NCBI GenBank assembly: GCA_001723645.1
Contig: MDLC01000008.1
Coordinates: 1 to 64,000, forward strand
Source of the DNA: Candidatus Endobugula sertula
Lineage (GTDB): Bacteria > Pseudomonadota > Gammaproteobacteria > Pseudomonadales > Cellvibrionaceae
Direction: 5' to 3'
Length of the DNA stretch: 64,000 nucleotides
The notes under the pieces: model-generated
Databases searched by the model: none
What the model saw: the letters and a program-made list of their open reading frames with translations, nothing else
What the model was told of the DNA's origin: nothing
Part shown: in pieces, positions 1 to 64,000 of the stretch
Numbering within the stretch: the first letter of the stretch is position 1
Layout: each line of letters begins with the position of its first letter
Position numbers and translations under genes: made by a program

Positions 1-554
1 GTAAAAATGGCTTTATTTTTGTATTTATGACTCACATTCTAACTTTTAGAATGAATGCGGTGATTAGAGGTATTTTGGCGGCAACCGACGAAGAAAGCAT
101 TCTGGCCAGAGGAAAAATACCCTCTCTCTAACCATTTGGCATTGTAAATCAGGCTCATCTCATTATTGGAAAAGACTGCCGCTTGTTATTCTTTTACCAT
201 TGGCGTTATAATTCCGCCACGGACACCTGTTCATCAATGATGAATGATGGCGTGTGGCGTAAACCATTTCAAGCTGAAGGTTTATGAGTTTTGCCCCATT
301 GGTTACCGCCGATGAAGGTAATACTCCTAGACGGCTAACTTATCGGTTAGTATCGAGGCCCTTTCCGCAAGCATAGTATTTGAGATCTATGGTTTGCCTG
401 TCGATATGCAGTACTTTAGATTTCATTTTAAATGTATAACTTTCTTCGGTCATGATACCGTAAGTTAATATTGTGCGGTGTTTCCACATTGCTCAAGTTA
501 AGGTTATGGTTGATTGGTAGATATTTATAACTTATCTAAAAAGAGTCTTCAATC
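1..554. other. Intergenic region upstream of ilvI, no gene recognised
   Basis: No convincing protein gene or RNA gene is visible. The stretch contains an imperfect stem pairing about 66-76 with 113-125 (one extra C on the right arm) and a short hairpin around CTAAC/GTTAG near 334-349. A seven-codon ORF at 7-30 (MALFLYL) is leucine-rich, but it lies too far from ilvI and lacks a terminator partner, so it is not called as a leader peptide. The ilvI promoter is probably in the last 150 bases but cannot be fixed from sequence. Confidence 0.5.
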
Positions 555-2285
555 ATGGAAAATCTTTCGGGTGGTGATTTACTCACTCGTGCTTTAACCG
601 ATGTGGGAGTCGAATTGATTTTCGGCTATCCAGGTGGTGCTGCATTACATATTTATGATGCACTGTTTCGCCAAAATAAGATTAAGCATATTCTTGTTCG
701 TCATGAACAAGCGGCAGCTCATGCTGCAGACGCTTATGCCCGTGTCACAGGTAGAGTGGGTACTGTATTGGTCACTTCTGGTCCTGGTGCGACTAATGCG
801 ATTACTGGTATTGCAACGGCTTATATGGATTCGATTCCTATGGTCATTATTTCAGGTCAGGTACCGAGTGCACGTATTGGTGAGGATGCGTTTCAGGAAA
901 CTGATATGATGGGTGTTTCTCGTCCTGTTGTTAAGCATAGCTTCATGGTGCAGGATCCTAGCGAAATTCCGATAATCGTTAAAAAAGCATATTATCTTGC
1001 TTCTTCTGGTCGTCCTGGGCCCGTTGTTATTGATATACCAAAAGATATGACAGATCCCAATCAGTTCTTTGAATATCGGTGCCCAAACACTGTCTCTATT
1101 CGTTCTTATACGCCAACAGTTAAAGGTCATGGAGGTCAGATTAAAAAAGCTGTGAGAGCAGTAATGGCAGCTAAAAAACCCATCGTTTATATTGGTGGGG
1201 GATCCTTAGCGGGTCAAGGCCCTGAGCTACTTACCCGACTTGTCAAAAAATTAGGTGTTCCCGTGACGAGTACGTTAATGGGGTTAGGAGCTTATCCTGG
1301 TACTGATGAACAATTCGTCGGTATGCTAGGTATGCATGGGACCTATGAGTCTAACACGGCAATGCACAATAGTGATGTGATTCTGGCAGTAGGCGCACGT
1401 TTTGATGATCGTGTCACGAATAAAATAGAAAAATTTTGCCCAGACGCAACGGTCATCCATATCGATATTGATCCAACGTCTATTTCCAAGACGATTGCAG
1501 CGCATATTCCTATAGTAGGCTCTGTTGAATCCGTATTGAGAGATATGCTAAAGATGATTGAGACATCCGGCAAAAGTCTGGATACAAGTGCACTGAATAG
1601 CTGGTGGCAGCAAATCAATGAATGGCGGGATAAACATGGCTTGTATACCCAAAATCGTTTCGATACCTCTGGCATGATTATGCCGCAGGAAGTCGTACAG
1701 GCGGTTTATGAAGTGACTCATGGGGATGCTGTTGTGACAACAGATGTAGGACAGCATCAGATGTTTGCGGCGCAATATTACCGGTTTGATAAACCACGTC
1801 GCTGGGTAACCTCTGGTGGTTTGGGAACTATGGGTTTTGGCATTCCGGCCGCAATGGGAGCACAGCTTGCAAATATGGATGAAACTGTGGCGTGTTTTAC
1901 CGGTGAAGGTAGTGTACAGATGTGTATTCAGGAACTATCTACCTGCACACAATACAACTTGCCTATTAAGATTATTAATATTAATAACCAGGCATTAGGT
2001 ATGGTAAAACAGTGGCAAGATATGAATTACGATAGTCGCTATTCAGAAATTCTGTATGAAGATTCTTTACCTGATTTTGTTAAGTTGGCAGAAGCTTATG
2101 GCCATGTTGGTATGAAAGTGACCAAGCGTGAAGAACTAAAAGACAAATTAAAAGAATGCTTTGCTATGAAAGATCGTGTGGTATTCATGGACATTTATGT
2201 CGACCCACATGAGCATGTGTATCCCATGCAGGTGCCACTACAGTCTGTAGGTGACATGTTTATCAGTAGAACGGAGCGTACCTAA
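555..2285 (+). CDS. ilvI: Acetolactate synthase, large (catalytic) subunit
   Basis: This is the catalytic subunit of the thiamine-diphosphate and FAD enzyme that condenses two pyruvates to acetolactate, or pyruvate with 2-oxobutyrate, in the first common step of valine, leucine and isoleucine synthesis. The 576 residues match the usual IlvI/IlvB length. The N-terminal ThDP domain has YPGGAALHIYD and the catalytic-Glu region LVRHEQAAAHAADAYAR. A central domain spans about residues 195-330. The C-terminal ThDP domain has the metal-binding stretch with TGEGSVQMCIQEL and the INNQALGMV segment. It overlaps ilvH by one base (TAATG), so the two subunits are translationally coupled. It was assigned as ilvI rather than ilvB because of the directly following ilvH-type small subunit. 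Confidence 0.95.
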   Translation: MENLSGGDLLTRALTDVGVELIFGYPGGAALHIYDALFRQNKIKHILVRHEQAAAHAADAYARVTGRVGTVLVTSGPGATNAITGIATAYMDSIPMVIISGQVPSARIGEDAFQETDMMGVSRPVVKHSFMVQDPSEIPIIVKKAYYLASSGRPGPVVIDIPKDMTDPNQFFEYRCPNTVSIRSYTPTVKGHGGQIKKAVRAVMAAKKPIVYIGGGSLAGQGPELLTRLVKKLGVPVTSTLMGLGAYPGTDEQFVGMLGMHGTYESNTAMHNSDVILAVGARFDDRVTNKIEKFCPDATVIHIDIDPTSISKTIAAHIPIVGSVESVLRDMLKMIETSGKSLDTSALNSWWQQINEWRDKHGLYTQNRFDTSGMIMPQEVVQAVYEVTHGDAVVTTDVGQHQMFAAQYYRFDKPRRWVTSGGLGTMGFGIPAAMGAQLANMDETVACFTGEGSVQMCIQELSTCTQYNLPIKIININNQALGMVKQWQDMNYDSRYSEILYEDSLPDFVKLAEAYGHVGMKVTKREELKDKLKECFAMKDRVVFMDIYVDPHEHVYPMQVPLQSVGDMFISRTERT

Positions 2286-2779
2286 TGACCAAAAGAATTA
2301 TATCTATTTTGATGGAAAACTCACCAGGAGCACTCTCGCGTGTTGTTGGTTTATTTTCTCAACGTGGCTATAACATTGAGTCCTTAAGTGTTGCGCCCAC
2401 AGAGGATGTGAGCATGTCTCGCTTGACGCTAACGACATTGGGTGATGATGAAAAAACAGAACAAATTACCAAACAGCTGAATAAACTTATTGATGTCATT
2501 AAAGTGATTGAATTATCAAATAGCGTGTTTATTGAGCGCGAACTGATGATGATTAAACTCAAAGCAACGGGTAGTGCGCGTGAAGAAATTAAACACTGTG
2601 TTGATATTTTTCGTGGTCAGATTGTTGATGTCACGCCTACGATTTATACCGTTCAACTAGTGGGTGATAGTGATAAATTAACAGCCTTTATTCACGCTGT
2701 AGATGAAACGGCTGTGCTTGAAGTCGTGAGAACAGGTATTTCGGGTTTAAGTCGTGGTGAAAAGGTACTCAGTTTGTAA
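2285..2779 (+). CDS. ilvH: Acetolactate synthase, small regulatory subunit
   Basis: This is the regulatory subunit of acetolactate synthase; it activates the large subunit and in the known family confers valine feedback inhibition. It has 164 residues, the standard IlvH size. The N-terminal ACT domain starts MTKRIISILMENSPGALSRV and contains RGYNIESLSVAPTED. The C-terminal ALS_ss_C domain ends with VVRTGISGLSRGEKVL. The start codon shares its A with the stop of ilvI, so expression follows the catalytic subunit. No terminator was recognised directly downstream. Confidence 0.95.
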   Translation: MTKRIISILMENSPGALSRVVGLFSQRGYNIESLSVAPTEDVSMSRLTLTTLGDDEKTEQITKQLNKLIDVIKVIELSNSVFIERELMMIKLKATGSAREEIKHCVDIFRGQIVDVTPTIYTVQLVGDSDKLTAFIHAVDETAVLEVVRTGISGLSRGEKVLSL

Positions 2780-3107
2780 CTTTAAAGGTGCTCTCTGGGT
2801 CATTTTATGGGAGTAATGGCATGTCGATCTTTAAAAAAGTGTAGTTCAGTCACTACTGGTTACTGGGAGAGTAGCTTTTGCTAGTGAACGTGTTTATTGA
2901 TTACCTCTGTGATGGTTTTTCTGGTTATACTGTCCTCTCAGGGTCTTGGGTGTGTTATTTACTTAAAAATACTATACAGTTCGAACTCTTTCCCGTAAAA
3001 TGCGTCGCCTTTCGCTAGCCACTAGACCTGTGTAGAGTGGTTAGTATTTATCGAATTTATTTTGCCGTGAGGCAGTGTTGCTAACAGAATATAGGAAACA
3101 AACAGAG
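2780..3107. other. Intergenic region between ilvH and rpsP
   Basis: There is no coding sequence. It must hold the promoter of the rpsP operon. A possible -10-like TTATACT with upstream TGG occurs near 2923-2932, but no well-spaced -35 accompanies it. No clear rho-independent terminator for ilvIH was seen. Confidence 0.4.
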
Positions 3108-3356
3108 ATGGTTACCATTCGCTTGGCTCGTGGTGGATCTAAAAAACGTCCTTTTTACCATTTAACCGTTGCAGATAGTCGTAACGCCCGTGATGGAAGG
3201 TATATTGAGCGTGTTGGATTTTTTAACCCTATTGCCCGTGGTCAGGAAGAACGTTTACGCGTTGATAATGACCGCGTTAATTATTGGGTAGGTGAAGGGG
3301 CTCAATTGTCTGATCGTGTTGCTAAATTATTAAAAGGTCAACAGCAAGCGGCCTAA
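3108..3356 (+). CDS. rpsP: Small ribosomal subunit protein bS16
   Basis: bS16 is a 30S assembly protein that binds 16S rRNA. The 82-residue product begins [21 protein letters not shown] and contains the conserved [14 protein letters not shown] motif, so identity is clear. An upstream in-frame GTG at 3075 would add 11 residues not found in the family. The ATG at 3108 is preceded by AGGAAAC and is preferred. It is the first gene of the conserved rpsP-rimM-trmD-rplS operon, 31 bases ahead of rimM. Confidence 0.97.
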
Positions 3357-3387
3357 TTCCGTTTTTTTCGAAGCATAGATAGGCTAA

Positions 3388-3915
3388 ATGTCGAATTTAC
3401 TCAATGTTGGCCGTATTACCACCGTTTACGGTGTTAAGGGGTGGATTAAGGTTCATTCGCAGACAGAACCCGCTGAGAACCTTTTTCACTACCAGCCTTG
3501 GTATTTGAAAACAAAGCATGGAATAAAAGCTGTGGATTTAGTCGATTGGCGGTCTCATGGCAAGGGTTTTATCGCTCAAATCAAAGATATAGATAATCGA
3601 GCTGTTGCAGAACAGCTTTGCCCTGTGGATATTGCAATAGAAAAGTCTCAATTGGCTGTCTTGCCCGATGGAGATTATTATTGGCACCAATTGGAGGGTT
3701 TGCGGGTCATCAGTGAGTTTGATGGCCAGCGTTATGACTTTGGTTTAGTGAAAAAAATATTGCCCACGGGTGCTAATGATGTACTGGTAGTCGTGGGTGA
3801 TGCGCAGAGCTTGGATCAGGATGAACGTCTGATCCCCTACATACCAGGCCAGTTTGTTAAGAGTGTCAATGTTATTGATGGTACTATTTATGTTGAATGG
3901 GACCCAGAATTCTAA
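3388..3915 (+). CDS. rimM: Ribosome maturation factor RimM
   Basis: RimM assists maturation of the 30S head domain and binds uS19 in the known family. The 175-residue product has the N-terminal RimM barrel ([24 protein letters not shown]) and the C-terminal PRC barrel with YYWHQLEGL and the ending [27 protein letters not shown]. Length is typical. It lies between rpsP and trmD, as in most gammaproteobacteria. Confidence 0.96.
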
Positions 3916-3941
3916 ATAGATTAACAAACAGAGGAAGAGGG

Positions 3942-4700
3942 ATGCGAGTTGCTATCGTTACACTGTTTCCTGAAATGTTCTCTGCATTGACAGATTATGG
4001 GATTAGTGGTCGGGCATTCGGTAACCAACTGCTGGGAATTGCTACCTATAGCCCACGTGACTTTACCTGTGACCGACATCAGACTGTGGATGATCGTCCT
4101 TATGGTGGTGGCCCTGGGATGGTCATGAAAGTTGAGCCATTGCAAGAGGCTATTCGTTCAGCGAAACAATGGGCTGGCGAAAATGGTAGGCCAAACAGGG
4201 TCATTTATTTGTCTCCTCAAGGGCGAGTCCTCAAGCAGTCAGGGGTCAAAGAGTTGGCACAAGATGCCCAAGTAGAAAATTTTGTGTTGGTTGCCGGTCG
4301 TTATGAAGGAATTGATGAGCGCTTGTTGCAGCAGGAGATTGATGAAGAATGGTCCATAGGTGACTATGTTCTCAGTGGAGGTGAACTGCCTGCTATGGTT
4401 TTATTGGACGCAATCATTCGTTTGCTGCCGGGGGCTCTAGGACATGAGAGTTCCGCTGGTGAAGACTCTTTCAGCGATGGTTTATTGGATTGCCCTCACT
4501 ATACTCGGCCAGAAGTATATGGGGGGAAAAAAGTGCCATCGGTGCTGCTTTCAGGTAATCATGGGTCTATTGAACGATGGCGGTTAGAGCAGTCTTTAAA
4601 GCGTACGTTGGAAAGACGCCCAGATTTATTGGCGGCTAAACTGAGCAACAATGAGTTAACGCAAGAGCAGCAGAAGTTATTGTCTGCATTGAAAAAATAG
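3942..4700 (+). CDS. trmD: tRNA (guanine-N1)-methyltransferase TrmD
   Basis: TrmD makes m1G37 in tRNAs that read CNN and some other codons, using S-adenosylmethionine, and so prevents +1 frameshifting. It has 252 residues. Recognisable parts are the start [16 protein letters not shown], the SPOUT trefoil-knot segments YLSPQGRVL and [12 protein letters not shown], the [18 protein letters not shown] segment, and the C-terminal [21 protein letters not shown]. An upstream in-frame ATG at 3897 lies inside rimM and has no family counterpart. The ATG at 3942 follows GAGGAAGAGG, a strong ribosome binding site. Confidence 0.97.
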
Positions 4701-4760
4701 TAATGTTATATTTATGATCTAGCTGTGAAGCTACATACCTTTATTGAAGAGGAAAACACA

Positions 4761-5111
4761 ATGACTAACAAGATTATCCAGGAACTTGAAAAGGAACAGC
4801 TTAAGTCGGATGTACCAAAATTTTCTCCTGGTGACACTGTTGTCGTTCAGGTAAAAGTAAAAGAAGGTAACCGTGAGCGTTTGCAGGCGTTTGAAGGTGT
4901 GGTAATTGCCAAGCGTAATCGAGGGATTAACTCTGCTTTTACTGTACGTAAAATCTCGCACGGTGTAGGTGTTGAACGAACATTCCAGCTGCATAGTCCA
5001 TTAGTGGACAGTATTGTGGTGAAGCGTCGTGGTGATGTTCGTCAGGCTAAGTTGTACTACTTGCGTGAACTCACTGGTCGTGCAGCACGCATTAAAGAGA
5101 AGTTGAATTAA
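4761..5111 (+). CDS. rplS: Large ribosomal subunit protein bL19
   Basis: bL19 is a 50S protein at the subunit interface. It has 116 residues, from [27 protein letters not shown] to [17 protein letters not shown], with the conserved [34 protein letters not shown] core. An in-frame GTG at 4725 is rejected in favour of the ATG at 4761, which follows GAAGAGGAAAAC. It is the last gene of the rpsP operon and is closed by the hairpin at 5121-5156. Confidence 0.97.
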
Positions 5112-5120
5112 CCTTGTATA

Positions 5121-5156
5121 ATAAAAGAGCTGGGAATAAATGCTCGGCTCTTTTAT
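5121..5156 (+). terminator. Rho-independent terminator after rplS
   Basis: A perfect ten-base stem ATAAAAGAGC / GCTCTTTTAT encloses a 16-base loop. The T run in the right arm ends the rpsP-rimM-trmD-rplS transcript ten bases after the rplS stop. Confidence 0.8.
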
Positions 5157-5455
5157 GGTGTTTGTCAGCCTCTTGGTTGGGTGCTTTAGGAAGTCATACA
5201 ACACATTAGTTATAATACGTTTGTGTTTATTCTGGTCGTTTTGAGCTACGAGATGTTTATAAGACGTGGGCTGTGGTCAGTGTTACATGAGGACGTAATG
5301 CCCCCAGCAATGGCATTCCGTTAAGAAAAAAGCTTGGGAAACCTTCTTTGAATCTGAGCGGGCACATGACGTATCTGTGTCAACCCCAAGCTGTTGGGAG
5401 AACCTTTTCAATTAAGCACCAAGCTATGGTATGTCTCCAATGATCACCAATCTGC
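5157..5455. repeat. Intergenic region with imperfect direct and inverted repeats
   Basis: No gene is visible. Two related segments near 5331-5360 and 5389-5417 share AGCT, TTGGGA, ACCTT and a closing AAGC/GAGC. An eight-base inverted repeat AGCTTGGG (5331-5338) / CCCAAGCT (5385-5392) and a hairpin AATGCC (5297-5302) / GGCATT (5312-5317) are also present. Function is unknown; it lies upstream of the rpsL promoter, so it is not part of the rpsL leader. Confidence 0.35.
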
Positions 5456-5484
5456 TTGACCTTGGTTCCGACTCCTCGTACAAT
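5456..5484 (+). promoter_or_regulatory. Promoter of the rpsL (str) operon
   Basis: A -35 box TTGACC (5456-5461) and a -10 box TACAAT (5479-5484) are separated by exactly 17 bases. A GC-rich discriminator GCGCCACCCC follows, as expected for a strong sigma-70 promoter under stringent (ppGpp) control. The leader to rpsL would be about 120 bases. Confidence 0.8.
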
Positions 5485-5610
5485 GCGCCACCCCATATTT
5501 ATGGGATGGGAATGTATTTCTATGGGATTTGATATTAACAAGGTTATCCTGATTTATTGGGTAGAACTCGATAAAAAAGCATAACGTAAAAATAGTTGGA
5601 GTTATATTTC

Positions 5611-5982
5611 ATGGCAACGATCAACCAATTGGTTCGTAAGCCTAGAAAGCGTAAAGTACAGAAAAGTGACGTACCTGCTCTACAAGGTAACCCGCAAAAA
5701 CGTGGTGTTTGTACCCGCGTTTACACTACTACACCGAAGAAACCAAACTCGGCACTACGTAAAGTATGTCGTGTTCGCCTAACTAATGGCTTTGAGGTAA
5801 CGTCGTATATTGGTGGTGAGGGTCACAACTTGCAAGAGCATAGCGTGGTATTGATTCGTGGTGGTCGTGTAAAAGACTTGCCGGGTGTTCGTTACCACAC
5901 TGTTCGCGGTAGTCTGGACACCTCTGGTGTTGCTGACCGTAAACAGGGTCGCTCGAAGTACGGTACTAAACGTCCTAAATAA
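5611..5982 (+). CDS. rpsL: Small ribosomal subunit protein uS12
   Basis: uS12 is the decoding-site protein of the 30S subunit. The 123 residues run from [15 protein letters not shown] to [10 protein letters not shown]. The two lysines at which streptomycin-resistance changes usually map are unaltered ([11 protein letters not shown] and [12 protein letters not shown]), so the sequence is of the drug-sensitive type. The Asp of KDLPG, target of RimO methylthiolation in the family, is present. The ATG at 5611 follows TTGGAG. An in-frame ATG at 5596 would add five residues and is rejected. It is the first gene of the str operon. Confidence 0.97.
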
Positions 5983-6192
5983 AGGGGGTGTTAGTACAGC
6001 TTTTTAGCCAAGATTGAACGAAGAGTAAGGCTAAGCGCGCTTGCCAGTATTGAGACACTGATTTTGATGTAATAAAAAGGTGTTGTGTAAGAGATAGAAA
6101 GTAAGAGCGTTGCTTACAGGGCGTAAGTGATGAACGATAGCGGGATGCGATAGCGTTGTCTTAGAATTAACCTGAAACAGAGGCGTAAAAAA

Positions 6193-6663
6193 ATGCCAAG
6201 AAGACGAATCGTCGCGAAACGTGAGATTCTTCCAGATCCTAAGTTTGGAAATATCACGCTAGCGAAATTTATGAATATCCTAATGGTTAGTGGCAAGAAG
6301 TCAGTTGCCGAGCGTATCGTTTACGGTGCGTTGGATCTGGTAGGACAAAAAGTGGATAAAGAACCTCTAGAGCTATTTAATGAAGCCTTAGAGAATATTG
6401 CTCCATTAGTAGAAGTAAAATCGCGCCGTGTCGGTGGTGCAACTTACCAAGTGCCTATTGAAGTTCGTCCAGCACGTCGTGAAGCACTAGCTATGCGTTG
6501 GTTGGTTGAATATTCACGTAAACGTAGTGAAAAGTCTATGCCTGCGCGTTTAGCGGGAGAGTTAATAGATGCTTCTCAAGGTAAAGGTGGTGCGGTTAAG
6601 AAGCGTGAAGATGTTCACCGTATGGCCGAAGCGAATAAAGCGTTCTCGCACTATCGTTTCTAA
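6193..6663 (+). CDS. rpsG: Small ribosomal subunit protein uS7
   Basis: uS7 nucleates assembly of the 30S head and in enterobacteria autoregulates the str operon. It has 156 residues, starting [20 protein letters not shown] and containing [34 protein letters not shown]. Length is normal. The 210-base gap after rpsL is longer than usual and has no recognised terminator. Two hairpins follow the stop codon, which makes rpsG a possible operon end. Confidence 0.97.
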
Positions 6664-6666
6664 TGT

Positions 6667-6698
6667 TTTTAAGAGCATCGATAATAGTGCTCTTAAAA
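6667..6698 (+). terminator. Hairpin directly after rpsG
   Basis: A perfect 11-base stem TTTTAAGAGCA / TGCTCTTAAAA with a ten-base loop starts three bases after the rpsG stop. It has no long T run of its own and precedes a second, more typical terminator. Confidence 0.55.
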
Positions 6699-6705
6699 TG
6701 GTCAT

Positions 6706-6733
6706 AAAAGGCAGCTATTATGGCTGCCTTTTT
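6706..6733 (+). terminator. Rho-independent terminator between rpsG and fusA
   Basis: A ten-base stem AAAAGGCAGC / GCTGCCTTTT has a seven-base loop and ends in a T run. It would stop or attenuate transcription before fusA, which normally continues in the same operon. Confidence 0.75.
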
Positions 6734-6810
6734 GTTATATAAAATTATGTCGTCTTTGAGTACGCCATGATCGAACAGTTTAAGCGAAAAAAAGTCAGCC
6801 TCTGCGTTAT

Positions 6811-6845
6811 AACACTTCGTAATAGTTCTACTATTACGAAGTGTT
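6811..6845. repeat. Perfect 15-base inverted repeat upstream of fusA
   Basis: AACACTTCGTAATAG is followed by TTCTA and then by its exact reverse complement, giving a 15-pair stem with a five-base loop. No T run follows, so it is not a standard terminator. It may be an mRNA-stabilising or regulatory structure in the fusA leader, or a repetitive element. The transcribed strand cannot be told. Confidence 0.6.
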
Positions 6846-6932
6846 GTGTTTTGATCTTGACGATTTTTTATCTCAACCTGTTCCGCTAACACTGATTCAA
6901 AGACTATCCGATTATTAGTGGAGGTTAATAGG

Positions 6933-9041
6933 GTGGCACGTCAAACGCCTATTTCACGTTACCGTAATATTGGTATTTGTGCGCATGTTGATGCCGGTAA
7001 AACAACGACAACGGAACGTGTTTTGTTTTATACCGGGCTTTCGCACAAAATTGGTGAAGTTCACGATGGTGCTGCAACTATGGATTGGATGGAACAAGAA
7101 CAAGAACGTGGTATTACCATTACCTCCGCTGCAACGACCTGCTTTTGGGCTGGTATGCAACAGCAGTTTGATCAACACCGTATCAATATCATTGATACCC
7201 CAGGGCACGTAGACTTTACCATTGAGGTGGAGCGTTCTCTCCGAGTCTTGGATGGAGCGGTTGTTGTACTGTGTGGTTCTTCGGGTGTTCAGCCACAAAC
7301 AGAAACTGTGTGGCGTCAGGCTAATAAATATGAAGTGCCTCGTATGGTATTTGTCAACAAAATGGATCGGGCTGGGGCAGATTTCCAAATGGTGGTTGAC
7401 CAGTTGCGTGATCGTTTAAAAGCTAATCCTGTTCCTCTGCAAATGACGATTGGTGCGGAAGATCATTTCAAAGGAGTCGTTGATCTCATTAAAATGAAAG
7501 CGATTCTTTGGAATGAAGCCGATCAAGGGATGACATTTGATTACGCTGATATTCCGGCAGATATTCAGGGTATTTGTGAAGAAATGAGAGAATACCTGGT
7601 GGAGGCTGCTGCGGAAGCGAATGATGAGTACATGGAAAAGTATCTTGAAGAGGGCGAGCTGAGCAAAATCGAAATCAAAACAGGTATTCGCGCGCGTACG
7701 CTAGCGAATGAAATTGTTCCTGTTATTGGTGGTTCAGCTTTTAAAAACAAAGGGGTTCAAGCCATGTTGGATGCCATGGTTGAATACTTGCCTTCTCCTC
7801 AAGAGGTTAAAGCCATTGAAGGTTTATTGGATGATGATGACACTGTTGGTACTCGAGAAGCTGATGATACGGCCCCGTTTTCTGCTCTAGCCTTTAAGAT
7901 TGCTACGGACCCCTTTGTTGGCACCTTAACTTTTTTCCGTGTGTATTCCGGTAAATTGGAAAGTGGCACGGCGGTATACAATTCTGTAAAAGGCAAAAAA
8001 GAACGCGTGGGTCGTATGGTACAAATGCATTCCAACTCGCGAGAAGAAATTAAAGAAGTGTTGGCTGGAGATATTGCCGCAGCTATTGGCCTTAAAGATG
8101 TGACTACAGGCGACACTTTATGTGCAGAGAATGGGAAAATTGTTCTTGAACGAATGGAATTTCCAGAACCAGTCATTTCCGTTGCTGTAGAGCCTAGAAC
8201 TAAAGCTGACCAGGAAAAAATGGGTATTGCTTTAGGCAAGTTAGCTCAGGAAGATCCGTCGTTCCGTGTAAAAACGGATGAAGAGACAGGACAGACAATC
8301 ATTTCTGGTATGGGTGAGCTGCATTTAGATATTCTGGTTGACCGCATGCGTCGAGAATTTAGTGTAGAGGCTAATATTGGTAAGCCTCAGGTAGCGTATC
8401 GAGAGCGTATTACTAATGTCTGTGAAGTTGAAGGGAAATTTGTGCGCCAATCAGGTGGGCGAGGTCAATACGGTCATGTATGGGTTAAATTTGAGTGTGC
8501 TGATGATACTAACGCTGAGGGCTTGCAATTTGTTAACGAAATCGTGGGTGGTGTCGTTCCCAAAGAATATATTCCTGCAGTTGAAAAAGGTATTGCTGAG
8601 CAAATGCAAAATGGTGTGTTAGCGGGTTACCCTTTGTTGGGTTTAAAAGCGACACTCTATGATGGTTCTTTCCACGATGTAGATTCTAATGAAATGGCCT
8701 TTAAAATTGCAGCTTCAATGGCAACTAAGCAATTAGCCGAAAATGGTGGAGCTAAGTTGTTGGAACCTGTGATGAAAGTTGAAGTGGTAACACCTGAAGA
8801 AAATATGGGTGATGTGGTCGGTGATTTAAATCGTCGTCGTGGACTTATTCTGGGAATGGGTGAAAATATTTCAGGTAAGGTTGTGAATGCTGAAGTACCT
8901 TTGTCTGAAATGTTTGGTTATGCGACTGATTTGCGTTCTGCAACGCAAGGGCGCGCAACATTTACTATGGAATTTGAAAAATATTCCGAGGCTCCCAACA
9001 ATGTTACACAAGAGATCATGGCTAAAAATGGCATGATCTAA
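6933..9041 (+). CDS. fusA: Elongation factor G
   Basis: EF-G is the translocation and ribosome-recycling GTPase. The 702-residue product has the G-domain motifs [21 protein letters not shown] and NKMDRAG, followed by domains II to V and the domain IV loop region around [15 protein letters not shown]. The start is GTG at 6933, giving [16 protein letters not shown], which aligns with the usual N-terminus. The GGAGG at 6920-6924 is its ribosome binding site, and an earlier in-frame GTG at 6918 overlaps that site and is rejected. It is closer to canonical FusA than the second EF-G at 17341-19425. It is followed 87 bases on by tuf. Confidence 0.95.
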
Positions 9042-9128
9042 TCATTTTTAAACCCTGCTTGTCATTGTCATTTTATATGTTCAAGCGCTAGTTATTGATT
9101 AAAGAACGCTTTTAAGAGGAAAAGTACA

Positions 9129-10352
9129 GTGGCAAAAGAAAAGTTTGAACGTAGTAAACCCCACGTCAATGTGGGCACAATTGGTCACGTAGATCATGGT
9201 AAAACGACATTGACAGCGGCACTGACACGCGTCTGTGCAGAAGTATGGGGGGGTGATGCGGTTGCCTTTGATGGTATTGATAATGCACCAGAAGAGCGTG
9301 AGCGTGGTATTACGATTGCGACGTCACACGTTGAATATGATTCTCCGAGCCGTCATTACGCCCACGTAGACTGCCCAGGACACGCCGACTACGTGAAAAA
9401 TATGATTACAGGTGCAGCGCAGATGGACGGTGCGATTTTGGTGTGTGGGGCAACGGATGGTCCTATGCCACAGACCCGTGAGCACATTTTGTTGTCTCGT
9501 CAGGTGGGTGTTCCTTATATTGTGGTGTTTTTGAACAAAGCTGACCTGCTGGCAGAAGATTGTGGTGGTGTGGGTTCAGAAGAATATAACGAGATGCTGG
9601 AATTGGTGGAAATGGAATTGCGTGAGTTGTTGGATACCTATGAATTCCCAGGAGATGATACGCCAATTATTGCGGGTTCTGCTTTGATGGCCTTGAACGG
9701 TGAAGACGATAATGAGCTGGGCACTTCAGCGGTTAAGCAGTTAGTCGAGACGTTGGATGAGTACATCCCTGAACCAGAGCGTGCGGTTGATCAACCTTTC
9801 TTGATGCCAATTGAAGATGTGTTTTCTATTTCGGGTCGTGGTACGGTGGTGACTGGACGTGTGGAGCGGGGCCTGATTAAGGTAGGTGAAGAGATAGAGA
9901 TTGTTGGTATTAAAGAAACAGCCAAGACGACGTGTACGGGAGTAGAGATGTTCCGTAAGCTGCTTGATGAAGGTCGTGCAGGAGAGAATGTGGGGGTATT
10001 GTTACGTGGTACGAAACGTGAAGAGATTGAGCGAGGTCAGGTATTGTGTGTTCCTGGTTCAGTGAAGCCCCATACGACGTTTGAAGCGGAGGTGTATGTA
10101 TTGTCGAAAGAAGAGGGGGGTCGTCATACGCCGTTCTTTAAAGGTTACCGTCCACAGTTTTATTTCCGTACTACGGATGTGACGGGGGCGTGTGAGTTGC
10201 CGGAGGGTGTTGAGATGGTGATGCCGGGTGATAATGTTCAGATGACGGTGACTTTGATTCATCCGATTGCGATGGAAGAGGGTTTACGTTTTGCGATTCG
10301 TGAAGGGGGTCGTACAGTCGGTGCGGGTGTTGTCGCTAAGATTATTGAATAA
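9129..10352 (+). CDS. tuf: Elongation factor Tu
   Basis: EF-Tu delivers aminoacyl-tRNA to the ribosome. The 407-residue product has [10 protein letters not shown], the switch [25 protein letters not shown] and NKADL, then beta-barrel domains with [13 protein letters not shown] and the tail [11 protein letters not shown]. The start is GTG at 9129 after AAGAGGA. The gene is the last of the str operon here and is followed by a terminator, not by rpsJ and the S10 operon. The second half uses many GTG, GGG and CGT codons, which looks a little different from neighbouring genes. Another tuf copy elsewhere in the genome is likely but cannot be seen. Confidence 0.96.
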
Positions 10353-10361
10353 TTATTCGCT

Positions 10362-10389
10362 AAAAGGGTTCGTTAACGGACCCTTTTTT
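10362..10389 (+). terminator. Rho-independent terminator after tuf
   Basis: A stem AAAAGGGTTC / GGACCCTTTT (one G-U pair) with loop GTTAAC is followed by further T residues. It lies nine bases after the tuf stop and closes the str operon. Confidence 0.85.
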
Positions 10390-10449
10390 GTGATTATGCG
10401 ATATAATTCCAGTAATTTACAATTTATAGTCCTAATAAAATAAAAAATA

Positions 10450-11379
10450 ATGACTATGTTCTTTCGGTGCTTGAAACGAAATATTATCTTCTTTATTGTG
10501 CCTTTCTTCATTGTTATTGGTCCTAATCTATACGCTGAAGATATTGGAGTCATTGGGTTGATTACCGGGACTATAGGTGGCACTTATATCCAAATTGGTG
10601 AGAACATCTCACAGTTAGCAAAGCAAAATAACATACAGGTCAATGTGTATCCATCCAATGGTTCTCTGGAAAATATTGCGGCAGTATTTGAGCGAGATGA
10701 TGTGCAAATGGCCTTGGTACAATCGGATGTCTTGGGTTATTTAAGAGAATCGCAAAATAAAAAGCTGGAAAAAATTGAAGAAAATATAAAAATGATGTTC
10801 CCTTTATATAATGAAGAGATTCATTTATTGGCAAGGAAGGAGATTACTTCAATTTACGATTTAAATAATAAACATGTTGGAGTTGGTGGCCGTGGAAGTG
10901 GTACTAACTTAACAGGTGATTTATTGTTTGAGGTAACCAATGTTTGGCCGCGCAAGAAGTATTATCTGGAAGGAGTGTCTGCGTTAAGGGCTTTAGAGAA
11001 TAATCAAATAGATGCCTTTATCTATGTTTCAGGATATCCCGTGGAGTTACTCCAAAATGTCGATGCTAGTCGATTCCATTTGGTTCCTCTGGGTGAAGCT
11101 GTACTTTCCGAATATTACCTCAGTTCCGAGATTCCAGCCGGGACTTATTCGTGGCAAGAAGGTGTCGTCAAAACAGTAGCTGTAAAAGCAGTATTGATGA
11201 GTTCTGGTTTTAAAGGTAAGTATTGCAATGTTGCTCGCCAATTAGCCAATGTTATTTACAGTAATATGGAGTGGTTGTATGTTCACGGACATTATAAATG
11301 GCATGAGGTTAACCTATATTATGATTTAAATAAATGGGATCGTTATGAATGCGTTGCTGCCACTTATGATGAAAAATAA
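10450..11379 (+). CDS. TAXI-family periplasmic solute-binding protein
   Basis: This is a 309-residue exported protein of the TAXI (TRAP-associated extracytoplasmic immunogenic) family. A signal peptide covers about residues 1-29, with a hydrophobic core IIFFIVPFFIVIG and a likely cleavage after LYA. The mature protein opens with the family signature LITGTIGGTYIQIGENISQLAK, followed by VNVYPSNGSLENIAAVFERDDVQMALVQSDVL and GVGGRGSGTNLTGD. TRAP permease genes (the fused QM subunit) are absent from the neighbourhood. The next gene, 55 bases downstream on the same strand, is a membrane signalling protein. I infer that the protein may act as a periplasmic ligand sensor rather than as a transporter component. 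Confidence 0.85.
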   Translation: MTMFFRCLKRNIIFFIVPFFIVIGPNLYAEDIGVIGLITGTIGGTYIQIGENISQLAKQNNIQVNVYPSNGSLENIAAVFERDDVQMALVQSDVLGYLRESQNKKLEKIEENIKMMFPLYNEEIHLLARKEITSIYDLNNKHVGVGGRGSGTNLTGDLLFEVTNVWPRKKYYLEGVSALRALENNQIDAFIYVSGYPVELLQNVDASRFHLVPLGEAVLSEYYLSSEIPAGTYSWQEGVVKTVAVKAVLMSSGFKGKYCNVARQLANVIYSNMEWLYVHGHYKWHEVNLYYDLNKWDRYECVAATYDEK

Positions 11380-11434
11380 GATAAACCTTATAATATTTTT
11401 GAATAATAGGTTTTAATGGAGAGTGAGGCAATTC

Positions 11435-13555
11435 ATGGCAAATATTGTCCATTTTAAAAAATATAAAGTTATTATAATTTCTGTAGTGGTCTTTCTTATA
11501 CTGGATTTCTCCGTTCTGGTATTTAATTATTATATCTCTTATAAAATAGCCAAAAATGCTATTGCAATTAATCTTGCAGGCCAACAGCGATCCTTAAGTC
11601 AGCGGATCACAAAAAACTTGTTAGAGTTTGAAAGAGCTTACGATAAAGCGAGGGATTATGGGCCTATTATTGCTGATATAAAGAGTAGTATGGGAAGGTT
11701 TGACGAAATACTATCAGCATTTGATGTTGGTGGGATGGTGTCTATAAAGGGAGAACGGGTCTTTATAGAACCCGTTTCTGATGAACCAGGGAGGCGAGCT
11801 ATTGAAACTGCTAAGCCTATGTGGGCAATCTATAAAAATTATACGGCAGATGTATTGAATGAGTTTGAACATCGGGAACATATTAAAGAAGATGTAGTGA
11901 CTATTTTTTTTAGAGAATCTATTATCAACGACGTAGTGCTTTATGTGACTCATAATAATCTTGCCCTGCTGGAAGTGGTAAGCGATCTGAATGAAGCGGT
12001 AGGGAATACTGCAGAAGAGAAAGTTAGGAAGTTGAGGATTATACAATCCCTTGCTATCTTTCTTGCAGTAATCAATTTTTTCTTTATTATTTTCTTTGCA
12101 CTGAAGAATTTAAGGAAAATTGATACTGAGCTTGAATTTGCGAAAGCGGAATTGCACGTAATGTTAAATACGATTACTGAGGGAATATTTTTGTTGGATT
12201 CTAATTTGGTAATTAGTGAGCAATACTCTAAAGAAATGGAAATTATTTTTAATGGTGAAGAGTTAAGTGGAAAATCATTATTATTCCTCTTAAATAAAAT
12301 ATGCCATGATTTTAATGAAAAGGGTGTGGGCGATTTTTTGCAAGCCTTATTTGATAAAAATAAAAATATGAAAGTGCTAAATTTACTTAATCCTCTGCAA
12401 AAAGTGTTAGTTAAAGATAAAAATAAAACTCATGGTTTGGATGATAAACGATACTTGAGATTTTCTTATTCCAGAATTGAAGCTGATAAATATGTAGAGA
12501 GGATACTGGTTCGTGTTGTTGATATTTCAAAAGAAGTATTGCACGAGCAGACTCTGGAAAAGGAGAGAGACAGGCAGTTTAAACAGATGCATCTTATATC
12601 TGCACTAATGAATAGTAATGCAGATATGTTACCCATATTTTTTCAGAGAAGTTTTTATTGTTTTGATCATATCAATGGTATCTTAAAGTCGCCAATTAGC
12701 GATAGTAGAGAACTTTTTGGTAAAGTTGAAAGAATTGATTCATTGCTGAATGACTTTCGAGTTGAGGCTAAAAAACTGGGCTTGGAGTCTTTAACCAATG
12801 TGTCGAGTGACTTGCAGACTGAACTTGAAAAAATAAAAGGAAAGAAAAAATTATCTGTTGATGATTTTTATAATTTTTCATTGGTGCTTGATAATCTTGT
12901 CTCCCATACTGAATCTATTTATAAATTTTCTAATAAAATTTTGTCGGAAAATGCTGTAAAAATATTTCAGCTTAAGTCAGTTGTGTCGGAAAATGATATT
13001 GGTTGGGCTCATCTGAGCGAATTTTCTGAGATTGTGGCAGAAAAAGAGCGAAAGGATATTGAATTTGTCGTGTCAGGTTTGAATGACCACTTATTGCCAA
13101 AGAAAATGTTGCGCTTTATTAATTCAATTATTGTACAACTAACTTACCATTCTATTGCCGTGAGTATTGAAACCCCGCAGCGAAGAATTGAAATGGGTAA
13201 GCCAAGTTTTGGCCTGGTTGATGTCAGGCTGGTTAAAAAGAAAAGTGGTGGTTATTATCTGACAATACGTAATGATGGAACAGGATTGAATGTAAATGAA
13301 GTGAGGGCTTCAGTTGTTGATGGTGGTGCGATACGCGGTATCCCTTCAGGTAAAATGACTAAAAAACAAATGCTTTTTTTGTTATTTTATTCCTATAACC
13401 CAGAAGAAAACAAGCTATTGTTCTATGATAACGAGTTAGTATCTTGTGATCAAATGATGAAGTTTATTGCTGACTATAACGTTAAGTTTGATATTAGAAG
13501 TGTTGATAATGAAGGTAGTGTTTTTGAGTTTATGTTTCCAGTTTCGACCCTTTAA
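11435..13555 (+). CDS. CheA-like transmembrane sensor with degenerate kinase motifs
   Basis: The protein has 706 residues. A first membrane helix lies at about 10-32. A periplasmic domain of the type IV pili methyl-accepting chemotaxis transducer N-terminal (PilJ-N) type follows, with AINLAGQQRSLSQRITK, then a second helix at about 203-225. A PAS-like domain (about 235-370), a helical Hpt-like region (about 395-505) and a CheA-like ATPase region (about 530-705) come next. The position aligned with the phospho-accepting His of HxxKGxA reads NDFRVEA. The N-box Asn position reads LTYHS, and the second glycine box is not recognisable, while NDGTG (G1 box) remains. I infer a pseudokinase or scaffold. 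The ATG at 11435 follows GAGG; an in-frame GTG at 11423 is less likely. It is probably co-transcribed with the TAXI protein. Confidence 0.7.
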   Translation: MANIVHFKKYKVIIISVVVFLILDFSVLVFNYYISYKIAKNAIAINLAGQQRSLSQRITKNLLEFERAYDKARDYGPIIADIKSSMGRFDEILSAFDVGGMVSIKGERVFIEPVSDEPGRRAIETAKPMWAIYKNYTADVLNEFEHREHIKEDVVTIFFRESIINDVVLYVTHNNLALLEVVSDLNEAVGNTAEEKVRKLRIIQSLAIFLAVINFFFIIFFALKNLRKIDTELEFAKAELHVMLNTITEGIFLLDSNLVISEQYSKEMEIIFNGEELSGKSLLFLLNKICHDFNEKGVGDFLQALFDKNKNMKVLNLLNPLQKVLVKDKNKTHGLDDKRYLRFSYSRIEADKYVERILVRVVDISKEVLHEQTLEKERDRQFKQMHLISALMNSNADMLPIFFQRSFYCFDHINGILKSPISDSRELFGKVERIDSLLNDFRVEAKKLGLESLTNVSSDLQTELEKIKGKKKLSVDDFYNFSLVLDNLVSHTESIYKFSNKILSENAVKIFQLKSVVSENDIGWAHLSEFSEIVAEKERKDIEFVVSGLNDHLLPKKMLRFINSIIVQLTYHSIAVSIETPQRRIEMGKPSFGLVDVRLVKKKSGGYYLTIRNDGTGLNVNEVRASVVDGGAIRGIPSGKMTKKQMLFLLFYSYNPEENKLLFYDNELVSCDQMMKFIADYNVKFDIRSVDNEGSVFEFMFPVSTL

Positions 13556-13588
13556 TGGCTAGACTTAGTTTTAGGGTTATATTAAGAG

Positions 13589-14845
13589 CTAGTGTTCCCT
13601 CCTTAGGTTGATTAGTGAATTTTTCTGGTCAATTTCGAATTGAAATTGTTGCAAGATATTCATTCCCAATAATCCCACTGAGTGGTTTGAAGTGGGGTAG
13701 TCAAGAACAGCAATACTAACATTGCTAATTGTATAATTTCCTAAAGTAAACGTATCCAGTAGATAGATGTCGCCGTTTGTTTTTCCATTAGCGGTTAAGA
13801 AATACTGTGAGGATTGGTATGTCATATTGCTTGATGAGTTCATCGTTTCAAAAAAAACTTTACTAATTGTAGTGATAGAGGCTCCAGTATCCAGCAATAA
13901 CTGAGCATCAGTTCCAGACAAGTTTACAGGGACAATAAATTGGTTGGCATGTTTAATTAGGGTGACCGATGATTCGAATGTACTGTTATTCCCTGTGTTT
14001 TCTGCATGGGATGAGGAGCTGATGCCATATGTTTTAAATAATGCCGATATTCTATCTCTCCATTCATGATGTTCTGCTAAGTTGTCAGCTTCTGCTTTAG
14101 CTCGGTATTCATTGCCTGATTGTAAATGAATGTTAATTAACTGGTATCTGTCGGTTTTTGTTAATAAGCCAGTGTTGTCAGCAAATGTATAAATATTAAT
14201 AAGTTCACTCAGATTTTCTGAGTTCATAAAGGCCTCATTCACTTGTTTCATAAATTGTTTGTAGGCTTCGTGAGTTTTAATTTTATCTTCTTTGGTGAAA
14301 GCATAGCTATTAACAAGTTGGAACGTATTGAGTGCTTCATAAAATAGCTCTTGTTTATCATAAAAATCAGCCAATATTAATAGAATGTCTATATCATCAT
14401 AAAAATCGTTCAAGTAGCTATCTATTGCTGCTATAACTTTTTCCCGATTTTGCAAGGGGAATTCGATTAATCGTTTTAAGTATTGAATAAATTGTTGTTT
14501 GAATAAGTGTGCATTGTCTTGTGATAGATTCCATATCGTATGGTATAGCCTCATGGCATCTATGTATTTTTCGGCTTCTAGTAATTGGGAAAATATTGCC
14601 GGTATAGGGGTCTGTGTACGGTTGAGTTTGTATGCAGTGACAGGGAGTTCGCTGAGTGTGCTGCAATTGCAAGTGGTTGACCCTGCTGGTAAGGGGCTCA
14701 TTGTATCGGTAATAGGGGGATTAGATTCATGATGTTGGCTGATCGTGTGAGAACCTTGGTTTGTAGCGTTTTGGCCTTGGTGTCCAGTATAATAGCCAAT
14801 GCCAAAGCATAAAATAAGTGCGCAGATAAAGGTAATTAATTTCAT
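13589..14845 (-). CDS. Membrane-anchored retropepsin-like aspartic protease
   Basis: The protein has 418 residues. An N-terminal signal anchor (MKLITFICALILCFGIGYY) places the rest in the periplasm. Residues about 80-275 are helical, TPR-like. The C-terminal 120 residues form a clan AA aspartic protease domain with the catalytic DTGAS at about 320-324, followed by ITTISKVFFE. The closing flap/psi-loop element SVGLLGMNILQQFQFEID lies near residue 390. One such domain per chain implies a homodimeric active site, as in retropepsins. It is convergent with the CheA-like gene (33 bases apart) and divergent from the metalloprotease lipoprotein. Substrate is unknown. Confidence 0.8.
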   Translation of the reverse strand: MKLITFICALILCFGIGYYTGHQGQNATNQGSHTISQHHESNPPITDTMSPLPAGSTTCNCSTLSELPVTAYKLNRTQTPIPAIFSQLLEAEKYIDAMRLYHTIWNLSQDNAHLFKQQFIQYLKRLIEFPLQNREKVIAAIDSYLNDFYDDIDILLILADFYDKQELFYEALNTFQLVNSYAFTKEDKIKTHEAYKQFMKQVNEAFMNSENLSELINIYTFADNTGLLTKTDRYQLINIHLQSGNEYRAKAEADNLAEHHEWRDRISALFKTYGISSSSHAENTGNNSTFESSVTLIKHANQFIVPVNLSGTDAQLLLDTGASITTISKVFFETMNSSSNMTYQSSQYFLTANGKTNGDIYLLDTFTLGNYTISNVSIAVLDYPTSNHSVGLLGMNILQQFQFEIDQKNSLINLRREH

Positions 14846-14996
14846 AGAGACCTATCATGAGAGAATTATTGTCGTTTACTTTGCTCGCACCTATGATGGC
14901 TGGTATTATTATATCTCATAAATCTATCATGGAGTCTATCAGGAACTATTCGATTGACGAAATATCTTGGTAGAGATTGTCCTTAAGGAGTTTTAC

Positions 14997-16694
14997 TTGT
15001 ATACAGTTCGTTTAATGATGATTTTTGGAATCATTGCTTTGGTCATTGTTGGTTGTGGTGGAGGTGGTGATGATTCCAACTCCACTTCTACCTCCAGCTC
15101 CAACTCGTCGTCAACTACCACTACGCCTCCACCATCAGTCCAGACTATTATCAACGATGGTACTGCCTGTGCTCCTATGGGTGCTACTGTGCTGGTTTCT
15201 GGCACTGTTCATTATGAGAGAGTCTTTTTTTCCACAACAGCATCGGGCCTGGATTATAATAATATTCAGCCGCGCCCTGTTCGTGGGGCAGTGATACAGG
15301 CTTTGGGTGTTGGCGGTTGTGTTATGGCTAGCGCGTTGACTTCTGTTACTGGAACCTACTCCTTGGCAGTTTCCCCAAACACCAGTGTGAAAATTCGTGT
15401 AAAAGCCCAAACACAAAGCACAGCAGGCGCTCTTTGGGACTTTGCAGTTAAGGATAATACTAATAGTAATGGCCTTTACGTTCTGGACGGTTCTTTTGCG
15501 ACGTCTGGCATAGCAAACTCTACCCGTAATTTAACGGCTACTTCTGGTTGGACGGGTAGTTCCTATGGTGGTGTACGAAGTGCAGCTCCTTTTGCGATTC
15601 TGGACTCTGTGTACAAGGCTATTCAAAAAGTCGTTTCTGTTGATGCCTCCGTGAATATGGATAATGCAGATATTTTTTGGAGTGTAAATAACAGTACGGC
15701 CAGTGGAACCCCTTCTGCTGGTGAGATTGGAACCAGCTATTATTTGAACGATGAGATTTATCTTCTCGGTCGGCAAAACAGTGGTACGGATGAGTATGAT
15801 GAGCATGTCATTATTCATGAATGGGGGCATTATTTTGAAGATAATCTTTCCCGCTCGGATAGTATAGGAGGCGGTCATACTATTAGCGATATATTAGACA
15901 TGCGTGTTGCTCTTAGTGAAGGTTTTGGTAATGCTCTTTCTGGAATGGTGACAGATGATCCTGTTTATCGGGATTCATATGATGCTCAGCAGGGCAATGG
16001 TTCTGTCATTAATGTTGAAACCAACGCAGCAACGAATATCGGTTGGTTTAGTGAGGGTTCAGTACAGACAATCCTATATGATATTTATGATACAACTGCT
16101 GATGTTAATGACTCTGTAAGTTTGGGTTTTTCTGCTATTTACAATGCCATGGTGAGTTCTGAGTATAAAAACCAAGCTAGTTTAACCAGTATTTTTTCTC
16201 TAATTGATAAAGTGAAAGAGGATAATGTAGGTTCTGCAAGTGCTATTGATACTCTGGTCAGCTCACAAAGTATTGATGTTATTGTTGATCGGTTTGGTAC
16301 CAACGAAACCAATAGTGGTGGTAACGCGACTAATCTTCCTATGTATAAACTACTGACGGATGATGGTAATCCTGTCATAGTATGTAGTCATAAAGATAAC
16401 GGTGAATATAATAAGTTAGGCAACGGACAATTCCTGCGTTTACAGGTGGTATCTGCTGGTAGTCATAACATTGTGGCCACCCGAGTGTCGGGTTTAACAT
16501 CGTCTGATCCTGATGTCGGGGTTTATCTAAATGGTAGTTTAATATTTGTAGGTACTTCATCGACTAATAACACAGAAACAATCACCGCTAACCTAAACGT
16601 TGATGAGTATATTGTTGAAGTCCATGATTTTAGTAATGTTGATAGATCAACAACCACTGGTGGTAATGTCTGTTTTAATGTGTCTGTATTTTAA
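14997..16694 (+). CDS. Lipoprotein zinc metalloprotease with HEWGH motif
   Basis: The protein has 565 residues. The TTG at 14997 is chosen because AAGGAG ends six bases before it and because it gives a clean lipoprotein signal, MYTVRLMMIFGIIALVIVGC, with lipobox VIVGC. A low-complexity Ser/Thr/Asn linker follows. Residues about 50-150 look like a beta-sandwich (carboxypeptidase-regulatory-like) domain. The catalytic region holds HEWGH at about 274-278 (HExxH type) and a downstream SEGFGNALSG whose Glu could be the third zinc ligand. The last 100 residues resemble a bacterial pre-peptidase C-terminal (PPC) domain. An upstream TTG at 14967 is less likely. Substrate is unknown. A second lipoprotein gene starts 20 bases downstream. 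Confidence 0.8.
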   Translation: MYTVRLMMIFGIIALVIVGCGGGGDDSNSTSTSSSNSSSTTTTPPPSVQTIINDGTACAPMGATVLVSGTVHYERVFFSTTASGLDYNNIQPRPVRGAVIQALGVGGCVMASALTSVTGTYSLAVSPNTSVKIRVKAQTQSTAGALWDFAVKDNTNSNGLYVLDGSFATSGIANSTRNLTATSGWTGSSYGGVRSAAPFAILDSVYKAIQKVVSVDASVNMDNADIFWSVNNSTASGTPSAGEIGTSYYLNDEIYLLGRQNSGTDEYDEHVIIHEWGHYFEDNLSRSDSIGGGHTISDILDMRVALSEGFGNALSGMVTDDPVYRDSYDAQQGNGSVINVETNAATNIGWFSEGSVQTILYDIYDTTADVNDSVSLGFSAIYNAMVSSEYKNQASLTSIFSLIDKVKEDNVGSASAIDTLVSSQSIDVIVDRFGTNETNSGGNATNLPMYKLLTDDGNPVIVCSHKDNGEYNKLGNGQFLRLQVVSAGSHNIVATRVSGLTSSDPDVGVYLNGSLIFVGTSSTNNTETITANLNVDEYIVEVHDFSNVDRSTTTGGNVCFNVSVF

Positions 16695-16714
16695 GAGAAA
16701 GTAGGAAAAGAGCG

Positions 16715-17251
16715 ATGAACAATATATTATTGTTTGCATTAATAGTCAGCTTGCCTTTAATGCAAGCGTGTAAGGAAGAGTTAAAACCACAAAGGGTGGT
16801 TGTAGCCGATAACTATACCGTTCAACTACCAGGGTATGCAAAACCTGGAGCTTCTGTTGCTTTAGCGAATAGCAAAGTAACGTTAGATGTGGCTGGTGCA
16901 CAACATGCCGTTGATGTAGGTATCAATAGCGCTTACGATAGTGGTACTATGGCGCTATCTGTCAGTGCCTCGGAAGGACTTTATATCGTCGATGGTGATA
17001 CCAATCCAACAGTATCACTACGTAAGGGGACCATTGAGTTTCCTTATACTATTATTGCTAGCCAGACAGGACGTTACTATATTTATTTGAATGCTAAAGT
17101 GGAAAGTGGTGGTAAGATCGAGGGGCGTGCTTTAACCTTTATTGTGCAAGTGGGTGAGGAGTCCCTAGGTACTGCTTCTCAAAAGTCGGCGATAGATGGT
17201 AATACTGAAGTATTAATACCGCTGCCTGCCGAGGAAGACATTATTTATTAA
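16715..17251 (+). CDS. Small lipoprotein of unknown function
   Basis: The protein has 178 residues. A lipoprotein signal peptide, MNNILLFALIVSLPLMQAC, has Cys at residue 19. The mature part is rich in beta-type sequence, with no motif I recognise. The ATG follows AGGAAAAGAG. The gap to the metalloprotease gene is only 20 bases, so the two are almost certainly one operon. A role as partner, anchor or inhibitor of the protease is possible but not shown by the sequence. The hairpin at 17291-17318 ends the transcript. Confidence 0.65.
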   Translation: MNNILLFALIVSLPLMQACKEELKPQRVVVADNYTVQLPGYAKPGASVALANSKVTLDVAGAQHAVDVGINSAYDSGTMALSVSASEGLYIVDGDTNPTVSLRKGTIEFPYTIIASQTGRYYIYLNAKVESGGKIEGRALTFIVQVGEESLGTASQKSAIDGNTEVLIPLPAEEDIIY

Positions 17252-17290
17252 GCTTGTAAGACCTCAGCGGTTTTCTAGACGTCATCATAA

Positions 17291-17318
17291 AGCCCCGATA
17301 ACGTTAATTATCGGGGCT
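17291..17318. terminator. Bidirectional terminator between convergent genes
   Basis: A perfect 11-base stem AGCCCCGATAA / TTATCGGGGCT has a six-base loop. It lies between the lipoprotein gene on the plus strand and the EF-G2 gene on the minus strand and can serve both. Confidence 0.75.
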
Positions 17319-17340
17319 GTTGTTGACACAGAAAGTGAAA

Positions 17341-19425
17341 TTACTTATTCGCTTTCTTCTCTTTTTCTGCTGCGATTACGTCTTCGGCTACTTGTGCAGG
17401 GCAAGGTAAGTAATGTGAGAATTCCATAGAGAATTGGCCGCGCCCAGAAGTAATGGTTCGTAAATGACCAATATAACCAAACATCTCTGAAAGAGGGACA
17501 TCCGCTTTAATACGTACACCTGTAGTGCCTGGTTCTTGATCTTTAATCATTCCGCGACGGCGGTTTAGATCACCAATCACATCACCGACATGGTCGTCTG
17601 GAGTAAATACATCCACATGCATGATAGGCTCTAATAATTGGGGACCGGCTTTTGGCATGGACTGACGGAATGCACTCTTGGCTGCAATTTCAAAGGCAAC
17701 CGCTGACGAATCCACTGCGTGATAAGCACCGTCATACAGTTCAATATCAACATCTACCATAGGGAAGCTGGCTAAGGGGCCCTCTTCCATCATGGTCTTG
17801 AAGCCTTTTTCAATAGCAGGAAAAAATTCTTTTGGTACATTACCGCCTACTACTGTTGATCTGAAAGTGAAGCCAACACCAGGTTCATTAGGTCTAATGC
17901 GATAGTCAATTTTACCAAACTGGCCAGCTCCTCCCGATTGTTTTTTATGAGTATAGCTATCTTCAATGGTTTGAGTAATACTCTCACGATAGGCTACCTG
18001 GGGTTTACCCACATCAAGGTCAACGCCATAAGTACGCTTCAGGATGTCTACTTTAATATCCAAGTGCAATTCACCCATCCCTTTTAGGATAGTTTCACCA
18101 GAATCTTCGTCAGTTTCAACTCGGAATGAAGGGTCTTCTGCAACCATTTTACCAATAGCAATTCCCATCTTCTCAACACCTCCCTTATCTTTTGGTGCCA
18201 CTGCAATAGAAATCACTGGCTCAGGGAAGATCATGGGCTCTAGCGTGCAAGGGTTGTTTGGGTCGCATAGTGTATGACCCGTCTGTACATTCTTCATGCC
18301 GACAACGGCAATAATATCGCCAGCTTGTGCGGAATTCAGTTCATTACGGTCATCTGCGTGCATTTCGACCATACGGCCAATGCGCTCTGTTTTGCCTGTG
18401 TAGGAATTTAATATGGTCATGCCTTTTTCTAGCTTGCCGGAGTAGATGCGAATAAAGGTTAAAGCACCAAAGCGATCATCCATAATCTTGAAGGCCAGAG
18501 CACGTAGTGGCTCATCAACAGAAACAGTAGCGACTTCATTTGTTTCATTACCTTCTTCATCGGTTAACGGTTGAGGATCAACCTCTGTTGGGTTTGGCAG
18601 GTAATCAATAACCGCATCCAATACTAACTGGATACCTTTGTTTTTAAAGGCTGAACCACAATAAGTTGGGAAGAAATCAAGAGCGATAGTCCCCTTACGG
18701 ATACAACGCTTAATATCGTCAATAGAAGGCTCTTCACCCTCCATATAAGCCACCATTAGGTCATCGTCCTGTTCAACGGCTGTTTCAATCAACTGCTCAC
18801 GATACTCAGCGACTTTTTCTACCATATCTCCAGGGATATCTGTGACTTCGTAGTTTTCTGGTAGACCAGAATCATCCCAGATATAGGCTTTTTGGCTGAG
18901 TATATCGACCACACCTTTAAAATCGTCTTCAATACCGATAGGCAGGGTCATCACTAGAGGATTAGCCCCCAAGACTTTCTTAACCTGTTTCACTACACGG
19001 TAGAAATCAGCCCCCATACGGTCCAGCTTATTGACGAAAATCACACGGGCGACTTCAGATTCGTTGGCATAGCGCCAGTTGGTTTCTGATTGCGGTTCAA
19101 CACCACCAGAACCACAGAACACCCCGATACCACCATCCAATACTTTCAATGAGCGGTAGACCTCAACAGTGAAATCAACGTGCCCCGGGGTATCAATAAT
19201 ATTTAAACGGTGATCTTTCCAGAAACAAGTGGTTGCTGCAGACTGAATGGTAATACCACGTTCTTGCTCCTGTTCCATAAAGTCAGTAGTCGCCGCGCCG
19301 TCATGTACTTCACCTGTCTTATGAATCTTACCGGTGAGCTTTAGAATACGCTCGGTGGAAGTTGTCTTGCCCGCATCAACATGAGCAAAGATACCAATAT
19401 TTCTATAAAGGCTTAAGTCTGTCAT
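17341..19425 (-). CDS. Second elongation factor G (EF-G2 type)
   Basis: The protein has 694 residues and all GTPase motifs: [21 protein letters not shown] and NKLDRMG. Full-length domains II to V follow, including [15 protein letters not shown]. It differs from FusA at 6933-9041 in many places (for example [13 protein letters not shown] at the start and an [10 protein letters not shown] tail) and matches the separate EF-G2/FusA2 branch found in Pseudomonas and relatives. In known organisms with two EF-Gs the roles may be split between translocation, recycling and stress. Which applies here cannot be told. It stands alone, with the terminator at 17291-17318 after it. Confidence 0.88.
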
Positions 19426-19522
19426 TGTGTTACTCGTTTATATCTGGAAAATGGTTGAGTGAAAAATGCGCCGGAGTATACCTGAAGTATGATGCCTTTG
19501 GAATCGTTGAATACGCTTATTG

Positions 19523-19671
19523 ATGTTACCCCGCTAATTAGGACAGTCGATTTGACTAAACTAAGCGTAAATGAGTCACGAGTTAAATGAGTAAACGCAT
19601 ATTATGCCCCAGCATTTAGAGAGGCAGCGGTTAAATTAGCCTTGGATGGCATAACATCAGAGGGAACATAG
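19523..19671 (+). mobile_element. Remnant of an IS3-type insertion sequence (OrfA start)
   Basis: At 19525-19545 the sequence reads like an insertion-sequence left end (GTTACCCCGCTAATTAGGAC). An ATG at 19587 encodes MSKR, and after a frame break the frame at 19603-19668 reads YAPAFREAAVKLALDGITSEGT before a stop. That pattern is typical of the N-terminal helix-turn-helix part of IS3-family OrfA transposases. No OrfB or right end was found, so only a short, frameshifted relic remains in the gap between EF-G2 and the DUF2058 gene. Confidence 0.55.
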
Positions 19672-19859
19672 TACTGGTACGTTGTGCCGCTTTATGGGGC
19701 TATTTATACAGGGTAGTTATTATGTCGGGTTAGAATGACCCAGAAACAAACAAGGCCAGCATCGTTGATCTTTTTATAGAGGGTAGTGTAGTTGTTGTTT
19801 GATTGCTTTATTTGTAGACTCATGGTACTGAAACAATATCTATGAATCACACCTCGTCA
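19672..19859. other. Intergenic region after the IS remnant
   Basis: No gene or clear signal is visible. It may contain further decayed insertion-sequence DNA. Confidence 0.3.
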
Positions 19860-20417
19860 TTACCAATTCAAATCATCTGGAATTTCAAATTGTGTGTAGT
19901 ATTTTGTGTCTGGATCAGTTGGGTCTATTGCTTCAGTGGATGATTTCTCATTATAGACAACAATGGTGTTGATATCTCGCTCACGGATTTTATCCGCGAT
20001 GGGCTTAGGGATGATTTCATATTGTTCATTCAGGCGAGCAATGCATAATCTGCCTCGGGTGATTTCTTCTGCGGTTTTACTGTTTACTAATAGCGTTTTA
20101 ATAATCTTTCCATCAGTGAAATGATATTCCATATCTCCAATCTCACGAGGGATACGATAATGTTTGATCATTTGAGATATTTGGGCGTTTATGGCTTTCT
20201 TTTCTGCTTTGAGGTTACGCTGTCGATTGAGTTCTGTATCGCGTTCGATTTTATCTTGTTTGACTTTTAATGCGGCAGCCTGAATATCGTTTAGAGATTG
20301 ATCTTTATTACGACGTTGAACCTTTTTTTCTTTGCGGTTTTCTTTAGAGATTTTCTTGGCTTTTTTTTCATCAACCAAGCGAGCACCTAAAAGTTGTTCC
20401 TGTAGTGATTTGTTCAT
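19860..20417 (-). CDS. DUF2058 family protein
   Basis: The 185-residue product matches the DUF2058 (YaiL-like) family of gammaproteobacteria. It has a start MNKSLQEQLLGARLVDEKKAKK, a long charged helical region rich in Lys, Arg and Glu up to about residue 85, and a compact C-terminal part with HYRIPREIGDMEYHFTDGKIIKTLLV and IARLNEQYEIIPKPIADKI. The family is described as nucleoprotein or polynucleotide associated, with no established reaction. It lies 98 bases downstream of the FliT-like gene on the same strand and may share its transcript. Confidence 0.85.
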   Translation of the reverse strand: MNKSLQEQLLGARLVDEKKAKKISKENRKEKKVQRRNKDQSLNDIQAAALKVKQDKIERDTELNRQRNLKAEKKAINAQISQMIKHYRIPREIGDMEYHFTDGKIIKTLLVNSKTAEEITRGRLCIARLNEQYEIIPKPIADKIRERDINTIVVYNEKSSTEAIDPTDPDTKYYTQFEIPDDLNW

Positions 20418-20515
20418 AATTGCTAGTCTAATGTCTATTGATTCTATCTATTGTCATTTAAAGTGATAAGTGTAACCTAAGATAAGCCTATGTGAGTAAG
20501 ACGCTATGGCTTGTT

Positions 20516-20821
20516 TTATTGAGTTTTTCCCCTTGCTTGATAAACGCTATTGGCTTTTTTTCCTTTCTGGATAGCAATGAGTGATTGTTTTATCACGCCT
20601 CTTTGTTTTTTGGTGATGAGTTCTAAATCTTGGTGTATGCTGATTAATTCTTGAAGGTTGGCTACGCTAACCTCACTTTGCGCTTTTTCGTTCTTTAATT
20701 GATCAATGATGTGCTCGCGCTCTTTTTCCTTTTTGCGGAAGCTTTCCCAATCCTCTTGTTGGCTCATAGAGAGCATCGATCGGCTTACGTCTAGTAACTG
20801 TTGGTATAATATCATATTCAT
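20516..20821 (-). CDS. FliT-like small flagellar protein
   Basis: The 101-residue product is almost entirely helical, with MLYQQLLDVSRSMLSMSQQEDWE-like N-terminal features followed by a charged coiled-coil region and a basic tail. Size, helix pattern and the WESFRKKEKERE segment resemble FliT, the export chaperone of the filament cap protein FliD. Its position beside two flagellin genes supports this, although it is on the opposite strand. Sequence similarity in this family is low, so the call rests on pattern and context. Confidence 0.55.
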   Translation of the reverse strand: MNMILYQQLLDVSRSMLSMSQQEDWESFRKKEKEREHIIDQLKNEKAQSEVSVANLQELISIHQDLELITKKQRGVIKQSLIAIQKGKKANSVYQARGKTQ

Positions 20822-21072
20822 TCTCTGTCGTTATACGTGTTATTGAACGCAATATACTTGCCTTATTTGATGATATTGTTAAACAGTGCTGATAATGGGG
20901 TCAGAGTATTAGTGCTATTTATCAAAACGGCAAAGCGGCAATTCTTTGCAGCCTGCGGCAGTACCATATGCCTTAAGTGTAGAATGTTTGTTTGTCTTTA
21001 TCCCCTTTGGAACCTGTTATCTTGTCATTCTTTCCCTCCTGATTTATGGACTGTTAATGTATTTTTTAGTGG
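20822..21072. other. Intergenic region upstream of the first flagellin
   Basis: No gene was recognised. It separates the divergent FliT-like and flagellin genes and should hold activator sites for the sigma-54 promoter at 21073-21090, but no such site could be assigned. Confidence 0.35.
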
Positions 21073-21090
21073 TTGGCACAATGGTTGCTA
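21073..21090 (+). promoter_or_regulatory. Sigma-54 (RpoN) promoter of the first flagellin
   Basis: TTGGCAC-N5-TTGCTA matches the -24/-12 consensus, with the GG (21075-21076) and GC (21087-21088) exactly 12 bases apart. The predicted start lies near 21100, giving a leader of about 140 bases to the flagellin ATG at 21240. Confidence 0.8.
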
Positions 21091-21239
21091 CTTGATCCGT
21101 AAGTAATATTTTTGACAATATTCGAACGGTTCTGTTAAGTAAACATGGCATATCATTTTTGACAAGAGAGCTCTGTTTACACTGATTACGTACCATGAAC
21201 TGTTTAGCTAAAGCAAGATAAACTAACAGGAGATTGGCT

Positions 21240-24128
21240 ATGCCATTAGTCATTAATACCAATGTATCTTCATTGAATGCCCAGCGTCAGCTTACGCAGT
21301 CTGGTGCTGATTTAGACCAAGCTAGTGAGCGATTAGCTTCGGGTCGGCGTATTAATTCAGCAGCAGATGATGCGGCGGGTTTGTCTATCTCTAACCGACA
21401 AACATCGCAAATTCGTGGCTTGGATCAGGCGATACGAAATGCCAATGATGGCATTTCTCTGATTCAAACGGCAGAAGGAGCCTTGGATGAATCAACCAAT
21501 ATTTTACAGCGAATGAGGGAGCTAGCGATTCAAGCAGCGAATGGTATTTACTCTGATACAGACAGACTAACACTGGATGCAGAAGTGCAACAGTTAGTCG
21601 CAGAGCTGGATCGTATTGCTGAAACAACGAGTTTTAATGGGCAAAAAGTTCTTGATGGCACCTTAGGGAATGTCGATTTACAAATAGGGGCAGAGTCTGA
21701 GGAAACGGTATCATTTTCTATTGGCGCGATTAATACACAAAATCTGGGCTTAGGATCTACCGCATCAGATCTATCGGGAGATCGGCTACCAGACCTGAAT
21801 AATTTAAACACTAACGTTGCGGGTGATAATGTCAACGCAGTGATTACCTATGGGGATGGAGACATTTTAATTAACGGTCAGGGACTCGCTGCCTTTACCG
21901 GGGCGACTGATAGTCTCCAAACCATTATTGATGATATTAATACTAATATCGAAGGGGTGACGGCGTCCGGTTATAACATTATTGAAGCGGGAACTGTGGG
22001 TGCAGGAGTCTTGGCTTCTGATGAGGTATTAACGATATCCGTATTTAACGCTAGTGCAACTAATGCCAATCAACAGGAAACACAGTTTACTTTTTCCAGT
22101 ACCACAAACTTGGCGGATTTGGTGAGTGATATTAATACCAAAACGGGAGGGATTGTTGATGCTAGTTTAAATGATAATGGTCGATTGGTTTTAAGTAACA
22201 ATACGGGAGCTGCCATTGGTTTAAGTTTAAATGATGGTGCAGCCGATACTGCAACTTTAACCAGTGTGTTAGGCATTAGTAATACCAATGTGACAGATCA
22301 AGGTGGTAGCATTGGTGCAGCCACGGAATTTGTGGCTGGTGCTCAATATGGTGTTTTCTTTGGTGGTAGCTTGGCTTTAAGTTCCGATGATGGTTCCGAT
22401 ATTACGGTGACGAAAGGAGCTAATGGTACGGATACGGATCTGGCTAATTTAGGTTTCCGCGAAACCTCTTCTGGTGAAGTGACCGGGCTTGCTTTAACGA
22501 CCGTTAACCAAGCAGTAGTGTTAGCTGCGGGTGATTTAACCATTAATGGTACAGCGATTGCCGCCACTACGAGCGCGGAAGGCTTACAAGGTAAAATTGA
22601 TAATATCAATGATGTGACGGCAACAACGGGGGTGATTGCTCATGCCAAGGCTGAGCAGTCTTATACTTATGATACAACGATTACTCCGGTTGAAGTGACC
22701 GCGTCCAATGCGTATGTAGCAGGTACCGCAGCCTATCAAAATTTACATTTTGCCGCAGGTGTGGCCATTACCAATGGTAGCGTAACAACAGCGGCAGGTG
22801 CTTTCGATGCAAGTAACGGGATTAACTTTGATGTAGATGATAATGCCGGTGCTGGTACAACCACTAATGTGCAAGTTCGTACGGCACATACGACAGTGGC
22901 AGCGCTGATTACGGATATTAATGGCCAGCTAACCACGGGTGGCACTAATGTGGAAGCTTATCAAGATACTTACGGTAAACTGGCTTTCCGTGCGACAGCA
23001 ACGGGTGGTGATATTTTGGTGGATAACTTTACCGAAACGGATGCAGGCACCAATATTAATCCGGGCGATGCCAATGACTTGTTGGGCTTTGATATTGAAG
23101 ATCTCGCTGGTAGTGGTGGTTCGTTTGCGGGTGGCGCAGCAGGCTTTAATCTGAATGGTACGGATATTAGTTTGGGGACCGCCCAGGCAGATGGTTCAAT
23201 TACCGCAGTAGAAATTGCTGATGCTGTGAATACTGCAAGTGCGACGACGGGTGTGACAGCTTATGTAGATACAACAGGCAATCTACATTTTTCAGCGGAT
23301 GATTCCTTTGTTCTGGCGGCACACAGTAATGGGAGTGACCTTGAAGAAGATCTGGATAGTGGTGCTAACCTGAATGCGGGTGCTCTAGGTGCTGCGGCGA
23401 CGTTCAGTACTGCAGTGACTTCCGGTTCTGTGATTATTAATGGTTTTGAAGTCACCAGTATTAGTTTGACGGATGCGGATGCTGCGGCCACAACGATTAA
23501 TGCCGCTCAAGCCAATACGGGTGTTACAGCGACTCTGGATGAGAATGGAGAGCTTAAATTGTCCGCTAATTCAACTATTACCTTGGAAGCCGGTGATGCC
23601 AATGGTATTGCAACAGGTAGAGTATTAGGTATCAACTTTGTGGATGGTGGTACGCCGGATGGTTTATTAGATTCACAAAGTGTTAATGCCTCCATTCAGC
23701 TGACTACGGTTAATAGTGGCAGTCCTATTTCATTAGAACTCAATGGTAATGGTGCCACTGCAACAGGTCTTAAAGATTTAAATACTGACCTCAGTTCGAC
23801 GTTAACTGGATCTGCATTATCGAATATTAATGTAGCCACTTCGATGGCAGCACAGGCAGCGATCACTTCCATTGATACGGCATTGGAAACCATTAACTCT
23901 ACGCGTTCAGAATTAGGTGCGATTAGTAATCGTTTGGACTTCACGGTATCTAATTTAGCCAACGTCTCTGAAAATACTTCAGCAGCGCGTTCTCGAATTG
24001 TGGATGCTGATTTTGCAGCAGAAAGTGCGGCTTTAAGTCGAGCTCAGGTGCTCTCTCAAGCATCACAAGCTATTCTGGCTCAGGCGAATGCGCGTCCCCA
24101 ACAGGTGTTACAGTTATTGCAAGGATAG
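21240..24128 (+). CDS. fliC: Flagellin, very large, first of a tandem pair
   Basis: This is the structural subunit of the flagellar filament, with 962 residues (many flagellins have 300-500). The conserved N-terminal D0/D1 part (about 1-165) has [32 protein letters not shown] and [21 protein letters not shown]. The C-terminal D1/D0 part (about 880-962) has [43 protein letters not shown]. Between them lies about 700 residues of Gly, Thr, Asn and Asp-rich surface domain with flagellin-hook IN-type units (for example [13 protein letters not shown] and [14 protein letters not shown]). The ATG at 21240 follows AGGAG; an in-frame TTG at 21234 is too close to it. It is transcribed from the sigma-54 promoter at 21073-21090. 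It aligns without gaps to the second flagellin. Confidence 0.93.
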
Positions 24129-24196
24129 TGAGTGTATCAGCACTATCTTTGTGTTGTACTTTCTATCCTTGGAAGGTCGCGTCAGTGGTTAAATAT

Positions 24197-24222
24197 GAGA
24201 CGTAAAGAGAATCTTACGTCTC
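24197..24222 (+). terminator. Probable terminator after the first flagellin
   Basis: A nine-base perfect stem GAGACGTAA / TTACGTCTC with an eight-base loop is followed about ten bases later by T-rich sequence. It would separate the two flagellin transcripts. Confidence 0.5.
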
Positions 24223-24397
24223 GCCTCTAACATTTTTCTATTTTTTAGAATACTTTTGTTCAATGATTCTTGAATCAATAAAATTACACCATAAAAATAG
24301 TCAATTTTTTGTCATCAGTATTTAAAAACCCTTATTAAACAATGTGTTAAATATTTAGCCTTTCTCTTACTACTCAAATGCTTCTTGTTTAAGCGAT

Positions 24398-24424
24398 TAA
24401 AGTGCTTTTCTAGTTAGTCGATAA
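24398..24424 (+). promoter_or_regulatory. Sigma-28 (FliA) promoter of the second flagellin
   Basis: TAAAGTGC (24398-24405), an 11-base spacer and GTCGATAA (24417-24424) fit the TAAAGTTT-N11-GCCGATAA consensus closely. The leader to the ATG at 24513 would be about 80 bases. Confidence 0.8.
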
Positions 24425-24512
24425 CGGAATCAAGACATTAGAAATTTATTTCTGTCGTCGTGTTAGTCAGCCCATAGGTTGGCATTCATAAATGAAAAAG
24501 TAGGAGGCCACA

Positions 24513-27398
24513 ATGGCTTTAGTGATTAATAGTAATATTGGCTCGTTGAATGCACAACGACAGCTTACGCAAGCGGGGGCTGACCTGGATAAAGCTAGTG
24601 AACGATTGGCATCTGGGCGTCGTATTAATTCGGCGGCAGATGATGCTGCAGGCTTGGCTATCTCGAATCGTCAAACATCACAAATTAGAGGTCTGGATCA
24701 AGCGATACGAAATGCGAACGATGGTATTTCACTGATTCAAACGGCAGAAGGTGCTTTGGACGAATCAACCAACATTTTACAACGTATTCGTGAATTATCG
24801 GTACAAGCATCTAACGGAATCTACTCTGATACAGATCGGACAACATTAGATGCTGAGGTACAACAACTAGTGGCTGAATTGGATCGTATTTCAGAGACCA
24901 CGAGCTTTAATGGACAAAAAGTTCTTGATGGCACTCAAGGTAGTGTTGACTTACAGGTGGGTTCTGAAGCCGCTGAAACTATTTCCTTTGAAATTGGCGC
25001 AGTTAATTCCTCAACCTTAGGTTTAGGGTCTACTTCAGCTAATCTTTCTGGTGATACCTTCCAGGATTTAACTAACTTAAACACTAATGTTGCGGGTGAT
25101 AATGCTAACGCAGTGATTACTTTTGGTCAGGATGATATCTTGATTAATGGTCAAGGGCTTGCCGCATTTACTGGTGCTACTCAGAGTCTACAAACGATTA
25201 TTGATGATATTAATACCAATATTACGGGTGTTTCAGCATCAGGTGTTAACGTACTGGAAGCGGGCACTGTGGGTACAGGTGTATTGGCATCCGATGAAGT
25301 GTTAACTATTTCTGTTTTTAATGCTAGTGGCACTAATGCTGATCAGCAGGAAACCCAATTTACTTTCTCCAGCACTACCAGCTTGGCGGATTTGGTCAGT
25401 GATATTAATACCAAAACCGGTGGTATTGTTGATGCCAGTATTAATGATAATGGTCGCTTAGTATTAACGAATGATACGGGTGCGGCTATTGGCTTAAGTT
25501 TGAATGATGGTGCTGCGGACACGGTGACCTTAACCAGTGTGTTGGGCTTAAGTAACACCGACGTGACGGACCAAGGTGGTAGTGTTGGTGCAGCGACTGA
25601 ATTTGTGGCGGGTGCTCAATACGCTGTTTTAAAAACCGGTAGTCTAGCATTAACTTCTGATGATGGTTCCGATATTACGGTGACGAAAGGGGCTAATGGT
25701 ACAGATACAGACCTGGCTAATTTAGGTTTCCGCGAAACCTCTTCTGGTGAAGTTACCGGGCTTGCTTTAACGACGGTTAACCAAGCAGTAGCGCTAGCTG
25801 CGGGTGATTTAACCATTAATGGTACAGCGATTGCCGCCACTACGGTCGCGGAAGGCTTACAAGGTAAAATTAACAATATTAATGATGTCACCGCAACAAC
25901 CGGTGTTGTGGCGAGTGCGAAAGCTGAGCAATCTTACACCTATGATGCTGCTATTACTCCAGTTGAAGTGACCGCTTCTAATGCCTATGTAGCAGGGACA
26001 ACGTCTTATCAAAATTTACACTTTGCTTCAGGTGTGGCCATTACCAATGGTAGCGTAACAACAGCGGCAGGTGCTTTCGATGCAAGTAACGGGATTAACT
26101 TTGACGTGGATGATAATGCTGGTGCTGGTACAACCACTAATGTGCAAGTTCGTACGGCACATACGACAGTGGCAGCGCTGATTACGGATATTAATGGCCA
26201 GCTAACCACGGGTGGCACTAATGTGGAAGCTTATCAAGATACTTACGGTAAACTGGCTTTCCGTGCGACAGCAACGGGTGGTGATATTTTGGTGGATAAC
26301 TTTACTGAAACGGATGCAGGCACCAATATTAACCCAGGTGATGCTAATGACTTGTTGGGCTTTGATATTGAAGATCTCGCTGGTAGTGGTGGTTCTTTTG
26401 CCGGTGCGGCGGCAGGTTTTAATCTGAATGGTACAGACATTAGTTTAGGGACCGCTCAGACAGATGGTGCAGTGACTGCAGTAGAAATTGCTGATGCTGT
26501 GAATACCGCAAGTGCGACGACGGGTGTGACAGCTTATGTAGATACAACAGGCAATCTACATTTTTCAGCGGATGATTCCTTTGTTCTGGCGGCACACAGT
26601 AATGGGAGTGACTTTGAAGAAGGTCTAGATAGTGGTGCTAACCTAAATGCGGGTGCTCTAGGTGCTGCGGCGACATTCAGTACTGCGGTGACCTCTGGTT
26701 CTGTGATTATTAATGGTTTTGAAGTCACCAGTATTAGCTTGACGGATAAAGATGCAGCGGTGACTACCATTAATGCTGCCCAAGCAAATACAGGGGTTAT
26801 TGCTAGTTTGGATGGTAATGGTGAAGTGAAGCTTTCATCTAATTCAACCATTACTTTGGAAGCAGGTGATGCCAATGGTATTGCAACAGGTAGAGTATTA
26901 GGTATCAACTTTGTGGATGGTGGTACGCCGGACGGTTTATTGGATTCACAAAGCGTTAATGCTTCTATCAGGCTTGAATCTGTTAATTCTTCTAGCCCTA
27001 TCTCCCTGGAACTGAATGGTAATGGTGCTACTGCCACAGGCTTTAAAGACCTAAATACAGATCTTAGTGCTACGGTAACAGGGACTGCATTATCCAGCAT
27101 TAGTGTGGCTACTCAGTCTGGTGCTCAAGCCGCGATTACTTCTGTTGATACGGCGTTGGAGACTATTAACACAACACGTTCAGAGCTGGGTGCAGTTAAC
27201 AATCGCTTGGACTTTACAGTATCTAATTTATCCAATGTATCGGAAAATACATCGGCTGCACGTTCTCGGATTGTTGATGCGGACTTTGCGGCTGAGACTG
27301 CTCAGTTAAGTCGAGCTCAGGTATTGCAACAAGCTTCTCAAGCTATCCTTGCACAAGCCAATGCTCGTCCTCAGCAAGTATTATCACTTCTTAACTAA
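24513..27398 (+). CDS. fliC: Flagellin, very large, second of a tandem pair
   Basis: The 961-residue filament subunit is collinear with the first flagellin from end to end. The N-terminal part has [37 protein letters not shown]. The C-terminal part has [44 protein letters not shown]. Some central DNA blocks are identical to the first gene (for example 26121-26305 against 22848-23032), while the ends differ at many synonymous sites. This points to recent gene conversion. The ATG follows AGGAGG. Its promoter is of the sigma-28 type, so it is a later class gene than its neighbour. It is followed by flaG. Confidence 0.93.
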
Positions 27399-27427
27399 CC
27401 CCTTGGTTTAGGAGTGCTGTAATCTTA

Positions 27428-27462
27428 ATAAAGTGGTGATTCATGATGAGTCACCACTTTAT
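27428..27462 (+). terminator. Strong hairpin between the second flagellin and flaG
   Basis: A perfect 12-base stem ATAAAGTGGTGA / TCACCACTTTAT has an 11-base loop. It lacks a T run afterwards, so it may act as a 3'-end stabiliser or partial terminator for the abundant flagellin mRNA while allowing some read-through to flaG. Confidence 0.55.
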
Positions 27463-27486
27463 CAAAGAAAGTAAGAGGTACCTACC

Positions 27487-27876
27487 ATGAATGAAGTCAG
27501 AGCAACACAAGTAACCATAGCGACATCCCATGTTGCACCACGGGTTGCCAGTGATGTCGTATCAACGGAAAATGATAAGACAAACGCTTTGCCATCTAGC
27601 GGTAAAGAATTGCCGATTAAGGAGGGTCAGGAAGCCGTTTTTAAAACAGAAAACGTTGACATTGAGCAGGCGGTAACAGAAATTAATGAATATGTTCAAT
27701 TGGTACAACGGGATCTTCATTTTAGTGTTGATAAAGACTCAGGTTTAACGGTAGTGCGTGTTCGTGATAAAGAATCCGGCGAGTTGATTCGGCAAATTCC
27801 TGAAGATATTTTTTTAAGTTTGGCACAAAATTTGAGGGAAAATCAGACAATACGTTTATTTGATGTGCATGGGTAA
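27487..27876 (+). CDS. flaG: FlaG family protein
   Basis: The 129-residue product has a variable N-terminal half and a conserved C-terminal FlaG domain: INEYVQLVQRDLHFSVDKDSGLTVVRVRDKESGELIRQIPEDIFLSLAQNL. FlaG affects filament length in Pseudomonas and relatives. Its place between flagellin and fliD is the usual one. The ATG at 27487 follows AAGAGGTACCTACC, a fair ribosome binding site. Confidence 0.85.
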   Translation: MNEVRATQVTIATSHVAPRVASDVVSTENDKTNALPSSGKELPIKEGQEAVFKTENVDIEQAVTEINEYVQLVQRDLHFSVDKDSGLTVVRVRDKESGELIRQIPEDIFLSLAQNLRENQTIRLFDVHG

Positions 27877-28005
27877 CGTCGTTTAAAACATTTTTATCTA
27901 TTCGTTAAATAAGAAGCGTTAGGTGCATCCCAGTGATGTGCCTTTTGCTGTTAGAGTCTTGTCTTTACAGCTGCGAGTGAGAAGTCAAATAGGTATAGGT
28001 GGTAT

Positions 28006-30763
28006 ATGTCACAGAATATCGTTAATGCATTGGGCGCAGGCTCTGGTATTGATACACAGGCTTTAGTAGCAAGTTTGGTTGAAGTAGAACGCGCAGCGCC
28101 ACAACAACGTATAGACAATAAACGTGAAACTGCTGAAACACAAATTTCAGACTTTGGTTTATTAAGCAGTGCTTTATCTACCTTGCAGGCTGCGGCTGAT
28201 ACGTTGGGTAAGGCGGATACCTTTAATAGTAAAGAAGCCTCCTTTAGTGATAGCACAGCGTTTATTCCTGTCTCTTTGGACCCTTCAACCCAAGTTGGTG
28301 AATACGCTTTTGAAGTGACTCAGCTTGCGCAGGCGCAATCTTTGTCCAGTGTAGTATTTACCAATACAACCGATGCAGTGGGTCAAGGCACACTAACCTT
28401 TAGTTTTGGTAGTTGGGACGTGGTGACTCCTCCAGCGAACCCAACCACATTTACAGGCAATGCTACCAAAGCTGATCAGGTGATTACGATTGATAGCAGC
28501 AATAATACATTGGCAGGTTTAGCCAAGGCGATTAATGATGCTAACTTTGGGGTTCAGGCAAGTGTTGTCAATGACGGTAGCGGATATCGCTTGGTCACTC
28601 GTGCAGAATCAGGTTTAAATAACCAGCTACAAATTACGGTATCAGAAAGTGGTGGGTCGCCAAGTAATACGGATAATACAGGTCTATCACGCTTTGCTTT
28701 TAATACTTCTGCATTTCAACAAACACAAAATCAAATAGGCCAGGATTCGACCCTGACGGTTAATGGTTTATCGGTTTCGAGGAGTACGAATACGATTGAT
28801 GATGTAGTCGATGGCTTTGAGTTTACCTTATCGGGTTTAACGGCTGTGAATGAAACGGTAAGTGTATCAATTAGCGAGGATAAATCTAGTGGGGAAACGG
28901 CGGTCAGAGATTTTTTTACGGCTTATAATACCTTTTTAGACGCCTTAAAACCGATTACCGGATTTAATGATGAAACCGATACCTATGGTAGCTTGGCTAA
29001 TGATTCTTTAGCTAAAAGTATCCCCTCGCAAATTCGGCAATTATTAGTGGGTAACGTAACCGGTCTTGGCGGTACGTTTACTTCGCTTACCAATGTAGGG
29101 ATTCGTACAGAGTTAGATGGTAGTTTATCGATTGACGAAGAAGATTTTTCAGCGGCGATAACAGATAATTACGAATTATTTAAAAACTTGTTTATTCCTG
29201 TTAATGCATCCTCTACCGATCAAATCATCATTAATAGTTCGGGATCCAATACTACGGAAGGGGAGTATGCGGTTGTCATTACCCAGCCGCCGACAAAGGG
29301 TAACTTAGTGGGTGCTGATATGGTCGATACTCTGGTGGCCGATTTGGCGAGTGTTACCGCGGCTACTAGTGCAACCTTAACAGGTGCAGTGCCAACGGCT
29401 GTTTTATCTGACTTTGTGGCTACATCTGGTACATTTACGGCTGCAGCTGCAACGGCAACAGAGCTTTTGGATTTAACCGGTGGTTCAAGTAATTACGAAT
29501 TTACAATCACTGTGGATGGAGTCACTTCTGCTTCCGCAATTAGTTTAGCAGCATCTAACTATGCTAATCACACTGCATTGGCTGCAGGTCTGCAAACAGC
29601 CATTAATAATGATGCCAATATTTCAGGTGTGACGGTAACCTATGATACCGATCATTTCGTTTTTACTTCGTCAACAACGGGTGCTAGTTCCTCTATTGCA
29701 TTTTCCGGTTTAGCGGCGAATGCCACTGAATTGGGTATATCCGCTACGTCTGGCACTAATGGTACGGGTGGTGCTAATGATTATGATTTTACGATAGCGG
29801 TTGATGGCACGACATCGGGTACGATCAGTGTGACTCCCGGATGCTACCTTTGATGATTTGGCGACTCATTTAACCACGCAAATTAATGCAGATTCAACAT
29901 TAACGACTGCCGGGAAAACGGTTACAGTGACACATAATGGTTCAGAATTTGTGATCACCTCCGCTTCAACAGGAGCCAGTTCCACGCTTGCTAACGCAAC
30001 TGCAGTTGGTTCACAAACATCAACCTTAGGCATTACTGCGGGCACCCTTGTACAGGGTGTTGAATCTGAATATGCTTTCACAGTGAATGTGAATGGTACA
30101 ACCTCAGGTATCATTAACTTAGCCTCAGCGGTATTTGCTGATAAAGCGGCAGTGGCAACCGAATTACAATCAAAAATTAATGCTGATGCGACTTTAATTG
30201 CTTCAGGTGCATTGGTTGATGTGACCTATGATTCAGGTAATGATGCGTTTACCATCACTTCTCGACAATATGGTTCCAGCTCTGCAGTCAGTGTGACAAA
30301 TCTAGGGACTAGTACAGCCGATTTAGCATTATCAACAGGCACATCAACTTCTGGTATTAATGTTGCCGGCACTGTTGATGGCGTAGCAGGTTTTGGTACA
30401 GGCAATATTTTACTACCCGCGCTCGGCCAGCCTGGGGAAAGTTTAGGATTGATTATTGGTGAAAGTGCCACATCGGGTACTGTTAACTTTTCTCGGGGTT
30501 TTGGTGGGCAGCTAGAACGTTTGATTGAACAGTTTCTGGAGAATACTGGCGTTATTAAGCTTCGTGAAGACTCATTGAAAGCCGATATAACAGACTTAGA
30601 TGCTGACCAAGAAGATCTTGATCGAAGAATAGAAGCTTTTCAGGAACGCATCACTTCCCAGTTTATTGCTATGGAAGCGATCGTGCGTAGTTTGCAGGAT
30701 AGTAGTTCGTTTTTGGAAACTACGTTGGATAATTTGTTAAAAGCGACTACAAACGATAATTAA
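28006..30763 (+). pseudogene. fliD: Filament cap protein FliD, interrupted by a one-base frameshift
   Basis: FliD caps the filament tip and promotes flagellin folding. The first frame (28006-29853) encodes the conserved N-terminus, with GAGSGIDTQALVASLVEVERAAPQQRID, and middle domains. It then runs out as PGCYL and a stop. The second frame (to 30763) encodes the conserved C-terminal coiled coil, with LKADITDLDADQEDLDRRIEAFQERITSQFIAMEAIV. Removing one G of the GG at 29839-29840 joins them as VTPDATFDDLATHLTTQINAD, giving about 918 residues, roughly twice the enterobacterial length. Three related units of about 95 residues start near 29491, 29776 and 30062, and the break lies in the second. 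The unusual length matches the giant flagellins. This may be a true mutation or a sequence error. Confidence 0.85.
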
Positions 30764-30862
30764 GAAATATAGGATGTCTGACGTTAAACGTGAGATGTTT
30801 TATTTTTGTTTCGATGGTATTTTTTCTACAAACACCTGACAAGTCCAGAGTTAAAAAACAAT

Positions 30863-30889
30863 TAAAGATTCTCGCCCTCACGCCGCTAT
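30863..30889 (+). promoter_or_regulatory. Sigma-28 type promoter upstream of fliS
   Basis: TAAAGATT (30863-30870), an 11-base spacer and GCCGCTAT (30882-30889) match the FliA consensus with one mismatch in the -35 element and two in the -10 element. The leader to fliS is about 36 bases. Confidence 0.6.
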
Positions 30890-30931
30890 TCTTTATAGAC
30901 CTCATGATTATTAAGCACTGGAGAAACAATA

Positions 30932-31318
30932 GTGAACGCTCAAGTAGCTCTAAAAAGTTATAGTGATGTTAAAGTGAAAGCGGGTGTGGCTGGTGCAACT
31001 CCTCACGGTCTTATTCAAATGTTATATGATGGTTTGTTAGAACGCATGGCTCAGTTGAAAGGTGCCATAGAACAAAATAATATTGAGTTAAAGAATCTCA
31101 AAGTGAATCAGGCAACCAGTATTTTATTAGGTTTGCGGGATGCACTGAACATTGATCAAGGTAATGCGCTTGTCGATAGATTGGATGATTTATACGAATA
31201 TATTCAGAGACAATTATGGCGCGCACATGCCAATAACCAGCCTGAACTTTTAGATGAATGCAATCAGTTAATTACTGAAATTAGCAGTGCATGGCGGCAA
31301 ATCACCCCACTAGTATAG
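30932..31318 (+). CDS. fliS: Flagellin export chaperone FliS
   Basis: FliS binds the C-terminus of flagellin in the cytoplasm and prevents early polymerisation. The 128-residue helical product contains TPHGLIQMLYDGLLERMAQLKGAIEQ and ATSILLGLRDALNIDQGNALVDRLDDLYEYIQRQLWRAH, characteristic of the family. The start is GTG at 30932 after GGAGA. It is the last gene of the flagellar block and has its own sigma-28 type promoter. Confidence 0.92.
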   Translation: MNAQVALKSYSDVKVKAGVAGATPHGLIQMLYDGLLERMAQLKGAIEQNNIELKNLKVNQATSILLGLRDALNIDQGNALVDRLDDLYEYIQRQLWRAHANNQPELLDECNQLITEISSAWRQITPLV

Positions 31319-31724
31319 TGTGAGATTCACCGATATTATTTCCACATTGAATGGTAAAATTTTGTGCGATTAGGTTTGTTAGGACGAAACGTAGTGTCGT
31401 GTTCCATAAATTTTTTTGTGTTTTTTTAGCAAAAATTCCCGTCTTCCATCTGTTTATACTCGTTGTAGAGGAACTCACATGCACCGTTCTTAGGAGGGTG
31501 GTGGTCGATAACGGCGACGACTTATCCGATTAAAACGTCCCCATTAGTGTGTCATTCACTATACTGTCCATGCTTGTCCATTGAGGGTAGTGCTATTTAT
31601 CTGATAATACGTGTTTTTATTGTTGCTATAATTAGAACATTAAATAAATTTTTGTGATCTTTTTTTTGCTTTATTTATTCCTACAATAGAGACTATGATG
31701 AGTAAAAAACAAAGGCAATGAGGA
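31319..31724. other. Intergenic region after fliS
   Basis: No gene is visible. An imperfect hairpin near 31382-31405 (GGACGA against TCGTGTTCC) is followed by two T runs around 31411-31428 and may end the fliS transcript. The promoter of the operon starting at 31725 should lie in the last 100 bases but was not assigned. Confidence 0.4.
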
Positions 31725-32606
31725 ATGAATCAAGAAACAACAGTAGGTATTATCGGCCTTGGTAATATGGGGCGGGGCATGGCCCAAACTTTTTTGCGTG
31801 AACACTTTGATGTGGTGGGTTTTGATATTGGTTTAGAGCAGCAGGAGGCCGCGCGAGCACAGGGAGTCAATGTAGTTGAGAGTATTCAGGCACTCTGTGC
31901 GGCAACTCATGTTATCGTGTTGTCCCTGCCTATGGCCAGGCATGTTCAGTCTGTCATTAAAGGAGAAGGGGGAATTATTGAGCATGCGCAGCCAGAGACG
32001 TTAATTATTGATACTTCCACATCAGAGCCAGAGATCACTCGTACACTGGCCCGAGAACTTAAAGAACTGGGCCATCAACTACTGGACTGTCCTGTGAGCG
32101 GTGGTCCTGCAGGGGCGTCGTCAGGGACGATGGTGATTCTGGTTGGAGGAGATAAACCGGTGTTAGAACGAGCAACTCCCTATCTTGATGCTCTGAGTTC
32201 CAAGGTAGTGCATTTAGGGGAGTCCGGTAATGGCCATGTGGGTAAATTAATCAACAATCTGCTATGTGCAGCACATTTGCTAACTACTGCTGAAGCAGTA
32301 GCTCTGGGTAAAAAGGCGGGTCTTGAGCCAGCTGATTTGATCAATGGTCTCAATGCAGGTTCTGGGCGTAGTGCCATCAGTGAAGTCAATTTCCCGCGTT
32401 GGGTCCTCAATAATAGTTTTGACTCTGGTTTTACGATGCAGCTTATGCGTAAAGATGTGAAATTGGCAAAAAGTCTGATTGAGGATATGAAGCTTGATTT
32501 GCCATTGTCAGAGCAGATTACTTCCTCTTGGGCTGCGAGTGAAAAAGATATCCCAGATCAAGATGATTTTAATTGTATTGTTAAGCCTTATGGTTTTGGA
32601 GAATAG
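31725..32606 (+). CDS. 3-hydroxyisobutyrate dehydrogenase family oxidoreductase
   Basis: This 293-residue beta-hydroxyacid dehydrogenase acts in the cytoplasm. An N-terminal Rossmann fold has GIIGLGNMGRGMAQTFL. The substrate motif DCPVSGGPAGASSGTM lies at about 123-138. The catalytic-Lys motif is GNGHVGKLINNLL, near 170. The family includes 3-hydroxyisobutyrate dehydrogenase and tartronate semialdehyde reductase, and the substrate here is open. It is the first gene of a six-gene unit, with only four bases between it and the aldehyde dehydrogenase. This suggests that one enzyme makes or uses a semialdehyde handled by the next. Confidence 0.85.
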   Translation: MNQETTVGIIGLGNMGRGMAQTFLREHFDVVGFDIGLEQQEAARAQGVNVVESIQALCAATHVIVLSLPMARHVQSVIKGEGGIIEHAQPETLIIDTSTSEPEITRTLARELKELGHQLLDCPVSGGPAGASSGTMVILVGGDKPVLERATPYLDALSSKVVHLGESGNGHVGKLINNLLCAAHLLTTAEAVALGKKAGLEPADLINGLNAGSGRSAISEVNFPRWVLNNSFDSGFTMQLMRKDVKLAKSLIEDMKLDLPLSEQITSSWAASEKDIPDQDDFNCIVKPYGFGE

Positions 32607-32610
32607 AATA

Positions 32611-34146
32611 ATGAGTTTTGTTGTTGAAAATAACGGTGAAAAACAACTCGCAAGCCTATTAACTGAATTTTTGGGTACGATGGAGTTGGGAAGCTGGGTA
32701 GGTGGTGGTTTACTACCAGGCAATGGTAGTGAAATTAGCCTGATTAATCCAGCAACAGGTAACGTATTGATGACCTATCGTGATGCGGGTGAACAGGTGG
32801 TCACTATGGCTGCAGAGTCTGCGGTAGACGCTCAGAAAGAATGGTGGGCAATGACTGCCAGTACACGGGCTCGATTGATGTGGCAATGTTCAGCTAAGGT
32901 TCGGGAAGTATTGGAACCCCTTGCTCAATTAGAGTCACTATCAGCAGGTAAGCCAATTCGTGATTGCCGGGTTGAGGTGGCAAAAGTAGCAGATATGTTT
33001 GAATATTATGCGGGCTGGTGTGACAAGTTGGTCGGGCAGGTGATTCCTGTTCCTACCAGCCATCATAATTATACGCGTCATGAGCCTTATGGCGTGGTGA
33101 CACAAATTACTCCCTGGAATGCCCCTGTTTTTACCGCAGGTTGGCAGATTGCTCCTGCTATTTGTGCGGGTAATGCCGTTTTGTTAAAGCCTTCGGAATT
33201 GACACCGTTAAGCAGCACTGTGCTGGCGAAGTTAATTGAAGCTGCAGGTGTGCCTCGGGGACTGGTTAATGTGATTAATGGTTTGGGACATACGACAGGT
33301 GCAGCGGCAATTAGCCATTCAGCAACCCGAAAAGTTATCTTTGTGGGGTCTCCAAAAACAGGAGGGTTGATAGCAGCAGCGGCTCAGAAAGTGATCCCAT
33401 GTGTGCTGGAGCTTGGCGGCAAATCGGCGAATATCGTGTTTGATGATGCTGATGTTGATAGAGCGGTTATCGGTGCTCAGGCGGCTGTATTTGCAGCAGC
33501 GGGACAAAGCTGTGTGTCTGGCTCTCGCCTGCTTGTTCAGCGTAGTATTTATGAACAGGTGGTTGATCGTTTAGCCTCTGCCAGCCAAAAAATTGCGTTG
33601 GGTTTACCTTGGTTAGAGGATACTATGGTGGGTCCGATTAACAATTTATCGCAATTTCACCATGTGAATTCTCTGGTATCGGATGGTATCTCTGAAGGTG
33701 CTGATGTTGTTGCTGGTGGTAAACGTGGTCAGATAGAAGGTGGTGAGGCGGGTTATTTTTATCAACCCACGGTTTTAGCGAATGTTAAAAATTCTATGCG
33801 GGTTGCTCAGGAAGAAATTTTTGGTCCAGTAGTATCGGCTATTCCGTTTGACGATGAGGAAGATGCTATAGCGATTGCCAATGACAGTCGTTTTGGTTTG
33901 GCGGGTGCCGTATGGACTCGGGATGTAGGACGGGCACATCGGATGGCTGAACAGGTGAAGGCCGGTACTTTCTGGGTAAATAGTTATAAGGCCATTAACG
34001 TGATGTCGCCCTTTGGTGGCTTTGGCGAAAGTGGTTATGGGCGTTCCAGTGGTTATGAAGGTTTGTTGGAATATACGCAAACGAAAAGTATTTGGGTTGA
34101 AACCGGTAAAGAAGCAGTGGCTCAGTTCGGTTATTCTATTGAATAA
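32611..34146 (+). CDS. NAD(P)-dependent aldehyde dehydrogenase
   Basis: This 511-residue ALDH superfamily enzyme is of the betaine-aldehyde/medium-chain type. It shows ITPWNAPVFTAGWQIAPAICAGNAVLLKPSE (cofactor and substrate region), the general-base Glu in LELGGKS, the catalytic Cys in GQSCVSGSR and the C-terminal EEIFGPVVSAIPF and PFGGFGESGYGRS. The ATG at 32611 follows TTTGGAGAATAG. Longer in-frame starts overlap the upstream gene and are not needed. The true substrate is not shown by sequence. It is in an operon with the dehydrogenase before it. Confidence 0.88.
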   Translation: MSFVVENNGEKQLASLLTEFLGTMELGSWVGGGLLPGNGSEISLINPATGNVLMTYRDAGEQVVTMAAESAVDAQKEWWAMTASTRARLMWQCSAKVREVLEPLAQLESLSAGKPIRDCRVEVAKVADMFEYYAGWCDKLVGQVIPVPTSHHNYTRHEPYGVVTQITPWNAPVFTAGWQIAPAICAGNAVLLKPSELTPLSSTVLAKLIEAAGVPRGLVNVINGLGHTTGAAAISHSATRKVIFVGSPKTGGLIAAAAQKVIPCVLELGGKSANIVFDDADVDRAVIGAQAAVFAAAGQSCVSGSRLLVQRSIYEQVVDRLASASQKIALGLPWLEDTMVGPINNLSQFHHVNSLVSDGISEGADVVAGGKRGQIEGGEAGYFYQPTVLANVKNSMRVAQEEIFGPVVSAIPFDDEEDAIAIANDSRFGLAGAVWTRDVGRAHRMAEQVKAGTFWVNSYKAINVMSPFGGFGESGYGRSSGYEGLLEYTQTKSIWVETGKEAVAQFGYSIE

Positions 34147-34200
34147 GCTATCTATGCTGAGTAAAAAATGGTTTCTGGTTTGTAAAAAGAGTAAATAAAT

Positions 34201-34953
34201 ATGGCGGAATATCAGCGCGACATTGATATTGATAACCTGTGGCCCACAATACGACTGGAAGCGGAGTCCGTTGTTAAAACGTGCCCTTTGCTGACTGATT
34301 TTTATCAGCAAAATATATTACAGCATAGTAGCTATGATCAGGCATTGTCCTATGTATTGGCAGAGAAATTAGCGGATAATTCGAAAAATATTGCTCAGTG
34401 GCAGCAATTTATTCATCAGTTAATCAATAAGAATACTACTATCTCCCAGGCAACGATTAAGGATTTATTATGTCAATTACAAAGCAATGCCTCTATTAAA
34501 GATCACTATACACCACTGCTGTATTTTGTCGGCTATCAAGCATTACAGTGTTATCGTTTGGCCCATTATTGTTGGCTCAATAATCAGCTTGCTATGGCCA
34601 ACTATATTCAGGGCAGGATGGTATCGCTGTTTGGTGTGGATATTCATCCGGGAGCAGTGATTGGCGAAGGGATTTTTATGGACCACGCGGTAGGCATTGT
34701 GATTGGTGAAACCGCTGTGATTGAAAACGGTGTAACACTCTTTCAAGGGGTCACCCTGGGTGGTACAGGTAAGGAGAGCGGTGATAGGCACCCCAAAGTT
34801 CGTCAGGGAGCATTTATTGGTGCAGGTGCGATGGTTTTAGGCAATATTGAAATTGGCAAAAATGCAAAGGTAGGGAGTGGTGCTATTGTAGTTAAGGCTG
34901 TTCCTCCTGAAACAACGGTAGTAGGTCCGGTTGCCAAGCTACTATCGAGATAG
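34201..34953 (+). CDS. Serine O-acetyltransferase (CysE-type)
   Basis: The protein has 250 residues. The N-terminal helical SATase domain has LWPTIRLEAESVVKTCPLLTDFYQQNIL and YDQALSYVLAEKLA. A left-handed beta-helix of hexapeptide repeats follows, with DIHPGAVIGEGIFMDHAVGIVIGETAVIENGVTLFQGVTLGGTGKESGDRHPK. Both catalytic histidines of CysE (DHAVGIV and GDRHPK) are present. The chain ends soon after the beta-helix (VVGPVAKLLSR), so the C-terminal tail that inserts into cysteine synthase in E. coli is altered. Its place in a catabolic-looking operon suggests a dedicated acetylation step or local cysteine supply. The usual name would be cysE, but the cellular role is uncertain. Confidence 0.82.
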   Translation: MAEYQRDIDIDNLWPTIRLEAESVVKTCPLLTDFYQQNILQHSSYDQALSYVLAEKLADNSKNIAQWQQFIHQLINKNTTISQATIKDLLCQLQSNASIKDHYTPLLYFVGYQALQCYRLAHYCWLNNQLAMANYIQGRMVSLFGVDIHPGAVIGEGIFMDHAVGIVIGETAVIENGVTLFQGVTLGGTGKESGDRHPKVRQGAFIGAGAMVLGNIEIGKNAKVGSGAIVVKAVPPETTVVGPVAKLLSR

Positions 34954-34980
34954 AAATAAAGAGTGATGAGGGTGAGAGTA

Positions 34981-35874
34981 ATGGCAAAAAATCATTTAGG
35001 TATTGACCACCCATTGGTTGCGGTTCGGGATATGGATAAAGCTTGCGAGGATTTTGCTCGCCTTGGCTTTTTTATTAACCCTCGACATCATCATCCTTGG
35101 GGTACAGACAATCATTTTCTAATGTTTCCGGAAAATTTTGTTGAAGTGATTAGTATTTATGACAAAAGTAAATTAGATCAAACCAATGAGAAGGGTTTTG
35201 CCTTTGGTCGTTTTATCAGCAATGCTATAGAGCGCCGTGAGGGAATTGCGTTAGTGGCACTACACAGTGAAGATGCTCGCGCAGATCATCAATTGATGCA
35301 AGAGCGCGGGGTGGAAAATCAGGGAATTGTGGACTTTCGTCGAGCGGCCCACCTCCCTGATGGGACTGAAGGCGAAGCCGTGGTTTCCCTAGTGATGTTG
35401 ATTAATTCAGAGTATCCTTCTATCTCGCACTTTTTTTGTCATCAACAACGGCCAGAGTTATTGTGGGTTAAGGATTGGATGACTCACCCTAATAGCGCTA
35501 ATGCCATTACATCGGTGTGTTATGTGGCAGAAAATCCACTCGCTTTGTTAGATCGCTTTGCAGGTATTTATGGGAGTGAAGCGATAGTGCGAACATCAGA
35601 AGGGTTTACTGTGAAGACTGATAGGGGGTTGTTTGAAATACTCGGTCCAGAGGAGTCCAGGGGACGTTTTGAGGGAGTTGATATTCCCATGAATACTGAA
35701 CAGCTTCCTAGTGGTATTGCTATTCGTTTTAGTGTTCAGTCCTTGGCTCAGGCGCAAGCGTGTCTTGATAGCCATCAGGTTCAGTATGTAAAAACGTGTG
35801 ATGGGGGTTTACGTATCCCTGCCCACTATGCAGGCAATACTATTTTTGAAATGTATCCTACGATGGGTTTGTAG
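34981..35874 (+). CDS. VOC superfamily (glyoxalase-like) protein
   Basis: The protein has 297 residues. The N-terminal half begins NHLGIDHPLVAVRDMDKACEDFARLGFFINPRHHHPWGTDNHFLMF, which fits the glyoxalase-like (PF13468 type) module with its metal-ligand His. The second half repeats the fold (NAITSVCYVAENPLALLDRFAGIYG to NTIFEMYPTM). Members include dioxygenases, isomerases and lyases, so the reaction is open. The ATG at 34981 follows GAGGG at eight bases; in-frame GTG and ATG codons at 34963-34968 are less likely. It is 27 bases downstream of the acetyltransferase in the same operon. Confidence 0.78.
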   Translation: MAKNHLGIDHPLVAVRDMDKACEDFARLGFFINPRHHHPWGTDNHFLMFPENFVEVISIYDKSKLDQTNEKGFAFGRFISNAIERREGIALVALHSEDARADHQLMQERGVENQGIVDFRRAAHLPDGTEGEAVVSLVMLINSEYPSISHFFCHQQRPELLWVKDWMTHPNSANAITSVCYVAENPLALLDRFAGIYGSEAIVRTSEGFTVKTDRGLFEILGPEESRGRFEGVDIPMNTEQLPSGIAIRFSVQSLAQAQACLDSHQVQYVKTCDGGLRIPAHYAGNTIFEMYPTMGL

Positions 35875-35896
35875 GTTTTTATTGAGGAAAAGTCTG

Positions 35897-37072
35897 GTGT
35901 CACTAATTGTAAAAGATGATGATTTACATGAGTTAATGCGTCAATGGCGACGCGATCTTCACGCGCATCCAGAAACCGCATTTGAAGAACATCGCACATC
36001 GGCGAAAGTTGCTGAGCTATTACGCAGTTTTGGTTTAGAGGTGGTGACCGGCCTGGGGAAAACGGGTGTTGTTGCCACACTTCAGGGGCATCAGGCGAGT
36101 GAACGTTCCATCGCTTTACGAGCAGATATGGATGCACTGAAGTTACAAGAGCTCAATACTTTTGCCCATTGCTCACAACATCAGGGGAAAATGCATGCCT
36201 GTGGTCATGATGGTCATACGGCCATGCTATTGGGCGCTGCAAAATATTTATCGGAACATCGGGAGTTTGCTGGCACAGTGGTCTTTATCTTTCAGCCGGC
36301 AGAAGAGGGTGAAGCAGGTGCTCAAGCCATGTGTGATGATGGTCTATTTACACAATTTAATGTAGATGCCGTTTACGGAATACATAATTGGCCGGGTGTT
36401 GCTGAAGGCAGCTTTGCGATACATGCTGGTCCGGTAATGGCTTCAATGGCGACTTTCGACATTATCATTACTGGTAAAGGTTGTCATGCGGCTATGCCAC
36501 ATATGGGCGTTGACCCTATTATTGTGGCTGCACATTTGATGACGGCTATGCAAAGTGTGATCAGTCGTTCTTTGAATCCACTGGAATCTGGTGTAGTGAG
36601 TATCACCAAGGTACATGGTGGCGAGGCCTACAATGTGGTGCCAGATAGTGTGACATTATCTGGAACCTGTCGCACTTTTTCTTCGGAAGTGTGTGATCTT
36701 TTGGAGTTGCGTATTCAACAGCAGGTGAATGCTATAGCGGAAGCGTTTGGAGCTACAGCGGAACTGGATTATCGCAGAGGTTATCCCGCAACCATTAATA
36801 CACCTGCCCACGCGGAAATTTGTGCTGCCGTAGCCATGGATTTGGTTGGTACAGAAAATGTTAAGCTCGATATGGCGCCGAGTATGGGTGCAGAAGATTT
36901 TTCTTTTATGTTGCAACAAAAGCCCGGTGCTTATATTTGGTTGGGCAATGGTGCCGATAAAGAGAGCAAAAGTTTGCATAATCCCTATTATGATTTTAAT
37001 GACAATATACTTGCCTTGGGGGCCAATTTCTGGATATCTTTGGTATATACCCAACTTTCTGTTAATCAATAA
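35897..37072 (+). CDS. M20-family amidohydrolase
   Basis: This 391-residue zinc peptidase/aminoacylase is of the M20D type (hippurate or IAA-amino-acid hydrolase-like). It has WRRDLHAHPETAFEEHRTS at the start and the metal motif HACGHDGHTAMLLGAAKYL. QPAEEGEAGAQAM carries the catalytic Glu. A dimerisation domain begins near FDIIITGKGCHAAMPHMGVDP, and the C-terminal ligand region is GAEDFSFMLQQKPGAYIWLGNG. The likely start is GTG at 35897 with GAGGAAAAG upstream; longer in-frame starts fall inside the VOC gene. It probably removes an acyl or aminoacyl group from the operon's substrate. Confidence 0.85.
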   Translation: MSLIVKDDDLHELMRQWRRDLHAHPETAFEEHRTSAKVAELLRSFGLEVVTGLGKTGVVATLQGHQASERSIALRADMDALKLQELNTFAHCSQHQGKMHACGHDGHTAMLLGAAKYLSEHREFAGTVVFIFQPAEEGEAGAQAMCDDGLFTQFNVDAVYGIHNWPGVAEGSFAIHAGPVMASMATFDIIITGKGCHAAMPHMGVDPIIVAAHLMTAMQSVISRSLNPLESGVVSITKVHGGEAYNVVPDSVTLSGTCRTFSSEVCDLLELRIQQQVNAIAEAFGATAELDYRRGYPATINTPAHAEICAAVAMDLVGTENVKLDMAPSMGAEDFSFMLQQKPGAYIWLGNGADKESKSLHNPYYDFNDNILALGANFWISLVYTQLSVNQ

Positions 37073-37090
37073 TGTCATGCTAGCATTATT

Positions 37091-38005
37091 ATGAAGCAGA
37101 TTAACGAGAAACGAGTAGCGTATCTCTACGAAGCAATTAACAGGGGGTCAATAAGAGCGGCGGCAGATAAACTTAATACCGCTCCCTCAGCAGTTAGCCG
37201 ACAAATTGCATTGTTGGAAGAAGAGTTGGCAACAACCTTAGTAGAACGGCACCGTAAGGGTGTGACGCCAACAGATGCTGGGGCGATCGTATTGCGCTAC
37301 TATCGGGAATTGTTATCCAGTGAAGAGAGCTGTATTTCCGAATTGCAGGCGTTGGAAGGATTGCAAATAGGGCACATTATATTAGCGGTAGGGGAAGGTT
37401 TTGTGGGAGACTTGATGTCAGGTCCTCTTCCTGAGTTTAATCGTTTATACCCTAACTTAACACTATCTATTAATATGGTGGATACCAATGAGGTCATCCG
37501 TCAGGTGGAAGAGGATGAGGCACATATAGGTTTATTATTTCACCCAGCCAATCATCCTGGAGTACGTTCCCAGGTTATCAGCTACCAGCCGATGTGTGCT
37601 ATTGTCCCGCTTGGCCATGTATTAGCTCAACAATCGTCTCCAGTAAAATTGGAGATGTTACTTGACTATCCGGTAGCATTGTTAGAAAACCATTTTGGTA
37701 TCCGACAATTGTTGGCGGTAGCAGAGTTTCAAGAGCGGCTACGTTTTAAACCTATTCTCACAACAAGCTCAATTGCAGTATTAAAATATTTTGTCCGCTC
37801 ACAGCTCGGCATGACCTTTTTACCGGAGTTTGTTGTTGCTAGAGAAATAGCAGACAAGCAGTTAGTGGCTATACCGATTGATCAGGAGGTGCTGACACGC
37901 GGCGAAGCCCATATGGTCACCCGTTTGGGAAGACAACTTTCTGAGGGCCCAAACCAGCTATTATTGCACTTAACATCGTGGATGAAAGCATTTAGTTCTT
38001 CTTAG
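37091..38005 (+). CDS. LysR-type transcriptional regulator
   Basis: The protein has 304 residues. An N-terminal winged helix-turn-helix (RGSIRAAADKLNTAPSAVSRQIALLEEELATTLVERHRKGVTPTDAG) and a periplasmic-binding-like effector domain from about residue 90 are visible. It starts 18 bases after the amidohydrolase gene on the same strand, unlike the common divergent layout of LysR regulators. It probably regulates the operon it ends, or one elsewhere. The effector may be an intermediate of the pathway. Confidence 0.88.
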   Translation: MKQINEKRVAYLYEAINRGSIRAAADKLNTAPSAVSRQIALLEEELATTLVERHRKGVTPTDAGAIVLRYYRELLSSEESCISELQALEGLQIGHIILAVGEGFVGDLMSGPLPEFNRLYPNLTLSINMVDTNEVIRQVEEDEAHIGLLFHPANHPGVRSQVISYQPMCAIVPLGHVLAQQSSPVKLEMLLDYPVALLENHFGIRQLLAVAEFQERLRFKPILTTSSIAVLKYFVRSQLGMTFLPEFVVAREIADKQLVAIPIDQEVLTRGEAHMVTRLGRQLSEGPNQLLLHLTSWMKAFSSS

Positions 38006-38111
38006 GGTTTGTTTAATCTATTGTCCCTGCTCCTATATCGCTAACTTTTCCTTTTGTATTTCATATTTCTATTACCTTTTACGGTTATAGCTTTGTTATG
38101 ATAAAAGCCTT

Positions 38112-39374
38112 TTGTTCTGTAGCGGGATTGTTCTTTTGGCTTTAATCACTTTATATCTTCTGGGTATTACATCACTATCTGTTGCTTTAGGTATTCAAAT
38201 TATTCTATTACCCTGGCTGGTAGTTGATCATTTGGCATTGGGCGCTCTTTGGGTTGGTTGGGTTCAGTTGGCAGTACTTATTCCGAATTTACTCCTGTTA
38301 TTGGTGGGGGGGATGATTGCTGACCAAGGTAAGGGAGTGCGTTATTTGGTTCCGCTGTTAATTTTTAACAGCATTTTACATGTTATTCTGGCTATTCTTA
38401 TTTATCAACAATGGTTGGGCATTTTACTACTCATTACCTACGCTGTTTTGTTAGGAATAAGTAATGCCTTTGTGCAACCATGGCGTGAATATATTTTAAA
38501 CTCCATTAAGTATGATCAATTACAGAAAAGAATTGCCAAGAGTAGCCTTTGTTTATATGGCGGTCAGGCTATTGGTGTAGCTCTTACGTCTTTAATGGGG
38601 AAAGTAGGCGCTGAAATCTTGCTATTCATTCAATTATTTTTTGTATTGTTGGCGGTGATTTTTATGTGGCGTTTGATCGCTTTATTAACTATTCAACCAA
38701 GTGGATATAGCAACCGTCGTCCTGTAACGCGTCAAGCGTTATTACGCTCTGGATTGCGTGATATATGGTCATTTTCCGCCTTGCGCAGCTTGATTGTTAT
38801 TGTCGCTTTTAATGGCTTTTTTCATATTGGTGTATTTATTGTTATCCTGCCTTTGTTGGTCCGTCAGGTCTATGGTGGGGCTGTCGACTTTTATAGTGGA
38901 TTGCAACTGGTGTTTGTTATAGGGACTATTGTGTCTACTTCCGTGATTATTTATAGGCAGCCCCTTCATAACCCTGGCAGCAGAATTATTTTTAGTCTGC
39001 TTTATGGTGGTATTATTTTGTTGGCTTTGTCTGCCAAACCCACTGTGGCAGGCTTATTTGGCTTGATTTTTTTATGGGGTATCGTTGTCGGTATATCATC
39101 CAATATGGGGCGGACAATCTTGCAGTCTTTAGCTCCCGAAGCACTGCGTGGACGAATGATCGCTATTTATCAGTTGGCTTTGTTTGGTAGCGCTTCTTTG
39201 GGTGCGTTATTTGCGGGTTACATGATAGAAATTATCGGTGTGCTTAATGTATTAACTTTGAGTGGTTTTACCAGCTTGTTATTTTTTATCGCGACATTAT
39301 TAACTCGCTCCCTATGGAATGTGACTCTCCCTGTAGACGATGTCGTTGAGTCTACCTCGATAGATGCTGACTAA
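38112..39374 (+). CDS. Major facilitator superfamily transporter
   Basis: This 420-residue polytopic inner-membrane protein has about 12 hydrophobic segments. The loop after TM2 carries GGMIADQGKGVR, a variant of the MFS motif A, and the second half has APEALRGRMIAIYQLALFG. It resembles the EntS/TetA-like MFS branch; the substrate is unknown. The start is uncertain. The listed TTG at 38112 has no good ribosome binding site, while an ATG at 38098 in another frame reads MIKAFCSVAGLFF and would join the main frame if one T were missing near 38131-38138. It stands alone between the LysR operon and glk. Confidence 0.75.
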   Translation: MFCSGIVLLALITLYLLGITSLSVALGIQIILLPWLVVDHLALGALWVGWVQLAVLIPNLLLLLVGGMIADQGKGVRYLVPLLIFNSILHVILAILIYQQWLGILLLITYAVLLGISNAFVQPWREYILNSIKYDQLQKRIAKSSLCLYGGQAIGVALTSLMGKVGAEILLFIQLFFVLLAVIFMWRLIALLTIQPSGYSNRRPVTRQALLRSGLRDIWSFSALRSLIVIVAFNGFFHIGVFIVILPLLVRQVYGGAVDFYSGLQLVFVIGTIVSTSVIIYRQPLHNPGSRIIFSLLYGGIILLALSAKPTVAGLFGLIFLWGIVVGISSNMGRTILQSLAPEALRGRMIAIYQLALFGSASLGALFAGYMIEIIGVLNVLTLSGFTSLLFFIATLLTRSLWNVTLPVDDVVESTSIDAD

Positions 39375-39596
39375 CATTCGGTAAAAGCTGATAAGACAAG
39401 AATGAGTCATCAAGAAGCATTGTAAACGGCCTTGCGAGTATCTGATATCGGTTGTTTATATATAGCGTTTGTGGTCACTTTGGACGAGCGAATGGGGTGC
39501 ATCGTTTGAGGAATGACTTGAATGAAGTAGTGGTAGAGTAAATGGCAGGGCAATAAAATAATAGTCAATTATTGTGCCTGTTAATATTGTATTCTA
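39375..39596. other. Intergenic region upstream of glk
   Basis: No gene or terminator was recognised. The FNR-type palindrome and glk promoter lie just after it. Confidence 0.4.
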
Positions 39597-39636
39597 TTGA
39601 CTTATATCAATAGTGATTTTGTTACACTATTAATAT
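39597..39636 (+). promoter_or_regulatory. FNR/Anr-type site and -10 box of glk
   Basis: The palindrome TTGACTTATATCAA (39597-39610) fits TTGAT-N4-ATCAA with one mismatch. A -10-like TAATAT lies at 39631-39636, which places the site centre near -40 to -41 of the expected start. This is the position of class II activation by CRP/FNR-family regulators. Confidence 0.65.
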
Positions 39637-39705
39637 GTTGTTTTATTGTTATTCCCATTTCTTAAAAATAGTCTAGTTTTTAAAGTTCTCACTTTAGGTA
39701 GGGTC

Positions 39706-40731
39706 ATGTCAACAATTGTTGGAGATATTGGTGGTACACAAGCACGTTTGGAATTGCGAGTACAAAACACGACTCTTTACAGGAAAGTCTATAAAAGCGC
39801 TAATTACCCGGATTTAATTGCCATTATTTGCCGTTTTATAGAGGATATTAAAAATACGGGCATTTCGATTCAAGTTGGTTGTCTCTGTGTAGCGATTGCA
39901 GGACCTATCGTTGAAGAGGGTGGTGATCAGAGAATTAAGCCAACACACTTATCTTGGTCTTGTAGTGCTAAGGAGCTGCGGGATCGTTTTTCTGTTGATT
40001 CCGTTTTTTTATTAAATGACTTGCAAGCGGCAGCTTATGGGATATCCCAGCTTTGTCCTGAAGATCTGTTGGTAATACACGAAGGTAAAAAAAATCGTGT
40101 ATCCCCGAGGCTGCTGCTGGGGTTAGGTACTGGTTTTGGTCAGAGTTTGTCTATCGATCAGAAAGGGCGATCTATAGTATTGTCAACAGAAGCCGGACAT
40201 ATGAACTTTGCACCATTTAATGCTTTTAGTCACTTTTTTTATGAAGCCCAATGTTTGGTTGGTCGTAACGATTATTCGGCTGTTACGGTAGAGACTATGC
40301 TATCGAGTCAGGGCTTGTTAAATATTTGTCATTATCTGTTAAGGCATTCAAGTATCATAGTATCTGATCGTTTTAGGCATGCAATAGAAAATAGTAATCA
40401 ATCAGAAATGATTACTGAATATGCCAATTGCAATGAATTATTAGCTGAAAAAACCATTGAGCATTATCTGGAATTGTTGGCAGGTTATATTGGTAATGTT
40501 GCGTTAAGTTGTTTGCCTGCTGGTGGGATTTATATGATGGGAGGAGTAGCACAACATATTATTCCCTGGTTGCAGCCTGAACGTTTTATGCGATTGTTGA
40601 TGGATAAAGGTAGTATGTCTTCGTTGTTAGAGCAACTACCCGTTTATATTGTAAAAAATGATTATTTAGGGCTAGAAGGTGCTTATTATATCGCTCAACA
40701 GCGGTGTGGGATGCACAGGGAGGCGCGTTAA
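39706..40731 (+). CDS. glk: Glucokinase
   Basis: Glucokinase phosphorylates free glucose with ATP to glucose 6-phosphate, feeding glycolysis and, through glucose 1-phosphate, glycogen. It has 341 residues, slightly longer than E. coli Glk. It has the phosphate loop GDIGGTQARLEL, the catalytic-Asp region FLLNDLQAAAYGI, the adenosine loop LGLGTGFGQSL, and STEAGHMNFAP. An in-frame upstream ATG at 39646 is rejected; the ATG at 39706 follows AGGTAGGG. Its FNR-type promoter links it to the other carbon-storage genes. It would recover glucose released by glucanotransferase or debranching activity. Confidence 0.88.
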   Translation: MSTIVGDIGGTQARLELRVQNTTLYRKVYKSANYPDLIAIICRFIEDIKNTGISIQVGCLCVAIAGPIVEEGGDQRIKPTHLSWSCSAKELRDRFSVDSVFLLNDLQAAAYGISQLCPEDLLVIHEGKKNRVSPRLLLGLGTGFGQSLSIDQKGRSIVLSTEAGHMNFAPFNAFSHFFYEAQCLVGRNDYSAVTVETMLSSQGLLNICHYLLRHSSIIVSDRFRHAIENSNQSEMITEYANCNELLAEKTIEHYLELLAGYIGNVALSCLPAGGIYMMGGVAQHIIPWLQPERFMRLLMDKGSMSSLLEQLPVYIVKNDYLGLEGAYYIAQQRCGMHREAR

Positions 40732-40826
40732 ACTCTAATATCGGCATTGTATCTGGATCAGAAAAATATAGCAGGTTTCAGGGTATTTTTACGATTATTA
40801 TCAAAAATAGAGTACTACGGGAATAA

Positions 40827-41048
40827 AAATATGTATTAGTCAATCTGTTTGCCATTTTATTTTTCGTTAATAGTTTATCGGAAGGAGAAGCTGGCGGAAC
40901 AGTGGCTCAGATAGTGGGTGTAGCGTTGCCAGAATTAAGTGGTACTATGGTTCTGTTGGTAATATTACTGATTAGCCGCTTGGGGTTGAATATCATCGCC
41001 ATAAAAATGGTAGATGACACTATATACTTTGTTAGTGAATGCTATTAA
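40827..41048 (+). other. Short open frame with hydrophobic residues, possible gene remnant
   Basis: The frame has no stop over 73 codons and reads YVLVNLFAILFFVNSL at its start and LSGTMVLLVILLISRLGLNIIAIKMVDD later. It looks like part of a membrane protein. There is no ATG near its beginning (the first GTG is in TVAQIVG), and I recognise no family. It may be a decayed gene or chance. It ends three bases before the glgA stop on the other strand. Confidence 0.3.
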
Positions 41049-41051
41049 AAG

Positions 41052-42515
41052 TCACAGTGTATGGTAAAGCTGTAAATACTGTCTGGCGCTTTTTTTCCAG
41101 GAAAAATTTTGTTTCATTCCATTAATCTGTAATTGTTTCCAGAGAGAGGATTGTTGGTAGTAGAATAAGATTTGTTTGGTGCTTTGATATATAACATCAG
41201 CAGTCATTTCGTTAAAGCTAAACCCTGTTGCTGTTTTATTTTTAATGGTTTCTTCCGTGGCTGTAGTTACTGTATCTACCAAGCCACCGACCGAGTGAAC
41301 TAATGGTAAGGTACCATAGGCGAGGCTATACAGTTGGGTTAATCCACAAGGTTCATAGCGGGAAGGCATTAAGAAAAGGTCGGCTCCAGCAATTATGCGA
41401 TGTGCCAATGCTTTATTATAACCCAGGCTCACGTGAAACTGTCCGGAATAGTGTTTCGCATAGTCTAATAAGCGGGTTTCATCATTTTTATTACCACTTC
41501 CCAATAGTACAATTTGTATTGGTAACTCTAATAATGTAGGCAGTGTATCCAATAATACGTCAATACCTTTCTGATGACTTAATCGACTCACAATACCAAT
41601 CAGTAGTGGTTCGATCATCGATTGAGGCAACGGTTGTTGAGTGTTGTGCAGACCACACTCTACTTGTAAAGCTCGCTTATTGTTAACTTTTTTCTCTAGG
41701 CTTTTGTGCGAATAGGTTGTCGATAAATAAGGATCCTTTGCCGGGTTCCATTCGTTATCATCAATACCGTTAATTATGCCTGTTAAATCTTGTCGACGAT
41801 AATTTAACAAACCCTCCAGTCCACAGCCAAATTTAGACGTTGTTATTTCTGTAGCATAGTGCAAACTGACGGTGGTGAGCTTGTCGGCAAAGACTAACCC
41901 CCCCTTGATGAAAGAGAATTGGCCATAGTATTCTAATGCTTCGTAAGACCATAAGTTTTCCGGTAAGGCTAATTTTTGTAGGGTATCGTAGGGAAATAGA
42001 CCTTGATAAGCCAGGTTATGAATGGTAAAAACGGTTTTAGGTTTATTTTTTTCGTGTGTTAATGTTAAGTAAACTGGAATTAACCCAGTTTGCCAGTCAT
42101 TACAGTGAACAATATCTGCTTGCCATTTAAGGCCTACCTGATTCATGGCAACGAGAACAGCGGCTTGACAAAAAAAACCAAAACGCATGGCATTATCAGG
42201 CCAGTCCTGCCCTTTTTCATCGATATAGGGGTTCCCTGACCGCTTAAAATAATCGGGATAATTGATTAGCCATACTTTGAGTCGTGAAGGCGGTATTTCT
42301 GTTTCAAAGACTTGAACCGTTTTATCGTTCAACGAGAATGATGTTAATGGTCGGTAGTGATCGATGGCTTTTAATACCGTTTCATAAGCTGGCAGTAAAA
42401 CCCGTACCGATTGGTGAAGGATTTTTAGTACTCGGGGAAGACTATAACTGACATCAGCCAGCCCACCAGTTTGGATCAGGGGGTAGACCTCACTACTTGC
42501 GAAAAGAATATTCAT
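41052..42515 (-). CDS. glgA: Glycogen synthase
   Basis: This GT5 enzyme transfers glucose from ADP-glucose to the non-reducing ends of glycogen. It has 487 residues. The N-terminal Rossmann domain starts MNILFASSEVYPLIQTGGLADV, with the usual KTGGL motif reading QTGGL. HCNDWQTGLIPVYL and FTIHNLAYQGLF follow. The C-terminal domain has GIVSRLSHQKGIDVLL and the STGGL-like donor loop PSRYEPCGLTQLYSLAYGTLPLVHSVGGLVDTV, which carries the conserved Glu. The ATG at 42515 is chosen over a longer frame because it matches the family start and lies downstream of the predicted promoter. It is divergent from the VTT cluster, with a shared FNR-type site. Confidence 0.93.
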   Translation of the reverse strand: MNILFASSEVYPLIQTGGLADVSYSLPRVLKILHQSVRVLLPAYETVLKAIDHYRPLTSFSLNDKTVQVFETEIPPSRLKVWLINYPDYFKRSGNPYIDEKGQDWPDNAMRFGFFCQAAVLVAMNQVGLKWQADIVHCNDWQTGLIPVYLTLTHEKNKPKTVFTIHNLAYQGLFPYDTLQKLALPENLWSYEALEYYGQFSFIKGGLVFADKLTTVSLHYATEITTSKFGCGLEGLLNYRRQDLTGIINGIDDNEWNPAKDPYLSTTYSHKSLEKKVNNKRALQVECGLHNTQQPLPQSMIEPLLIGIVSRLSHQKGIDVLLDTLPTLLELPIQIVLLGSGNKNDETRLLDYAKHYSGQFHVSLGYNKALAHRIIAGADLFLMPSRYEPCGLTQLYSLAYGTLPLVHSVGGLVDTVTTATEETIKNKTATGFSFNEMTADVIYQSTKQILFYYQQSSLWKQLQINGMKQNFSWKKSARQYLQLYHTL

Positions 42516-42550
42516 AATAATAAAAGGGTGACTTGATTCCAATGGCAAGG

Positions 42551-42618
42551 ATAATACTTTTAAAGTGAGTCCCAATTGACTTATGTCAAACCTGTTTGAT
42601 GCTTGGCATCTTTATAAT
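42551..42618. promoter_or_regulatory. Divergent FNR/Anr-type promoter between glgA and the VTT cluster
   Basis: The symmetric palindrome TTGACTTATGTCAA lies at 42576-42589. On the plus side a perfect TATAAT (42613-42618) puts the centre near -42 of the VTT transcript. On the minus side TATTAT (complement of 42551-42556) puts it near -39 of glgA. One site could therefore activate both directions. The leaders would be about 30 bases each. Confidence 0.7.
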
Positions 42619-42652
42619 GGTAATCGAGATTGCCTGAAACTGAGTGTTGACT

Positions 42653-43372
42653 ATGTCGTACCAACATTATTTATCATTACTGGTTCTTGTGATCACAAGC
42701 GCGGTTATTGTTGTAGGTGTTATAGCGATTTTAGCAAGTCTTGGGGTAGGGGTTTATGTTAGCCTTTTTTTTGAGTGGCTGGTTCAGCAAGGGAATAGCG
42801 CGATGTTTATTTTTATTTTGGTGGATTGTTTGGTTATCGTGTTGCTATTGCCAGGGTTAGTTTTTACTGTAGGTGCGGGTTTTATTTTTGGCTTTTTTCA
42901 AGGGTTTTTTGTAATTATTTGTGGGACAACTCTGGGGGCTTGTTTGGCTTTTTCAATTTCTCGGTATTTGTTTAGTAATGATGTTAAGCGATATCTTAGA
43001 GAACATAAGAAATTTAGAATGATTAATTATGAGTTGGTAGCCGAGGGCTGGAAAATTATCTTACTCAGCCGCTTAATTCCCTTTTTTCCTTTTAAGCTAT
43101 CCAATTATTTTTTTGGTGCAGCCAGTTTTAAAATAGTCGATTTTATATTGGGGACTGTTGTAGGCATTATACCGATTACCGCTTTTAATGTTTACGTGGG
43201 TTCCATTGCTAGTGATATCAGCGATGTGGTTACAATGGATCCAGTCAGAACATCACCATTTAGTTTATGGTTCTATGGCGGTGGGTTGGTGATGGGTATA
43301 GTGATGATCAGTTATATTTTTCATTTGTCTCAAAAATCATTGACAAAATTTAATCGAAAAAATCATGTTTAG
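42653..43372 (+). CDS. VTT-domain (TVP38/TMEM64, DedA-like) membrane protein
   Basis: This 239-residue inner-membrane protein has about five to six hydrophobic segments. The VTT core includes LLPGLVFTVGAGFIFGFFQGFFVIICGTTLGACLAFSISRYLF and LLSRLIPFFPFKLSNYFFGAASFKIVDFILGTVVGIIPITAFNVYVGS. The two re-entrant hairpins with Arg and Pro match the DedA/TVP38 superfamily, whose members move or scramble lipids. The ATG at 42653 is preferred; an in-frame GTG at 42644 is possible. It is the first gene of a five-gene cluster. Confidence 0.85.
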   Translation: MSYQHYLSLLVLVITSAVIVVGVIAILASLGVGVYVSLFFEWLVQQGNSAMFIFILVDCLVIVLLLPGLVFTVGAGFIFGFFQGFFVIICGTTLGACLAFSISRYLFSNDVKRYLREHKKFRMINYELVAEGWKIILLSRLIPFFPFKLSNYFFGAASFKIVDFILGTVVGIIPITAFNVYVGSIASDISDVVTMDPVRTSPFSLWFYGGGLVMGIVMISYIFHLSQKSLTKFNRKNHV

Positions 43373-43382
43373 GAGTGAACGA

Positions 43383-45737
43383 GTGACGCACGGTTTTCGA
43401 TGGTTGCGCTGGTTGCCTTGGGATTTTTTTATTCAAAAGATGGCCCGTGCTCATGGCTTTTTAGACCCTGTTTTACTGCTATCACAATTGCAGCGTTTCA
43501 CACAGCCTTCTGAAGTTAATGAACCGGTAGAATTATTACGTGCGGGCGCTGTTTTACACGCCCGTGGATTGATTAACAGCCGGGTGATTCAACATAATCT
43601 GGATTGGGTTTGGCCTTATTGGGTTGAACAACAATTTGATCCCTGTAGTGATGCTTTTATTCCTCGTGCTTTTTCAATTACTCATATTAACTTAACTCAT
43701 AGAAACTGGACGGCGGTAGGCTTGCCCGATTATGCTGATTTGCCCATTGTTGATCCACGGGGCTTATTAACACCCTTTATTGATCGTTGGTCACTGGATG
43801 TTTGGTTAATGAATGCCAATGGTGAATTTTTATTACCTTCAAGAATGTCCAATTGTAAACAACGACTGCATTATAAGCGGGGCTTATCTCTATCTACTCT
43901 CAATCAATTAGACGATGCGACATTGGAGACGATGGTGATGGTTGAATATGAGCAGGGAGTTCCGATGTGTTATCTGGATATGACCGCTATAGTAGAACAA
44001 CCCGGTTATTTAGCGGTGGTATTACGTCCTTATAACCCCGAGGGGATCAGTTTTATTCATACCATCAATGTGTCTGGTGATCGCTGCCAGTGGATTGTTA
44101 ATAACAGTGAAACCATCGTCTTTGACCGGCCTATTGAAAAACAACAGCTCTCGGATTATCGCAAGGGTGACGTGTATAGTCTATTGAAACGGGAAAAACG
44201 GTTAGGGGATCAATCGTTTCCTTTTCCATTTTCTCATCAGTGTGACATTGGTTTGTTAACAGCGGCCGCCTTGTTTAGTTTAACGACGAGTCAAGGTAAT
44301 CATTTTAGGGTAAAAATACCCTTGTCGGATAGCACTATAGCAGCGGCAAAAGGAACAGCAATAAGACCCGGTATATCGGCGAACCAACTTTGGCAACAAA
44401 AATTACACACTACCTGCCAGCTTAAAATACCCAATAAAAAAATGCAATTTCTCTATGACAGCGCCTTGCGTACACTCTTATTACACACTGTGGATGCCGT
44501 TTATCCAGGCCCCTATACGTATAAACGTTTTTGGTATCGTGATGCCACTTTTATTATTTATGCTTTATTGTGTGCGGGTCTCACTGCACGAGCGGAACGA
44601 GCTCTGGATTATTTTCCGAGCCAGCAAACTCATAAAGGCTATTTTCACTCTCAGGAAGGTGAGTGGGATTCTAATGGGCAAGTATTATGGATTTTTTCAC
44701 TGTTTTGTCAATTTACGGGAAAGCCAATGAAAGTCAAATGGCAAAGTGCCGTTAATAAAGGGATTGACTGGCTGGTCGATAAGCGTTTGTCTGATAATGA
44801 GTTACCCCATGGGGGCTTATTACCGGCAGGTTTTAGTGCAGAGCACCTAGGGCCTAATGATGATTATTATTGGGATGACTTCTGGGCCATAGCAGGTTTG
44901 CGTGAAGTCAGTTTGTTAGATAAAAAACAAGGCAAAGAGCAGCGAGCTAAAGCTAACCAATATGAAGCCGATTTATTTCAAAAAGCCGTCGATCGTAGTG
45001 TTGCTTCTGTTAAAAAACGCTTAGGTTTATCGGTATTACCTGCTTCACCCTACCGTCGTTTGGATGCGGGTGCCATTGGATCATTAGTGGCAGGTTATCC
45101 ACTGCAACTTTATCCTGCAAAGGACGTCGCTTTATTAGCGACAACGGAATTTTTATTAAAAAGCTGCATGTTTGGCGATGGTTTTTTTCAGGATATGATC
45201 CACTCGGGTATCAATCCCTACTTGACCCTACATATAGCACAAATATTGCTTAGAGCTGAAGATTCTCGCTTTTTTAAACTGGTCACTCATGTTGCTGATT
45301 TGGCATCGCCAACGGGGCAGTGGCCTGAAGCTGTTCATCCCAAAACAGGAGGTGGTTGTATGGGGGATGGCCAGCATTCCTGGGCGGCAGCTGAGTGGAT
45401 ATTAATGATGCGTCACTGTTTTGTGCGTGAGGAGTCAGACCGACTGGTTCTCGGAGCAGGCATTCAAACGCAATGGTGGCGAACGGGTGAAGCTTTGTGT
45501 TTTGGCCCTGCTCCCACTCGTTTTGGTGTTATTTCTCTTCATATCCAAAAGTTCGATGAATACACTCCGTATAAGCAATCAAGCATGGGATCTTCTCGTC
45601 AAAAAGTGAAAGTTAGCTGGCAAGGTCATTGGCATGGGCAAGCGCCAATGATCGATATTTGCTTACCGGCTTGCGATGCAGTGAGTGTGTCAGCAAAGCA
45701 ATTAACCACTACGGTTAGCGTTAATGGAGACGAGTAA
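43383..45737 (+). CDS. Six-hairpin glycosidase-like protein
   Basis: This 784-residue protein probably has an N-terminal beta-rich domain (to about 350) and an (alpha/alpha)6 barrel from about 355 to 700. The barrel has motifs like glucoamylases and glucan debranching enzymes: TYKRFWYRDATFIIYALLCAG, GEWDSNGQVLWIFSLFCQF, GPNDDYYWDDFWAIAGLREV and PTGQWPEAVHPKTGGGCMGDGQHSWAAAEWI. The acidic residues in RDA, EWDSNGQ and WPEAVHP are candidates for catalysis. No signal peptide is seen, so it is likely cytoplasmic. The GTG at 43383 follows AGGAG at seven bases; the in-frame ATG at 43365 precedes that site. The exact glycoside hydrolase family cannot be fixed by eye. Confidence 0.65.
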   Translation: MTHGFRWLRWLPWDFFIQKMARAHGFLDPVLLLSQLQRFTQPSEVNEPVELLRAGAVLHARGLINSRVIQHNLDWVWPYWVEQQFDPCSDAFIPRAFSITHINLTHRNWTAVGLPDYADLPIVDPRGLLTPFIDRWSLDVWLMNANGEFLLPSRMSNCKQRLHYKRGLSLSTLNQLDDATLETMVMVEYEQGVPMCYLDMTAIVEQPGYLAVVLRPYNPEGISFIHTINVSGDRCQWIVNNSETIVFDRPIEKQQLSDYRKGDVYSLLKREKRLGDQSFPFPFSHQCDIGLLTAAALFSLTTSQGNHFRVKIPLSDSTIAAAKGTAIRPGISANQLWQQKLHTTCQLKIPNKKMQFLYDSALRTLLLHTVDAVYPGPYTYKRFWYRDATFIIYALLCAGLTARAERALDYFPSQQTHKGYFHSQEGEWDSNGQVLWIFSLFCQFTGKPMKVKWQSAVNKGIDWLVDKRLSDNELPHGGLLPAGFSAEHLGPNDDYYWDDFWAIAGLREVSLLDKKQGKEQRAKANQYEADLFQKAVDRSVASVKKRLGLSVLPASPYRRLDAGAIGSLVAGYPLQLYPAKDVALLATTEFLLKSCMFGDGFFQDMIHSGINPYLTLHIAQILLRAEDSRFFKLVTHVADLASPTGQWPEAVHPKTGGGCMGDGQHSWAAAEWILMMRHCFVREESDRLVLGAGIQTQWWRTGEALCFGPAPTRFGVISLHIQKFDEYTPYKQSSMGSSRQKVKVSWQGHWHGQAPMIDICLPACDAVSVSAKQLTTTVSVNGDE

Positions 45738-45743
45738 AAAGAT

Positions 45744-47039
45744 ATGAACATTTTAATGATGACCAATACCTATTTACCCCATGTCGGTGGCGTAGCGCGA
45801 TCGGTTGCCGCTTTTAGTGAGCAATACCGCAGAATGGGGCATCGTGTTATGGTGGTTGCACCGGAGTTTGAGGGGATGCCAGAAGGGGAAGAACATGTGG
45901 TGCGTATACCGGCTATACAGCATTTTAACGGCAGTGATTTTTCGGTGGTATTACCAGTGTCCGGCTTTTTGAGTAAGACTATTAACGGTTTTAAGCCGGA
46001 TATTATTCACTCTCACCATCCTTTTTTGATCGGCTCTACGGCTTTGCGAATTGCGAGTCTGCATCATTTACCCCATGTATTTACCCACCATACGTTGTAT
46101 GAACAATACACCCACTATGTGCCAGGTGATTCCACCCCCCTTAAAAAATTCGTGATTGAATTGGCGACCCACTATGCTAATTTATGTGATCATATCTTTG
46201 CACCCAGTGACAGTATTGCCCGTTTATTAAAGCAGCGTCAGGTGACTCAAGCAATCAGTACTGTACCTACGGGTGTTGAATTAAAAAAATTTCAAAAAGG
46301 CAGTGGTTCGGGTTTTAGACGTATTATAGGCATCCCTGAAGATGCTTTTGTCGTGGGGCATTTGGGACGTTTGGCTCAGGAAAAAAACCTCAATTATCTG
46401 GCAGAAGCGATGTCATTATTTCTGAAAAATCATCCCCATGCGTATGCCTTAATTGTGGGTAAAGGCCCCTCAGAAATTGCTATTAAAAACACTTTTGCAC
46501 GAGAAGGTGTGGTCGACCGTCTGGTAATGATTGGTTTGTTAGAAGGCCCTATGTTGGCTAGTGCTTATCAGGCCATGGATATATTTGCCTTTGCATCTCA
46601 CAGTGAAACTCAGGGAATGGTGTTGACGGAAGCTATGGCAGCGGGTGTGCCTGTGGTTGCACTGGATGCTCCCGGCGTGAGGGAGGTAATACACGATCGA
46701 CAGAATGGGCAATTACTCTTCAATGAAACGACGGCGAACTTTGCGAAAGTACTGGAGAGTTTTTCTCATATTCCTGAAAAAAAGTTGCAACAATATCAAC
46801 AAATGGCACTGGCAACGGCAGAGATGTTTTCTATAGAAAATTCGGCTAAAAAAGCCTTGGGTATTTACCAACGCCTTATCCATGAAGATAGAAAGCATCG
46901 ACAGGAGAATGAAGATTTATGGTCTGGACTGTTACCTCTCATTGAAACAGAATGGCAATTGATAAAGGGCTATGCGGAGTCTGCGCGGATGGCTATCTGG
47001 GGGACTAGTGAGTTAGGCGATACTGAGTGGGAGAGTTGA
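45744..47039 (+). CDS. GT4-family glycosyltransferase
   Basis: This 431-residue GT-B fold enzyme has the N-terminal acceptor domain start MNILMMTNTYLPHVGGVARSVAAFSEQYRRMGHRV and HSHHPFLIGSTAL. The donor domain has VGHLGRLAQEKNLNYLAEAM and the EX7E-type signature SHSETQGMVLTEAMAAGVPVVALDAPGVREVI. It resembles diacylglycerol glucosyltransferases and other GT4 enzymes. About 60 residues after the core form an extra C-terminal helix region. It starts six bases after the glycosidase-like gene, and its stop overlaps the next start by one base, so coupling is tight. A lipid or glycan acceptor is likely, given the membrane and hydrolase partners. Confidence 0.85.
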   Translation: MNILMMTNTYLPHVGGVARSVAAFSEQYRRMGHRVMVVAPEFEGMPEGEEHVVRIPAIQHFNGSDFSVVLPVSGFLSKTINGFKPDIIHSHHPFLIGSTALRIASLHHLPHVFTHHTLYEQYTHYVPGDSTPLKKFVIELATHYANLCDHIFAPSDSIARLLKQRQVTQAISTVPTGVELKKFQKGSGSGFRRIIGIPEDAFVVGHLGRLAQEKNLNYLAEAMSLFLKNHPHAYALIVGKGPSEIAIKNTFAREGVVDRLVMIGLLEGPMLASAYQAMDIFAFASHSETQGMVLTEAMAAGVPVVALDAPGVREVIHDRQNGQLLFNETTANFAKVLESFSHIPEKKLQQYQQMALATAEMFSIENSAKKALGIYQRLIHEDRKHRQENEDLWSGLLPLIETEWQLIKGYAESARMAIWGTSELGDTEWES

Positions 47040-48679
47040 TGATTTATCAGTTAGAACAATTTTTTCGTCGTTGCAGGTGCTATTTGAGTCGTAATGAATG
47101 GTTGCTGCGACTTTTATCGTTGCCAGTTTATCCTCAGGAAAAGAGTGAGTATGAGTCTGGACTTATTATTATCCAGGTTGATGGTTTGTCTTATCATCAA
47201 CTGACATCTGCCATAGATCATGGCAATATGCCTTTTTTAAAAAAATTGCTCTTTAAAGAATGCTACCGCTTACACCATCTCTATTCCGGTTTACCGTCCA
47301 GCACACCAGCGGTACAGGCTGAGTTATTTTATGGGGTTAAAAATTGTGTTCCTGCTTTTAGTTTTCGATCCCATAAAGATCATCGTATTGTGACTATGCT
47401 TGAGCCTCAAGCAGTGATAGATATTGAAAAAAAATTAAGCAGCCAGGGAGAGCCTTTATTAAAAGAAGGGAGTTCTTATGCCAATATTTATTCTGGTGGG
47501 GCTGGTGAAACACATTTTTGCTCAACGTCTATTGGATGGAGTCACTTTGTTCGTCAATTTAGCTTAGTTAAAACAGTCATGTTTATTTTATTGAATATTT
47601 ATAGTGTTTTGCGGATGATAACTCTGATTATTGTTGAATTTTTTTTAGCCATTATTGATTTTTTTCGAGGAACTATTTTTCGTCGGCATGATTTATTAAA
47701 AGAATTGACTTTTATTCTTACCCGAGTTGGTATTTGTATAGGCTTGCGTGAATTAGTCACTGTGGGAGTTAAGCTGGACACCTTAAGGGGGCTACCTGTT
47801 ATTCATGCCAATTTTTTAGGGTATGATGAACAGGCCCATCGTCGTGGACCTCAATCAAAATTTGCCCATTGGAGTTTAAAGGGAATAGATAACGCTATTA
47901 AACGTATTTGGCAGACTGCCCAGCGATCACCCTATAGGGATTATGATCTTTGGGTGTATTCTGATCATGGTCAAGAACATACATTGCCTTACCCGAAAAA
48001 ATTCGGCAGTACTATTGAATATGAAGTTGAGAAAATTTTCAGTGAACTGTCTATGGCTACCATTGAGCCTAAATCTGTCACCCCCCAGAGTATTTCAAGT
48101 ATCAATAGTGAGCAGACGCAGCGTATTCAATTACTAGGTAGCAAACGCCTACAAAAAATCATGCGCACTAATAAGCTTCAAACAGTCGTTGATGATCAAA
48201 CTAGGCCTACAACCATTGCTATGGGGCCTATCGGTTTTATTTATTCTCCGTATCCACTATCACCCTCATTAAAAGAAGAAATTGCTGTTCAATTGATTAA
48301 AAGCACGCATATTCCTTTAGTGATGTGCCTACACGATATCAATAGTCAGAGTCAGCAGGTGCGGGTTTGGTTGGCTGAAGGAGAATTTTATTTGCCGAGC
48401 GATAAGGAACACATTATAGGGGCTGATCATCCCTTTTTGGATGAAGTCACAAAAGATTTGATCTCGCTTTGCCAGCATCCTGATGTTGGTGATTGGGTCT
48501 TCAGCGGTTGGCGAGCTTATGGTCAGCCCTATAGTTTTCCTATTGAAAACGGGGCCCATGCTGGCCCAGGGTTTGAGGAGACTCATGCCTTTGCATTTTT
48601 TAAAACGGCAGCCATTACCAACATCAAACGCTCATCTCCCTGTAAACGTGAAAAAGTCATTGCGTGTTATGACTTATAA
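47039..48679 (+). CDS. Alkaline-phosphatase-superfamily phosphodiesterase-like protein
   Basis: The protein has 546 residues. It has the type I phosphodiesterase/nucleotide pyrophosphatase pattern: IIIQVDGLSYHQLTSAIDHGNMPFLKKLL with the first metal Asp, nucleophile region SGLPSSTPAVQAELFYGV, metal region NFLGYDEQAHRRGPQS, and YSDHGQEH. A hydrophobic stretch at about 175-215 may form membrane segments inside the domain. The ATG at 47039 overlaps the previous stop (TGATG); an in-frame GTG at 47027 is less likely. It could cleave a phosphodiester or phospholipid head group in the same pathway as the GT4 enzyme. The substrate is not known. Confidence 0.8.
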   Translation: MIYQLEQFFRRCRCYLSRNEWLLRLLSLPVYPQEKSEYESGLIIIQVDGLSYHQLTSAIDHGNMPFLKKLLFKECYRLHHLYSGLPSSTPAVQAELFYGVKNCVPAFSFRSHKDHRIVTMLEPQAVIDIEKKLSSQGEPLLKEGSSYANIYSGGAGETHFCSTSIGWSHFVRQFSLVKTVMFILLNIYSVLRMITLIIVEFFLAIIDFFRGTIFRRHDLLKELTFILTRVGICIGLRELVTVGVKLDTLRGLPVIHANFLGYDEQAHRRGPQSKFAHWSLKGIDNAIKRIWQTAQRSPYRDYDLWVYSDHGQEHTLPYPKKFGSTIEYEVEKIFSELSMATIEPKSVTPQSISSINSEQTQRIQLLGSKRLQKIMRTNKLQTVVDDQTRPTTIAMGPIGFIYSPYPLSPSLKEEIAVQLIKSTHIPLVMCLHDINSQSQQVRVWLAEGEFYLPSDKEHIIGADHPFLDEVTKDLISLCQHPDVGDWVFSGWRAYGQPYSFPIENGAHAGPGFEETHAFAFFKTAAITNIKRSSPCKREKVIACYDL

Positions 48680-49391
48680 TGTACACAGTTGTATTGGGAT
48701 GGATGGACAGTTGTCGCCACAACGGATTGCCAGAGTCATAGGGGAACATCAGCCTGATATTGTTGCATTACAGGAGTTGGACGTGGGACGTGATCGAACC
48801 AATGGGGTTGACCAGGCACATATTATCGCCAGACTACTGAATATGAACTTTCATTTTTATCCAGCGATTCATGTAGAAGAGGAGCAATATGGTGATGCCA
48901 TTTTAACGCAACTGCCAACCCGACTGATTAAAAAGGAGCATTTGCCATCTTTGGATATGCGGAAAAAAACGTTAGAACCAAGAGGGGCCTTATGGGTAGA
49001 GGTAGATTACCAAGCAACTACAATCCATGTTATCAACACGCATTTAAGTCTAAGTGCTATTGAACGTCGTTTGCAAATCGATGCCCTATTAAGCTGCCAA
49101 TGGATCAGGCATCCAGTATGCCAAAGTGCGCTGATTGTTTGTGGAGACTTCAATGCAACTCCTTGGCAATACGCTTATCATCAGCTCGATAAGTATCTAA
49201 ATGACGTGCAGAAAATGGCTTCTAATCACTCGCCCCAAAATACATTCTCAAGCCGCTACCCTTCGCTTCGCATTGACCATATTTTTGTGGATAAGACGAC
49301 AAAAATTAGTGTAGTCTATATCCCCAAGAACAGTTTGTCTCGTGTGGCCTCTGATCATTTGCCGTTAATAGTTGATTTAATTGTAGACTAA
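48585..49391 (+). CDS. Endonuclease/exonuclease/phosphatase (EEP) family hydrolase
   Basis: This 268-residue protein has all EEP motifs in order: TYNVHSCIGMDGQ, VALQELDVG, NTHLSLSAIERRLQ, CGDFNATP, RIDHIFVD and SDHLPLIVD. It therefore probably cleaves a phosphoester with a divalent metal. Close relatives are often annotated as phospholipase/phosphatase-like. The ATG at 48585 follows GAGGAG; it overlaps the end of the upstream gene by 95 bases in another frame. A shorter start near 48650 is possible but has no ribosome binding site. It closes the five-gene cluster. Confidence 0.82.
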   Translation: MPLHFLKRQPLPTSNAHLPVNVKKSLRVMTYNVHSCIGMDGQLSPQRIARVIGEHQPDIVALQELDVGRDRTNGVDQAHIIARLLNMNFHFYPAIHVEEEQYGDAILTQLPTRLIKKEHLPSLDMRKKTLEPRGALWVEVDYQATTIHVINTHLSLSAIERRLQIDALLSCQWIRHPVCQSALIVCGDFNATPWQYAYHQLDKYLNDVQKMASNHSPQNTFSSRYPSLRIDHIFVDKTTKISVVYIPKNSLSRVASDHLPLIVDLIVD

Positions 49392-49670
49392 TTTCACTAA
49401 TATTTAAAAATAAACGGTATATATTTCGACCCCTGTTGCATAAAATTTACAAATATACAGATATGACTCCAGTCATTGATTAATTTAGGGAGTCATCATT
49501 GATTCTTATGAAATTCTGTCTGTTGTTCATAGAAAAATATAATAGTTTTTATGTTTATTATTTGACATAATTTAACTGATTAAAGAAGAAGTCCTTTGCT
49601 CCTTACAATTATCCAACAGTTTGTCAGCCCTGTATTCTGTCGTAGAGAAGAGAGAATATCAATATATTGC
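49392..49670. other. Convergent intergenic region with an inverted repeat
   Basis: There is no gene. ATGACTCC (49463-49470) and GGAGTCAT (49489-49496) form an eight-base inverted repeat with an 18-base loop, next to two copies of CATTGATT. It lies between the end of the EEP gene and the end of glgB and may act in transcription termination. Confidence 0.4.
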
Positions 49671-51851
49671 TTAGGATTTTTTATTCGGAATGAAAATTAA
49701 ACCAGCCAAGGGTGGCAAGGTAATATCAATGGAATAGGGTTGTTGCATCCATGCTATACTTTGCACTTCAACCGTTTGCCTATTGCCGATATTGCTCCCC
49801 CCGTAAAAACTTGAATCCGAGTTAATGGCCTCATGATACGTACCAAAATAAGGGACGCCCAAGCGATAATGAAACCGGGGAACTGGCGTAAAATTTAAAA
49901 CGACAATAGCAATAGTGTCGTTACATTTTCTTAAATAGCTGATAACTGACTGATCAGCATCGTGACAATCCAACCACTCAAAGCCATCATGCTCAAAATC
50001 GTAATAGTGAAGTGCAGGTGTGTTTGTATAGAGATGATTTAAATCAGTAACCAGTCGTTGTATACCCTGATGTAAAGGATCGTTTAAGACAGACCAATCC
50101 AATACTTCGTCATGTGCCCATTCACGTTCTTGTGCAAATTCGTTGCCCATAAACAGTAATTTTTTCCCAGGCCAGGTAAAAAAATAAGTATAGAGTAAAC
50201 GCAGATTAGCAAACTGTTGCCATTCATCTCCTGGCATTTTATAGAGTAAAGAGCGCTTGCCATGAACCACTTCATCATGGGAAAGCGACAAAATAAAATT
50301 TTCATGGTTTGCATATAGCGCTGGAAATGTCAGCAGGTCGTGGTGATATTTCCGATGTATCGGATCTTTATCCAAATAAGTTAGGCTATCGTGCATCCAG
50401 CCTAAATTCCATTTCATGGAAAACCCCAACCCGCCTATAGTGGCAGGGCGTGTGACTTGTGGCCACGCGGTGGATTCTTCAGCAATCATAAGTACGTCAG
50501 GATGGTATTGATGCACTGCATGGTTTAAGGTGCGCAAAAAGTCAATGGCTTGCAGGTTTTCATTACTGCCTAACTCATTGGGTAGCCATTCACTATTTTC
50601 ACGGGAGTAATCCAAATACAACATCGACGCTACAGCATCGACCCGTAGTCCATCAAAGTGAAATTGGTCTAACCAATATAATGCGCTGGCAATTAAAAAA
50701 TTGCTGACTTCGTTGCGGCCATAGTTATAAATTAAGGTTCCCCAGTCTTTATGCTCTGCACGGCGTGGGTCATCGTGTTCATAGAGTGCAGTGCCATCAT
50801 AGCGAAACAGGCCATGTTCGTCTTTAGGAAAGTGTGCTGGTACCCAGTCCAGCAGCACGCCCAGTTGATGTTGATGACAGTAGTTGATGAAATAACGTAA
50901 ATCATCAGGCTTACCGAAGCGACTGGTGGGAGCAAAATAACCGATGGTTTGATATCCCCAAGAACCATCAAAAGGATGCTCTGTAATAGGTAGTAATTCA
51001 ATATGTGTAAAGCCCAACGCTTTAACGTAATCCACCAAGCGGTGGGCTAGTTTGCGGTAGTTTAAGAAATGATGATTATCATCTCGGCACCAAGAACCTA
51101 AATGTACCTCATAAATGGAATAAGGTTGATGCAGCCAGTCGGTTTCTGCCCGTTGATGGGTCCATTCCTGATCCTGCCATTGATATTGAGATTTCGCTTG
51201 AATCATAGAGGAGGTTTTAGGACGTAACTCGTAGCGTTTGGCATAAGGATCAGACTTGAGTGAAATAGGCTGGCTATGTTGATGACGAATGGCATATTTA
51301 TAATGACAGCCAGCGGCGATACCCGGCAAAAATAATTCCCACACCCCAGATTGCCCTCTTGGGCGCATGGGGTGGCGGCGATTATCCCATTGGTTAAAAT
51401 CTCCGACAACGTGAACAGCCTCTGCATTGGGTGCCCAAGTGGCAAACAAAATACCTTCTATGCCATCGATAATCGTTTCATTGGCCCCTAAAACGTTGTA
51501 GAGATGCCAGTGCTGGCCTTCATTGAATAGGTGTAAATCAAAGTCAGATAACTGTTCTTTAAAACTATAGGGGTCGATGCTTGTGTGTTGTTGCTGCTGT
51601 CGGTCAATCCAGGTCAATTGATAATGCTTTGGAAGCTTTTTACTGGGGCCAAACCATTCAAATAATCCTATTTTATCTAGGCATTGCAGGGGTTGTGTTT
51701 GTTGGTGATGATCTATAAAACATAATTGCTGGGCTTCATGTCGCAATACTCGCAAACGAACGTTAGTACCTTCGGAGTGAGGCCCCAAAATCGCAAAGGG
51801 GTCATGGGACCTGTTGTCCATAAGTGCGGTCAAAGGATCATTGAGTTTCAT
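49671..51851 (-). CDS. glgB: 1,4-alpha-glucan branching enzyme
   Basis: GlgB creates alpha-1,6 branches in glycogen. It has 726 residues, typical for the long bacterial form. N-terminal carbohydrate-binding modules include the CBM48 with [27 protein letters not shown] at about 140. The GH13 barrel carries the nucleophile in [18 protein letters not shown], the acid/base Glu in [12 protein letters not shown] and the transition-state Asp in [12 protein letters not shown]-terminal beta domain ends the protein. It has its own promoter with an FNR-type site at 51901-51914 and a very short leader. It is convergent with the EEP gene. Confidence 0.95.
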
Positions 51852-51872
51852 CTAATCTATTTAAAAAGCAAC

Positions 51873-51914
51873 ATTATGCCTAATTTTCATGGCATGTTAG
51901 CTGACGTGGATCAA
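51873..51914 (-). promoter_or_regulatory. FNR/Anr-type site and -10 box of glgB
   Basis: On the minus strand the palindrome TTGATCCACGTCAG (51901-51914) has one perfect TTGAT half-site and a weaker second half. The -10 CATAAT is the complement of 51873-51878. The centre falls near -41.5 of the expected start at about 51866. Confidence 0.6.
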
Positions 51915-51993
51915 TATTGATATGTGATTCTGCTCTATGCAGGAGAACCTTGGAGAGGTGGTGGTGTTGCTAGGTGAATAAGAGGATAGGGAG

Positions 51994-53025
51994 TCATGAT
52001 TGTGAATTATTTAATTGAATTTTATCAAGTGACTCCGTCATTATTTTGGCTACATCCAGCATTCGTAAAGAAAATGCCCATTCATTATCGTACCAACTCA
52101 TCAATTTTAACTGGTTGCCTACCTGGGCTGTATGGTTGGCATCAAAAATACAGGATGCAGGGTGTTTTTTGAAATCGATGGAAACCCGCTTTTTTTCATT
52201 GTAGGCAAGAATACCTTTTAATTCATTGTTAGCAGCCTGTAATATATATTGATGCAAGGCTTCGATAGGTATGCACCTTTCAGGGATAATCAATAAATCA
52301 ATCAGAGAGACATCAATAATAGGGGCGCGAATGGCCATACCGTGTAATTGCCCCTCTAGCTCGGGCATAATTAGGCTGATTGTCTTAGTTGCACCGGTTC
52401 GTGTGGGGATAATAGATTGTGTTGCTGACCGGGATCGATAAAAATCACCTTGTGACTTATCGATTAAATGCTGGTTATTAGTATAAGCATGAATGGTGGT
52501 CATCATGCCTGATTTTACTCCAATGGTTTTTTGTAGGACTGACAATAACGGGGCTAAGCAATTCGTTGTGCAGGACGCGTTGGATACAATTAAATCCTTG
52601 TCACTTAGCTGCAGATGATTGACACCATAGACAATGGTTTTGTCGGCACCGAGGCAGGGCTGGCTTACCAATACTTTGCGAGCACCAGCAGTTAAATGTT
52701 GCTTAGCTAGCTCCCGCTTGGTCATATGACCGCTACACTCAAAGCAGATATCAACCGATAAATCACTCCACGGTAAAGTGGTCGCATCACTGATGGATAA
52801 TAACGGAATAGACTGATCTTTAATTTGCATCGCTCCGTCCGCGTAGGTGACATCGTACTTAAATTCCCCAAACGTCGAGTCGTATTGTGTTAAATGACAC
52901 ATTAATGCAGGGTCAGATAAATCGTTGATGGCTACAATTTGAAATTGCTTTTCGAGGCGCATTTCAAAAATAGCCCGTAACACACTTCGCCCAACTCTAC
53001 CGTAACCACTAATTGCCAAACGCAT
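51994..53025 (-). CDS. Glyceraldehyde-3-phosphate dehydrogenase (type I)
   Basis: The 343-residue enzyme oxidises glyceraldehyde 3-phosphate with NAD(P) and phosphate in glycolysis. It has the Rossmann start MRLAISGYGRVGRSVLRAIFE, the adenosine-ribose-binding Asp in AINDLSDP, the catalytic Cys in SNASCTTNCLAPLL, the catalytic His in TIHAYTNNQ, and ATQSIIPTRTGATKTISLIMPEL, which fits GAPDH better than erythrose-4-phosphate dehydrogenase. It lies 52 bases after the CBS-domain gene and shares its promoter with the FNR-type site. This suggests a glycolytic isoenzyme made when oxygen is low. Confidence 0.87.
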   Translation of the reverse strand: MRLAISGYGRVGRSVLRAIFEMRLEKQFQIVAINDLSDPALMCHLTQYDSTFGEFKYDVTYADGAMQIKDQSIPLLSISDATTLPWSDLSVDICFECSGHMTKRELAKQHLTAGARKVLVSQPCLGADKTIVYGVNHLQLSDKDLIVSNASCTTNCLAPLLSVLQKTIGVKSGMMTTIHAYTNNQHLIDKSQGDFYRSRSATQSIIPTRTGATKTISLIMPELEGQLHGMAIRAPIIDVSLIDLLIIPERCIPIEALHQYILQAANNELKGILAYNEKKRVSIDFKKHPASCIFDANHTAQVGNQLKLMSWYDNEWAFSLRMLDVAKIMTESLDKIQLNNSQS

Positions 53026-53077
53026 AGAGCCTCACCTTTTATAAGTTACTTTGTTGGTAGCATCCCGTCTACCAGTA

Positions 53078-53524
53078 TTAATGATGGGTGGCAATGGCTT
53101 TTAAAGTGTTCATTGCCTCTTTATAGGGAATATCAGCGTCGCGTTTTTGTTCGGAAACGTTTACGATGTCACTCATTGATACCATACCACACAGTTCACT
53201 TTTATTATTGATGACGGGCACTCTGCGAATTTTTTCTGTTTTCATAGTGGTTAATACGTCATGAACGTTGTCATTGAGTTTGCAGGTAAAAATAGGGCGG
53301 TCATTATTGATCTCGCCGGTAGTAATTTGCCATAAAGGTTTGGTTTTTAATGCAGCGCCTATAGCAATATCTCGATCAGTAACCATCCCCACTGGGTGTT
53401 TTTTGTCATCCAGGATGGGAATCGAGCCACAATCGTTTTCCCACATCATAATAGCTACTTTGTCTAAGGTTGTATCAAGTTCACAGCTACAGGTTTCAGT
53501 CGTCATAATTTTGTTGATATGCAT
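53078..53524 (-). CDS. Two-CBS-domain protein
   Basis: The 148-residue protein consists of a tandem pair of CBS motifs: MTTETCSCELDTTLDKVAIMMWENDCGSIPILDDKKHPVGMVTDRDIAIGAAL and ITCK/NDRPIFTCKLNDNVHDVLTTMKTEKIRRVPVINNKSELCGMVSMSDIV. Such Bateman modules bind adenine nucleotides and serve as energy sensors. No effector domain is fused. The start ATG is preceded by GGAGA. It is first in an operon with GAPDH. Whether it regulates that enzyme or another partner is unknown. Confidence 0.88.
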   Translation of the reverse strand: MHINKIMTTETCSCELDTTLDKVAIMMWENDCGSIPILDDKKHPVGMVTDRDIAIGAALKTKPLWQITTGEINNDRPIFTCKLNDNVHDVLTTMKTEKIRRVPVINNKSELCGMVSMSDIVNVSEQKRDADIPYKEAMNTLKAIATHH

Positions 53525-53624
53525 TGTGTGTCTCCGAGTATTTAAAATAGTACATTCTGATGAAAGTATTGCTTTTTTATAAACCTTATAAATTACGCTA
53601 TGGTAACTGTAATGGAATGTTGGA

Positions 53625-53667
53625 TAAATATGACCTCTTATTGCTTTTCGCGTTTGACTTAGATCAA
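53625..53667 (-). promoter_or_regulatory. FNR/Anr-type site and -10 box of the CBS-gap operon
   Basis: The palindrome TTGACTTAGATCAA (53654-53667) differs from the FNR consensus at one half-site base. The -10 TATTTA is the complement of 53625-53630. The centre lies near -42 of a start at about 53618. The leader to the CBS gene is about 95 bases. Confidence 0.65.
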
Positions 53668-54278
53668 TAAAGTTGTACTTATTCTGCGGAAATGTTCCTA
53701 ATACTTTTCATTTTTATGCCACGGAAAATGTTAAATTAATGACCTCTAACCGATAGTGCTGTATTTTAGGTATTATTCAATCTGCTACTTGTATTAACCA
53801 TCAATTTGTGTGCTTAGGGTGATTAAAAAGTATGATAAACAATGTTTCGAAACGAGTCATATATCACAATAAAGGTAGAATAATTTTTTAAATATTTCCA
53901 AAAACTACCGCTCTATTTCGCTGTTTGTAAGGTTTTCGAGGGTAATGGAAAACCCTGCGAGGTCAATAGTCGATATGAGACTTATTTTTTCAGAGAAGTA
54001 TAATAAATAATCCTTGCTGTATTGGTATTCAAATCCATTTTAAAAAAATATTGGAGGTGATTTTACAATTTCTAATAAGCGATTGCTTATTGAAGAGAGT
54101 ATATTTATAGCCCTTTTATTAGAAAGTCAGTTTAGTAGTTAATGTCAGGCGATGTATAAAACTCACTCATTAAGAGCAGTGGTTCAAACACTGATTAATA
54201 CTTTAATTAAAGATATTGATAGTCGCTTATTATTAATAGTCAGAAGGTGTCGATGAATAAATTATCTCTTTTGTAAAG
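53668..54278. other. Long intergenic region upstream of glgC
   Basis: No protein gene was found in about 600 bases of A/T-rich DNA. Palindromic elements include GGTTTTC (53931-53937) / GAAAACC (53948-53954) and AATAAGC (54074-54080) / GCTTATT (54085-54091). Their role is not known. A small RNA or additional regulator sites are possible but not shown. Confidence 0.35.
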
Positions 54279-54319
54279 TTGATCTATCTCAAAATAAATA
54301 CAGTAATATCCTATAGTAT
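54279..54319 (+). promoter_or_regulatory. FNR/Anr-type site and -10 box of glgC
   Basis: The palindrome TTGATCTATCTCAA (54279-54292) has one perfect half-site. TATAGT (54312-54317) or TAGTAT (54314-54319) can serve as -10. The start would be near 54324-54326, only a few bases before the glgC ATG, so the mRNA may be nearly leaderless. Confidence 0.6.
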
Positions 54320-54327
54320 GTGCATGA

Positions 54328-55599
54328 ATGAGAACTGCACATCGGCATACACAATTGATAAACTGTTTAACAAAAGATAACTTAGCGCTGATTTTAGCAG
54401 GTGGGTGTGGTTCGCGTTTAAAACAACTGACTGAGTGGCGGGCCAAGCCAGCTGTTCCCTTTGGAGGTAAGCTGCGGATTATTGATTTTCCTCTATCCAA
54501 TTGCATTAATTCCGGTGTTCGACAAATCGGCATATTAACGCAATATAAAGCGCACTCTTTACTTAGTCATATCCAAAAAGGTTGGGGGTTTTTAAGGGGT
54601 GAATTTGGCGAATTTATTGAACTATTACCCGCACAACAGTGTGTGGAAAGTTCCTGGTATCTTGGCACTGCCAATGCAGTTTATCAAAATCTGGATATTA
54701 TTCGTAGCCATCATCCAGAGTATGTGTTAATTCTTGCTGGTGATCACGTTTACAAAATGGACTACGGGCCGATGTTAGAGCAGCATGTTGAGAACAATGC
54801 TGATTTAACAGTAGGTTGTATTGAAATGTCAATTGAGGAGGCTTTTGCATTTGGCGTTATGGGAATCGATGAGCGGCTACGTATTCATCAATTTAATGAA
54901 AAGCCGGAACATCCCCAATCGATTCCCTCCAATCCCAATATTGCTTTAGTATCGATGGGAATTTATATTTTTAAACGCGATTTTCTGATTGAACAGTTAA
55001 TTCATGATGCTGACAATGATGCATCTTCCCATGATTTTGGAAAAGATATCATTCCATCGCTTATTCAACAGTATCGTGTTTATGCCTACCCTTTTCGCGA
55101 AGGCAATGGAGATAAACAAGCCTACTGGCGAGATGTAGGGACCGTAGACAATTACTGGCGGGCTAACCTGGAATTGATCGGTATTACTCCTGAGCTGAAC
55201 TTATATGATAAAAACTGGCCTATCTGGACTTATCAGGAACAAGTGCCACCGGCCAAATTTGTATTTAATGATGATGTTCGTCGGGGCATGGCGGTTGATT
55301 CTATGGTTTCAGGTGGTTGTATTGTTTCCGGTGCCTATGTGAATCATTCATTGTTGTTTAATAATGTAGAAGTAGATAATCAGTCGCAGATAAATGATGC
55401 GGTGATCTTGCCTGAGGTTATCATCGGCAAAAACTGCCGTATCAATAAAACGGTTATTGATAAAGGCGCCATTATTCCTGATGGGACGGTAGTCGGTGAG
55501 AACCCCGAAGAAGATCGGCAACGCTTTTATGTCAGTCCTGAAGGCGTGACCTTAATTACTCCCGACATGTTAGGCCAGAGTATTCACCATGGCCATTAG
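54328..55599 (+). CDS. glgC: Glucose-1-phosphate adenylyltransferase (ADP-glucose pyrophosphorylase)
   Basis: GlgC makes ADP-glucose from glucose 1-phosphate and ATP, the committed step of bacterial glycogen synthesis. It has 423 residues. The N-terminal pyrophosphorylase domain has [44 protein letters not shown], the catalytic-Asp region [11 protein letters not shown] and the substrate Lys in [11 protein letters not shown]-terminal left-handed beta-helix follows ([45 protein letters not shown]). The ATG at 54328 gives the expected spacing to the first motif but has no visible ribosome binding site. It overlaps the GH57 gene by 11 bases. Confidence 0.94.
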
Positions 55600-57295
55600 C
55601 CAACCCCTTAAGGTTGTTTTATGTTGGCATATGCATCAGCCGGAATACCGTGACTTGCATAATGGTGACTATAAACAACCTTGGGTTTACCTACATACCA
55701 TCAAGGATTATGTGGATATGGCAGCACACCTTGAGAAGCATTCAAATGCCCGTGCAGTAGTGAATTTTGCGCCTGTTTTATTGGAGCAGATTGATGACTA
55801 TGCTCAGCAGATCAGCGCTTACTTAAATAACACCTGTGCCTTGCATGACTCATTATTGAAAGCATTGGTGGACCCGGCACTGCCATCCAATACTGCTTAT
55901 CAACAGTTTTTAATTCAATCCTGTCTCCGTGCCAACAATGTTCGGTTAATCGAGCGTTTTTCTGCTTATAAACGTCTGGTGGATATGTCTGGCTGGTTAA
56001 TACAACATCCAGATGATATCACCTATTTAAACAACCAATATATCTTTGATTTATTGGTTTGGTATCATTTGGCTTGGTTAGGCGAAACCGTTCGCCGTGA
56101 TAATACACAGGTTCAATTCCTGATCAATAAAGGCGGTGGATTTAACTTGCAGGATCGCTGTGAATTATTATCCATTATTGGTGATTTATTGAAAAATATC
56201 ATTGGGCGCTATCGCGCTCTTGCGGATCAGCAGCAAATAGAATTATCAATGACGCCTTACGCTCATACTATCATCCCTTTGCTTTTGCAATTGGCATCGG
56301 CATCTGAAGCCTTACCTAATATACATTTGCCTATACTCGAACATTATCCCCATGGTGCTGAACGCGCCCGCTGGCATTTACAGCACGGTATTCAAACTTT
56401 TGAACATTATTTTGGCTTTAAACCCAAAGGCTGTTGGCCCTCTGAAGGTGGTTTAAGTACCGAAACAATAGAGTTATTGGATGAATATGGTTTTCAGTGG
56501 ACAGCCAGTGGGGGCAATGTACTCAAGCAGACACTGAATAACCACAATCATCCACATTCAGCGAATGATGATAATAAGGTGGATTATTTATATCAAAGTT
56601 ATCAATTGAACAATATGGCTATTCGCTGTTTTTTCCGAGATGATGCCTTATCTGATTTAATTGGTTTTACCTACTCGGACTGGCATGCAGATGACGCAGT
56701 CGCTCATTTTATTAGCCAGTTAGAGGAGATTGCACACCACCCGAATGTGACTGATGAATCCATTGTATCGATTATTCTTGATGGTGAAAATGCTTGGGAA
56801 TACTATCCGCAAAATGCTTTTTATTCTCTAGAAACACTTTACCAGCGCCTGGGTGAAAATCCTTTATTACATCTGACAACATTTCAAGAAGGGTTGTTCT
56901 CCCACACCACGAGGATTCCTAACATTATTGCCGGAAGCTGGGTTTATGGTACTTTTTCTACATGGATTGGGGATGAAGAAAAAAATCGCGCCTGGGATAT
57001 ACTAGGTGATGTCAAACGTTGTTTTGATCGGGTCGTTGCTAGTGGCCGTTTAGATCAACAACAATTACAAAAAGCGGAGAAGCAACTAGCTGTTTGCGAA
57101 GGCTCCGATTGGTTTTGGTGGTTTAGTGACTATAACCCATCGGATACTGTTAGTGAGTTTGAGCAGCTTTACCGATTACATATTGCTAATTTATACCAGC
57201 TATTGCATCACCCCCCCCCCAGCTTATTTATCCGAAGTCTTTACACACGGTGGTGGTCATCCACCGTTGGGTGGTGTCATGCGGCCAGGAAATGA
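55589..57295 (+). CDS. GH57 family alpha-amylase/glucanotransferase-like enzyme, C-terminus shifted
   Basis: The 568-residue cytoplasmic protein starts with the GH57 signature VVLCWHMHQPEYRDLHNGDYKQPWVYLHTIKDY. It has the nucleophile Glu in GCWPSEGGLS (about 290) and the acid Asp in SIILDGENAWEYYPQNAFYSLE (about 390). Its substrate is probably an alpha-1,4-glucan. At 57211-57220 there is a run of ten C. In the listed frame the end reads SLFIRSLYTRWWSSTVGWCHAARK. With nine C the tail would read AYLSEVFTHGGGHPPLGGVMRPGND and stop at 57299, which looks like the more natural ending. The run may be a slippage site or an error. It is in an operon between glgC and malQ. Confidence 0.82.
   Translation: MAISQPLKVVLCWHMHQPEYRDLHNGDYKQPWVYLHTIKDYVDMAAHLEKHSNARAVVNFAPVLLEQIDDYAQQISAYLNNTCALHDSLLKALVDPALPSNTAYQQFLIQSCLRANNVRLIERFSAYKRLVDMSGWLIQHPDDITYLNNQYIFDLLVWYHLAWLGETVRRDNTQVQFLINKGGGFNLQDRCELLSIIGDLLKNIIGRYRALADQQQIELSMTPYAHTIIPLLLQLASASEALPNIHLPILEHYPHGAERARWHLQHGIQTFEHYFGFKPKGCWPSEGGLSTETIELLDEYGFQWTASGGNVLKQTLNNHNHPHSANDDNKVDYLYQSYQLNNMAIRCFFRDDALSDLIGFTYSDWHADDAVAHFISQLEEIAHHPNVTDESIVSIILDGENAWEYYPQNAFYSLETLYQRLGENPLLHLTTFQEGLFSHTTRIPNIIAGSWVYGTFSTWIGDEEKNRAWDILGDVKRCFDRVVASGRLDQQQLQKAEKQLAVCEGSDWFWWFSDYNPSDTVSEFEQLYRLHIANLYQLLHHPPPSLFIRSLYTRWWSSTVGWCHAARK
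57211..57220 (+). repeat. Ten-base poly-C tract inside the GH57 gene
   Basis: The homopolymer C10 follows codon 540. Loss of one C changes the last 28 residues and moves the stop four bases further on. Such tracts are prone to replication slippage and to sequencing error. Confidence 0.9.
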
Positions 57296-58800
57296 TTGAG
57301 TACGTGCATAGAGTATTCAGTAAACGTCGGGCGGGAGTGTTATTACCCATTACCGCTTTACCCGATTCAGAAAATAAGACAAGTGAACAGGGTGATTTTG
57401 GACAAGCCTATCGCTTTATTGATTTTTTAGCAGAAGCCGGTTTTAGTGTATGGCAATTGTTACCCTTGGGGCCCACTCATTGGGATCACTCTCCTTATCA
57501 ATGCTTGTCGGCTCATGCAGGCAACCCCCAGTTAATCAGCTTGCAGGGATTACAGCAACAAGGCTATTTACCAAAACAGGGATTAAAAGAAAACGTAACA
57601 CTCGAAAAAAAGCAGAATTATTTAACGCAAGCATTTCACTATTTTAAAAAAACAACCCCCTCTGATCAGTATTTTTATTTTGTTAAACAGCATCAACACT
57701 GGTTAAATAACTATGCTTTATTTATGACTATTCGCGCTTCTCAAGGAAACTGTCACTGGATGTATTGGGAAACTAAATTGCGTGACCGAAATTCCAAAGC
57801 CCTTGAGTCAGTGAAAAAGTCGTTGAGTCAAACTATAGAGAAAATACAATTTGAGCAATTTATTTTTTATCAACAATGGCAATCGATAAAATCTTATGCG
57901 CATCAAAAGAATATTTTTCTGGTGGGGGATATGCCACTATTCGTTGCCTACGATAGCACCGATGTTTGGTCTTATCCAGAAGCTTTTATGGTGGATGCCG
58001 AAGGCAGGGCAGAAATAGTGACAGGGGTACCGCCGGATTGTTTTTCTGACAACGGTCAACGCTGGGGTAACCCGCAATACCGTTAGGAGGTTATGGCAGC
58101 CAATCATTTTCAATGGTGGGTACAACGGATTCAAACCGAGCTGGAACGCTTCGATGTATTGCGCATTGATCACTTTCGTGGTCTGTCGGCCAGTTGGTCC
58201 ATTCTTGCTGACAAGGAGACAGCACAGGAAGGATATTGGTTAAGGGTACCAGGTGAAGCACTATTACATACCTTGAAAAAAATTTTTAAGGACTTGCCCT
58301 TAATTGTTGAAGACCTGAGTATTATCACACCGGATGTGGAATATTTACGGGACACATTTCAATTGCCCGGAATGAAAGTGCTCCAGTTTGCCTTTGATAG
58401 TGGTGACGATAACCCATATTTGCCAGCCCAGCATATTGAAAACTGTGTGCTCTATACCGGCACGCATGATAATGATACTAGTTTATCTTGGTATCAATCT
58501 TTAAATGACGATCAGAAAAATAAAGTGGACAATGTGTTGAAAAACTATCAGTTACCCAATAGCCATCCTGAGTTTAAAAAGTTAATGCCATGACCTTTGA
58601 TCTATTGTGCGTTTGACTCTGTTGCAAACTTAACGATGATTCCCATGCAGGATATTTTATCCCTAGGCCAAGGCCATCGTATCAACACCCCTGGTACCAT
58701 TGGGCATAATTGGCGATGGCGATTTCATTGGTGTCAAATTGATGATGGATTGGTACAACATCTTAAAACAGTGCTGTGTTATTACGATCGTTCTTGTTGA
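57292..58800 (+). pseudogene. malQ: 4-alpha-glucanotransferase (amylomaltase) with two in-frame stop codons
   Basis: The frame spans 503 codons, the normal MalQ length, in one continuous phase. It is broken by TAG at 58084-58086 and TGA at 58591-58593. In Thermus amylomaltase the aligned positions are Trp: GNPLYRWEV against GNPQYR-stop-EV, and VPW against LMP-stop. Both stops are one G-to-A step from TGG. Catalytic residues are otherwise intact: the nucleophile in RIDHFRG, the acid Glu in LIVEDLSIITPDVE and the Asp in GTHDNDT. The GH57 stop overlaps the ATG at 57292. Without suppression only a 264-residue fragment would be made, lacking the active site. Disproportionation of maltodextrins by MalQ is therefore probably lost. 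Confidence 0.88.
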
Positions 58801-58838
58801 TATAGATCAATACGTTATGAATCACATAAAACTAGTCT
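58797..58838 (+). promoter_or_regulatory. FNR/Anr-type site and -10 box of glgP
   Basis: TTGATATAGATCAA (58797-58810) is a perfect match to TTGAT-N4-ATCAA and overlaps the end of malQ. TAGTCT (58833-58838) is a moderate -10 at the distance that places the centre near -41.5. The leader to glgP would be about 200 bases. Confidence 0.7.
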
Positions 58839-59048
58839 GTTTCTGTGAAAAAAATCGAAATGCATGTTGGGAATATTGTCATTGCGAGTAGGCATAGTCA
58901 ATGCGGCAATTGGTTTAAGTGTATAACACCTTCAGGAGATCGCCGCACGTAGTTTATGATGACGAAGTGCTATTTGATGAGCAGATGAAGGATCAATAAT
59001 TTTTATCGTGTCGGATGAATGAAATCGAGTGCTTAGAGGAGTTCCCTA
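58811..59048 (+). other. Long leader of glgP
   Basis: Apart from the -10 box this stretch has no recognised gene. A 30-codon frame starting at 58860 (MHVGNIVIASRH) has no ribosome binding site and is not called. The long leader could carry regulation, but no structure was recognised. Confidence 0.35.
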
Positions 59049-61616
59049 TTGCAGCCAACACAACACCTATTGCCTGAATTACCTGTGGGCCTTGAAGGAC
59101 TGGCTGAATTGGCGGCCAATTTGCGTTGGACATGGAACCATGCGGCGGATGCCTTGTGGAATACCATCGATCCAGATATTTGGCAACAGACTGAGAACCC
59201 CTACGTTATCTTGCAGAATGTCAGTTCCCAACGTTTGGCTTCCTTGGCACAAGACCCTGATTTTTGCCAACAGCTACACGATTTGTTGACAGAGCAGAAA
59301 AACTATTTGAATCGTAGCGGTTGGTATCAATCCCATTGTCAAGGTCATTGTATTCAACAGGTAGCCTATTTCAGTATGGAGTTTGGTATTGGTGAAGCAC
59401 TGCCATTTTATGCCGGTGGTTTAGGTGTGTTGGCGGGCGATTTTTTGAAAGCGGCAAGCGATTTGTGTATGCCGGTTATTGGTGTTGGGCTGCTTTATCA
59501 CCAAGGCTATTTCCGGCAAATGTTAAATGCCAGTGGTTGGCAACAAGAAGCTTACCCCGTGTGTGATACCACCAATCTGCCTATTTCACCTGTTTATACT
59601 GAGAGTGGTGAATGGTTACAGGTCTCCATTGAGTTACCGGGGCGCATAGTATTAATTCGCGTATGGCAAGCACATGTCGGTGGGGTCACTTTGTATTTGC
59701 TTGACAGTAATCATCCTTTAAATGGTGTTGTCGATCGTAGTATTACTAGCCAGCTCTATGGTGGTGGCCGTGAAATACGATTGTTGCAAGAAGTGGTTTT
59801 GGGCGTTGCTGGTTGGCGTGCTTTAATGAAACTCAATTTACCCATTGATATTTGTCATATGAATGAAGGACATGCGGCGTTTGTGGTACTGGAACGCACA
59901 CTGGACTATATGCAAAAAAGCGGGTTGGATTTTTACAATGCTTTTTGGGCGATACGGGCAGGCAATGTCTTTACCACCCATACGATGGTAAAGGCTGGTT
60001 TTGATGTGTTTGAGCCTGAATTATTGGAAGAATATGGGGTGGCCTATGCTGATACATTGGGTATCCCCACAGAAAAGATTTTGCAATTGGGCCGCTTGCA
60101 TCATAAGGATTCTCATGAACCCTTTAATATGGCCTATTTGGCGATTCGCGGGAGTGCTACAGTGAATGGGGTAAGTAAATTACACGGTGAAGTCAGTCGA
60201 AAAATTTTTAGTGGTTTATATCCTCGCTGGCCATCACATGAGGTTCCTATCACTTATGTGACCAATGGTGTCCATGTACCTTCATGGGATTCTCGATGGG
60301 CTGACGATATTTGGACGCAGGCTGCCGGTAAAGAACGTTGGTTGGGCAGTTTACGCTATTTAAGTCAAGCGATTGAGAAACAAAGTAATGAGCAGCTTTG
60401 GAAATTTTGTTCCAATGAAAGACGGGATCTGGTTCGCTATGCGCGCAAACGTTTCACTCTGGAATTAGGTCAGCGGGGTGCTGATAAAACCACCATTAAC
60501 GAAGCCTTATGTGTGCTAGACCCCAATGTGTTGACGCTGGGGTTTGCCCGCCGGTTTACACTCTACAAACGCCCCAACTTATTATTGCAAGACGCGGAAC
60601 GTTTAGAGAAATTATTAACCCACCGGGAAAGACCCGTACAATTAATCATTGCTGGAAAGGCCCATCCAAAAGATGAGCAGGGTAAAAAATTGGTCCAGCA
60701 ATGGGCGCAATTTATCCAGCGCTCAGCAGTGAAAAGGCGTGTCGTTTTTTTAGAAGATTACGACATTACTTTGGCACAACAACTGGTTCAGGGGGTTGAT
60801 ATATGGATCAATACTCCTAGGAGACCCTGGGAAGCATGTGGCACCAGTGGTATGAAAGTATTGGTGAATGGTGGCCTGAATATTTCTGTACTCGATGGCT
60901 GGTGGGCTGAGGCTCATAATGATCATGTGGGGTGGGCCATCGGTGATGGTAGTAACCACTCTCATTATGACGATGTCGATGATGCTCAACAACTCTACCA
61001 TTTATTGGAAAAGGAGGTCATTCCTGAATTTTATAATCGCGATGTTAACGGTGTCCCTTTACATTGGGTTGAACGTATGCGCGTTAGCATGGCTTCACTG
61101 GCTCCTCAATTCAGTTGTAATCGCATGGTGCAGGAATACGTTGATAATCTTTATCAACCCGCTGCCGAACATTATCAGAGGCGGACAAAAGACAATGCTA
61201 AAATCGCTAAATTATTAGCTATCTGGAGTAACAAAATACAAACCCACTGGCAGGAAATTCACTGGGGAAATGTTGAAGTGGCAGAAACAGAGACAGGTTT
61301 TGTCTACAAATTGCAACTTTATCTAGGTGATCTATCGCCGGATCTCGTACAAGTACAGTTGTATGCAGAAACGGATAAAGAAGAGAATCATCAGCAGAAA
61401 AGCAATGGTTATATCAATGGCGAATCAGGCCCACATGGTATCACCATGGATAAAACACATACTATTGCAGGCGCCACTAACGGTTATATTTATTCTGCAA
61501 ATGTTAACACTACGCGTCCGTATACTGATTTTACAGCGCGAGTGATTCCCTGGCATCCAGACGCCTATTTGCCTCAAGAAGCTAACCAAATACTCTGGTG
61601 GGACAATGAGCACTGA
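59049..61616 (+). CDS. glgP: Alpha-glucan phosphorylase (DUF3417 type)
   Basis: The enzyme releases glucose 1-phosphate from glycogen or maltodextrin using phosphate. It has 855 residues. An N-terminal DUF3417 domain (LPELPVGLEGLAELAANLRWTWNHAADALWNTIDPDIW) precedes the phosphorylase fold with AYFSMEFGIGEALPFYAGGLGVLAGDFLKAASDL and CHMNEGHAAFVVLERT. The PLP-Lys region is EACGTSGMKVLVNGGLNISVLDGWWAEAHN. It belongs to the GT35 branch typical of DUF3417 proteins rather than the E. coli GlgP/MalP branch. The TTG at 59049 follows AGAGGAG at seven bases and gives the family start. A perfect FNR-type site lies upstream, and ldhA follows. Confidence 0.92.
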   Translation: MQPTQHLLPELPVGLEGLAELAANLRWTWNHAADALWNTIDPDIWQQTENPYVILQNVSSQRLASLAQDPDFCQQLHDLLTEQKNYLNRSGWYQSHCQGHCIQQVAYFSMEFGIGEALPFYAGGLGVLAGDFLKAASDLCMPVIGVGLLYHQGYFRQMLNASGWQQEAYPVCDTTNLPISPVYTESGEWLQVSIELPGRIVLIRVWQAHVGGVTLYLLDSNHPLNGVVDRSITSQLYGGGREIRLLQEVVLGVAGWRALMKLNLPIDICHMNEGHAAFVVLERTLDYMQKSGLDFYNAFWAIRAGNVFTTHTMVKAGFDVFEPELLEEYGVAYADTLGIPTEKILQLGRLHHKDSHEPFNMAYLAIRGSATVNGVSKLHGEVSRKIFSGLYPRWPSHEVPITYVTNGVHVPSWDSRWADDIWTQAAGKERWLGSLRYLSQAIEKQSNEQLWKFCSNERRDLVRYARKRFTLELGQRGADKTTINEALCVLDPNVLTLGFARRFTLYKRPNLLLQDAERLEKLLTHRERPVQLIIAGKAHPKDEQGKKLVQQWAQFIQRSAVKRRVVFLEDYDITLAQQLVQGVDIWINTPRRPWEACGTSGMKVLVNGGLNISVLDGWWAEAHNDHVGWAIGDGSNHSHYDDVDDAQQLYHLLEKEVIPEFYNRDVNGVPLHWVERMRVSMASLAPQFSCNRMVQEYVDNLYQPAAEHYQRRTKDNAKIAKLLAIWSNKIQTHWQEIHWGNVEVAETETGFVYKLQLYLGDLSPDLVQVQLYAETDKEENHQQKSNGYINGESGPHGITMDKTHTIAGATNGYIYSANVNTTRPYTDFTARVIPWHPDAYLPQEANQILWWDNEH

Positions 61617-61742
61617 CTTGGAAGAGATAGTATTGTCTTTTATTTTAAAGAGGGCGTTTATGAATAAATGGTTATTGTGAGGAGGCATAGCTGACACGGC
61701 AATTATTAACGTATTTAATTAAACTGAAACGGCTTAACCACT

Positions 61743-62765
61743 ATGCGAGTACTTGTTTATAGCGCCAATGAATATACAAAGGATATGTTGCTTACGGCTA
61801 ATGCTAACAACGAGCATCAGTTTGATTTTACTGAAACTCGGCTCGAAGCACAAACGACGATATTGGCGGACCAATACCCAGCTGTCTGTTGTTTTGTCGA
61901 TGACAGCTTAAATGGGTTGGTTTTACAGCACTTAAAAAATCATGGTGTTAAGTTAGTGCTGTTGCGCTGTACAGGCTTTAATAATGTAGATTTGCGAGCA
62001 GCACAAGAGCTGGGGCTCCGTGTGATGCGAGTCGTCAGTTATTCTCCGCATTCTGTAGCAGAATTTACAGTGGGTATGATTCTCAATTTAAACCGGAAAA
62101 TTCACCGTGCTTATAATCGTGTGCGCGAAGGTAATTTTTTGTTGGATGGTTTACTGGGCTTTGACTTGTTTGGCAAAACGGTTGGCATTATTGGTACTGG
62201 AAAAATAGGTACAGCGTTTGCGCATATTATAAAAGGCTTTGGCTGTCATCTGCTTGCATATGATGTGGTTACTCGTTCAGAGTGTGAAGAAATAGGCGTA
62301 TACTATACCGATTTGTCATCTCTATTAAATCAGTCGGATATCGTGAGTTTGCATTTACCACTGACCCCGGATTCATTTCATATGATTAATCAGTCCACCT
62401 TATCGAAAATGAAAAAAACCGCTTTATTGATCAATACCAGTCGGGGAGGTATTATCAATACGGGTGACCTAGTGAAAGCCTTAAAACAATACCACTTGGC
62501 TGGTGTTGGTTTGGATGTTTATGAAGAAGAGTCCCATTTATTTTATCAGGATATGCGTGACCAGATTATTGACGATGATACCTTTTCCCGCCTACTGACT
62601 TTTCCCAATGTTTTGTTGACAGGTCATCAGGCTTTTTTTACACAGGAAGCCCTGCAACAGATTGGAAAAACGACTATTGATAATTTGAATGATTTTATTC
62701 ATCAACGTGACAGTAAAAATAGTTTGAAGGCAGAGGATATTATCGTATCGTCATCAAAAGGTTAA
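61743..62765 (+). CDS. ldhA: D-lactate dehydrogenase (fermentative type)
   Basis: The 340-residue D-2-hydroxyacid dehydrogenase reduces pyruvate to D-lactate with NADH. It has the nucleotide loop VGIIGTGKIGTAFA, the catalytic Arg in INTSRGGIINT, the Glu in GLDVYEEES and the His in LLTGHQAFFT. The LRCTGFNNVDLRAAQELGLRVMRV segment is typical of LdhA. It lies 126 bases after glgP with no terminator recognised, so glycogen breakdown and lactate formation may share a transcript. This fits the FNR-type control upstream. Confidence 0.9.
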   Translation: MRVLVYSANEYTKDMLLTANANNEHQFDFTETRLEAQTTILADQYPAVCCFVDDSLNGLVLQHLKNHGVKLVLLRCTGFNNVDLRAAQELGLRVMRVVSYSPHSVAEFTVGMILNLNRKIHRAYNRVREGNFLLDGLLGFDLFGKTVGIIGTGKIGTAFAHIIKGFGCHLLAYDVVTRSECEEIGVYYTDLSSLLNQSDIVSLHLPLTPDSFHMINQSTLSKMKKTALLINTSRGGIINTGDLVKALKQYHLAGVGLDVYEEESHLFYQDMRDQIIDDDTFSRLLTFPNVLLTGHQAFFTQEALQQIGKTTIDNLNDFIHQRDSKNSLKAEDIIVSSSKG

Positions 62766-62772
62766 CGTGTAA

Positions 62773-62786
62773 TTGACTGAAGTCAA
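62773..62786. promoter_or_regulatory. FNR-like palindrome after ldhA
   Basis: TTGACTGAAGTCAA is symmetric, with TTGAC/GTCAA half-sites like the glgA-VTT site. No strong -10 at the right distance is seen on the plus strand (TAGGGT near 62808 is poor). It could serve a decayed gene in 62820-62950, or be chance. Confidence 0.35.
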
Positions 62787-63002
62787 CTATTTTCACAAAT
62801 ATTAATGTAGGGTATTCGCTTGAATATTTATTCTACTGAGCAATGGTTAGAGAGCTGTCGTTTTTTGGCCCAAACGGATAATCGTGCGGCTCTCCGATTT
62901 TAAAAGTAACGAGTATGCAGCCTCACTGGGTGGACAATAGTTTGGAACCCCTGATACTGTGACATATTTTTATGTAGTATCATCTTTGGCATAAAGAGAG
63001 GT
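62787..63002. other. Intergenic region after ldhA, short frames only
   Basis: A 27-codon frame from TTG 62820 (NIYSTEQWLESCRF) and a 15-codon frame near 62912 (MQPHWVDNSLEPLIL) look weakly coding and may be remnants. I recognise no family. Confidence 0.3.
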
Positions 63003-63020
63003 TCCTACAGGCCTGTAGGA
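63003..63020. repeat. Perfect 18-base palindrome at the end of the esterase gene
   Basis: TCCTACAGG is followed directly by its reverse complement CCTGTAGGA. It covers the stop codon of the minus-strand esterase gene. It could be a protein site or a tight hairpin. Confidence 0.6.
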
Positions 63021-64000
63021 TAAGTCTCATCCATTTCCCCCCGGTGCCAATGGGGAGTGGTCGCTAGTGGTTTTACTGCGTGGGTTTCATCGTAGTGCAA
63101 TATAAAATCAAATTGTTGTGGCAAGCTAGAATAATAATAATGGCTTTGGCGCTCGGTTTCGGGGCGGTATATCACGCCAATAGCACGTTGCAGCCTAGGC
63201 TCCATTAATAAGTCTATAGCTTCATTGTTTTCTTGTAAGTTCAAGATAAACTGTTTGTGATTAACATGGTGGAATACCTCTTCGTAACTGTTAGGGAGTG
63301 GCTCGCGGACGCGTTTTCGCTCTATGTGTGAGTCCCAATCGGAAGCGGCGGTGACGGTTCCTCGGCAGGTCGAAAATCCTACTAGTAAAGATCTTTTACC
63401 ATATTGACTCCGCATCAGTTGGCCGATATTCAATTCACCGCGTCGTGACATATCGGTGGCGGCTGCATTGCCTACGTGGGAGTTGTGTGCCCAGACAATA
63501 ATTCGAGCATCGTGTTTATGCTGTTTACTCAAATGTTGGGTTAAGTCTTCCAAGGTTTCAAACATATGTTGGTCACGGATATTCCAAGAATTAGAACGCT
63601 TTTTGAACATGGAACGATAATATACTTCAGCGTTTTTGACCAGCTTGGCATTTTGTTCGGCGCAAAAATATTCATCTTTAGCGATAAGACCATTCTGTTT
63701 CATGTAATCAAATGCATTTTTTTGTAATTCAATGAGTTGAGTAATAATGTCTTTTTCGCAAGATTTTGACAATCCAAATTCGGTTGCATAACCATAATCC
63801 TGTGGGTTAGTTAAAAAATGATCCAGGCAGGAGTAACGTTTGCGCGCTTGTTTGGCTTCTTTCGGATCTACTCTGTCTAAATAGTCAATCACGGCATGGA
63901 CAGAGGTACTCATACTATAAAGATCAAGTCCATAAAAACCAACGGTATTAATAGTTTCAGGCTTGAATAGACAATGTTTGTAATTGTAGGCAAAAAGCCA
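63005..64000 (-). CDS. Erythromycin esterase family protein, N-terminal part beyond the window
   Basis: The frame is open to the window edge. The residues before the first internal Met (WLFAYNYKHCLFKPETINTVGFYGLDLYS) continue the family pattern, so the gene starts outside. The visible 331 residues include VGFYGLDLYSMSTSVHAVIDYLDRVDPKEAKQARKRYSCLDHF, NIRDQHMFETLEDL, RIIVWAHNSHVGNAAATDM and LLVGFSTCRGTVTAASDWD. These match the EreA/SuccB-like superfamily. Some members open macrolide lactone rings, but most chromosomal ones have unknown substrates. Antibiotic resistance should not be assumed. Confidence 0.85.
   Translation of the reverse strand, partial: WLFAYNYKHCLFKPETINTVGFYGLDLYSMSTSVHAVIDYLDRVDPKEAKQARKRYSCLDHFLTNPQDYGYATEFGLSKSCEKDIITQLIELQKNAFDYMKQNGLIAKDEYFCAEQNAKLVKNAEVYYRSMFKKRSNSWNIRDQHMFETLEDLTQHLSKQHKHDARIIVWAHNSHVGNAAATDMSRRGELNIGQLMRSQYGKRSLLVGFSTCRGTVTAASDWDSHIERKRVREPLPNSYEEVFHHVNHKQFILNLQENNEAIDLLMEPRLQRAIGVIYRPETERQSHYYYSSLPQQFDFILHYDETHAVKPLATTPHWHRGEMDETYPTGL

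Follow-up and report, generated by a model that had tools for sequence, protein, structure and literature searches.

The membrane protein encoded at positions 11423–13555 of the window, the 64,000-nucleotide stretch of Candidatus Endobugula sertula DNA analysed here, is almost certainly a dead kinase, judging from its sequence, and its descent from active CheA-like kinases appears just as secure. Its gene lies immediately downstream of one for a TAXI-family periplasmic solute-binding protein. By analogy with known systems, we favour a binding-protein-coupled receptor whose dead cytoplasmic kinase would act by a conformational relay, a reading that we regard as evenly poised.

Pair and domains: The two genes are flanked by tuf on one side and by an aspartyl-protease gene in reverse orientation on the other, on contig MDLC01000008.1 of the 3.35-Mb, 112-contig assembly of this Bugula neritina symbiont. 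Both open reading frames are present where the sequence-only reading had placed them. Translation of the pseudokinase could start at GTG 11423 (710 aa) or at ATG 11435 (706 aa). The features of the locus are as follows.

10362–10387, + strand: terminator-like hairpin 3' of tuf (a consensus match only; the number of hairpins found is within shuffle expectation)
10450–11379, + strand: TAXI-family periplasmic solute-binding protein, 309 aa, with a signal-peptide-like N-terminal segment
11423–13555, + strand: membrane pseudokinase, 710 aa from GTG, with PilJ-type ectodomain and PAS-like, Hpt/P1-like and CheA P4-like domains
11552–12016, + strand: PilJ-type four-helix ectodomain, residues 44–198 (McpN 6gcv, Z 15.0; LytSN 5xsd, Z 13.2)
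11567–11602, + strand: altered nitrate N-box INLAGQQRSLSQ, residues 49–60, with Arg56 kept and Met replaced by Ser57
12155–12532, + strand: PAS-like domain, residues ~245–370, assigned from predicted secondary structure only
12617–12934, + strand: Hpt / CheA P1-like helical domain, residues 399–504 (1i5n, Z 12.3, a helical match of modest weight)
12749–12751, + strand: codon of N443, in the column of the phospho-acceptor His (alignment with relatives)
12998–13546, + strand: CheA P4-like ATPase fold, residues 526–708 (1i5c, Z 19.2, rmsd 3.0, 171 aligned)
13145–13162, + strand: degenerate N-box YHSIAV (575–580) replacing RN...H (alignment with relatives)
13271–13285, + strand: degenerate G1 box NDGTG (617–621) replacing DDGxG (alignment with relatives)
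13400–13447, + strand: expected site of the GxGxG (G2) box, which is absent (alignment with relatives)

Because the terminator-like hairpin follows tuf, transcription of the pair is probably separate from that of the ribosomal operon. An ortholog of the membrane protein (L034), 48% identical to it, is encoded on a 116,861-bp contig (JAHDEM010000004.1) of the same-genus genome Candidatus Endobugula sp. MAG-181 (G002). A TAXI gene precedes it there on the same strand, at a distance of 18 bp as against 43 bp in the window. The aspartyl-protease and fusA2 neighbours are also kept in order in MAG-181, so synteny is a weak argument for pairing. The contigs of a further genome (G001) end at the locus.

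Several neighbouring genes deserve mention in their own right. The aspartyl-protease-domain protein (gag-asp_proteas; 13589–14845) is convergent with the pseudokinase gene and evolves fast, with 37% identity between genus members. Between it and fusA2, positions 14967–17251 hold the gene of a secreted protein resembling HExxH metallopeptidases, with a Ser/Thr-rich linker, and after it a small lipoprotein-like ORF; both are missing at the same place in MAG-181. The fusA2 gene itself, a second elongation factor G gene adjoining the S10 operon, occupies 17341–19425; its copy in G001 (C442:8883-10955) carries in-frame stops in the assembly.

Loss of catalytic motifs: The sequence-only reading had described a CheA-like pseudokinase with Asn in place of the phospho-accepting His, a replaced N-box Asn and no second glycine box. 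Alignment with relatives bears out all three losses. Each of the other 43 relatives in the alignment has an intact Hpt H..KG motif, RN...H N-box (KN in one of them), DDGxG and GxGxG; only the window protein and its MAG-181 ortholog are without the catalytic motifs. At the motif columns these two proteins carry, respectively, N443/D, R446/Y, V447/S, Y575/Y, H576/H, V580/L and N617/N, and the G2 box is absent in both. Thus Asn stands where all 43 relatives have His, and Y575-H576...V580 takes the place of RN...H. The NDGTG box, which had been described as remaining, is present at 617–621 but damaged: relatives have DDGxG as consensus, and its first Asp, which is replaced here, corresponds to the Asp of DxGxG by which GHKL ATPases contact adenine. 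With all four motifs preserved in 43 further members of the family, the losses are due neither to chance nor to misalignment. That two species share every one of them strongly supports the pseudokinase reading. A frameshift or assembly artefact is ruled out as their source by the ortholog, which has the same losses and an open frame. The proposed profile-alignment check, run against the 43 relatives, likewise rules out that an intact His or an intact N or G box lies at another place in the window protein.

Retained folds: The AlphaFold2 model of the membrane protein, built with 23 family members as input, reached a mean pLDDT of 78.6 and a pTM of 0.37, so that it can be used for the individual domain folds but not for how the domains are placed relative to one another. 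The domain order proposed earlier holds for the PilJ-type, Hpt/P1 and P4 folds, which match solved structures (the ectodomain also matches NarQ); the PAS domain was not detected by a Pfam search of this protein. Because helical bundles inflate Z, the helical-domain assignments draw on sequence as well: in a canonical relative (L041), the Pfam models PilJ, Hpt and HATPase_c exceed their cut-offs, and PilJ does so in the MAG-181 ortholog, although it is sub-threshold in the window protein. The membrane protein ends after P4 and has no Pfam match to the CheW domain, the CheW-like P5 domain of chemotaxis arrays.

Altered nitrate motif: The nitrate N-box was defined for McpN as [IVL][ND]xAGxQRML[ST]Q (PMC6381276). 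It is matched strictly by 29 of the 43 canonical relatives, whereas the window sequence fails the pattern. In the window protein and its ortholog the Arg of the box is kept and the Met is replaced by Ser or Thr; because of this replacement, both may have stopped sensing nitrate directly.

The canonical relatives are full-length proteins at ~30% identity, spread across the family and order. All 21 inspected relatives with a readable downstream flank have a CheY-like gene, a 149-aa CheX gene or both, close to the kinase gene or immediately beside it. Neither the window protein nor its ortholog has CheY/CheX genes at its locus; each has a TAXI gene upstream instead. They form one clade (SH-aLRT 100) whose long branch and unusual composition leave its exact attachment in the tree unfixed. 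The window genome has no canonical kinase paralogue and no matching CheX or CheY: the best match to the CheX query scores 21 bits, and that to the CheY query is a longer CheB-like protein (39%). MAG-181 keeps three other loci of the kinase family.

Two observations on these relatives stand apart. The membrane PilJ/Hpt/CheA-P4 kinases encoded together with CheY and CheX (L035-L055, e.g. L041:6930-9970) make up an apparently uncharacterised module, which, with the nitrate N-box as frequent as given above, resembles a nitrate-sensing phosphorelay widespread in the family and order. In MAG-181 (L048:9257-12396), another PilJ/Hpt kinase gene is immediately preceded by genes for a CHASE5 histidine kinase and two SBP_bac_3-like binding proteins, one of these two Pfam-confirmed; this is a second instance in which binding proteins occur close to a member of the kinase family.

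Uneven constraint: We compared domain identities between the window protein and its ortholog with those of 86 pairs of active relatives at 40–58% overall identity; these pairs are not independent and serve as a comparison, not a statistical test. Ectodomain identity is 60.7%, against a mean of 44.2% (sd 6.1) in the active pairs. Hpt identity is 21.8%, against 39.8% (sd 5.7, minimum 29.7), and HATPase identity is 39.0%, against 39.6%. Set beside equally diverged active pairs, these values say that the input side appears to have been tightened, P1 released and the P4 fold held. Between the two orthologs every domain has a pN lower than its pS, with the highest pN in Hpt; dS is saturated, so absolute dN/dS is uninformative. 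Within the ectodomain, conserved positions cluster most densely in H1 and H3. The H3–H4 connection spans 45 residues, compared with the usual 33–37, although a few relatives equal or exceed this length. PMC9769921 describes contacts of XylFII with H3 and H4 in the XylFII-LytS complex.

TAXI and its predicted ligand: The upstream ORF scores 114.3 bits against TIGR02122 TRAP_TAXI (cut-off 84.35) and 106 bits against Pfam NMT1_3. Its model (pLDDT 74.7, pTM 0.71) gives Z values of 23–25 to TAXI crystal structures, with the next group at 14. No TRAP permease gene adjoins it, and the two DctM genes of the assembly, one a contig-edge fragment, are of the dctM type of DctP systems; the description of a TAXI protein without TRAP permease genes is thus upheld. 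In VcGluP, the side chains that contact glutamate are Y45, S75, Q93, E125 and Y200 (PMC11574862). By alignment all five are conserved in the window protein, as the predicted ligand residues Y46, S72, Q91, E122 and Y192. Because of this conservation, the predicted ligand is an acidic amino acid, with glutamate or a close analogue the best guess, which we lean slightly towards. Tyr (78%) and Gln (54%) are frequent at the ligand sites of TAXIs (PMC11574862), so glutamate specificity stays a prediction.

The window TAXI has two conserved cysteines, Cys259 and Cys301, which are invariant in a TAXI subfamily with orphan members in Bradyrhizobium and on rhodobacteral and rhizobial plasmids (L102-L108, L136-L141). 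The nearest relatives found are likewise orphans, in Bradyrhizobium (40–44%), in another family of the same class and on such plasmids, and a PilJ kinase is absent from their immediate neighbourhood, as is any obvious TAXI-type permease. The contig scan for members of the TAXI alignment used two short peptides and can miss some. In Rhodobacter and Paracoccus, a gene of the subfamily lies directly 3' of a coiled-coil protein gene.

The proposal that the two genes form a ligand-sensing unit has thinner support. The pair is adjacent and co-oriented in the window and in MAG-181, two species of one genus. The search for further TAXI-PilJ pairs returned none in 144 family genomes, and no other TAXI-type kinase was found in 391 order genomes. 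We consider coupling of TAXI to the membrane protein fairly probable, from its occurrence in these two species, and the ligand-sensing unit a good but thinly supported hypothesis.

Proposed mechanism and alternatives: In the favoured receptor, periplasmic TAXI would bind an acidic amino acid, close and dock on the four-helix ectodomain. TM2 and the PAS-like domain would then carry the signal across the membrane and on to the P4-like fold, which survives and would offer a surface for binding in place of enzymatic activity. As output, the protein would interact by conformation with a cytoplasmic partner whose gene lies elsewhere, a step for which we see an equal chance either way; it fits both the missing CheY/CheX genes and the conservation of the ectodomain. 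Taken as a whole, the scenario is of an animal symbiont in which a CheA-like kinase was rebuilt as a non-enzymatic receptor: nitrate sensing and phosphotransfer would have been given up, TAXI taken on as ligand sensor, and extracellular glutamate (or an analogue) relayed by conformation to a cytoplasmic effector. We put this complete sequence of changes forward tentatively.

Three other explanations have to be weighed against it. The membrane protein could be a decaying relic, without function in a host-associated symbiont and with neutral losses; the disappearance of all catalytic motifs, the erosion of Hpt to 22% identity and the lack of the canonical CheY/CheX module in the window genome would agree with this. 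A relic is nonetheless improbable, given full-length open frames in two species with saturated synonymous sites and pN well below pS, an ectodomain more conserved than in active relatives, an equally conserved HATPase, and losses common to both species of one clade. It also seems unlikely that the two proteins are unrelated neighbours, with TAXI serving a distant transporter, such as one of the two GltS glutamate symporters, and the membrane protein sensing something else. The tight co-oriented spacing in both species, the altered nitrate motif and the raised ectodomain conservation, specific to the TAXI-linked proteins, speak for a connection, even though the genome has two unlinked GltS genes, TAXI-GltS systems are known (PMC12344293), most relatives in the TAXI subfamily are orphans and the synteny of other neighbours is kept as well.

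The third explanation keeps the pseudokinase within phosphorelay networks, where it would bind and modulate a response regulator or another kinase. A precedent is the pseudo-histidine kinase DivL, which reads the phospho-state of a regulator (PMC4211667), and both the retained P4-like fold and the three other family loci of MAG-181 would suit such a role. The window genome, however, is without an active paralogue or a cognate CheY or CheX, and the Hpt surface, where a regulator would naturally dock, shows the lowest conservation in the protein; we hold this role to be doubtful. The locus offers a clean before-and-after case, in which catalysis was lost while the input side stayed under strong constraint and intact relatives in the same genus serve as controls. 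The favoured receptor would add a signalling use for TAXI proteins, so far known mainly from transport, and a possible means by which a bryozoan symbiont detects an extracellular amino acid.

Comparison with known systems: Our literature search found no paper on TAXI-kinase pairs or CheA-type pseudokinases. The closest parallel is GlnH-GlnX-PknG of Corynebacterium and Mycobacterium, which likewise combines a periplasmic acidic-amino-acid binding protein with a kinase-inactive four-helix-bundle membrane protein and for which conformational signalling to a cytoplasmic effector has been proposed (PMC9769921). The arrangement in our two species, a binding-protein gene beside a non-kinase four-helix-bundle membrane protein, is of this type. 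The systems differ in that GlnH is an SBP_bac_3 protein and the window protein a TAXI, and in that GlnX, whose effector PknG is known, carries tandem bundles but no domain derived from a kinase. XylFII-LytS shares the docking of a binding protein on a four-helix ectodomain (LytSN), whose fold the modelled window ectodomain resembles, but LytS is catalytically active, as the histidine kinase of a two-component system, and XylFII binds sugar. The uncharacterised PilJ-PAS-Hpt-HATPase kinases with CheY and CheX (e.g. L041) have the same domain order and fold, at the full-length identity given above; they differ in their intact motifs, mostly nitrate-type N-box, adjacent CheY/CheX genes and lack of a TAXI gene. 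DivL (PMC4211667) also reuses a histidine-kinase fold without catalysis, although its core is DHp/CA and not CheA-like and its input is a phosphorylated regulator in place of a periplasmic binding protein. Finally, the TAXI-TRAP and TAXI-GltS glutamate transporters share the binding-protein fold and ligand residues with the window TAXI, which differs from them in having no linked membrane transporter.
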